Origin: Kiritimatiellota bacterium
GTDB lineage: Bacteria > Verrucomicrobiota > Kiritimatiellia > Kiritimatiellales > Tichowtungiaceae
NCBI GenBank assembly: GCA_014381785.1
Contig: JACNKZ010000084.1
Span: 1 to 36,544, forward strand
Direction: 5' to 3'
DNA: 36,544 nucleotides
In this document: in pieces, positions 1-36,544 of the stretch
Numbering within the stretch: position 1 is the first letter of the stretch
How the letters are laid out: each line of letters begins with the position of its first letter
Translations under genes and position numbers: made by a program
Notes under the pieces: generated by a model
The model's database searches: none
Told to the model about the DNA's origin: nothing
The model's input: only the letters and a program-made list of their open reading frames with translations

Positions 1-264
1 AAAAAAAAGACACCCAATTATACGCACCCAACAGCTAAGACCCTCTTCCTAATAAACGCAGTCTCAATGATTTTGCTGTCCATGATTTTGTAAAACATCT
101 TCTATACAGGGCGTTTTTGGCCAAGGATCGAACTCTCAACGACACAAATCCGAGAAGAACCGTTTTTTCAAGGTTTGGAAAAAAACCTCCAAATTTTTCC
201 AAGGTCTGGAAAAATTCTTTCCAAACATTGGAAAAAACCGGATCAAACCGTCCAACCCTTGGAA
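1..264. other. Non-coding start of window with palindrome cluster
   Basis: No convincing gene. Bases 1-160 hold nothing recognisable. Bases 163-264 hold three consecutive copies, plus a partial fourth, of the TTCCAANNNTTGGAA palindrome, just downstream of the stop codon of the minus-strand DUF3857 gene. The tandem hairpins followed by A/T tracts could act as a transcription terminator for that gene; this is inference. Confidence 0.6.
163..237. repeat. Three tandem TTTTCCAANNNTTGGAAAA palindromes
   Basis: Copies lie at about 163-182 (loop GGT), 194-214 (loop GGT, arm mismatch) and 218-237 (loop ACA); a weaker copy lies at 251-264. They belong to a family scattered through the whole window, in genes and between genes. 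Position after the stop codon of the minus-strand gene suggests a terminator-like role here. Confidence 0.75.
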
Positions 265-3200
265 CTATTGCATTTTTTTGAGCAGGATGGTGTTCGCGGA
301 GGGGCGGGTCAGGCGGTCGCTGAGCTCAAGCAGCTCGTCGTATTCCTTGACGGGAATGATGGACGGGTTGATGTCGGCCTGCTGAAAAATCACCATGCCG
401 CCGCGGACTGCGCTGGCCTGGACCTGAACGGTGCCGCCGTTGGCGGGCAGTTCCGTCTTAAACGTTTCCGGCATCAGCACGGGCCGCCAGCCCGCGGGCA
501 GTTCGATTTCGTAGAGCAGCGATGTCTGGATGGGGTTCGGAATGTAGAAGGGGGTGTCGCGCCGGTCACTTTGGATCTGCAACAGGTTGCCGAGTTCTCC
601 GGGCAAGGTGAAGTAGATGTGGTCGCCGTCGCGCACGGCGTAGTTTTTGAGGGTGGCGGCGAGCTCGAGGGTTCGGTTTTCGAACGAGGGCGTCAGCGGG
701 CCGAAGGCTTCAGCCGACTGAGAAAGGCCGCTTAGCTGTGCCTGATGTTCGCGCCGGAGGTCTTCCGGGGTGAATTGCGCAAACCGTTTGTGAAATGCTT
801 CGTAGGCGGTTCCGGAAAAGGTTGTCTTTTTCAGCAGACTGACGTCGCCGTTTTCGGCGAGCTGCAGTTGGTAGGTGGTGTCGACCCGGTTGGTGACCGG
901 CGTTTGCGGAATCTCCAGTTCGCGGGTTTTGAGATCAATGGCCGGTTGGCCATCATGGGCCAGCGTGCCGGGGGTGGCGTACTGACCGCTGTCGCCGAAG
1001 TAGTAGTCGACGTTGTCATCTTCAATCGCCACCAGCGGGGTGCTGAAGGGTTGGCGCTGGAAGGTTGCCAGCATCGGATCGTTGATGCCCTTCATGCGCG
1101 GCAGGCCGGATGCGAGGACAAAGCGGGGCTTGAGCCTGATCGCATCGCTGAGGGCATAGAGCAACACGGCGCGGTCGGTGCTGTTTCCGTAGCCTTCGTT
1201 TAGCGTCTGTTCCGCTGGCGTGATGGCGGAGAGCGGCAGGGCGGATAGGCCGGGGCCTGTCTGACGGACGGCCCGGTCAACGAAATCGCGAAGCACCGCC
1301 ATTTTGGCAACACGTCCCTTAACCTTTTTGGTCAGCTTTTTGGCTTTTTGTTTCAATGCCTTATTCGGCTTTGCCGCGGCAAGCAGTTTTTTGTGGACGG
1401 TTTTAGAGTAGCGGTCCATGTCTCCGTTGGAGAGCAGGAGCGAGGGGTTTAGAACCCACGGCGGGGCGAGATGGTCTTCCTTGCGCAGCATCGGGCGGTT
1501 TTCCACAAACCATTCATGAACGACATTATCGCCGTTGTGGGAGGTGCGGCGGCGGATAACGCCCGGCGCCATGTTGCCGATTTTAAGCTCGGTGTCGTGT
1601 GGCATTTCAATCAGCACGGATTTTTTGACAATCGGGTTGTGGTCCTCGAACAGTTCCATCACGGAGAAGAAAGGGATGTCGCGATAGGTTGTAACGATCT
1701 GGTATTCAATGATGCTGCCGATTTCCACACTGGGCAGGCTGGCGACCAGTATCTTTTCCGCCGGATAACGCGGGGCGTGCGCCGACCACGTGGCGTCCAT
1801 GATGTTGACCTCGTTTTCGGGATCGATTTCGCGGACGGTCCCGTCGGGCGCGGTGACACGCGCGTACCTGAGCACAGCGGTTTCAAAGCCGGAATTGTAA
1901 GAAACCTTGATGTCGGAAAGCGCCTGTTTCCCGGCATAGGTGAGCACTTTTTGTTTTACGGTGTCTACCCGGTCGGCGTTCTGAGCGTCGTAGAGGGCGT
2001 AGTAGACCTGGTGGTTGAGTGTGGCGAAGTCCGCCTCCTGTGGGAAGCCGCCGGGGGTGAGAATAATGCGTTTGCGTGCGTTGCGCTCCGCGGCTTTCAG
2101 GTCGGTCTTGAGTTGCAGGTATTCTTCGGGGTTGAATTCAACGGTGCGCAGGCGCAGGTCGGCGGTGGCGAGGAGCACGCCGTTGGCGTTGTTGACCGAG
2201 CGGCTGATGAATGTCTGCGGGTTGTCGATGGTTTCGTAGTCGGGCAACACGGAGGGCCGCAGACTGCCAGCCGTCAGATCGAGCCGGACGGTTTCAGATA
2301 CGCCGCAGGTGATTTCGGTCAGCAGCGGATACTTCCTCTTATCAAGCCCGGTGCCGTTGCCGAGCAGGGCGCCGAACAGTCCGAACTGATTGATCAGCGT
2401 GGGAACGCGCAACAGCGACTCCTTTGGACCGGCGGCCACGGCGTTTTCCACTTCGAATTCGAGCGCGATAGACAGCGGCACGGTGGTGTCGCGTACATCG
2501 GACGGGAAAATTTCCAGGTTGGTGAGTTTGGCGGCTCCGAGAGCCTGTTTCAGGCGGGTCTCAAAGTAGGGCTCGCGCTCTTCGGGTTTGAGGCGCGCGA
2601 GGCGTCCGCGGTAGGCCGTGTCGTTGATACCGCCGAAGGAGAGCAGCGCGTTGGCGGTGATGAGGTTGTTGTCGTCGAGTTCGCCTTCCAGCTGGATGGT
2701 GAGCATGTTTTCTTCCGGCGGAATGATCGGCGAGGTGCGCAGCGGTTCCCCGCCAGGGTGGGCCACCAGATAGCTGCGGTTGCAGAGGTAGGCGGGCAGC
2801 AGATCGCGCGTGTTTTCGTTGGTGGAGTCCATCAGCTGGTAAGAGCCGTCGGTGTTGCGCACGGCGGTAATGGCGTGGTTAAACCACGGTTGCGGCACTT
2901 CGGGGTCTTTTTTGGGGCCGACGTAAATGAGTACGGGATAGGCGTTGAAGCCGGCGAGCCGCAGCATGGAGGCGAGCAGGGCGGCTTTGTCACGGCAGAC
3001 ACCGTAGCGGTTGTCGAAGGTGAGAGAGACATCGTGCGGCTCATAGCCGGGGGCTTCATCTTCAATCGTAAGGCCCATGTAGCGGATGTCCTGCGAGACA
3101 AAGCGGAAGATGGCCTCGATTTTCTGCTGGCTGTCGGTCAGGTCGGCGGTCAGCTCCCTGACCTTGGCCCTCATGGCGTCGTTCACCGCATCGAGCCGGG

Positions 3201-4017
3201 GTTTGGAGAGCTTCCAGTACCATTTTGACAACCCCTCCCAGTCCGGAATGGTGCTGAGCAGAATGCGCTGCACAACGGTGTGACGTGCGGGCATTTCAGG
3301 TTCTGCGAATATCTGCGGGACATTGCGCGCCTCCCAGATGTGGCTGGTGCCGCCGTCGCTCCGCTTCTGTTTGCGGTAGGTGACGGTTTCATCGACCGGG
3401 TCTTTGAGCTCCATCCGGATTAGCGGCAGGTCGGCGGGGGCATCCACCTGACAATAGCTGTGCAGCACCGGATGGGTGTCTTCGAAGAGGAATAGATCAC
3501 TCCAGGTGTTGGGAACGATCGCTTTGGTGCGCTCGCCACGGAAGGTGTAGTGTAGCACATCACCGATTTCCAGATCCGGCACACTGAGCCGGATGCTTTT
3601 TTGGTTGGGGTTATAAATATTGGCATCCATCTGGCCGGAGTTAATCGTTTCGCGGACCTGAACCGCTAAGTCGATGGTTGTTGAGGTTCCATCCGGTTTA
3701 ATCACCGCGGCTTGTGTGAATTCCTGAGTGCCGTAGGCCGCGTCGTAGCCGATGGAGATGGTCGAATACTGCTGGCGTCCCTTCTCGGTCAGGATTTTGT
3801 ATGCCATGTCGCTGATGTAATGATACGCCCCGTCGGGGTTATAGTCGATCAGTGTGATGTCGTCCACGACGACGGCGTCGGCATCGGGGAAGCGGGCGGG
3901 GGTGGCCGGCGCGGCGGCCTGCCATAGCGTGCTCTGCGCCGGTGTGTTCGTGGTTTCGGCCGCCGTCAGGTTGAGCGCGGCGCAGATCAGAAGAAGGGTC
4001 AAAATTTGTTTTTTCAT
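265..4017 (-). CDS. Exported tandem DUF3857/transglutaminase-like protein
   Basis: A 1250-residue protein with a clear signal peptide (MKKQILTLLLICAALNLTAA), so exported to the periplasm or cell surface. It contains two copies of a DUF3857 beta-rich domain followed by a transglutaminase-like fold. In the first copy the papain-like triad is visible: Cys341 in YGVCRDKAALL, His381 in WFNHAI and Asp397 in LMDSTNE. In the second copy the aligned segment reads YGNSTDRAVLLYAL, so the nucleophile is Ser946, and the His segment reads PFSTPLVAI without His. The N-terminal half may therefore be catalytic (protease, transglutaminase or amidase type) and the C-terminal half a non-catalytic copy. Substrate unknown. 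It stands alone, divergent from the NYN-like gene. A weak AGGACC element precedes the ATG. Family assignment is firm; function is not. Confidence 0.9.
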   Translation of the reverse strand: MKKQILTLLLICAALNLTAAETTNTPAQSTLWQAAAPATPARFPDADAVVVDDITLIDYNPDGAYHYISDMAYKILTEKGRQQYSTISIGYDAAYGTQEFTQAAVIKPDGTSTTIDLAVQVRETINSGQMDANIYNPNQKSIRLSVPDLEIGDVLHYTFRGERTKAIVPNTWSDLFLFEDTHPVLHSYCQVDAPADLPLIRMELKDPVDETVTYRKQKRSDGGTSHIWEARNVPQIFAEPEMPARHTVVQRILLSTIPDWEGLSKWYWKLSKPRLDAVNDAMRAKVRELTADLTDSQQKIEAIFRFVSQDIRYMGLTIEDEAPGYEPHDVSLTFDNRYGVCRDKAALLASMLRLAGFNAYPVLIYVGPKKDPEVPQPWFNHAITAVRNTDGSYQLMDSTNENTRDLLPAYLCNRSYLVAHPGGEPLRTSPIIPPEENMLTIQLEGELDDNNLITANALLSFGGINDTAYRGRLARLKPEEREPYFETRLKQALGAAKLTNLEIFPSDVRDTTVPLSIALEFEVENAVAAGPKESLLRVPTLINQFGLFGALLGNGTGLDKRKYPLLTEITCGVSETVRLDLTAGSLRPSVLPDYETIDNPQTFISRSVNNANGVLLATADLRLRTVEFNPEEYLQLKTDLKAAERNARKRIILTPGGFPQEADFATLNHQVYYALYDAQNADRVDTVKQKVLTYAGKQALSDIKVSYNSGFETAVLRYARVTAPDGTVREIDPENEVNIMDATWSAHAPRYPAEKILVASLPSVEIGSIIEYQIVTTYRDIPFFSVMELFEDHNPIVKKSVLIEMPHDTELKIGNMAPGVIRRRTSHNGDNVVHEWFVENRPMLRKEDHLAPPWVLNPSLLLSNGDMDRYSKTVHKKLLAAAKPNKALKQKAKKLTKKVKGRVAKMAVLRDFVDRAVRQTGPGLSALPLSAITPAEQTLNEGYGNSTDRAVLLYALSDAIRLKPRFVLASGLPRMKGINDPMLATFQRQPFSTPLVAIEDDNVDYYFGDSGQYATPGTLAHDGQPAIDLKTRELEIPQTPVTNRVDTTYQLQLAENGDVSLLKKTTFSGTAYEAFHKRFAQFTPEDLRREHQAQLSGLSQSAEAFGPLTPSFENRTLELAATLKNYAVRDGDHIYFTLPGELGNLLQIQSDRRDTPFYIPNPIQTSLLYEIELPAGWRPVLMPETFKTELPANGGTVQVQASAVRGGMVIFQQADINPSIIPVKEYDELLELSDRLTRPSANTILLKKMQ

Positions 4018-4231
4018 AGTTATCAGGTCCTTGGTTGCAGGAATCGACAGAGTAACGAACCCTTTTGTTCAATACAATCGCCACCTTTTGAAACCGGAGG
4101 GATTCTGAACTTGCCCTTAACGGGCGTCTTCGGTAACTTCCCCCGCTTCACAAAACGCGGCGCCAGCCATTCTGTTGCCTGATTGATACGACGCCGCAGC
4201 AACCCTGAAACCAGTAAAGAAAGGAAGAACC
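4018..4231. other. Divergent intergenic region
   Basis: Spacer of 214 bases between two divergent genes, so it must hold promoters for both. No clear operator was recognised. A short GCCC-TTAAC-GGGC hairpin lies near 4111-4125. The AAGGAAG ribosome site of the plus-strand gene is at its right end. Confidence 0.4.
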
Positions 4232-4834
4232 ATGGGGCTCTTCGGAACAAAAAAAAGAACAATGGTCGTCAGTATTGACGCCATTTTGAAAAGCAAAGGC
4301 GCTCGCGGCAATGTCGCGCCCCGCCAGCAGCTGCAAATCCTGCGCTCACTTTCCCGTATAGTGCAGCGAGAAAAAATAAACATCACCGCAGTCGTTACGG
4401 GTAACCCCCTCAACAAAGCGCCGCACAACAAAAAGTTCGATGGTGTGCGTGTTCGCTATGCAAAAACCGATGATAAAATCGGCGCGCAACTGATTAAAGC
4501 GGTTAAACAGGCCGGATCCTCCGCTGTATTAGTGACCGAAGATGTCGCGCTTGAAAAAAAGGTGATTCGCGGCGGAACCGATACCCTGCGTATTTCCACT
4601 TTCCGCAAACTGCTTGACGACGGCGGTGATGCCGGCGGCGGACAGGGTGGCGGACAGGGTGGCGGACAGGGTGGCGGAAACCGGGATCGCAACAACAACG
4701 GCGGACGGAACAACAATCGTCGTGACCGTGACCGCGGCCCGCGGCCTGAGCGCAAAAAGCAGCGCCAGCCCAAGCCTGAAAAACGGGATGAGGAGCAGGA
4801 CGAAATCAGCCAGATGATTGATCTGGTGGATTAA
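4232..4834 (+). CDS. NYN/PIN-like domain protein with Gly/Arg-rich tail
   Basis: A 200-residue protein. Residues 1-130 look like a compact Rossmann-type nuclease fold of the NYN/YacP kind: a beta strand ending in an Asp (MVVSIDAIL), a central Asp pair (AKTDDKIGAQLI) and a strand with acidic end (AVLVTEDVALEKK). Residues 131-200 are low complexity: four GGGQ units, then Arg/Asn-rich and Lys/Pro-rich stretches, ending in an acidic helix. The Gly units come from a 12-bp tandem DNA repeat at about 4630-4679. Such tails often bind RNA, so an RNA-processing role is plausible, but the fold call rests on pattern only. Start chosen from AAGGAAG seven bases before ATG. It converges on hpt, with an inverted repeat between them. 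Confidence 0.75.
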   Translation: MGLFGTKKRTMVVSIDAILKSKGARGNVAPRQQLQILRSLSRIVQREKINITAVVTGNPLNKAPHNKKFDGVRVRYAKTDDKIGAQLIKAVKQAGSSAVLVTEDVALEKKVIRGGTDTLRISTFRKLLDDGGDAGGGQGGGQGGGQGGGNRDRNNNGGRNNNRRDRDRGPRPERKKQRQPKPEKRDEEQDEISQMIDLVD

Positions 4835-4840
4835 ACTCAT

Positions 4841-4938
4841 GGAGTATTGGAATGGTGGAGTGGGGAGTGATGGAATTTGAACAGCTTCTGTTTTGATCTC
4901 CTGAGCCCTTACCCCAACACTCCATTACTCCATTACTC
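4841..4938. repeat. Inverted GGAGT/ACTCC repeat, likely bidirectional terminator
   Basis: Left arm 4841-4874 (GGAGTATTGGAATGG and onward) is roughly complementary to right arm 4911-4938 (CCCCAACACTCCATTACTCC and onward). It lies between two convergent genes, where a hairpin would end transcription from both sides. A related block lies at 13732-13767. Confidence 0.55.
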
Positions 4939-5478
4939 CTCTTCAAATACAACTTCCGCGATATAGGGCAGCTCGCGGTAGTAGTGGTCGTAGTCGAGGC
5001 CGTAGCCGACCACAAAGACGTCGTCGACGGGGAATCCGGCGTAGTCGGCTTCCATCTCCACAGTGCGCTGCGTTTGTTTATCGAGCATCACACAGGTGCG
5101 CACGGAGCGCGCTCCGCGCTCCAGAAAGAGCTCGCGGGCAAAGGCGAGGGTGCGGCCGCTGTCGAGAATGTCATCCACCACCACCACATCCGCACCGGCG
5201 AGATCCATGTCGGTGTCATGTGTGATGGTTACGGTGCCGCTCGATTCGGTTCCCGCGCCGTAGCTCGACAGCGTGATAAAGTCGATGCGCGGGTGAATTT
5301 TGTGCTGTTCGAATCCGCGCACGAGATCGGCCAGGAAGATAAAGCTGCCGCGCAAGATGCCGAGCATTACCAGATTTTCTGTATCGCTGTTGGCCGCAAT
5401 TTCATCAATCAGGGAGTGGACCCGTGTTTGAATCTGTTCACTGCTGAAAAGTTGTCGTTCGATGGTATGGGGCCGCAT
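4933..5478 (-). CDS. hpt: Hypoxanthine phosphoribosyltransferase
   Basis: Purine salvage enzyme that transfers a phosphoribosyl group from PRPP to hypoxanthine or guanine to make IMP or GMP in the cytoplasm. The type I PRTase PRPP loop VVVVDDILDSGRTL is intact, and the C-terminal VDDVFVVGYGLDYDHYYREL segment is typical of bacterial Hpt. Length (181 residues) is normal. The start is taken at the second of two adjacent ATGs (5476-5478), five bases after GGAGG; the ATG at 5481 is only two bases from it, and a longer upstream extension is less likely. Monocistronic and convergent with the NYN-like gene; the final bases overlap the GGAGT inverted repeat. Confidence 0.95.
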   Translation of the reverse strand: MRPHTIERQLFSSEQIQTRVHSLIDEIAANSDTENLVMLGILRGSFIFLADLVRGFEQHKIHPRIDFITLSSYGAGTESSGTVTITHDTDMDLAGADVVVVDDILDSGRTLAFARELFLERGARSVRTCVMLDKQTQRTVEMEADYAGFPVDDVFVVGYGLDYDHYYRELPYIAEVVFEEE

Positions 5479-5535
5479 CATTACCTCCGCGGGAATCAGT
5501 TGAGTTTTTCCCACAGTAAGTCTAAACTCTAGCCT

Positions 5536-5769
5536 ATGAAACACCAAATTACTAAAGAGATTTTGGACCGGGTGGATCGGTGCCTAAAGAACTTCCACTG
5601 TCTCACACCTGACGGAAAGAGCAGCTCCACACCGGCGCCCGCTCTTTTCGGGGAACAGCATTTTTTGTGTCACGGTGCAGATCCGTGTGCGTACAAAATC
5701 CCTTTCGGAAGCACTTTTTTCTGTACCTGCCCCGTTAGAAGTGAAGTGTTCAGACAGACAGGAGCATAA
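5536..5769 (+). CDS. Small cysteine-rich hypothetical protein
   Basis: A 77-residue protein with six Cys and two His in a spacing that looks designed for metal or disulfide chemistry: a CLKNFHCL pair, a FLCHGADPCAYKIPFG segment and a FCTCPVRSEVFR segment. The last motif resembles one I associate with small uncharacterised bacterial proteins, but this is memory, not a search. It is divergent from hpt and ends 11 bases before the next gene, which favours an operon. No strong ribosome site precedes the ATG. Function unknown. Confidence 0.55.
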   Translation: MKHQITKEILDRVDRCLKNFHCLTPDGKSSSTPAPALFGEQHFLCHGADPCAYKIPFGSTFFCTCPVRSEVFRQTGA

Positions 5770-5780
5770 GGAGAACCCCG

Positions 5781-6344
5781 ATGAAAAAAAGAACCATGGC
5801 AGTCTGGATGATCATTTTTGTGACGACATTTTTTGTTTCCGCACAGCAGGAGCCGGTGAGAAATCGGAATCCGCTGGTGGATCCCAATAGTGAGTCGGCA
5901 GCCGACCAGTTTAGAAACCGGAATCAGAAGGTGGATCTCAGCAATGGGCCGGCATCTGTCACATTGAGAAACCGGAATCAGAAGGTGGATCTCAGCCGTG
6001 AGCCGGCATCCGCCCCGGTGGCCGACCTCGATGTTGGCGAGCTTCGACTCAAGCTTAAAGATATGCAGGGAAAGGTCGTCGAGCTGGAGTTTGATCATAC
6101 CATTGATTTGAAGCAGACCGAAAATGGCTATAGCGTGCGCGTCACATTTGAAAGCGTCCGTGCGGTTGAAGGAATTATGATACTGCTTCCGAAAGAGGGC
6201 TTAGATTTTTTTGAGCCGCTGGCGGAACCGCGCAGTCCGATCCGAGAAACCGTCTATGTTGAAGTGTTAGGCAACAATATGACCCGCGCGGTCGGCACTC
6301 GTTACAACAAAAACAAACCTGAAGGCGAACGCTACAGCTGGTAA
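5781..6344 (+). CDS. Exported hypothetical protein with three 18-residue repeats
   Basis: A 187-residue protein with an N-terminal signal sequence (MKKRTMAVWMIIFVTTFFVSA, cut likely before QQ). Residues about 27-80 are three tandem 18-residue units, each starting RNRN(P/Q)(L/K)VD; the DNA period is exactly 54 bp from 5859, 5913 and 5967. The rest is a mixed alpha/beta domain with no family I recognise. AAGGAG lies eight bases before the ATG. It follows the small Cys-rich gene by 11 bases and is ended by a strong terminator. Likely periplasmic. Confidence 0.8.
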   Translation: MKKRTMAVWMIIFVTTFFVSAQQEPVRNRNPLVDPNSESAADQFRNRNQKVDLSNGPASVTLRNRNQKVDLSREPASAPVADLDVGELRLKLKDMQGKVVELEFDHTIDLKQTENGYSVRVTFESVRAVEGIMILLPKEGLDFFEPLAEPRSPIRETVYVEVLGNNMTRAVGTRYNKNKPEGERYSW

Positions 6345-6370
6345 GCTATAAAACCCACAATTTCGAAATA

Positions 6371-6411
6371 CCCAATGACGAAATTTATTGCTTCGTCATT
6401 GGGTTTTCTTT
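6371..6411 (+). terminator. Rho-independent terminator
   Basis: A perfect 12-bp stem (CCCAATGACGAA at 6371-6382 with its complement at 6392-6403), a nine-base loop and a T-rich tract (TTTTCTTT). It ends the 5536-6344 unit and separates it from gltX. Confidence 0.9.
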
Positions 6412-6447
6412 AGGTATTTGGGTCTTTCGAACATTAGGAATTTACTT

Positions 6448-7758
6448 ATGACCATTCGTACCCGCTTCGCCCCCAGTCCCACCGGCAACGTGCACATCGG
6501 CAATATGCGCGCCGCCATCTTCAATTGGCTCTATGCCCGCCACACCGGCGGACAGTTCCTGTTGCGCGTTGAAGACACCGACCGCGAACGCTCCACACCC
6601 GAAGCCATCGAAACGCTGTTGCAGGCCATGGACTGGCTCGGCCTCGACGTCGACGAAGAACCGCTCTATCAGTCCACCCGCATGGACGCCCACCTCGCCG
6701 CCGCCGAGCAGCTGCTCGCCGATGGCCACGCCTACAAAGAAGACAAAGGCGGAATCGGTCAGGGCGAATGCATCATTTTCAGAATGCCGGAAGAAGACAT
6801 GGTCTTCGAAGACGAAATCAAGGGCACGCTCACCAAAAAAGCCGCCGACACGCAGGACTTCGTCATCGTCCGCTCCAACGGCACGCCCGTGTTTCACCTC
6901 GCCAATGTGCTCGACGACATTGAGCAGCGCGTCACCCACGTTATCCGCGGCGACGACCACATCGAAAACACCTACCGCCACATCGCGCTCTACAAAGCGC
7001 TCGGCGCGCCCGTGCCGAAATTCGCCCACCTGCCCATGATCATTAACGCGCAGGGCAAGCCGTACTCTAAGCGCGACGGCGACGCCTTTGTCGGCGATTT
7101 CAAAGAAAAAGGATTTTTAGGCGAAACGCTCTTTAACTACCTCGCGCTGCTCGGCTGGTCGCCCGGCGATGACCGCGAAGTGATGACCCGCGACGAAATG
7201 ATTGCCGCTTTCGAGCTCACCAGCTGCAAATCGTCACCCGCGCAGGTCGACCTGCGCAAACTGCTTTGGATGAACGGCGAATACATCCGCGCCATGAAAC
7301 CCGAAGAATTTGCGGAAATGGCGAAAGCGGAAGTTTCCGCCTTCGCCAAGGCTACGGCGGACAAGCCAAACCTTGATGCGGTGCTCGCATTGCTCCAGCC
7401 GCGCATCAAACTCCCATCCGAAATCGGACCCGCCGCCGCCTTCTTCTTCAGCGATGATTACGAATACGACGAAAAAGCCGTCCAGAAAAAACTACTTAAA
7501 GAAGGCAGCTTCCAGACATTGGAAAAAATCGCCGAAATTTTCCAAGGTTTGGAAACCTTCGATGAGGCCACGGTCGACAAAGCGCTTCACGACTTCGTCG
7601 AAGAGAGCGGGTTAGGCTTCGGAGCGGTTATGCCGCCCGTGCGCATCGCCGTTTCCGGTCAGCAGTCCGGCCCCGACCTCGCCCCCGTCCTCTCCATCCT
7701 CGGCAAAGAAAAAGTGCTCGAGCGCATCCAGAAAACGATCGACCGCTTCGGAGCTTGA
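6448..7758 (+). CDS. gltX: Glutamate-tRNA ligase
   Basis: Charges tRNA(Glu) with glutamate in the cytoplasm. The class I signature HIGNMRAAIFNWLYAR stands in place of HIGH, and GKPYSKRDGDAF is the KMSKS-type loop. The catalytic Rossmann fold is complete; at 436 residues the C-terminal anticodon-binding part is shorter than the usual 470-500. The start is ATG 6448 because the reading frame upstream runs into the terminator. Around residues 297-305 (SAFAKATADK) the DNA is a small palindromic repeat that seems inserted in frame. Two TTCCAANNNTTGGAA palindromes lie at 7510-7555. The last 29 bases are repeated at 8549-8577 beyond a toxin-antitoxin pair. Confidence 0.96.
   Translation: MTIRTRFAPSPTGNVHIGNMRAAIFNWLYARHTGGQFLLRVEDTDRERSTPEAIETLLQAMDWLGLDVDEEPLYQSTRMDAHLAAAEQLLADGHAYKEDKGGIGQGECIIFRMPEEDMVFEDEIKGTLTKKAADTQDFVIVRSNGTPVFHLANVLDDIEQRVTHVIRGDDHIENTYRHIALYKALGAPVPKFAHLPMIINAQGKPYSKRDGDAFVGDFKEKGFLGETLFNYLALLGWSPGDDREVMTRDEMIAAFELTSCKSSPAQVDLRKLLWMNGEYIRAMKPEEFAEMAKAEVSAFAKATADKPNLDAVLALLQPRIKLPSEIGPAAAFFFSDDYEYDEKAVQKKLLKEGSFQTLEKIAEIFQGLETFDEATVDKALHDFVEESGLGFGAVMPPVRIAVSGQQSGPDLAPVLSILGKEKVLERIQKTIDRFGA
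7336..7361. repeat. Palindromic repeat inserted in frame in gltX
   Basis: TCCGCC at 7336 pairs with GGCGGA ending at 7361, with a CCTTCGCCAAGGC core between. It encodes AFAKATAD, a string I have seen at odd places in proteins of repeat-rich genomes. A degenerate relative lies at about 18251-18281, outside any gene. Confidence 0.6.
7723..7751 (+). repeat. Direct repeat, copy 1 (3' end of gltX)
   Basis: Bases 7723-7742 (CGCATCCAGAAAACGATCGA) are identical to 8549-8568, and the next nine bases are about two-thirds identical. The two copies flank the toxin-antitoxin genes. The second copy also runs into a stop codon in the same frame. Confidence 0.85.
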
Positions 7759-7791
7759 AAAAGGGGCGGGGTGTAGCACAATAACTCCATC

Positions 7792-7944
7792 ATGAAGCTT
7801 GTTGTTAAAGAAGACGGTGAAGGCTATCTCGTTCGTGTGCAGGGTGTGGATAATCTTTTTGCTTACGGTCTGACCAAAGATGAAGCTTTGGACGAACTTT
7901 CCGGAGTCATTGAAATGAGTAACGATTACCGGTCTTGCCAATAA
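7792..7944 (+). CDS. Short HicB-like antitoxin domain protein
   Basis: A 50-residue reading frame starting MKLVVKEDGEGYLVRVQGVD and continuing with a GLTKDEALDEL segment. The beta strands followed by a helix with T-x-x-EAL are typical of the HicB/UPF0150 fold, which usually continues for 60-130 residues, so this is short and may be a remnant. It begins 33 bases after gltX and ends tail to tail, overlapping, with the ParE-like toxin gene. No HicA partner is next to it. Confidence 0.45.
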   Translation: MKLVVKEDGEGYLVRVQGVDNLFAYGLTKDEALDELSGVIEMSNDYRSCQ

Positions 7945-8213
7945 TCCGGCTTTCGGCGCAGGTGCATGACGGCGATGATGCGGATGTGATCGTCTTTAAT
8001 TCGGTAAAGCACTCCGTAAGGAAAACGGTTCGTCAGGAAACGGTGTGTTTGCGTGTCCATTTTCTCCCACGCCAGAGGATGTTCGCAAATCTGTCGGATT
8101 GCCGTCTGCACTTCTTCGAAAAGTCTACGTCCGAGCCCCGGTTGCTGCCTTTCGTAGAAATCAACGGCGTCTGAAAATTCGATCTCAGCCGCCGGATGGA
8201 AGAAGTGTTTCAT
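7926..8213 (-). CDS. ParE/RelE-family toxin
   Basis: A 95-residue protein with the ParE/RelE fold: HPAAEIEFSDAVDFYERQQ at the N-terminus, a central helix pair, and the FPYGVLYRI strand followed by IRIIAVMHLRRKPDYWQ. Members of the superfamily poison DNA gyrase or cleave mRNA at the ribosome; which applies cannot be told. The ATG at 8213 overlaps the antitoxin stop by one base (TGATG); a GTG one codon upstream is also possible. It forms a two-gene module with the upstream antitoxin gene. Confidence 0.85.
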   Translation of the reverse strand: MKHFFHPAAEIEFSDAVDFYERQQPGLGRRLFEEVQTAIRQICEHPLAWEKMDTQTHRFLTNRFPYGVLYRIKDDHIRIIAVMHLRRKPDYWQDR

Positions 8214-8434
8214 CACGCAAGCCGGGCATCGATTTTGGCAAATACCTCTTCGCCGGGAATCAGGGTTGCGGTGCCCTCGTCAATTTGCTGGTCGCGCCGC
8301 TCTGCCTCTTTGATCCATGCCTGATCAATGTCTGCCTGTGTGGAGAGATTACTGCTGTGCAATAACCGGTCAAGCAGAGTCAGCCGATCTTCGGCTGGAA
8401 GATTCAGCGCCTCGTTATAAATTTTTTCGGCCAA
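8213..8434 (-). CDS. Addiction-module antitoxin (TIGR02574-like)
   Basis: A 73-residue protein (LPAEDRLTLLDRLL at the N-terminus, QAWIKEAERRDQQIDEG in the middle) of the small antitoxin family paired with ParE-like toxins. No ATG fits. TTG at 8432-8434 is the first accepted start, but a GAGGTG ribosome site (8449-8454) sits exactly five bases before an in-frame ATA at 8441-8443, and relatives usually begin MTALAE, which this frame reads as ITALAE. So the true start may be ATA, or an ATG was lost. The gene lies upstream of, and overlaps, the toxin. Confidence 0.8.
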   Translation of the reverse strand: MAEKIYNEALNLPAEDRLTLLDRLLHSSNLSTQADIDQAWIKEAERRDQQIDEGTATLIPGEEVFAKIDARLA

Positions 8435-8454
8435 TGCAGTTATGGTGTCACCTC

Positions 8455-8741
8455 ATTAACAGGAGTTAAGAACGGTTGTACGGTAGCCCTTCTGGCCCTG
8501 TTTTTCAATGGCAACCTGCGGGTGATTCACAACAACATCCGTCTCGCCCGCATCCAGAAAACGATCGAGCGGTTCGGGTAGTTTTTTGACGGGATAACAG
8601 GATTGCAAAAGATTTTTGAGCAGCTTCGCGGCCTTGGCGTCTTTGCGGTTAGTTTTTAAAACAACCCGGGCTATTTTCTTGGCGTTTCTTGAAATACCCC
8701 GTAGTTTAACCCAACTTTATCCGGGAGAATTTATATAAGAC
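8455..8741. other. Intergenic region with gltX 3' copy and dispersed repeats
   Basis: No gene supported. On the plus strand it holds the second copy of the gltX 3' end (8549-8577, followed by TAG), then an inverted copy of the ATCCTGTTATCCTGTC repeat at about 8590-8604, then boilerplate-like CGCAAAGACGCC repeat DNA on the minus strand at about 8632-8654. The minus strand is open for about 75 codons across it but has no start codon. Confidence 0.6.
8549..8577 (+). repeat. Direct repeat, copy 2 (gltX 3'-end copy)
   Basis: Partner of 7723-7751. It reads ARIQKTIERFG then TAG, compared with ERIQKTIDRFGA then TGA at the real end of gltX. Confidence 0.85.
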
Positions 8742-10477
8742 GTGGATGTTTTTTTGGGGTTGTGTTGGCGGGGTTCTTGTTGCTTCTTCCTGTTTTTTCT
8801 CAGGCCGAGGATTTCTCCTACACAACCAGCAATGATGAGATCACCATTACGGGCTATAGCGGCACGAATAATGTTGTCGTCATTCCCGAAACAATCGATG
8901 GGCTGCCGGTTAAATCCATTGGGAACTCCGCGTTCCTTAACCGTAGCAACCTGACTGGTGTAACGATTCCGTCTAGCGTCACTTCAATTGGATACTCTGC
9001 GTTTCGTCTGTGCCGTGGTCTGACCAGTGTGACGATTCCCTCTAGCGTCACTTTGATCGATACATATGCATTCCAATTTTGTAGCGGTTTAACCGGCACG
9101 CTGACGATTCCTTCCAGTGTCACCACCATCGGGAACGAGGCGTTCGCTTATTGTAGTGGTCTGACCGGCACACTGACGATTCCTTCTAGCGTCACCTCAT
9201 TAGTAATTATGTATTTAGGGAGTGCAGTGGTCTGACGAGTGTGACGATTCCCTCCAGCGTTACCTCTATTGGGGATTCTGCGTTCAATGGTTGTAGCGGT
9301 TTGACCGGTACGCTGATGATCTCCTAGCGTCATCTCTATTGGGGATAAGGCATTCAAAGATTGTAGTAGCTTGACCGGTACGCTGACGATTCCCCCTAGC
9401 GTCGCCTCCATCGAGAATTATGCATTCGAAGGCTGTAGCGGTCTGACCGGCTTGACGATTCCCTCTAGTGTCACCTCCATCGGGAGTGGTGCATTCAAAG
9501 ATTGTAGTAGCTTGACCGGTACGCTGACGATTCCCTCTAGCGTTACCTTGATCGATTTTTATGTGTTCCGTAATTGTAGCGGTCTGACCGGCGTGACGAT
9601 TCCTTCTAGCGTCACCGAGATAAGAGGCTATGCGTTCTACGGTTGTAGTGGTCTGACCGGCTTGACGATTCCCTCTAGCGTTACCACCCTCGGGGGTTAT
9701 GAATTCCGTAAATGTAGTAGCTTGAGCGCAATCACGGTGGCTGCTGAGAATCCAGCCTATATGAGCGCAGACGGCGTCCTGTTCAACAAGAACCAGACGA
9801 CACTCAAACAATGTCCCGGCGGCAAAACCGGCAATTATACGATTCCCTCCAGCGTCACCTCCATCGGGAATTATGCATTCGAAGGCTGTAGCGGTCTGAT
9901 CGGCACGATGACAATTCCCTCCAGCGTCACCTCCATTGGGGATGGTGCATTCGAGGATTGTAGCAGCCTGACCGGCGCGATGACGATTCCCTCTGGCGTA
10001 ACCTTAATCGATCTTTATGTGTTCCGTAATTGTAGCGGTCTGACCGGCTTGACGATTCCTTCTAGCGTTACATCGATCAGAGGCTATGCGTTCTATGGGT
10101 GTAGCGGTCTGACCGAGGCTTATTTCCAAGGCGATGCTCCCGCGCTTCAAACCGGCAGTTTGCCGGACAACAGCATGACCGTGTATTACCTCCCCGGAAC
10201 AACGGGTTGGGGGTCAGCACTTGACGGTCACCCTGCCGTGCTATGGAATCCGCAGGTTGACATTGGCGATGCGAGTTTCGGCATGACGCTCGGCGGGTTC
10301 GGGTTCGATATTTCCGGAACGAACGACTTCACGGTCGTGGTGGAGGTTTGCACCAATCTGGCCTCCGGCGTTTGGGAGCCTCTGCAAACGAATAGCACGG
10401 CCAGCGGCTCCTTCTCGTTCAACGATCCGCAAGCAACCAATCAGCCAAGTGGTTTCTATCGCCTCAGCATGCCGTAG
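8742..10477 (+). pseudogene. BspA-type leucine-rich-repeat surface protein, frameshifted
   Basis: Repeats of about 23-24 residues with the core [23 protein letters not shown] are hallmarks of BspA-like (LRR_5) cell-surface proteins. A hydrophobic segment with FLLLLPVFSQA is a likely signal peptide, though its start is unclear (GTG 8742 in another frame, or GTG 8762). The frame runs 8762-9235, is lost by a one-base deletion near 9197-9201, runs in a second frame to TAG 9325-9327, and returns to the first frame after a two-base deletion near 9320; the last part runs to 10477. The C-terminal domain (from about 10100) with YFQGDAPAL, VEVCTNLASGVWEPLQTN and FYRLSMP is a module seen after such repeats in Verrucomicrobia-like genomes. 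As written, no full-length protein can be made. Confidence 0.85.
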
Positions 10478-10508
10478 GCTGCATCGGTTTTAACCTTTCC
10501 CGCTAATG

Positions 10509-10984
10509 GATCCCGGTAATCCTGTTATCCTGTCAAAAACTCCGCAAAAACCGGACAATATTTCTGACGGGATCAACAAGATGGACAGGATAAAGAATCT
10601 TGTAAATCAGGAGGGGCGGGAAGTTCGGCCCTTAATGGATTTTCATGAAGCGCCCTTATATTTATTGTCTTTTATGAGGTCTTGGATGTTGATCAACCGG
10701 ATGCAAATGTCTTTTTATTAAAGATCCTGATAATCCTGTTATCCTGTCAAAAACTCCCTAAAAACCGGACAATATTTCTGACGGGATCAACAAGATGGAC
10801 AGGATAAAGAGTCTTGTAAATCAGGAGGGGCGGACAGCTCGGTCCTTATTAGATTTTCATGAAGCGCCCTTATATTTATTGTCTTTTATGAGGTCTTGGA
10901 TGTTGATCAACCGGATGCAAATGTCTTTTTATTAAAGATCCTGATAATCCTGTTATCCTGTCAAAAACTCCCTAAAAACCGGAC
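10509..10984. repeat. 214-bp tandem repeat, two copies plus a partial third
   Basis: Units begin at 10509, 10723 and 10937, exactly 214 bp apart; the third is cut after about 48 bases where murB begins. Each unit starts GATCCnGnTAATCCTGTTAT and holds an inverted relative of that motif (GATGGACAGGATAA) about 70 bases on. The ATCCTGTTATCCTGTC motif also occurs at about 34864 and, inverted, near 8590. The short plus-strand frames inside it start in the repeat and are not credible genes. Confidence 0.92.
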
Positions 10985-11905
10985 TTCGCGGGTTAGTTCG
11001 AGATCGAACTTTTTCTGTACGGCGGCTTTCATCTGTTCGGAGAGCTGCCAGACATCTTGCGCGGTGCAGGTTTCGCCGCCGATGATGATGTTGGCGTGTT
11101 TTTCGTAGAGCCGCGCGCCGCCGACGGTCATGTTTTTTGCGCCGGCTTCTTCGAGGAACCATCCGGCGGCTTTGCGCCGTTCAGCGGCTGAGCTGGCTTC
11201 GACGTTGCGGAACACACTTCCGGCACAGGGCGTTTCATGCCAGTCCGGATGATGCTCGCGCCGGAATTCAAGAATCCGTTCCCGCTCGGTTCGCAAGATG
11301 GCCGGATCCTCCGGTGGAAGCTCGAAGGTAGCGGAGAGCACAATTTCGCCGGTTTCTTTAAGTTTGGAGTGGCGGTAGGCGAATTCGAGGTCGTCGCGGG
11401 TGACGGTCTGCACATCGCCGTCGAGGTTGATAATTTCCGCGGAGACGAGATGGTCGCCGATCTGCCGCCCGAACGCGCCGGCGTTGCCGGCGATGCCGCC
11501 TCCGACGGTGCCGGGGATGCCGGTGCAGTACGACAGGTCGCCGGTCGCCTGCTCAACGGTGATGCGGGCGAAATCGTCGAGCAGGGTGCTCCCTGAGACG
11601 GTGATGCGGCTGCCGTCTGTTTTGATGTCCGGCGTGTCGGAGCAGAAGCGGATAACGACGCAGTCGAGGCCGTTGTCTGAGATGACGAGGTTGGAGCCTT
11701 GGCCGATGACGAGGAAGGGCATCTCTTTTTGATTGAGGGCTTTGATGAGCGCGGGTAGCTGGTCGGCGGCTGGGTTGTCGATGAACAGCGGGCAGGGGCC
11801 GCCGAGCCGGAAGGTGGTTGCTTCGCTCAACGCTACGTTTTCGCGGATCGTCAGCTCCGGGAAAAGAGTTTGGATTTCAGACGCCAGTTTCATGAAGGGG
11901 AACAT
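10961..11905 (-). CDS. murB: UDP-N-acetylenolpyruvoylglucosamine reductase
   Basis: FAD/NADPH enzyme that reduces UDP-GlcNAc-enolpyruvate to UDP-MurNAc in peptidoglycan synthesis. Visible motifs: FAD-binding GQGSNLVISD and GIPGTVGGGIAGNAGAFG, AYRHSKLK, the catalytic-Ser segment CAGSVFRN and KHANIIIGG. Length (314 residues) is normal. The last six residues (RFLGSF) and the stop codon are encoded by the partial third copy of the 214-bp repeat, so the natural 3' end has been replaced. ATG 11905 is used; ATG 11893 (MKLASEIQ) is an alternative, and neither has a good ribosome site. A murB away from the dcw cluster is common in this phylum. Confidence 0.95.
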   Translation of the reverse strand: MFPFMKLASEIQTLFPELTIRENVALSEATTFRLGGPCPLFIDNPAADQLPALIKALNQKEMPFLVIGQGSNLVISDNGLDCVVIRFCSDTPDIKTDGSRITVSGSTLLDDFARITVEQATGDLSYCTGIPGTVGGGIAGNAGAFGRQIGDHLVSAEIINLDGDVQTVTRDDLEFAYRHSKLKETGEIVLSATFELPPEDPAILRTERERILEFRREHHPDWHETPCAGSVFRNVEASSAAERRKAAGWFLEEAGAKNMTVGGARLYEKHANIIIGGETCTAQDVWQLSEQMKAAVQKKFDLELTREVRFLGSF

Positions 11906-11951
11906 TAACCGCGACCTGCCCGCAATGTCTACGACATAGTCGTTGCAGGCG

Positions 11952-12062
11952 GAAAGAGCGCAAAGAACACAAAAAATCAGAAATCCAGCTACAGCTAGTT
12001 ATACCACACCTTTAAAGGTATGGTATATAGAGAGCTTTGATTTGTGATCTTTGCGCTCTTTC
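11952..12062. repeat. Long inverted repeat around the ACCTTTAAAGGT palindrome
   Basis: Perfect 15-bp arms GAAAGAGCGCAAAGA (11952-11966) and its complement (12048-12062) flank a central 26-bp palindrome (12001-12026) between the divergent murB and exonuclease genes. The arms resemble the CGCAAAGA boilerplate repeat found elsewhere in the window. Confidence 0.7.
12001..12026. promoter_or_regulatory. Palindrome centred on ACCTTTAAAGGT
   Basis: Near-perfect 26-bp palindrome, outer arms ATACC and GGTAT. The same core occurs on both sides of the broken ArsR-type gene (26468-26493 and 27277-27300), so it may be an operator for that regulator or a paralogue; here it would sit between murB and the exonuclease gene. 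Confidence 0.55.
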
Positions 12063-12093
12063 GTGGCCATAAATTTCAGTACGGTTGTTGTTA

Positions 12094-12747
12094 ATGATTC
12101 GAACCATACAGAGTTTTTTAACGGTGCTTTTGCTGGCGGGGTCGGTTTTTGCCGAAAGTCCGCTGGTAAAAGACACGGTGTTTGTGGCGTTTGATACGGA
12201 GACAACGGGTTTTAGCCAAAAGAATGACCGGTTGGTGGAGATCGGTGCGGTGAAGTTTCGCGGCGACGGTGACGTGCTGGCCACCACCAACTGGCTGATT
12301 AATCCGAAGCGTGCGATTCCAACTTACGCAACGCAGGTGCATGGAATCACCACAGAAATGGCGGCGCAGGCTCCGGAATTCAGAGAAATCTGGCCGGAGT
12401 TTGAGGCGTTTTGCGGCGATGCGGTTCTGCTGGCGCATAACGCGCCGTTTGATATCGGATTTTTGCGGGCCGAGCTACATCGTGCGCAGATCAAAGCTCC
12501 CGCGCTGCCGGTGATCGATACGCTGCCGTTGTTCCGGAAATGGTTCCCGCATGCGCTGAGTCATTCGCTGGAAAAGCTTTCCACCTATCTTAAGATATCA
12601 GAGGAAACCTATCACCGGGCCGAGGCGGACTCGTTTCACGTGATCAATATTTTTAATGTCGGAATGAAACGCCGGCCGACGATGATGATGGACCGGTTTG
12701 AGCGCGATGCCGGTGGAATTGACTGGCTCGACGGGAAGAGGCACTGA
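12094..12747 (+). CDS. Exported DnaQ-like 3'-5' exonuclease
   Basis: A DEDDh exonuclease with all acidic residues visible: FDTETTG (Asp, Glu), AHNAPFDIGF (Asp) and YHRAEADS (His, Asp). The family proofreads DNA or trims nucleic acids. Unusually, the ATG-started protein begins MIRTIQSFLTVLLLAGSVFA, a convincing signal peptide with cleavage before ES, so the nuclease would be exported. A TTG start at 12085 adds only three residues. No good ribosome site is visible. Its stop overlaps the next gene's start (TGATG), so the two are co-translated. The replication epsilon subunit is a separate, cytoplasmic protein; this one may act on extracellular DNA. Confidence 0.88.
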   Translation: MIRTIQSFLTVLLLAGSVFAESPLVKDTVFVAFDTETTGFSQKNDRLVEIGAVKFRGDGDVLATTNWLINPKRAIPTYATQVHGITTEMAAQAPEFREIWPEFEAFCGDAVLLAHNAPFDIGFLRAELHRAQIKAPALPVIDTLPLFRKWFPHALSHSLEKLSTYLKISEETYHRAEADSFHVINIFNVGMKRRPTMMMDRFERDAGGIDWLDGKRH

Positions 12748-13562
12748 TGCAGACGATTATTTCCAAAGACAACGCAAAACTCAAAGCGGTGCGCGCGCTG
12801 GTGCGCTCTAAAAAAGAGCGGCAGGAAACGTCATGCTTTGTCATGGAGGGAGTGCGCGCGCTAAGTGCACTGACCGATGGAGCAGCTCTGCCGCAGTACA
12901 GTCTGAAAGAGGCCTGGGTTTCCGATAAGGTGGCCACGGCATCGCTGCCGCGGTTTGATCCGGATCTGCCCATATTTCAGATATCTCATGAGTTCATGGA
13001 GCAGTTGTCGGACTGTCACACGTCGCAGGGTGTTCTCGGCGTGGTGGAATACACCCCCGTGCCGCTGGAGATTCATCCAGACAAGGGAAACTATCTATTG
13101 CTCGACCGCCTGATGGATCCGGGCAACATGGGCACCTTGATCCGCTCCGCCGTTGCCTTTGGTTTCGACGGCGTACTGCTGCACGGCGACTGCGTCGAAG
13201 TATTCAATCCAAAAACCGTCCGCGCCACTATGGGCGCACTGCCTTTTTCCAATGTTTGGAAGCAGGCTGAGCCTGCACCCGATAGTTCTTCTAATGGTTG
13301 GAAAAACGGCGATGAAATTTTCCAATGTTTGGAAAAACTGGGTTATGAGTTGGTTTCAACGGTGCTGCGTGGCGGTGAAAACCTCTACGAAATGGAATTC
13401 GGCCCGAAAACGGTGCTGGTGATCGGCAATGAGGCCAGCGGGATATCCGACGAAATTCTTGAGCGCTCCAGCCGGCGGATTTCGATTCCAATGTCTGGAA
13501 ACGTTGAATCGCTCAACGCGGCGGTGGCCGGCTCCATTTGCATGAGCGCGCTGTGCCGCTGA
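12747..13562 (+). CDS. SpoU-family RNA 2'-O-methyltransferase
   Basis: TrmH/RlmB-type enzyme that methylates the 2'-OH of a ribose in tRNA or rRNA using SAM. It has the substrate-binding N-terminal domain (residues 1-100) and the knotted SPOUT domain, with LLLDRLMDPGNMGTLIRSA, VLVIGNEASGIS and IPMSGNVESLNAAVAGSI as motifs 1-3. Which RNA it modifies cannot be told. At about residues 167-197 the sequence carries an apparent insertion whose DNA is dense in palindromes (two TTTTCCAA-type sites and GCAGGCTGAGCCTGC). Start overlaps the exonuclease stop. Confidence 0.93.
   Translation: MQTIISKDNAKLKAVRALVRSKKERQETSCFVMEGVRALSALTDGAALPQYSLKEAWVSDKVATASLPRFDPDLPIFQISHEFMEQLSDCHTSQGVLGVVEYTPVPLEIHPDKGNYLLLDRLMDPGNMGTLIRSAVAFGFDGVLLHGDCVEVFNPKTVRATMGALPFSNVWKQAEPAPDSSSNGWKNGDEIFQCLEKLGYELVSTVLRGGENLYEMEFGPKTVLVIGNEASGISDEILERSSRRISIPMSGNVESLNAAVAGSICMSALCR
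13244..13336. repeat. Palindrome-rich insertion in the SpoU gene
   Basis: Palindromes at 13244-13261 (loop TGT), 13287-13305 (degenerate) and 13318-13336 (loop TGT) surround a perfect 15-bp palindrome at 13262-13276. The first copy is read as FSNVWK, the last as FQCLEK, so the DNA and not the protein is conserved. Confidence 0.7.
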
Positions 13563-13595
13563 CGCGTTCCGTGCGCTGACCTTTCCCGGAAAAAA

Positions 13596-13767
13596 GGCCG
13601 GATTTTCCACCCGAGCCCTTAGGCGAGAGAGGCTGGTCTGCCAGGGGCAGAACGGCAACGGAACGTAGTGAAGAGGCAATGATTGGAAAAACCCGGCCTC
13701 GGTGTTCAATTGGCTACGGCTGGTTTGCCCGACTCCACTACTCCAACACTCCCATACTCCACTACTT
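13596..13767. other. Convergent intergenic repeats and stem-loop
   Basis: Arms 13596-13609 (GGCCGGATTTTCCA) and 13683-13698 can pair around a 73-base loop, and 13732-13767 holds the ACTCCA-type repeat. Both lie between convergent genes and could end transcription. Confidence 0.45.
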
Positions 13768-13770
13768 CTT

Positions 13771-15459
13771 TTACTTCTCGCCGACGATGACTTCAGCGAT
13801 GTTGAGCGCGTGATCTTTCATGCGGCGGTAATTGTTGAGGATGTCGGTATAGACCAGACTGCTGAGTGAGGAAACCTTGTGTTCGGCCAGTCGTGACAGG
13901 TGCTGCTGACGATAATTTTTCATGGTGCGTGTGATTTCTCCGCTGTTCGCGATGAGGTCGTCTGCGGCCTGTTCATCTTCGGTGAGGACTGCGCGGTTGA
14001 TTTTCTGAATGTATTCCAGCACCTGCTGGTTCAGGTCGATAAATTCCTGAATTCCTTCGGGAGCCAGCTCCAGATTGTTGTCGCGCAGTTTGCAAAGGCC
14101 CTTGAGAACGGAGGCCGCGTAGTCGCTGATCGATTCATACTCGTCGGCCATGCGCATTTGACGGCGGGAGGTTTCCATTACTTCATGAGGAACCTGGCCG
14201 CTGATCAGTTCGCCGAGGAAAACCATGATTTCCTTCTGCACGTTATCGAGGATCTCTTCGCGTTTGAAAATTTTCGACTCAAGGATGTCATCCACTTTGT
14301 CGGCTTTAAGCACCATGTCCAGCTTCTCAAGCATCAGCTCAACGCTTTCGCCCATAAACTGGATCTGTTTGCCGGACTGCACGATGCCGAGTGCCGGCGT
14401 ATCGAGCATGCGCACATCGAGGTAGGTGAGGTGCGAAACTTCTTCCACGCCTTTATCGGGAACCATTTTGGTGACCAGTTTGGCGAGCAGGCCGACGAAC
14501 GGCAGGAAGATCAGCGAGTTGGTCACGTTAAAGCCGGTGTGCACCATGGCAATGGCGGCCATGATGTGCGGGAAGCTTTCCTCTCCGCCGTCAAGCACAA
14601 CCATCATGTTCGGGTCGCCGCCGATAAGTTTTCCAATGATTGGAAAGTAGAGGGGCAGGGCAATGGCGGTGATCCAGACCACCCCGATCAGGTTGAAGAC
14701 AATATGGGCGTAGGCCGCGCGCCGGGCGTTGGTGGAGGTGCCGAGCGAGGCGAGGAAGGCGGTAACGGTGGTTCCGATATTTTCGCCGAGCACCAGCGCG
14801 CCAGCGGTCTCAAAGTTGATTAATCCCTGACTCGCCATCCCCATGGTGATTCCCAGCGTTGCGGAGGAGGATTGCACGATCATGGTCAGCACGCAGCCAA
14901 CCAGCGCGCATTTGAGGACGCCGAGGTAGGAGGTGGCCTGAAATGCGTGGAACCACTCCACAAATTCCGGCAGAGAGCGTAAGGGCTTAAAACCGCTGCT
15001 CATCATTTCCAGACCATAAAAGATCATGCCGATCCCCATGATGGTCATGCCGGTGTAGCGCAAGCGCTCGTTTTTCGAGAAGAGGAAGAAGAAGGCGGCC
15101 ACGGCAAGCATCGGCAGGCCGTATTTGCCGATTTTTAGCGTTAGTAGCCAGCCGGTGATCGTGGTGCCGATATTCGCGCCGAAGATGACGCCGATGGCTT
15201 GTGTGAGCGTCATGATCGAGCTGTTAACCAGTCCGACGACCATCACCGTGGTGACGGAGCTGGACTGGACGATACAGGTGACCATCAATCCGACCAGCAG
15301 ACCCATCACACGGCGGTCGGTGATTTTACTGATGATTTTGCGTAACCGGTCTCCGGCAACCGCCTGCATTCCTTCCGACATATATTTCATACCGAGCAGG
15401 AAGATGGCCAATCCGCCAATCACTTCCACCACGATGGAAAATAAAAGCTCTGTGTTCAA
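13771..15459 (-). CDS. Na/Pi cotransporter family protein with PhoU-like domain
   Basis: A 562-residue inner-membrane protein of the Na/Pi cotransporter (NptA/YjbB) type. Two inverted Na_Pi_cotrans units carry the QSSS signatures (CIVQSSSVTTVMVVG and MIVQSSSATLGITMG) that form the transport site; residues about 340-562 are a helical cytoplasmic PhoU-like domain. It imports, or in some relatives exports, inorganic phosphate with Na+. The TTG start has AGAGGTGA six bases upstream. It is divergent from the porin gene, and the region between them carries PhoB-box-like repeats, so it is probably part of the same regulon. A perfect TTTCCAATGATTGGAAA palindrome lies in the gene at 14630-14646. Confidence 0.93.
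   Translation of the reverse strand: MNTELLFSIVVEVIGGLAIFLLGMKYMSEGMQAVAGDRLRKIISKITDRRVMGLLVGLMVTCIVQSSSVTTVMVVGLVNSSIMTLTQAIGVIFGANIGTTITGWLLTLKIGKYGLPMLAVAAFFFLFSKNERLRYTGMTIMGIGMIFYGLEMMSSGFKPLRSLPEFVEWFHAFQATSYLGVLKCALVGCVLTMIVQSSSATLGITMGMASQGLINFETAGALVLGENIGTTVTAFLASLGTSTNARRAAYAHIVFNLIGVVWITAIALPLYFPIIGKLIGGDPNMMVVLDGGEESFPHIMAAIAMVHTGFNVTNSLIFLPFVGLLAKLVTKMVPDKGVEEVSHLTYLDVRMLDTPALGIVQSGKQIQFMGESVELMLEKLDMVLKADKVDDILESKIFKREEILDNVQKEIMVFLGELISGQVPHEVMETSRRQMRMADEYESISDYAASVLKGLCKLRDNNLELAPEGIQEFIDLNQQVLEYIQKINRAVLTEDEQAADDLIANSGEITRTMKNYRQQHLSRLAEHKVSSLSSLVYTDILNNYRRMKDHALNIAEVIVGEK
14629..14646. repeat. TTTTCCAA-type palindrome inside the Na/Pi gene
   Basis: Perfect TTTCCAAT-G-ATTGGAAA, read on the minus strand as FPIIGK: a third reading frame compared with FSNVWK and FQCLEK in other genes. 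Confidence 0.8.
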
Positions 15460-15526
15460 GGCGTCACCTCTGGGTTGTTATGTTTTTGAATCATGGATTG
15501 GGCGCACTGTATCGGCAGAAACCCTA

Positions 15527-15566
15527 TTAGTCAATTTCTAGCATTCCACTAACAAAAGCCTAACAA
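15527..15566. promoter_or_regulatory. Putative PhoB boxes, Na/Pi - porin region
   Basis: Four 7-bp units exactly 11 bp apart: TTAGTCA (15527), CTAGCAT (15538), CTAACAA (15549), CTAACAA (15560), with 4-bp spacers. This is the geometry of E. coli PhoB boxes (7+4 bp). They lie between the divergent Na/Pi transporter and porin genes. Confidence 0.65.
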
Positions 15567-15692
15567 TTTCCCAATAGGTTGTGCGCATGTTTTTAACGGA
15601 ACACATATGTTAGGGGAACAGTTCCGAAACAGTACCGCATGGCGGCAGGTGCCGCTGGCGGCGAGTAACCCTGAAAAAGGAGAAAAAAGACC

Positions 15693-16892
15693 ATGAAAAG
15701 AGTATTCATTACCGTAGCGGCACTTTTGATTGCCGCGGCAGCTCAGGCACAGGAGCCGACTGTTGCGGATCTGCAAAAGCAGCTGCAGGAGTTGTCGGCC
15801 AAAATCGCAAAGCTGGAAGCGCAGCAGGCGGCTCTGCCCGTAGCGGCCGCTCCGTCCGGCGATCTCGCCGCCCGCCTCGCAAAGCTCGAAGCCAAACCGT
15901 CTGTTCCGCAGTGGGCGCTCGACACCAAAATCAAAGGCGACTTCCGCTACCGGTACGAGAACGTCGACCGGGCTGACGCGACCTACAAAGATCGTCAGCG
16001 CGTCCGCCTTCGTGTCGGTGCCTATGGCAAAGTGAATGACTCTGTCGACTACGGCATCCGTCTGGCCACCGGCGGTTCCAGCGCGACATCCGCGAATCAG
16101 GACATCGACGGTGGAACCAAAAAAGAGATCATGCTCGACCGCTACTACGTCGACCTGCACCCCGAAATGTTCAAAGGCGCCCACCTCATCATGGGTAAAA
16201 TGGCTCAGCCGTGGGTGGCCCGTACAGGACTCATCTGGGATGGCGACCTCAATCCGGAAGGTTTTGCGCTGACCTATGCAAACACCTACAGCAACGGCGT
16301 GAAGCTCATTGCCAATGCCGGCAGCTTCGTCCTGAAAGAGGATAAAGGCGACGACCTGCAGCTGTGGGCTGGACAGATCGCGGCGGAAACCAAAGTCGGC
16401 GGCGTTACTGTGCTGACAGGCGTCAGCGATTTCTATTATCAGAACGCCGGCGACCAGGGTGCCGGTAACGGCCTGACGTCCGGGATGAATAACACCGTCG
16501 GAACGGAATTCCATCTTGTGGAAGGGTTCGGTTCTGTGGGAACAAAAATCGGCGACCTTCCGGTTGCTTTCAACGGACAGTATGTGATGAACGTCGCCGC
16601 GGAAAGCAGTGATGCATCCGCCTATCTGCTTGGCGTCAAATTCGGTAAAGCCAAAGCCAAAGGCGAATGGGAAGCCGGTTATAACTACCGCGACACCGGT
16701 GCCGATGCGGTTCCGGACGGATTCAACGACTCCGACTTCGCCTACGGCTCCACCGCCTCGCACGGACACGCCTTCTGGGCCAAATACCAGATCGCCAAAA
16801 ACCTGCAAGGGGGCGCAACCTATCTAATGGCGGTTGATAATAACGGCGATGACGTCAACACCATGCAGCTCGACCTGAACTTCAAGTTTTAG
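15693..16892 (+). CDS. Putative outer-membrane porin of the phosphate island
   Basis: A 399-residue protein with a signal peptide (MKRVFITVAALLIAAAAQAQ), a short N-terminal coiled coil (residues about 24-70, LQKQLQELSAKIAKLEAQQ) and a long beta-rich region with alternating aromatic and polar residues, ending in LDLNFKF with the terminal Phe typical of outer-membrane barrels. It resembles the Porin_5-type putative porins. AAAGGAG lies upstream of the ATG. Its place between the Na/Pi transporter and pstS, and the PhoB-like boxes upstream, suggest uptake of phosphate across the outer membrane; specificity is inference. Confidence 0.9.
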   Translation: MKRVFITVAALLIAAAAQAQEPTVADLQKQLQELSAKIAKLEAQQAALPVAAAPSGDLAARLAKLEAKPSVPQWALDTKIKGDFRYRYENVDRADATYKDRQRVRLRVGAYGKVNDSVDYGIRLATGGSSATSANQDIDGGTKKEIMLDRYYVDLHPEMFKGAHLIMGKMAQPWVARTGLIWDGDLNPEGFALTYANTYSNGVKLIANAGSFVLKEDKGDDLQLWAGQIAAETKVGGVTVLTGVSDFYYQNAGDQGAGNGLTSGMNNTVGTEFHLVEGFGSVGTKIGDLPVAFNGQYVMNVAAESSDASAYLLGVKFGKAKAKGEWEAGYNYRDTGADAVPDGFNDSDFAYGSTASHGHAFWAKYQIAKNLQGGATYLMAVDNNGDDVNTMQLDLNFKF

Positions 16893-17185
16893 TCTGCATT
16901 TGCCGCTTCGCTGCTGTCTCTTTAAGCCAGCCTCACTTTGTGTCTCACCAAAACACGGGAAGCACGAAGTCCGAAAGACCCAGGCACGAAAGAAGCACGA
17001 ATGTTTAAAGGCTCAAAATCAAAAACAACGACAACGGGTTGCTGTTTGATCCAAAAGCATACGGTTTCTGCGTTCGGGTTTTTAAAGTTTGATGTGGTTT
17101 CGGATCTGATCACCCCCGCAGGTCTCCGGTTTAATCCGGAGGCCTGTTTTTTATGCTCTGCGCCCCGTACTCTTTTCACGCGTTT
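16893..17185. other. Porin-pstS intergenic region
   Basis: Non-coding. 16938-17005 holds a degenerate CACGAA-type repeat (GAAGCACGAA, GGCACGAAAGAAGCACGAA). A terminator follows at 17119-17153 and the pstS promoter after that. The 85-codon frames on both strands are repeat-derived. Confidence 0.6.
17119..17153 (+). terminator. Rho-independent terminator after the porin gene
   Basis: Stem AGGTCTCCGG (17120-17129) with CCGGAGGCCT (17136-17145), one G-T pair, loop TTTAAT, then GTTTTTT. It lies 230 bases after the porin stop. Confidence 0.85.
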
Positions 17186-17217
17186 CTAATGAGAGCTTAA
17201 CAATCCCCTAATATAAT
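17186..17217 (+). promoter_or_regulatory. Putative PhoB boxes and -10 of pstS
   Basis: Units CTAATGA (17186), TTAACAA (17197) and CTAATAT (17208) at 11-bp spacing; TATAAT at 17212-17217 fits a -10 element eight bases after the second unit. A -35 box is not needed at Pho promoters. Confidence 0.6.
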
Positions 17218-17324
17218 TCCCTCATATTTCTTCCCGTACACGGTGGAAGCCGGAGCATGAAGGCGAAAGGAAAGACCTTCGGTCCGGGTTCTGCCAAACC
17301 AGAATAAAGAAAATGGAGAAATAA

Positions 17325-18143
17325 ATGAAAAAAGCAATTCTCAGTATCGCTCTCATGGCCGCGGTCGCGGTGACCGCTGTTGCGGAAGAGACAATCGTTA
17401 TCGACGGTTCCACCACCGTTGGCCCGATCGCCAAAGCCTTCGCCGAATACTTCATGGCGGAAAATCCCGACGTCAACATCACGGTCAGCGAATCCGGCAG
17501 CGGCAACGGTGCCAAAAGCCTCGTTAATGCGGTGTGTGATGTCGCAGCCATGTCCCGCCCGATGAAAGACAACGAATTTCTGGCCGCAGCCGAAAAGGGC
17601 ATCCAGCCGGTTGCCCATGTTGTGGCGCTCGACGGTCTGCCGATTCTCGTTCACCCGAAAAATCCGGTCGCCAATCTGACCATCGATCAGATCCGTAAAA
17701 TCTACACTGGCGAAATCACCAACTGGAAAGAAGTCGGCGGGCCGGACATGGAAATTGTCGTCATCACCCGCGACACCAACAGCGGAACCTACGAAACCTT
17801 CGAAAAACTTATCATGAGCAAGCAGAGGATTTCCGACAAAGCGGAATATGTCGGCAGCAACGGTGCCATCCGCCAGCGCGTGCAGAGCACCCCGGCCGCC
17901 ATCGGCTACGCCGGACTCGGCTTCGTCGACAAAACCGTCAAAGCGATCACCGTCAACGGTGTCTATCCGTCCGCTGCTACCGTCCGCACCGGCGAATACG
18001 CCATTGCCCGCCCGCTGTTCATGTACACCAACGGCTATCCAAAACTCGGTTCCGCGGTTTACCAGTTCGTCACCCTCTACCTGACCGAAGACGGACAGGA
18101 AATGGTCGAAGAAATCGGTTTCATCCCGGTCACCAGCTACTAA
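17325..18143 (+). CDS. pstS: Phosphate ABC transporter substrate-binding protein
   Basis: Periplasmic phosphate receptor for the PstCAB permease. Signal peptide MKKAILSIALMAAVAVTAVA. The phosphate-binding motifs are visible: DGSTTVGPIAKAFAE (Ser/Thr of the first loop), SGSGNGAKSLVN, and RDTNSGTYETF (Arg and Ser/Gly/Thr of the second loop). Length (272 residues) is typical of the short PstS type. GGAGA precedes the ATG. It is separated from pstCAB by rtcB on the other strand, so it is its own unit, with a strong terminator downstream and PhoB-like boxes upstream. Confidence 0.96.
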   Translation: MKKAILSIALMAAVAVTAVAEETIVIDGSTTVGPIAKAFAEYFMAENPDVNITVSESGSGNGAKSLVNAVCDVAAMSRPMKDNEFLAAAEKGIQPVAHVVALDGLPILVHPKNPVANLTIDQIRKIYTGEITNWKEVGGPDMEIVVITRDTNSGTYETFEKLIMSKQRISDKAEYVGSNGAIRQRVQSTPAAIGYAGLGFVDKTVKAITVNGVYPSAATVRTGEYAIARPLFMYTNGYPKLGSAVYQFVTLYLTEDGQEMVEEIGFIPVTSY

Positions 18144-18206
18144 GAATGGAGTAAAGGAGCGGTGGAGGCGTGGTGAGGTGCCACGCTTCACTCTACATCT
18201 CGAAGG

Positions 18207-18240
18207 CGCGGGTTTTCCAATGGTTGGGAAACCCGCGTTT
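18207..18240 (+). terminator. Rho-independent terminator of pstS
   Basis: Stem CGCGGGTTTTCC/GGGAAACCCGCG around an AATGGTT loop, then a T-rich tail (GTTTCTTTCT). The stem is built on a TTTTCCAA-type palindrome, showing one way these repeats are used. Confidence 0.85.
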
Positions 18241-18439
18241 CTTTCTGTGATCGCCGCCGCCTTGGCGAGGGAGGTAGCGACGGAGGGTTCCAAACCTTGA
18301 AAAAAACTTCACAATCGGTCGAAGTCATCTGCACTTATCTGTGCCTGCCCGGCGAAGCCGGGTGATCTGCGGATAGAAAATATTTCATTTCCCAAAATCG
18401 CGATTTCGGCCTTCAGAATTTCAAATGCCGGACACGGGT
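18241..18439. other. pstS-rtcB intergenic repeats
   Basis: No gene. Holds a degenerate CCGCCTTGGCGA palindrome (about 18251-18281), a TTCCAA-type site (18288-18306) and a CCCGGC-GAA-GCCGGG hairpin (18348-18362) inside an ATCTGTG...ATCTGCGGATAG repeat. Confidence 0.5.
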
Positions 18440-19540
18440 CTATGCCTTGATGTTGATGATCGGCGTGATATGGCGGCAGACCTCGACGAGGTCGGATTGT
18501 AGCCGCATGACTTCAAAGATGTCTTTGTAGGCGAAGGGCGATTCATCGAGTGTCCGCGCATCGACCCGGGCGGTGATTCCCTGCATGGTTTCGCGGAATT
18601 CGGCGGGATCCAGGCTTCGCAGGGCCTGCTTGCGGCCCATCACCCGGCCCGCGCCGTGTGCGCTCGACCAGAGCGCGGCGGGATTGCCTTTGCCGCACAC
18701 AATAAAGGAGCCGTCGCGCATATTGCCGGGGACGACCCCCAGCATGCCTTTTTCGGCATGGGTTGCGCCTTTACGGTGAATCCACAACCCCTCTTTTTCT
18801 TCGGCGTGGTTGTGGTTGCGGTTAATCAGACGGCTCCAGTCGGCTTCGCCGGGGGTGTGCTGCGCAAGCGCCGCAACGACCCGCCGCATGATTTCTTTAC
18901 GGTTTGCAAGCGCCAGCTCCAGAGTCCAGTTCATGTCATTGATGTAGGCCCGGCCGGCGTCGCTGTCGGTGCGGAAGCCGAAATGGCCCTCGCTGGCTCT
19001 GCCGGTTCCGGAGGCCATCCGCATGTATTCCGTGGCAATGCCGTGCCCGACGCCGCGGCTGCCCGAATGGAGAATCACCCAGGCCTGCCCGGTTTCGTCC
19101 TGACCGATTTCGATGAAATGGTTTCCGCCGCCCAGGGTCCCGATGACGCGGAAGCCTTTGCGCTGGTTGAAGGCCTTGCGGCCGATGGGAGTGAGATCAT
19201 CCGGGTTGAGGGCGCATTCGACCGGACGGGTGTTCACATCAAACCCGACGGGGATCCGTTTGTAGATGTCCTGAAAAATCGCGCGGCTGTTTGTTCGGAT
19301 TTCCTCTGCGCTGAAGGAGGTGGGCAGGGCGCACATGCCGCACCCGATGTCGTAGCCGACCCACGACGGCAGAACAACGTCCTGCGTCGCGATGACGCCG
19401 CCGATCGGCAGGGTGTAGCCGACGTGGGCATCCGGCATCAGTGCGCCGGCCACGGAGAAGTCCTGCTCCATGGCGCTTCGGAACTGCTCCAGTGCTTTCG
19501 GATCCACTGCTTCGGCAAAAATCCGGGTCGGTTTGTTCAT
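18440..19540 (-). CDS. rtcB: RNA-splicing ligase RtcB
   Basis: GTP- and Mn-dependent ligase that joins RNA ends carrying 2',3'-cyclic phosphate or 3'-phosphate to 5'-OH. Visible hallmarks: metal-binding DIGCGM (Asp64, Cys67), GGGNHFIEIG, HSGSRGVGH, NRNHNHAE and the guanylated-His region SAHGAGRVMGR. The 366-residue length matches the short bacterial RtcB type. ATG 19540 is chosen because GGAGG lies seven bases upstream; a 23-codon upstream extension lacks a site. No archease, RtcA or RtcR gene is nearby. It interrupts the phosphate genes on the opposite strand. Confidence 0.96.
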   Translation of the reverse strand: MNKPTRIFAEAVDPKALEQFRSAMEQDFSVAGALMPDAHVGYTLPIGGVIATQDVVLPSWVGYDIGCGMCALPTSFSAEEIRTNSRAIFQDIYKRIPVGFDVNTRPVECALNPDDLTPIGRKAFNQRKGFRVIGTLGGGNHFIEIGQDETGQAWVILHSGSRGVGHGIATEYMRMASGTGRASEGHFGFRTDSDAGRAYINDMNWTLELALANRKEIMRRVVAALAQHTPGEADWSRLINRNHNHAEEKEGLWIHRKGATHAEKGMLGVVPGNMRDGSFIVCGKGNPAALWSSAHGAGRVMGRKQALRSLDPAEFRETMQGITARVDARTLDESPFAYKDIFEVMRLQSDLVEVCRHITPIINIKA

Positions 19541-19914
19541 GACGCACCTCCGCGAGGTTTGCAGGACTATACCATTTTCCGGATTCATTCCAGCAGTTGT
19601 TTGCGTCATTAGAAACTTCTGTGCGCCTTTGCGTGAGACATTTGTTCAACCCGTGGAATCTCTGCGGTTTATACGCTCTTTAGCGGCAAATAAAATTCCG
19701 AACCTTGGAAAAGTGATTAACCACAAACCACACGAACCACACGAAATTCAAAAATCGGATCAACAGTTCTCTTTAGGGTATTTGGTGCATTTCGCGGTTA
19801 GCCTGGTTGTCGGGGTGAAGCATTTTGACGGCCAGAGGGTTAAGCCCGCCCATTTCACGGGTTCCTAACAGAGCGCTAATCATTTCCTAACAAAAGAGCG
19901 GCATTCTCGGCCGC
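19541..19914. other. rtcB-pstC intergenic region
   Basis: No gene. Contains a TTCCGAACCTTGGAA site (19695-19712), an ACCACACGAACCACACGAA repeat (about 19726-19746) whose inverted relative (ATTTGGTGCATTTCGCGG) lies near 19779-19798, and the PhoB-like boxes of pstC at the right end. Confidence 0.6.
19865..19893 (+). promoter_or_regulatory. Putative PhoB boxes of the pst-pho operon
   Basis: CTAACAG (19865), CTAATCA (19876) and CTAACAA (19887) at exact 11-bp spacing. CATTCT at 19902-19907 is a possible -10 at the right distance. Confidence 0.68.
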
Positions 19915-21066
19915 ATGTTAGAAAACAGTTCAACCATTCAAAAGCGCAGCTTGGTGATGAGTAAGAGCACCAGCCGCTGGCGTCAGCTCTGGGCCGCACT
20001 GGGGCAGGGGTTCCTGTTTTCGGTGACGTCGCTCTCCACGCTGACCGTGTTTTTCATTTTCTACTTCATCGCCAAAGATGCGTTTCCGTTTTTCAAGCTG
20101 GAGGGCTTTAAGGAGTTCTTCACCTCGACCCACTGGTATCCGTCCGGCCATCCGGCCGAGTTCGGTGCAATGTCGATTTTTTTCGGAACCGGGCTGGTCA
20201 CGCTGGGCGCGGTCGTGGTGGCGGTTCCGCTCGGCGTGGCCGCGGCGGTCTGCCTGAGCGATGTGCTACCCTTCAACGTCCGGCAGATTGTGAAGCCGGT
20301 GATTGAAATTCTGGCGGCGATTCCGTCGGTGGCCTACGGGTTTTTCGCGCTGGTCGTGTTTGCACCGCTGCTGCAGAACAACGGCGGAGCGGTTCTTTCG
20401 ATCGGGGCCTGGCTGATCCTCGCGCCGATCCTCGCGCTGCTGGTTGTGGTGCTTAGCGATCTGATTGCCGACCGTTGTCCGGACGCCGCGCGCAAGGTTG
20501 TCCGATGGGGTTGCGGGCTGGCGCTCGGCGCTGCGGCATTGACCGGTATGATTCTGCTGGGCAATCATTTGCGCGGCATCGAAATCATCAGCGGAGCCAA
20601 CGCGCTGAATGTCTCCATCATTCTAGGTATTATGGCACTGCCGACGGTGGTGAGTGTCTCGGAAGATGCACTGCAGGCCTGCGGGCGCGAACTGCGCGAA
20701 GGCAGTTACGCACTCGGCGCAACTCGCGCTGAAACCATTGTGAAGACCGTTCTGCCGGCCTCCGTCAGCGGGATTCTCGCCGCGGTGATTCTCGGCGTGA
20801 TGCGTGCAATCGGCGAAACCATGGTGGTTTGGATGGCGTCCGGCAATGCCGCGCGTATTCCGGAGCCGTGGTTCAACATGCTGCAGCCGGTCCGGACCCT
20901 GACCGCCACGATTGCCGGGGATATGGGCGAGGCCGATCACGTGACCGGTTCGGCTCGCTTTCACGTGCTGTTCGCCATGGCGTTTTGTCTGCTGACCTTT
21001 TCATTTGTGATGAATCTCGCCAGCGAGGCCATCGTCCGCCGCTCACGCAAAAAACTTGGTAAATAG
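19915..21066 (+). CDS. pstC: Phosphate ABC transporter permease PstC
   Basis: Inner-membrane permease that pairs with PstA to form the phosphate channel. About six membrane segments; the EAA loop is ELREGSYALGATRAETIVKTVLP. At 383 residues it is longer than the usual 300-320; the extra length is at residues about 160-225, between membrane segments. ATG 19915 gives a 14-residue leader that lacks a ribosome site and lies right at the expected transcription start; ATG 19957 (MSKSTSRW) is a fair alternative. First gene of pstC-pstA-pstB-phoU-phoB-phoR. Confidence 0.94.
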   Translation: MLENSSTIQKRSLVMSKSTSRWRQLWAALGQGFLFSVTSLSTLTVFFIFYFIAKDAFPFFKLEGFKEFFTSTHWYPSGHPAEFGAMSIFFGTGLVTLGAVVVAVPLGVAAAVCLSDVLPFNVRQIVKPVIEILAAIPSVAYGFFALVVFAPLLQNNGGAVLSIGAWLILAPILALLVVVLSDLIADRCPDAARKVVRWGCGLALGAAALTGMILLGNHLRGIEIISGANALNVSIILGIMALPTVVSVSEDALQACGRELREGSYALGATRAETIVKTVLPASVSGILAAVILGVMRAIGETMVVWMASGNAARIPEPWFNMLQPVRTLTATIAGDMGEADHVTGSARFHVLFAMAFCLLTFSFVMNLASEAIVRRSRKKLGK

Positions 21067-22413
21067 ATGAGACTTGAAACCCGCAAATTGCTCGACCGCG
21101 CGTTTTCCGGAACCGGAGTGATCGCCATTGGCGTGATGGCTCTGGCGCTGGTGGTGATTCTTGCGCCGATTATCGGGAAGGGAACCGGCGCGTTTGTTTT
21201 CCGTTCCACCATCGAGCACCGCAAGGTGATGTTCGATCAGTGGGGGCGTGGCACCCCGGAACGGGTCGAAGCCGACAAGGCGCCAGCCGCCGCCGCGCGC
21301 CAGCCGGTTTATGACATGCTGGCAGCATTCGCGGCCGAACTGGACGAGATGCCGCGCGCGGACCGCCGGCCTTATAAAACGCCGGTGCGCGACCTGGAAA
21401 AAGCACTGGAGGAGCTGTTCGGCCCCGCGCCGGGTCAGCGCACGCCGGTGCTGATTCGTCAGCAGTACGGAGCCACCCGCTGGGATCGCACGAAAATCAA
21501 ACTGGGTGAGTTGCTGTTTACCGAGCAGTGGGACTACTCCAACCCCGATGCGCTCGGCGTGTTGGTGAAAACTCCGCGTTCTGAGCAGTTCAAAGAAACG
21601 TCGCTGGAGCCGCTGTTCGACTACGTAGACGAGAACATTGAAGCGATAATGCGTCCGCGCCTGACGTTCTACTGGCAGTTCCTGTTCGATACCTCCAAGG
21701 ACTCGCACATTTTCGGCGGCATCGGCCCCGAGGTGCTCGGTACGCTCTATCTGACTCTCGGCGCCATGATTTTCGCTATCCCCATGGGCGTGATTGCCGC
21801 CATCTACCTGTGCGAATACGCGCGGGAAGGGCGGGTGGTCAGTTTTCTGCGCATTTGCATCAGCACGCTCGCCGGCGTGCCGAGCATTGTGTTCGGTCTG
21901 TTCGGGTTGGCTTTCTTTTTGAATACGATTCACATTTCAGATTCCAAGAGCGTGCTGGCCGGTTCGCTGACCCTTTCGCTGCTGATTCTTCCGACGGTGA
22001 TCCGCGCCTCCGAGGAGGCGATTCTGGCGGTGCCGAAAGCCTATAAAGAAGCAGCGCTGAGTCTCGGCGCCGGACGCTGGCACACGGTGCTGACGGTGAT
22101 TCTTCCGGCCGCGCTGCCGGGGATTCTGACCGGAGTGGTCATCAGCATGGGCCGCGCCGCCGGCGAAACCGCGCCGATCATTTTCACCGCCGCGGTCAGC
22201 GTCGGACGCCCTCTGCTTCCGATGCAGACGCTGTCGCAGCCGACGCCCGCGCTGCCGTGGAATATTTATAATTTATGTACCGAGCATGAAGCGGTGGATG
22301 AAATCCGTCATGTTCAGTACGGAATGGTTTTTACTCTGGTGGCCCTGGTGCTGCTGCTGAATGTGTTCGCGATTGTGATGCGCGCACGGATTTCCAAGAA
22401 ACTCCGCGGATAA
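21067..22413 (+). CDS. pstA: Phosphate ABC transporter permease PstA, long form
   Basis: Partner permease of PstC. The C-terminal 240 residues are ordinary PstA (EAA loop [26 protein letters not shown], then [12 protein letters not shown]). Between membrane segment 1 (residues about 17-37) and segment 2 (about 223-245) there is a hydrophilic insertion of roughly 180 residues, predicted to be periplasmic. Usual PstA is about 280-300 residues; this is 448. The start codon directly follows the pstC stop, so translation is coupled. Confidence 0.94.
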
Positions 22414-22426
22414 GGAGACGGATCAG

Positions 22427-23248
22427 ATGAATGCAGAAATCAAAATGAAACAGGCAACCCGCTTTGCCGGGCAGAAGGAAAATGTTCTTTCCCGCCGCGC
22501 CCATGTGAAGGCGGAGGACTTTTCCGTATTCTACGGCAATTTCGAGGCGGTCAAACAGGTCCGCTGTGAATTCGCCGAAGGGCTGGTCACCTCGATGATC
22601 GGGCCGAGCGGCTGCGGGAAAAGCACGCTGCTGCGGGCCATCAACCGCATGAACGATCTGATTCCGTCCTGTCGTGCCGGCGGTACGATGACGTTCGACG
22701 GGGAGGATATTTACCGCAAGGATATTGATGTGGTTTCGCTGCGCATGCGCGTCGGCATGGTGTTTCAGAAGCCCAATGTGTTTCCGAAATCGATCTACGA
22801 CAACATTGCCTATGGCCCGCGCCTGCAGGGCATCAGCAACCGCAATCAATTGGATGGCATTGTGGAGTCGAGCCTGAAACAGGCCGCGATCTGGGACGAG
22901 GTGAAGGACCGACTTAACACCAACGCGCTCGGGATGTCCGGCGGACAGCAGCAGCGCCTGTGCCTGGCGCGTGCGCTGGCCGTGAAGCCGGAAATTCTGC
23001 TGATGGACGAGCCGACCTCGGCACTGGACCCAAAAGCCACCGCGAAAATTGAAGATTTGATCGGACAGCTTCGGGGGCAGTACACCATCATTATTGTGAC
23101 GCACAACATGCAGCAGGCCGCCCGTGTTTCCGACTTAACGGCCTTTATGTATGAGGGTACGCTGGTGGAGTTCGGCGAAACACGACAGATTTTCACCCGT
23201 CCGCAACAGAAACAGACAGAAGATTACATTACCGGCCGCTTTGGGTAG
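22427..23248 (+). CDS. pstB: Phosphate ABC transporter ATPase
   Basis: ATP-hydrolysing subunit of the Pst transporter. Walker [10 protein letters not shown] (residue about 59), Q-loop [14 protein letters not shown], signature [13 protein letters not shown], Walker [14 protein letters not shown] and H-loop [13 protein letters not shown] are all intact. The N-terminus has about 20 extra residues. AAGGAG lies upstream. Follows pstA by 13 bases. Confidence 0.97.
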
Positions 23249-23267
23249 TCGATAGAGGAGAACAACG

Positions 23268-23936
23268 ATGACAAAAGTATTCGTTCACGAAGTTGAAAAA
23301 CTGAAAAAAAGAATTCTTACTCTCAGCTCGCAGGTGGAGGAGAATGTGGCGCTAGCCGTTAAAGCGCTGGTTTCCCGCGATGCCGATCTGGCAAAGAAGG
23401 TGATTGCAAGCGATACAGAGATCGATCGACAGGAAGTGGAGGTGGAAGAGGAGGCGCTCAAGATTCTGGCGCTGTATCAGCCCGTTGCCATGGATCTGCG
23501 GTTTCTCACTGCCGTGCTGAAGATTAACAATGATCTGGAGCGCATCGGAGACCTTGCCGCCAATATCGCCAAGCGCGCGCGACGGATTTGTAAAGTGCCT
23601 GAGGTGGTTATTCCTCCGGAACTGGATCAAATGGCGGTGAAGGCCCGTGAGATGGTTCACAACAGTCTCACCGCCTTTGTGAATCTCGATGCCAATCTGG
23701 CTAATCAGGTTCGTGAAGCCGACGACGAAGTCGATGATCTCTGCAAAGTGGTGAGTGATTTTGTTGCCGCGGTTGGTCAAAAAGATCCGGAGCATTTAAG
23801 CACGTATCTAAAGATGCTGCTGGCCGCGCGCAACCTGGAACGAATCGGAGACCATGCAACCAACATCGCTGAAGATGTTGTCTATCTTATCGACGGCGTG
23901 ATCGTGCGCCACCAATCGCTCGACGAAGAGGATTAG
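23268..23936 (+). CDS. phoU: Phosphate signalling regulator PhoU
   Basis: Two tandem three-helix PhoU units; the metal-binding segments are NDLERIGDLAANIA (first) and RNLERIGDHATNIAED (second). It links PstB state to PhoR so that the regulon is off when phosphate is plentiful. Length 222 is typical. GAGGAG ribosome site ten bases upstream. Nineteen bases after pstB. Confidence 0.97.
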   Translation: MTKVFVHEVEKLKKRILTLSSQVEENVALAVKALVSRDADLAKKVIASDTEIDRQEVEVEEEALKILALYQPVAMDLRFLTAVLKINNDLERIGDLAANIAKRARRICKVPEVVIPPELDQMAVKAREMVHNSLTAFVNLDANLANQVREADDEVDDLCKVVSDFVAAVGQKDPEHLSTYLKMLLAARNLERIGDHATNIAEDVVYLIDGVIVRHQSLDEED

Positions 23937-23956
23937 TTTCCTGTAGAAAGGGTTCC

Positions 23957-24652
23957 ATGGCTTCGCAAAACATATTGATTATTGAGGATGAAGAGGACAT
24001 TCGCGAACTGGTTCGCTACAACCTCGAACGGGAGAAGTTTAAGGTGGATGAAGCCGCGTCCGGTGAAGAGGGGCTGAAAGTTGCCGCGCGCAGCAAGCCC
24101 GACCTGATTCTTCTCGACCTGATGCTGCCCGGCAAAGATGGAATGCAGGTTTGCCGCGAGCTCAAACAAAATGACGAAACCCGCGATATTCCCGTCGTCA
24201 TGATGACCGCCAAGGGAGAAGAGAGTGATATTATTGCCGGCCTTGAGCTCGGAGCAGAGGATTACATTGTCAAACCGTTCAGCCCCAAAGTGCTGGTCGC
24301 CCGTGTCAAAGCGGTTTTGCGTCGCAAGACCGCCGCGCCGCCGCTGTCGGATGAGGATGTGCTGAGTATTTATGATCTGTGCATTCATCCCGGCCGGCAT
24401 GAGGTGACCGTTAAAGGAAAGCCGGTCTCGCTCACCGCCAGTGAGTTCGGTGTGCTTCACTTTTTGGCCCGGCGGCCCGGCTGGGTTTTCACGCGCTATC
24501 AGATTGTCGATGCGGTTCACGGTGAAGATTATCCCGTCACGGAACGCTCCGTGGATGTGCAGATTGTCGGGGTGCGCAAGAAACTGGGGTCAGCCGGCGA
24601 ATACATTGAAACCGTCCGCGGCATCGGCTACCGGTTCAAGGATATGGACTGA
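23957..24652 (+). CDS. phoB: Phosphate regulon response regulator PhoB
   Basis: OmpR/PhoB-type regulator. Receiver domain with acid pocket Glu10-Asp11, phospho-acceptor Asp54 (LILLDLMLPGKDG) and Lys in YIVKPFSPK; winged-helix DNA-binding domain at residues about 130-228 (LTASEFGVLHFLARRPG, ERSVDVQIVGVRKKLG, ETVRGIGYRF). Its likely sites are the 11-bp-spaced CTAACAA units upstream of the phosphate genes. Overlaps phoR by one base (TGATG). Confidence 0.96.
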   Translation: MASQNILIIEDEEDIRELVRYNLEREKFKVDEAASGEEGLKVAARSKPDLILLDLMLPGKDGMQVCRELKQNDETRDIPVVMMTAKGEESDIIAGLELGAEDYIVKPFSPKVLVARVKAVLRRKTAAPPLSDEDVLSIYDLCIHPGRHEVTVKGKPVSLTASEFGVLHFLARRPGWVFTRYQIVDAVHGEDYPVTERSVDVQIVGVRKKLGSAGEYIETVRGIGYRFKDMD

Positions 24653-26424
24653 TGCACGCAAAACGCATTTTTTGGAAACTCTATCCCAGCTACCTGATTG
24701 TCACGTTGCTGTCTCTAACCGCCGTGTATGTTATCTCATCCACTGCAATCAATCGGTTCTTCGAACAGCAAATAGAGAAAAATCTAACGGAACAGGCCTG
24801 GTTGATTAAAGAGCAGGTGACCGCTCCGATGGTAACGCGTGAAATCGAAACCCTCAGTCGGTCCGCCGATACACTCAGCGCCAACTCGTCTGCCCGCATC
24901 ACACTGATTTTTCCCGACGGCATCGTGGCCGGTGATTCGGATAAGGCCAGCTCTGAAATGGGCAATCATCGCGACCGACCGGAAATCAAAGATGCGCTCG
25001 CAGGGCACGTCGGACAATCGCTGCGCTACAGCAACACACTGAAAAAAAACATGATGTATGTCGCGGTTCCGGTTTGGGTTGAGGGCCGGGTGATTGGAGT
25101 GGTCCGAACCTCCATGCCGATGACCGACATGGATCAGTTGATTGATTCCGTGCAGCACCGCATCACGTTCGGCGGACTGATCATCCTGTTTCTGGCCGCC
25201 GTGCTGAGCCTGATTGTTTCCCGGCGGATATCCCGTCCTCTTGAGCGCATTAAAGAGGGGGCCAAGCGGTTTGCCGACGGCGACTTTTCCTGTCGGCTGC
25301 ACACCATTGGATCCACAGAAATCACCTCCCTTGCCGAAACCATGAACCAAATGGCCGAACAGCTCGAAGACCGGCTACAAACCGTCATCAAGGAAAAGAA
25401 CCAGCGTGAGGCGGTTCTGTCCAGTATGGTTGAAGGCGTTCTGGCGGTGGATACCGACGGACACATCATCAGCCTCAATAAAGCCGCGGCGCGGTTTTTT
25501 CAGGTGATTCAGCCGGAAACCGCCAAAGGGCGCAGCATCGAAGAGGTCTTCCGGAACGTCAAACTGCAGAAATTCATCGGATCCGTTCTTAAAGGACAGG
25601 AAACCCTCGAGTGCGAGCTGACGGTTCAGCACAATGAGATTTATCACCTCCAGACCCGTGGCACCAACCTGCTGGGCGTGCAGGGCAAGCGCATCGGTGC
25701 TGTCGTTGTGTTTAACGATGTCTCCCGCCTGCGCCGCCTCGAAAACCTGCGCAGCGATTTTGTCGCCAATGTCTCGCACGAACTCAAAACCCCCATCACC
25801 TCCATCAAAGGCTTCATCGAAACGTTGCTCGACGGCGCAATGAACGATCCGGTCGAAGCGGATCGTTTTCTGAAAATTGTCGCCAAGCACGCCGACCGCT
25901 TAAATGCCATTATCGACGACCTGCTGATGCTCTCCCGGCTGGAGCAGGGCGGTAAAGAAGAGATGGAGATGCAGCAGGCCGGACTCGCCGGGTTGATGAG
26001 TTCCGCCGTCGAAGTTTGTGCTCATCGCGCCGAAAAAAAAGAGATCACCATTCAGGTCGAATGCCCCGACAACCTCTCTGCCAACGTCAACCCGCCACTG
26101 ATCGAACAGGCGCTGATCAACCTGATCGGCAACGCTGTTAAATACAGTGCGGAGGGAAAAACCGTTACCGTGCGCGCAGATCGCGAGCCGGATGGAATTA
26201 ACCTTTCAGTTACGGATCAGGGCTATGGTATTGCGTCCGAACATCTGGAACGGCTCTTTGAGCGCTTCTACCGCGTCGACAAAGGCCGTAGCCGCCAGGA
26301 GGGCGGCACCGGCCTCGGTCTCGCCATCGTCAAGCATATCGCGCAGGCCCACGGCGGAACCGTTTCGGTGAAAAGCACCTTTGGCAAAGGCTCCACCTTT
26401 TCCGTCTTTCTGCCAGCTTCTTGA
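24652..26424 (+). CDS. phoR: Phosphate sensor histidine kinase PhoR
   Basis: Inner-membrane sensor kinase, 590 residues: membrane segment at about 11-31, periplasmic sensor domain (about 32-170), second membrane segment (about 173-193), HAMP, a PAS domain (about 250-345), HisKA with the phosphorylated His376 (VSHELKTPITSIKGF) and HATPase_c with NLIGNAVKYS, DQGYGI and GGTGLGLAIVKH. The periplasmic loop is larger than in E. coli PhoR and resembles Firmicutes/Bacteroidetes types. Last gene of the operon; no terminator hairpin is obvious after it. Confidence 0.95.
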   Translation: MHAKRIFWKLYPSYLIVTLLSLTAVYVISSTAINRFFEQQIEKNLTEQAWLIKEQVTAPMVTREIETLSRSADTLSANSSARITLIFPDGIVAGDSDKASSEMGNHRDRPEIKDALAGHVGQSLRYSNTLKKNMMYVAVPVWVEGRVIGVVRTSMPMTDMDQLIDSVQHRITFGGLIILFLAAVLSLIVSRRISRPLERIKEGAKRFADGDFSCRLHTIGSTEITSLAETMNQMAEQLEDRLQTVIKEKNQREAVLSSMVEGVLAVDTDGHIISLNKAAARFFQVIQPETAKGRSIEEVFRNVKLQKFIGSVLKGQETLECELTVQHNEIYHLQTRGTNLLGVQGKRIGAVVVFNDVSRLRRLENLRSDFVANVSHELKTPITSIKGFIETLLDGAMNDPVEADRFLKIVAKHADRLNAIIDDLLMLSRLEQGGKEEMEMQQAGLAGLMSSAVEVCAHRAEKKEITIQVECPDNLSANVNPPLIEQALINLIGNAVKYSAEGKTVTVRADREPDGINLSVTDQGYGIASEHLERLFERFYRVDKGRSRQEGGTGLGLAIVKHIAQAHGGTVSVKSTFGKGSTFSVFLPAS

Positions 26425-26467
26425 TCCTTTTCAGTCACAAAACACACGGACGAGTCATCGTTCAAAT

Positions 26468-26493
26468 ATACTATACCTTTAAAGGTGCGGTAT
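26468..26493. promoter_or_regulatory. Palindrome centred on ACCTTTAAAGGT, 3' side of the ArsR-type gene
   Basis: 26-bp imperfect palindrome (arms ATAC.. and ..GTAT) ten bases beyond the end of the regulator fragment. Same family as 12001-12026 and 27277-27300. Its place after the gene is not that of an ordinary autoregulatory site. Confidence 0.6.
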
Positions 26494-26633
26494 ATTCCCT
26501 GGCTAGTGAACGGCGAGTTTCAGCAGGCATTGAGCCAGCATGGAATCCGGTTGGCGGAGCTGAAAAACCTTACCCTGTTTCTGAATAACACCTCGGTCGG
26601 ACAGGTTTTTCAGGTGCCGATTTAGAGGAGAAG

Positions 26634-26644
26634 AGGTCACACCC
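26634..26644. repeat. Target-site duplication, left
   Basis: AGGTCACACCC, identical to 26826-26836, immediately outside the terminal inverted repeat. Confidence 0.88.
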
Positions 26645-26825
26645 GAATGGCACTAAGTTAAGCTCGTTTCAACCAAATAACCTTCCCGTAGAGGCAACGG
26701 GAATACGAAGCTGAGCAATTAAAAAAGACCGTTATCGCAGAACGGATCAATCTTTCTTTCCTTCGTTATCTCCGTGTTTAAAACGGTTCCTGTTTGTTTC
26801 AAAACACCCTAACTTAGTGCCATTC
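26645..26825. mobile_element. 181-bp MITE
   Basis: Perfect 16-bp terminal inverted repeats GAATGGCACTAAGTTA (26645-26660) and its complement (26810-26825), flanked by an 11-bp direct repeat. No transposase inside; the only content is about 150 bases of unremarkable DNA. Target duplications of 10-12 bp are typical of the IS4 superfamily, so a parent IS of that type elsewhere in the genome is likely (inference). Confidence 0.9.
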
Positions 26826-26836
26826 AGGTCACACCC
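26826..26836. repeat. Target-site duplication, right
   Basis: AGGTCACACCC, matches the left copy. Its complement contains the TGA that now ends the upstream half of the ArsR-type gene. Confidence 0.88.
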
Positions 26837-27276
26837 GTTTTTTAAGTAATGAATCAACGGCTTCATCAGAGGCCGCTAAACACCGGGCAATTTGAATGCG
26901 ACGGTCATGAGTAAAGGCGGTTGCATCATGGATGATCGTCTCAAATGAGACCTCGTCATCATGACAACGTTTGAGTACAGGGATAAGGGTTTTGACGAAG
27001 AGGGGTTCGGGCCGACCAGTCGGCTTATAAAAAACCTTCAGCTTGCCGCGCTTCCGGATAATCAGTTCTTTTGCAGCCAGTTCCCGTAATTGATTACTGG
27101 CATTGGGTTCACTGATCCCCGTGTAAATTGCTACCTCACGGACACAGAGTTCCTCATCTTCAAACACATTCCACAAAAGCTGAAGCCGGGTTGAATGGGC
27201 AAGGGTTCTGCACATCTGACTGGCGGCTGTTTGAGGAGTACGCATAGGATTGCCTTCCTGTCTGTCACATCTCCTA

Positions 27277-27300
27277 TACAAAACCTTTAAAGGCATGGTT
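27277..27300. promoter_or_regulatory. Palindrome centred on CCTTTAAAGG, 5' side of the ArsR-type gene
   Basis: Core CCTTTAAAGG at 27284-27293, with an AACC/GGTT outer pair. It lies 32-55 bases upstream of the preferred start of the ArsR-type gene, the place of an autoregulatory operator. Confidence 0.6.
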
Positions 27301-27356
27301 TTTTAGAAAATAATCAACAGTGCAGAAAACTCCTTTTAGGGGATAAAAAACGAACG

Positions 27357-27375
27357 TTTTCCAGAGGTTGGAAAA
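27357..27375. repeat. TTTTCCAA-type palindrome
   Basis: TTTTCC-AGAGGT-TGGAAAA, 30 bases before the NFACT-R gene, in intergenic DNA. Confidence 0.7.
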
Positions 27376-27404
27376 GCTCTGACGGCCTGCTACAGTTATC
27401 TTCT

Positions 27405-27794
27405 ATGAAAAAACAACCTCCAGAACCCGATGTGTGGAAATATGACCTCGCAAACGGATGGGAGGCGCTGGCCGGGCGCACCGATGACGACAACGATTGC
27501 CTCAGCCTGAAAACCGCAGCGCCGAACGACCTCTGGTTCCATGTGCACGGCCTACCCGGCAGTCATGTGATCCTGCGCGGGCCGGAAAGCGAAAAAGCCG
27601 ACCCCGCCACCATTAAAGCCGCCGCGGCTATCGCGGCCTGGCACAGCAAGGCGCGTAATGCCGGCACCGTTCCGGTCTCCTGCACCGAAGCGAAGCACGT
27701 TTCCAAGCCGCGCGGTGCCAAACCCGGCACCGTCCACATCAAACGCGAAAAAACCATCAAAGTGCGCCCCGCGCTCCCAGATCCGCCTGCCTGA
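27405..27794 (+). CDS. Stand-alone NFACT-R (DUF814) domain protein
   Basis: A 129-residue protein made almost only of the NFACT-R RNA-binding domain: NDLWFHVHGLPGSHVILRG near residues 45-63, then a helix with AAAIAAWHSKARN and a final KPRGAKPGTVHIKREKTI strand. In RqcH/Rqc2/Fbp proteins this domain lies at the C-terminus and helps bind stalled 50S subunits with peptidyl-tRNA. Here the NFACT-N and coiled-coil parts are absent, so it cannot act as a full RqcH. It precedes the ABC-F gene by 108 bases on the same strand; a link to ribosome rescue is inference. No clear ribosome site. Confidence 0.85.
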   Translation: MKKQPPEPDVWKYDLANGWEALAGRTDDDNDCLSLKTAAPNDLWFHVHGLPGSHVILRGPESEKADPATIKAAAAIAAWHSKARNAGTVPVSCTEAKHVSKPRGAKPGTVHIKREKTIKVRPALPDPPA

Positions 27795-27902
27795 TTTTCA
27801 AACAATGAGAACTGGCCGGTGCTTTTGACTTTCACCTTGTTCATTAATCCGTAAGCTCCCGCCCTTCGACTTTTCGACCCCAGACATTTAGACTCTTCTC
27901 CC

Positions 27903-29855
27903 ATGATTGATTTCATCCAGGTCAGCAAACGCTTCGGCACCCAGGAGGTGCTCGATAAGGTCTCGTTCCGCGTCAACGCGGGCGAGCATGTGGGGGTGGT
28001 CGGCCCCAACGGGGCGGGCAAAAGCACCATTTTCAGCCTGATCACTGACGAGCTGTCCACCGACAGCGGCGAGGTGTCGCTGCCGAAAAATGTGCGGATC
28101 GGCCATTTGCACCAGCAACTGCATGCCCACGCGCAGGACGGCTCCGTACTGGACTACACCACCAATGCCATCCCGGAGCTCAAAACCATTGAGGCGGAAA
28201 TTTATAAGCTGGAGCACGATCTTCTGGAGGCTTCCGGCGCGGAGCAGGAACACAAGCTCCACCGGCTGGGTGATCTGCAGCACGACTTTGAACACCTCGG
28301 CGGCTACGACATGAAAGCGCGCGCCGAAGCCGCCCTGAGCGGATTGGGTTTTAAAGAGAGCGAATTCGGCAACCCGTTTCGGTCGTTCAGCGGCGGCTGG
28401 CAGATGCGCGCCGAGCTGGTGCGCACGCTGATTGCTCAGCCCGACGTCCTGATGCTCGACGAACCGTCCAACTATCTCGACCTGCCGGCGGTGGAATGGC
28501 TCCAGCGCTTTCTGCGCGGCTTCGACGGCACCATGCTGCTCATTTCGCATGACCGCTACCTGCTCGAAAGCCTCACCGACCGCACGCTCGAAATCAGCGG
28601 CGGGCGGGTGGTTAAATATACCGGCGGCTACACCTACTATCTCAAAGAGCGCGAACAGCGTCATGCGCAGCAGGCCGCCGCCTACCGCAACTATGTGGAG
28701 CAAAAAGAGCACCTCGAACGTTTTATTAACCGCTTCCGCGCTAAAGCCTCCAAAGCCTCCCTCGTGCAGAGCCGCATCAAAATGCTAGAAAAGCTCGATG
28801 TGGTGCGTCAGCCCGCATCCGGCAACAGCCTTTCCAAACTCCGGATTCCGCCGCCGCCGCACTGCGGCGCGCAGATCATGTCGGTCGACAACATGAGCTT
28901 TTCCTACGACGAACAGCGATGGATTCTGCGCGACGTCAGTCTCGACATCGGCCACGGACAGAAAATCGCGTTGGTCGGCTTTAACGGCATGGGAAAAACC
29001 ACGCTGCTGCGCGTGCTGGCCGGCGCACTGACCCCGCAGGAAGGAACCCTGCGCATGGGCCATAAAGTGGTGCTCGGTTATCAATCGCAGGACTTCGCCG
29101 AAACCATGCCGCCCAACCAAACCCTTTTGGAAATTGTCCGCTCGGCCAACTCCGCCGTGCAGGAACGCGATGTGCGCGGACTGCTCGGCTCCTTCGGCTT
29201 TCCCGGCGACGCGGTCAACAAACGCTCCGGCGTGCTCAGCGGGGGCGAAAAAATCCGCCTGGCCTTTGCCCGCATTTTTATCAATCCGCCCAACTTCCTG
29301 CTGCTCGACGAACCGACCACCAACCTCGACATTCAGGGGCGCGAAGCGCTGGAAAACGCCATCCGCGACTACAAGGGCACCGTCTGCTTTGTCAGTCATG
29401 ACGTCGCCTTTGTGCGCGGCGCGGCCGACCACATCATTTCCGTCGCCGACACCGCCGTTACCGAATTCCCCGGCGGCTACGATTACTACTTGGAGAAGAT
29501 GGGGCAGCTTGAAACTGGCCCCGAAGTCTCGGGGTCCGCCAAAGGCGGAAATGTCAAAAGTCAGAAGTCCTCCCCAACCCTGAACTCTGTGGCTCAAGCT
29601 CCGGTTCTTTCTGTTAATCCCAAAGAAGCCCGCAGGCTCCGCGCGCTCGAACGCGAGGCGCAGCAGAGCCTCAAAAAGCTGGAAACCGAAATGCACAAGC
29701 TGCAGGCCGAACAGCAGGTCTTAAATGAACAGATGGCCTCCGGTGATCCCGACCTGGATTATGCCGCCCTCGGCATTCAGCTTGCGCAGATCAACAAAAA
29801 ACTCAACGCCGCGGAAGCGCACTGGCTCGAAGAAGCCGACCGGCTGGGGGCTTGA
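27903..29855 (+). CDS. ABC-F family ATPase (Uup/EttA-like)
   Basis: A 650-residue soluble tandem ATPase of the ABC-F class, which acts on ribosomes. First domain: GPNGAGKST, FSGGWQMRAEL, LMLDEPSNYLDL. Second: GFNGMGKTT, LSGGEKIRLAF, LLLDEPTTNLD. The P-site tRNA interaction linker (residues about 245-300, with RHAQQAAAYRNYVEQKEHLER) lies between, and a C-terminal coiled coil (residues about 580-645) follows as in Uup. Subfamily not certain. Between the second ATPase and the coiled coil (residues about 537-575) is a low-complexity linker whose DNA at 29519-29549 consists of two perfect hairpins. ATG 27903; the upstream site is weak. Confidence 0.94.
   Translation: MIDFIQVSKRFGTQEVLDKVSFRVNAGEHVGVVGPNGAGKSTIFSLITDELSTDSGEVSLPKNVRIGHLHQQLHAHAQDGSVLDYTTNAIPELKTIEAEIYKLEHDLLEASGAEQEHKLHRLGDLQHDFEHLGGYDMKARAEAALSGLGFKESEFGNPFRSFSGGWQMRAELVRTLIAQPDVLMLDEPSNYLDLPAVEWLQRFLRGFDGTMLLISHDRYLLESLTDRTLEISGGRVVKYTGGYTYYLKEREQRHAQQAAAYRNYVEQKEHLERFINRFRAKASKASLVQSRIKMLEKLDVVRQPASGNSLSKLRIPPPPHCGAQIMSVDNMSFSYDEQRWILRDVSLDIGHGQKIALVGFNGMGKTTLLRVLAGALTPQEGTLRMGHKVVLGYQSQDFAETMPPNQTLLEIVRSANSAVQERDVRGLLGSFGFPGDAVNKRSGVLSGGEKIRLAFARIFINPPNFLLLDEPTTNLDIQGREALENAIRDYKGTVCFVSHDVAFVRGAADHIISVADTAVTEFPGGYDYYLEKMGQLETGPEVSGSAKGGNVKSQKSSPTLNSVAQAPVLSVNPKEARRLRALEREAQQSLKKLETEMHKLQAEQQVLNEQMASGDPDLDYAALGIQLAQINKKLNAAEAHWLEEADRLGA
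29519..29549. repeat. Two perfect hairpins in the ABC-F linker
   Basis: CCCCGAAGTCTCGGGG (29519-29534) directly followed by TCCGCC-AAA-GGCGGA (29535-29549), then repeat-like ATGTCAAAAGTCAGAAG. This looks like intergenic repeat DNA taken into the coding frame. Confidence 0.65.
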
Positions 29856-29857
29856 TC

Positions 29858-30478
29858 ATGAATCCGTTTGCATCCAGTCGCCTGAGTGAAATTTATGACG
29901 GGTTCGCTCCGGAATACGATCGGGGTCGGGCACTGTTTGACAATCAGTCGCAACTCGCGATGCTGGCGGAATGTATTCCGGGTTCAGCCGATGTGCTGGA
30001 TGTCGGTTGCGGATCTGGAATGCCGGTTTTAAATTTTTCCCCCGAACGGGGCGATCGGGTGACGGGCGCCGATATCTCCCCCGCAATGCTGGCATTGGCC
30101 GCACAGCACGTTCCGGCGGCGCAGTTGATTCAGGCAGACAGTGCCGAACTGAATTTTAACGAAAAGTCCTTTGATTTGATTGTCTCGTTCTACTCCCTGT
30201 TTCATCTTGAAGTGGAGCGCCAGCTACAGGCATTTGCCCGGTTTTTCGGCATGCTTCGCCCGGAAGGGTTGGCCTGTTTTACACTCGCCTCGGAAAAATA
30301 TACCGGTGCGCTCGAATTCTGTGGAACGAAAGTTTTCGCAGGCGTGGAGTTGCCATACGGCCACATCACTCCTGCGGCTTATCGCGAACATCTGGAAGAG
30401 ATGGGGTTCACCATCGAGTCGATTGAACATCGAACCATCGGCGGAGAAACCATGCTCTGGGTTCTCGTGAAAAAATAA
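29858..30478 (+). CDS. Class I SAM-dependent methyltransferase
   Basis: A 206-residue methyltransferase of the UbiE/Tam-like fold. Motif I DVLDVGCGSGMPVL, motif II GADISPAMLALAAQHV, an acidic residue in LIQADSAELNF and motif IV-like SFDLIVSFYSLFHL bind SAM. Substrate unknown; the same fold methylates small molecules, tRNA or proteins. It starts right after the ABC-F stop (ATG 29858; a TTG at 29852 overlaps it), so the two are translationally coupled. Its 3' end carries a TTTTCC-TGACAT-TGGAAAA palindrome at 30492-30512. Confidence 0.9.
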   Translation: MNPFASSRLSEIYDGFAPEYDRGRALFDNQSQLAMLAECIPGSADVLDVGCGSGMPVLNFSPERGDRVTGADISPAMLALAAQHVPAAQLIQADSAELNFNEKSFDLIVSFYSLFHLEVERQLQAFARFFGMLRPEGLACFTLASEKYTGALEFCGTKVFAGVELPYGHITPAAYREHLEEMGFTIESIEHRTIGGETMLWVLVKK

Positions 30479-30491
30479 AACCGGCGTTCCG

Positions 30492-30512
30492 TTTTTCCTG
30501 ACATTGGAAAAA
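30492..30512. repeat. TTTTCC-type palindrome between convergent genes
   Basis: TTTTTCC-TGACATT-GGAAAAA just before the stop of the minus-strand hrpA. It may work as a bidirectional terminator. Confidence 0.65.
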
Positions 30513-33500
30513 TTATGCACCCTTATGCAAGGAGTGGAACTTTTTGTCGAGGCGCTTGGCGGAGATTTTTCCGTCGGTTCGCACTTCGGGCGCGAAGCGG
30601 TTGATGCGGAATTCTTCGAGCATCATTGCCATCTCTAACAAGTCGTAGGCCGCGGCGAGGTTGGCGTTGGCGAGCAGCTCTTCTGTGAGCCGGTTTTGGT
30701 AAGGCTCAATTTCTTCCATCTTGCTTTTGTCGGCCGACGGATTGTTTCCGAGGCGTTCGATGCGAATGAGGAGGGCGCGCAGATAGCGCGGGAGGCGGCT
30801 GAAAACATCTTCCGTTCTGAGAAAGCCGGGGCGGAAGAGATAGTCGAGTTGAAATTCAATATCCTCGCGGGCCGCGGCGGGCAGGCCGTCGAGTTTTTCA
30901 ATCACTTTTTGACGCTGTTCAATCAGCGTTTCGATTTCGACGGCCAGTTCGGCAACGGTGGCATAGAGCTCGCCGCGCGCGTTGGCGGCGCGGGCGGTGA
31001 AGGTGGGTTCGTCGCGGATCTCATCGCCGAGCGCGGTGACGATAGCGATATCGAGCAGGTCGTCGGCAAAATGTTCGTCGATGGTGTGCAGGGTGAGCCG
31101 GAGCAACGGGTTAAGCGGCAGGCGGTTGGCAACAATTTCCACCTGATCGGCCTGAACGATGCGGAAGAGGCGGGCCAGTCCGGCGCGGTGGGTGTAGCGT
31201 GCATCGACCTCGCTGAGGAACACGCGAACGCCGATGCTGGAGGTTTTGGCGCAGAGTGCGGGATAGCCTTGTGTTTGCTGGGGGCCGTCGGCGGTTACTT
31301 GCATGGGGAGGTCGTTTGTCGGCCAACTGGTTTTGGCCGGCCGCTCCCATTGGGCGAAGGCGGCTTCGGCTCCGCTGCGGTGGAGAGTCTGCCGCTGCCG
31401 GTCGGAGATGGCCGAGTGAACTTCAACGATCTCTTCGCCGTTGGTTTCGACGATTTTCATCTGAAGGTGCGCGGGAAGCGCGGCTGGGTTGAAGTCGTTT
31501 TCGTCGACGGGCAGGTCGTAGTTTTTTTGCAGGAACTGCGAAAGCGCTACGGTTAACGGCACTTGAACCATACCTTGCAAGGTATGGTTGAAATTTTTTA
31601 CCGTTTGGTCGATGGGCTGGATGCGGGTGCGCAGGGTTTTGGGCAGCGTGCGCAGAAGGGCGCCGACTTTTTCTTCGAGGCGGCCGGGAACGAGCCAGTC
31701 GGTTGCCCCCTCCGGGATGAGGTTGAGTTTGTCGCTGGGGCAGAGCACGGCAACGCCGTCGAGTTCGTCGCCGGGTTCAAAGGTGTAGTGCAGGGGGAAG
31801 GAATGATCGCCGAAAGAGATGCGGTCGGGGAAGTCGGCTGCGGAGAGCTCGTCGAGCTGCGGGAAGAGGGCGTCTTCTTTGCGCATGGCGATGCGCGCGT
31901 TGGTTTTGCGAATCCATTTTTCCAAGGTTGGGACGGAATAAACATCTTTCGGGAGAGTGCGGTCGAAGTGGCGGAAGATGGCTTCGGTGTCGAGAAAGGC
32001 GCCGGGGCGACGCAGTTTTTCTTCCATTTCGTTGATTTCGTCGAGCATGGTCCGGTGGAGTTTAAGCCAGCCGCCGTTGGTGCGCAGGTTGCCGGGCACC
32101 ATGCCGTCGCGGATGAAAATTTCGCGCGCCGCGGCGGGGTTGACGGGGCCGAAGTGGACGCGCCGTTCGTCGACCAGTTGCAGGCCGCCGGACATGATGG
32201 ATTCTTTGGCGTAGACGAAGCCGTTGTCGGCATTCCAGTTCGGGCTTTTATAAACCTTTTTGCAGAGATGCGGCGCGACCTGCTCGACCCATGCCGGGTC
32301 GATTCCGGCGGCGATGCGCGCGTAGAGGCGGGTGGTTTCAACCAGCGCAAAGGTCATGATCCATTCGGGCGGCTTTTTGAAGAGTGCCGAGCCGGGGAAG
32401 ATGAAAAAGTGGCGGTCGCGCGCGCCGGCAAATTCTGCGGTCTCGCCTTTGAGGCCGATGTTGGCCGGCAAGCCCGCCAGCAGACTTCGGTGAATGAGGT
32501 CGGAGTGTGCATGTTGAGCTTGCTGTTTCGATGGTCGTAATTGCTGCGCGAGTTCTCGCCGCAGGTTGGTCCATTCCTGGATGCGGCGGTAGTTGATGAA
32601 GTTGTTGCTGCACAGTCGCCGCCGTTTGCCTTGCGAGATTCCGGAATCCCGCTCCCTTTCGATAAAGTTCCACAGGTTGAGGATGGTGAGGAAGTCGGAG
32701 GCGGGATCGACCCACTGTTTATGGGCGAGGTCGGCGGCGTCGGCTTTTTCGGCGGGGCGTTCGCGAACGTCCTGAATGGAGAGGAAGGCGACGAGGGTGA
32801 GCACTTCGTCGAGCGCGCCTTCGGTTTTTGCCTGAAGGAGCATGCGTGCGAGGTGCGGATCGACGGGGAAGGCGGATATTTCGCGGCCGATCGGGGTGAG
32901 GCGCCGATGCTCGTCAATGGCGCCGATGTCGTAGAGCGATTTATAGCCTTCGTTCACGAGTGCGGATTGCGGCGGGTCGATCAAGGGGAACTCTTCGATG
33001 GGCGGCAGGCGCAGGATGTCCATTTGCAGGATAACGCCCGCGAGTGAGGTGCGGCGGATTTCGGGGTCGGTGTATTGCGGGCTGCCGTCGAGCGTTTCCT
33101 GGTCGTAGAGATAGATGCAGATGCCGTCGGTGACGCGTCCGCAGCGTCCGCGCCGCTGGCGGGCGCTGGCCTGCGAAACCTGCTCGATTTGCAAGCGCTG
33201 CACCTGTGTGCGCGGGTTGTAGCGGCTGAGCCGCACCTGCCCCGAGTCGATCACGTAGTGGATGCCGGGGATCGTGATGGAGGTTTCTGCCACGTTGGTG
33301 GCCAGGATGATGCGCCGCCGCCCGCCGACCTTAAAAACGCGCTGCTGTTCGCTCATGCTGAGCCGCCCGAAAAGCGGCAGGATTTCGGTGCCGGCCCACT
33401 GTTGGCCCTCCAGTTTTTTGGCGGCATCGCGGATCTCCCGCTCGCCGGGCAGGAAAACCAGCACGTCGCCGGAGTCGTCAACGTCCGAAATCCAGCGCAT

Positions 33501-34184
33501 GGCGCGGGCAATGTGGTTGGGCAGCTCTTCGTCTTTGCGGGGCGGAAGGAAAACGTCTTCAACGGGAAATGCTCGGCCTTCGACTTCGATGACGGGGGCG
33601 TCGTCGAAAAATCTGGAAAAGCTTCCGGCGTCGAGCGTGGCCGAACTGATGATGATTTTGAGGTCGGGTCGGCGGGGCAGGATGGTTTTCAGGTAGCCGA
33701 GCAGGAAGTCGATATTGAGGCTGCGCTCGTGGGCTTCGTCGATGATGATGCAATCGTATTGCAATAGAAGGCGGTCACGCTGGGTTTCAGCCAGCAGAAT
33801 GCCATCGGTCATGAATTTGATGATCGTTTCGTCGCAGGTTTGATTATCGAAGCGCACCTGACAGCCGACGCCTTTGCCATAGCCGGTTTGCATCTCCTCG
33901 GCGACGCGGCGGGCCATTCCCGTAGCCGCCAGACGGCGCGGCTGGGTGATGCCGATCCGGCCGGTTTTGCCCAGCCCGGCCTCGCGTACAATCTTGGGCA
34001 GCTGGGTGGTTTTCCCCGAGCCGGTTGTTCCGCAGATAATGGTGACGGGGCTTTCTTCAATAAGTTTTCGAATTTCGTCCCGTTTTCCGGAGATGGGAAG
34101 TTCTTCAGGGTAGCTGATTTTCAGCTGAACCTGACTGCGCTTCTCCGCCAGCTCGGTCCATCGGTTTGTTTTTGAGGGTTTCAT
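30513..34184 (-). CDS. hrpA: ATP-dependent RNA helicase HrpA
   Basis: DEAH-box helicase of 1223 residues. Walker A GTTGSGKTTQLPKIV (residue about 50), IIIDEAHERSLN, SATLDAGSF, a TNVAETSITIPG segment and RRGRCGR are intact, followed by HA2/OB domains and the long C-terminal DUF3418 region of bacterial HrpA. HrpA family members rescue stalled ribosomes in E. coli. ATG 34184 (MKPSKTNRWTEL) is preferred: the frame continues 59 codons further, but that part is Arg-rich, repeat-derived sequence. E. coli HrpA is about 1300 residues, so the N-terminus is shorter. A perfect 24-bp palindrome lies in the gene at 31566-31589. No strong ribosome site. Confidence 0.95.
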   Translation of the reverse strand: MKPSKTNRWTELAEKRSQVQLKISYPEELPISGKRDEIRKLIEESPVTIICGTTGSGKTTQLPKIVREAGLGKTGRIGITQPRRLAATGMARRVAEEMQTGYGKGVGCQVRFDNQTCDETIIKFMTDGILLAETQRDRLLLQYDCIIIDEAHERSLNIDFLLGYLKTILPRRPDLKIIISSATLDAGSFSRFFDDAPVIEVEGRAFPVEDVFLPPRKDEELPNHIARAMRWISDVDDSGDVLVFLPGEREIRDAAKKLEGQQWAGTEILPLFGRLSMSEQQRVFKVGGRRRIILATNVAETSITIPGIHYVIDSGQVRLSRYNPRTQVQRLQIEQVSQASARQRRGRCGRVTDGICIYLYDQETLDGSPQYTDPEIRRTSLAGVILQMDILRLPPIEEFPLIDPPQSALVNEGYKSLYDIGAIDEHRRLTPIGREISAFPVDPHLARMLLQAKTEGALDEVLTLVAFLSIQDVRERPAEKADAADLAHKQWVDPASDFLTILNLWNFIERERDSGISQGKRRRLCSNNFINYRRIQEWTNLRRELAQQLRPSKQQAQHAHSDLIHRSLLAGLPANIGLKGETAEFAGARDRHFFIFPGSALFKKPPEWIMTFALVETTRLYARIAAGIDPAWVEQVAPHLCKKVYKSPNWNADNGFVYAKESIMSGGLQLVDERRVHFGPVNPAAAREIFIRDGMVPGNLRTNGGWLKLHRTMLDEINEMEEKLRRPGAFLDTEAIFRHFDRTLPKDVYSVPTLEKWIRKTNARIAMRKEDALFPQLDELSAADFPDRISFGDHSFPLHYTFEPGDELDGVAVLCPSDKLNLIPEGATDWLVPGRLEEKVGALLRTLPKTLRTRIQPIDQTVKNFNHTLQGMVQVPLTVALSQFLQKNYDLPVDENDFNPAALPAHLQMKIVETNGEEIVEVHSAISDRQRQTLHRSGAEAAFAQWERPAKTSWPTNDLPMQVTADGPQQTQGYPALCAKTSSIGVRVFLSEVDARYTHRAGLARLFRIVQADQVEIVANRLPLNPLLRLTLHTIDEHFADDLLDIAIVTALGDEIRDEPTFTARAANARGELYATVAELAVEIETLIEQRQKVIEKLDGLPAAAREDIEFQLDYLFRPGFLRTEDVFSRLPRYLRALLIRIERLGNNPSADKSKMEEIEPYQNRLTEELLANANLAAAYDLLEMAMMLEEFRINRFAPEVRTDGKISAKRLDKKFHSLHKGA
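31566..31589. repeat. Perfect 24-bp palindrome inside hrpA
   Basis: AACCATACCTTG and its exact complement. The CCATACCTT...AAGGTATGG arms match the ACCTTTAAAGGT palindrome family (same half-site, centre TTGCAA instead of TTTAAA). Read as NHTLQGMV on the minus strand. Confidence 0.85.
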
Positions 34185-34899
34185 GAATCGGGGAGGGTAG
34201 TTGACCCGTCTATAGAGCGACAAGGCTTTTGAGCGTGAAAGGTTTCCAATGCTTGCCACTTCCTTTGGTCGTTGCCGCGCAATCGCACGGCCTCTCTTCC
34301 GTTGCTCGAGTGGAAAGACGGAGTACCTGCGCCGTTGATTTAAAAAACTGCAGCCGCTCAAATCCCCATCTGCTTCGCGGCTTGGCGCGCAAGAGTTTTT
34401 TTACCACCCGTTACATCCTCCTTCGCATAAAGCTTCGGCGGACACGCTAGAGGGACATCCGAGTAAGGCAGAGAACATTTTAACCACTAATGAACACTAA
34501 TGGCCGCGAATGGGCAAGTGAATCGAAACGTTCCGGAAGAAAACACCAAAATGAAAACGTGTTCTCATTTTTGCTGTTTAATCCCGAACCTGGTTCCGCT
34601 TAGCGGAACTCCGCCTGCGGCGGGTTTCGGTTCCCTTCAGATTGTATAGAAAACTACAGCCGACCGCTTAGAGAAATAGGGAACTCCACAGAAGGTAACC
34701 AAGGGAACAAGTTAGGCAGAATGATTAGGGGCAGAATAATTTTTATAACCAACTGCAAATGAATAAGTAATCATTTTGCCTATAAATCGTTCTGCCTATG
34801 GTCCATATCGGTTGAATCTTCTCCTTTCTAACTTGCAGTCGCTCAAATCCCTATCTGGTTTATCCTGTTATCCTGTCAAAAAATAAAAGAGAGTTGTTT
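34185..34899. other. Long intergenic region rich in degenerate repeats
   Basis: 715 bases with no credible gene. Contents in order: a partial TTTCCAATGCTTG site (34243), a CAGCCGCTCAAATCCC block (34350) that recurs near 34837, GACATCCGAGTAAG (34454; relative at 35776), a CGAATGGGCAAGTGAATCG block (34508; relative at 36247), a palindromic GTTCCGCTTAGCGGAAC (34593), a long inverted repeat (34713-34799) and the ATCCTGTTATCCTGTC motif (34862) just before the cvfB-like gene. Confidence 0.7.
34713..34799. repeat. Inverted repeat GGCAGAATGATT
   Basis: Left arm 34713-34743 (TAGGCAGAATGATTAGGGGC then AGAATAAT) is broadly complementary to right arm 34768-34799 (AATCATTTTGCCTATAAATC then GTTCTGCC). Each arm itself has two GGCAGAAT-type units. 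An RNA from it would fold into one long stem with a loop of about 24 bases. Confidence 0.75.
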
Positions 34900-35736
34900 A
34901 TGGCTTCAATAGGAAAACTTAACTGGCTGCCGGTGCTGCGGTCCACGGACTTCGGCCTGCTCCTCGATGGCGGCGATCTGGGCGAAATCCTCATGCCTAA
35001 CCGCTATGTCACCGACGAATGGAAGCCCGGCGACGTGGTGGAAGTGTTTCTGATGCTCGACTCCGAAGACCGCCTGACCGCAACCACGGAAAAGCCGCTG
35101 GCGATGGTCGATGAATTTGCGCTCCTGCGCGTGGTGGCGGTCACCGGCATTGGCGCCTTCCTCGACTGGGGCCTGCCGAAAGACCTGCTGGTGCCGTTCC
35201 GGGAGCAGAACATTCCGCTGCGCGAAGGGCAGTCGGTTGTTGTGCGCATCTATCTCGATGAACTCACCAACCGCATCGCCGCCTCCGCCAAACTCGATAA
35301 ATTCCTCGACCGCGCTCAGCCCGACTATGCACCCGACGAAAAAGTGAAACTCTTGATCTGCTCCAAAACCGACCTTGGCTTCAAAGCCATCATCAACAAC
35401 AAAAACTGGGGCGTCATTTTTCACAACGAAGTTTTCCAACCCCTAGAAAAAGGACAGCGCATCGAAGGGTACATCAAACAGATCCGCCCCGACGGCAAAA
35501 TCGACCTCAGCCTCCAGAAACCCGGCGCCAAATCGGCCGGCACGCTCGCTGATGTGATCCTCGACTATATCAAAGAGCAGGGCGGCTTCATGCCGATCAC
35601 CGACAAAAGCCCGCCGGAAGAAATTTATGCTCTGTTCGGCGTCAGCAAAAAAGCCTACAAACGCGCCATCGGCGGCCTCTACAAAAAGCGCCTCATCACC
35701 TTCGAAAACAACGGCACGAAATTGGTCGGGGGATAG
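34900..35736 (+). CDS. cvfB: CvfB-like S1-domain RNA-binding protein
   Basis: A 278-residue protein of the CvfB/YitL family: S1-like domains at about 1-60 and 65-130 (FALLRVVAVTGIGAFLDWGL and VVRIYLDELTNRI), a third at 140-205 (GFKAIINNKNWGVIFHNEVF, IKQIRPDGKIDLSLQKPG) and a C-terminal winged helix (IYALFGVSKKAYKRAIGGLYKKRLI). Such proteins bind RNA and affect virulence and gene expression in Firmicutes. ATG 34900 is preferred; a TTG at 34894 adds two residues. A weak AGAGAG precedes it. It stands alone between two repeat-rich spacers. A TTTTCCAA-type site at 35432 is read FQPLEK. Confidence 0.93.
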   Translation: MASIGKLNWLPVLRSTDFGLLLDGGDLGEILMPNRYVTDEWKPGDVVEVFLMLDSEDRLTATTEKPLAMVDEFALLRVVAVTGIGAFLDWGLPKDLLVPFREQNIPLREGQSVVVRIYLDELTNRIAASAKLDKFLDRAQPDYAPDEKVKLLICSKTDLGFKAIINNKNWGVIFHNEVFQPLEKGQRIEGYIKQIRPDGKIDLSLQKPGAKSAGTLADVILDYIKEQGGFMPITDKSPPEEIYALFGVSKKAYKRAIGGLYKKRLITFENNGTKLVGG

Positions 35737-36544
35737 ACTGTAGACCTTAGGCCGTAGGCTTTAGGTGAAAGGTTAGAGGAACAGCCGAGTAAGTCAGAGA
35801 AGAGGGACAAACGGAAACGGTTCTATAATGGTTAATCTGAACTAGAAACTCGTTTCCATTCAGGTTAATCATTTCGAACCAGCCCCTTGCATGGCAGGGA
35901 TTGCGGTCTGTAGCCGCATCCCGGTTTGTCCGAATAGAAACCGTCTCCATACTTTTCAGCCTCGGAGCCGCTCTGAATTTCTCTAGCGCAGCGAGTGGTA
36001 GAAATCCCCCTTCGTGCCTCAGTGGCTCTGTGCGAGATAATCTTCCAGATATTGGGTGGTAGAAATCTCCATCTGCTTCGCCGCTTGGTGCATAAGAATT
36101 TTGACCGCTAAACACGCGAAAGAAGCGCGAAAAAAAGAAGTCCTTTTCGCGAAAATTTAGCGTTCTTTGGCGGGCAAAAAACAGCCCCGGTTAAGTTCTT
36201 TTTAATAAATGGGTTGCCAGATAAAACGGTTCATTTCGCGAATAGGCACGAATGGGAAAGTGAATCGAAACGTTTCGGTTCCCTTCAGATTTCGGATGTC
36301 AACCCGTCTCTACTTTTGTGTATTTTGTGTTTTGAACCGTTCCCCTTTGGCACTATTTTCTTTCAGAAAATTATGCGTCGCTTCGCTCGCGCGTGGCAAA
36401 AACTCTCATCTGTTTTTCGGAGACAGGGTCACCCATTAGAGGTTCCGGTCAAACACAAAAAACCCTTCCATAGCCGTTTCTCAACGGCCCGCTGATTTTC
36501 TTTTTATTGATCGGGTCACCGTCGCTCCATCACTGAACGTCTCG
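35737..36544. other. Intergenic repeat-rich region at window end
   Basis: About 800 bases without a credible gene. It holds ACAGCCGAGTAAGTCAGAG (35777), a TCTCCATCTGCTTCGCCGC block (36067) with a relative at 34366, CGCGAAAGAAGCGCG repeats (36114) and their inverse, and a CGAATGGGAAAGTGAATCG block (36249) matching 34508. The frames at 36209-36495 are Arg/Ser-rich and start inside repeats, so I do not call them. Confidence 0.65.

Follow-up and report, generated by a model that had tools for sequence, protein, structure and literature searches.

In a Kiritimatiellales-type genome, three promoters, those of a porin gene, pstS and pstC, carry tandem arrays of a CTAAC box. These arrays are very probably the operators at which a PhoB-like regulator acts, whose own gene lies downstream in the cluster. 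The window, that is, the whole 36,544-nucleotide stretch that was analysed, holds a complete pst-phoU-phoB-phoR cluster and contains the following genes.

13771..15459, minus strand: Na/Pi cotransporter with a C-terminal PhoU domain (PF02690, E 6e-64; PF01895)
15693..16892, plus strand: putative porin (PF16930, E 6e-36)
17325..18143, plus strand: PstS phosphate-binding protein (TIGR02136, 300 bits, above cut-off)
19915..21066, plus strand: PstC permease (TIGR02138, 252 bits, above cut-off)
21067..22413, plus strand: PstA permease (TIGR00974, 275 bits, above cut-off)
22427..23248, plus strand: PstB ATPase (TIGR00972, 404 bits, above cut-off)
23268..23936, plus strand: PhoU (TIGR02135, 205 bits, above cut-off)
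23957..24652, plus strand: PhoB-like response regulator (TIGR02154 best match, 250.1 bits, below the cut-off of 296.2)
24652..26424, plus strand: PhoR/PnpS-type sensor kinase (NF046044 PnpS, 413.7 bits, above the cut-off of 400)

The predicted operators are listed below with their units; scores are from a model built on other phyla only.

15527..15577, plus strand: porin-facing operator, 25.8 bits; units 15527 TTAGTCA, 15538 CTAGCAT, 15549 CTAACAA, 15560 CTAACAA and 15571 CCAATAG
17175..17214, plus strand: pstS operator, 24.8 bits, nine promoters aligned; units 17175 TTCACGC, 17186 CTAATGA, 17197 TTAACAA and 17208 CTAATAT
19854..19893, plus strand: operator of the pstC-pstA-pstB-phoU-phoB-phoR run, 26.8 bits, the best score in the window; units 19854 TTCACGG, 19865 CTAACAG, 19876 CTAATCA and 19887 CTAACAA

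All ten units of the original prediction (four upstream of the porin gene and three each upstream of pstS and pstC) were located, and their spacing within each array is exactly 11 bp, the direct-repeat arrangement of a Pho box. Same-genus alignments revealed additional in-phase units at 15571, 17175 and 19854, and each operator therefore contains at least one unit more than had been counted. The units had been described as CTAACAA, a sequence found literally in only three of the ten; the well-conserved core is CTAAY. Promoter alignments showed that the box cores are conserved and that flanks and linkers drift. A second, minus-strand promoter facing the Na/Pi gene was also considered, but the overlapping CTAR units found in four loci (7.3, 11.5, 5.4 and 1.5 bits) were too weak to claim, and none occurred at the corresponding place in locus L143 (2.0 bits, elsewhere).

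Downstream of the last unit, the promoter alignments placed a -10-like element at a fixed distance, as expected of a Pho box, starting 15 bp downstream from where that unit begins.

15586..15591, plus strand: putative porin -10, CATGTT, 15 bp from the start of unit 15571 (seven promoters aligned)
17223..17228, plus strand: conserved -10-like element of pstS, CATATT (eight of nine aligned promoters; CACATT in the remaining one)
19902..19907, plus strand: putative pstC -10, CATTCT (three of four promoters; CACCCT in one)

At offset +15, where the signal peaks, A2 and T6 occurred together in 86% of 21 genus sites and in 48% of the other-phylum sites (67 found, the percentage being calculated on those with tails of at least 40 bases). 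The TATAAT previously proposed for pstS is present near 17211, where it shares bases with the last unit; CATATT is conserved and this TATAAT is not. Because the ATG at 19915 is too near the putative pstC -10, translation of pstC likely starts at the ATG at 19957.

Next, the motif was sought in relatives, using upstream regions of which 404 were retained from 508 once short and near-identical ones had been dropped. De novo expectation maximization (EM) on 143 other-phylum upstream regions of phosphate genes, with the genus of the window, 10 regions whose helices were unusual and 22 with no assigned PhoB class left out, recovered tCTAACA at period 11 with a log-likelihood ratio (LLR) of 517, compared with 115-133 at periods 9, 10, 12 and 13. 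As a positive control, EM recovered TGTCACA for proteobacterial PhoBs. A model trained on the genus found 56 sites in 40.4 kb of other-phylum DNA upstream of phosphate genes versus 15 in 1,879 kb elsewhere, with a site at 14 bits in 39 of 68 loci; its reversed version found one site upstream and four elsewhere. In the opposite direction, the other-phyla model found 17 upstream sites versus one elsewhere in ten genus loci, all of which had a site. In the sister family, 5 of 12 loci had a site at 14 bits. Thus, the enrichment before phosphate genes in relatives, whose absence would have spoken against PhoB-type operators, was found with matrices trained in both directions. The box had been called divergent, as if changed locally; on this sequence evidence, the CTAAC dialect is not a local divergence and is common to many bacterial phyla, where it precedes phoB, pstS and porin genes.

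We then related box class to the regulator. The window protein falls below the TIGR02154 PhoB equivalog cut-off, and a match above it occurred in 0 of 144 Verrucomicrobiota genomes, so that the name PhoB rests on function and context. Its recognition helix, aligned to PDB 1gxp, reads TERSVDVQIVGVRKKL, and the E. coli counterpart reads EDRTVDVHIRRLRKAL. For the box-class tally the 10 unusual-helix regions were restored, and the genus and E. coli, which had served in model training, were set aside together with regions lacking a PhoB class. Where PhoB has the arginine corresponding to E. coli position 201, the boxes were TGTCA (11 genomes, none with CTAAC), and where Arg201 is missing they were CTAAC (65 genomes, none with TGTCA); outside the genus, 0 of 275 non-Arg regions were classed as TGTCA. 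The E. coli-type core, CTGTCAT with G3 and C5, was likewise absent from the window operators; at these two positions, 63 units of the genus have C3 at 0.90 and A5 at 0.92. By these comparisons the CTAAC box belongs to a PhoB clade, represented in many phyla, that lacks the recognition-helix arginine (E. coli R201). Several independent losses of this arginine were rejected, since a single change on the tree accounts for the Arg201/box label; with just one such event, the arginine is only a possible cause of the box difference. A His198 to Gln change as the explanation of position 5 was dropped, because PhoBs with His and without Arg201 still score CTAAC (L080, L123 and L132 at 12.9, 18.2 and 12.0 bits, two of them only just). 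Arg-class Verrucomicrobiota formed a weak contrast set: the three-unit de novo search of 53 regions gave no convincing 11-bp motif (LLR 63, below the 95 and 101 of periods 9 and 12), and a two-unit search gave TGTAACA-nnnn-TGAAAC before phoB in 5 of 25 among the matches listed.

Could the repeats reflect chance or the composition of AT-rich upstream DNA? A two-unit pattern was in fact less frequent in the whole genome than its reversed control (67 versus 206 matches), which indicates that three in-phase units are required. The three-unit pattern gave 9 matches there and its reversed control gave 4. Matches with at most two mismatches occurred only in these three promoters, four in all, two of which overlap. 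In the window, the two-unit pattern, CTAACAANNNNCTAACAA, with at most three mismatches matched seven times, always within the three promoters; the expected number was 1.17, and none of 100 shuffles reached seven. With the other-phyla model, the three promoters ranked at the top of 73,032 window positions and 0 of 300 random windows scored as high. Together with the reversed-model control and the failure of periods other than 11, the random windows refute chance, whose probability we consider negligible. A more specific objection is that the arrays belong to another OmpR-family regulator, such as the second PhoB-like protein of this genome (G000:C60), and that the cluster PhoB uses other sites. 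This paralogue is 76% identical to the cluster PhoB, its nearly identical helix has the same VDVQIVG core, and its own promoter has a weaker related box (11.0-15.8 bits, six genomes). The strongest sites, however, sit in the cluster that also encodes PhoB and PhoR, and in other phyla, where a second PhoB was not sought, the box precedes the phosphate genes named above, which makes control by another regulator improbable.

The register of the box relative to E. coli was less straightforward. The original prediction equated CTAACAA letter for letter with CTGTCAT, in which case the operators stand as described and the distance to the -10 is simply 2 bp shorter than in E. coli. Profile similarity alone failed to choose the register, since other phyla favoured this alignment (1.38 versus 1.21 for the shifted one) and the genus favoured the shifted one (1.32 versus 1.14). 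Automatic extension of the last unit put some proteobacterial sites in the wrong place, among them that of E. coli pstS, whose -10, TATTTT, was read by eye at +17 from C1. With the -10 as the common anchor of both classes, CTGTCAT likely aligns with yyCTAAC, two bases from the earlier alignment, and positions 3 and 5, rather than GT to AA, are likely what changed. The unit is then likely YYCTAACA, which compared with E. coli CTGTCATA would retain T4, A6, Y7 and A8 and differ at positions 3 and 5. This two-base shift equalises the -10 distance in both classes, and Verrucomicrobiia TGTAACA boxes look intermediate; we therefore consider the letter-for-letter register unlikely, although not negligibly so.

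In the -10-anchored register, the window boxes share with the E. coli PhoB box (CTGTCAT in 11-bp direct repeats; PMC4415409; sequences taken from MG1655) the period, the orientation, the pst targets and the -10 distance, and they have C where E. coli has G3 and A where it has C5; the helices read HIRRL in E. coli and QIVGV here. The cyanobacterial SphR box, CTTAACCT (8 bp + 3 bp), also has an 11-bp period, a TAAC core and pst targets, but its TAAC is usually preceded by T instead of C, and SphR is reported to retain the E. coli DNA-contact residues, which the window PhoB does not (PMC1906773). The DAP-seq motif of Riemerella PhoP, TTTAACA, shares the TAACA core; that study dealt with pathogenicity and did not treat the targets as a phosphate regulon (PMC9603813). 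The Desulfovibrio vulgaris box, (c/t)GT(n)AC with a 6-bp repeat and a 4-bp spacer, is likewise a tandem repeat before pst genes with a TnAC core, but it retains G at position 3 (PMC3333781). We recognised no description of a CTAAC-type Pho box in the literature searched, which lacked most subscription papers.

The units, period, conservation, enrichment, -10 offset and helix-class association were obtained by computation, and from them we infer PhoB binding, activation and phosphate control. The units, the cross-phylum motif and the enrichment support the original proposal of PhoB-type operators that would have kept the 11-bp geometry and changed their bases. Once phosphorylated, PhoB would be expected to occupy each array head-to-tail, with every 11-bp unit (about one DNA turn) contacted by a single DNA-binding domain. 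RNA polymerase would be recruited by it to the -10 lying 15 bp past the start of the last CTAAC unit. PhoB would thereby activate the porin gene and pstS and, from the pstC promoter, pstCAB-phoU-phoB-phoR; the presence of phoB in this last run would imply autoregulation.

A tentative extension, which we hold as possible rather than probable, is that the PhoB family comprises two DNA-recognition classes and that the helix change, including that of the arginine, itself caused the base changes at positions 3 and 5. The Arg201 class would read TGTCA/TGTAAC and the large non-Arg class, usually Gln198-Val200-Gly201, would read CTAAC, with neither the tandem spacing nor the polymerase geometry having changed. 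Exchanging two or three helix residues should in that case exchange operator preference. With the spacing constant, a comparison of the two classes would be a natural way to learn how the recognition helix of an OmpR-family protein determines its DNA letters. Scans with E. coli matrices would miss the Pho regulons of Kiritimatiellota, Planctomycetota, Zixibacteria, Desulfuromonadales and other phyla, which a CTAAC matrix combined with a -10 at +15 may make predictable from sequence.

The phosphate cluster is complete in the window, which belongs to a 2.2-Mb genome; among named relatives of its PhoB, those from Kiritimatiellales/Pontiellaceae MAGs are the closest. The cluster genes lie in the following order:

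Na/Pi cotransporter, minus strand
porin
PstS
RtcB-type gene, 18440-19552, minus strand, between pstS and pstC
PstC-PstA-PstB-PhoU-PhoB-PhoR

The window also carries an ORF (4232-4834) with GGQ-rich repeats and a tail that is Arg/Asn-rich and then charged.

The original prediction listed ten CTAACAA-like units at 11-bp spacing before the porin, pstS and pstC, and all ten were found with the spacing exact. Within the window, the two-unit pattern gave 7 matches (1.17 expected), all of them in these three promoters. Scanning the whole genome with this pattern was not informative; the three-unit pattern gave 9 matches there versus 4 for the reversed control, and with at most 2 mismatches only 4 matches, all in the porin, pstS and pstC promoters.

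Same-genus loci again showed boxes before pstS, porin and pstC, with the units kept while linkers and flanks drift. Promoter alignments (9 pstS, 7 porin and 4 pstC) revealed further in-phase units at 17175 (TTCACGC, pstS), 19854 (TTCACGG, pstC) and 15571 (CCAATAG, porin). When the pstS-pstC gap is larger, as in the window and relatives L061 and L066, pstC has its own box; for relatives L143 and L064, where pstS directly abuts pstC, no separate pstC box was among the matches listed.

We then drew phoB relatives from an 84,980-species collection and retained the best 80 loci, 68 of them outside the genus. An EM motif search on 143 upstream regions of the other-phylum loci, performed without the window motif as input, returned tCTAACA with a period of 11 bp as the best model (LLR 517, versus 115-133 for periods of 9, 10, 12 and 13). 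Under the model from other phyla, the window's three promoters ranked at the top of 73,032 positions, a level reached by 0 of 300 random windows. The predicted enrichment before phosphate genes of relatives was borne out by a genus-trained scan of the 68 other-phylum loci, which found 56 sites in the 40.4 kb preceding phosphate genes versus 15 in 1,879 kb elsewhere (39 loci with a site); the reversed model found 1 and 4, respectively. The sister family gave 7 sites in 6.8 kb upstream versus 6 in 397.6 kb elsewhere (5 of 12 loci). Site-bearing groups include Desulfuromonadales, Zixibacteria, Planctomycetota, Hydrogenedentota, Fermentibacteria, Bdellovibrionales, Calditrichota, Delongbacteria and Chitinispirillaceae.

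TANNNT-like hexamers peaked sharply at +15, counted from the C that opens the last CTAAC unit; mean matches to TATAAT there were 3.24 of 6 for other phyla and 3.38 for the genus (0.6-2.2 at other offsets examined); the peak was lower, 2.54, at non-genus Verrucomicrobiota sites. This peak places the putative -10 elements of the window as follows:

15586, CATGTT, porin, +15 offset
17223, CATATT, pstS, +15 offset
19902, CATTCT, pstC, +15 offset

The TATAAT that had been proposed for pstS is present, but it shares bases with the last pstS unit and shows no conservation. Because of the position of CATTCT, ATG 19915 is implausible as the pstC start, and PstC probably begins at ATG 19957.

The same distance bears on how the box should be aligned with that of E. 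coli. As a positive control, a two-unit EM search was run on E. coli together with 13 plasmid-borne PhoB loci of Proteobacteria, taken from 45 matching records, with 30 upstream regions in all. It recovered TGTCACA at period 11 (LLR 103, versus 55 for period 10 and 61 for period 12), with a -10 peak at +16 from T2, or +17 from C1 (17 sites), in agreement with a by-eye reading of the E. coli pstS, phoA and phoB promoters. Setting the -10 distances equal pairs E. coli C1 T2 G3 T4 C5 A6 Y7 A8 with Y Y C T A A C A. The original view that the E. coli geometry is kept while the bases have changed stands, but its letter-for-letter register is probably two bases off; this shift is likely, and only likely, since sequence similarity alone favours neither register. 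Proteobacterial plasmid loci L312, L313, L316, L317 and L319 carry pst-phoU-phoB clusters, often beside arsenic-resistance genes.

Helix positions are given in E. coli PhoB numbering, in which residue 201 presumably contacts DNA bases. Alignment to PDB 1gxp gave the recognition helix as TERSVDVQIVGVRKKL in the window PhoB versus EDRTVDVHIRRLRKAL in E. coli, and a QIVGL-type helix occurs in nearly all other-phylum relatives. Upstream regions were classed with E. coli-unit and genus-unit models (threshold 13 bits, margin 3 bits). Genomes with Arg at position 201 had TGTCA boxes in 11 of 80 regions (11 genomes) and no CTAAC, whereas those without it had CTAAC in 97 of 275 regions (65 genomes) and no TGTCA; the rest of the regions in both classes were left unclassed. 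Although the two groups separate cleanly, a single change accounts for the Arg label on a tree of 167 PhoBs, so that the comparison amounts to one evolutionary contrast rather than several. According to PMC1906773, cyanobacterial SphR retains the contact residues of E. coli PhoB while reading CTTAACCT, which counts against any simple rule based on one residue.

A second PhoB-like regulator, 76% identical, occurs in the genus (G000:C60:14674-15372 in locus L144, and in L145, L068, L069, L070 and L071), with a weaker related box ~70 bp upstream (11.0-15.8 bits) and no adjoining PhoR match within the stretches examined. A protein with a GT4 glycosyltransferase domain and a weak N-terminal PHP match is encoded at L144:1551-3944 and L145:6529-8919 (both minus strand); in these two species a good CTAAC box lies 49-60 bp upstream (19.6 and 22.2 bits), and the L156 homologue has only a weak one (12.6). 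As a guess, this protein possibly serves phosphate-sparing lipid remodelling. A 17-bit box also lies 50 bp upstream of a 578-aa ORF (L144:11422-13158, minus strand) that has no confident match in Pfam or NCBIfam.

We found no prior description of a CTAAC Pho box in the literature searched. The operator geometry is textbook, and the letters are nearer to cyanobacterial and Riemerella TAAC-type motifs than to the E. coli box. OmpR/PhoB-family regulators are described in PMC4832192 and PMC4415409 as binding direct repeats as tandem dimers. Judging from promoter anatomy, the array at each promoter, at least three units long, would accommodate one dimer or more together with additional subunits, the last bound subunit being positioned for polymerase contact. 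Upstream of phoB, phoU and pstB even the best scores stay below 0; as phoB and phoR follow pstC and lack a separate box, the pstC operator would give phoB-phoR autoregulation.
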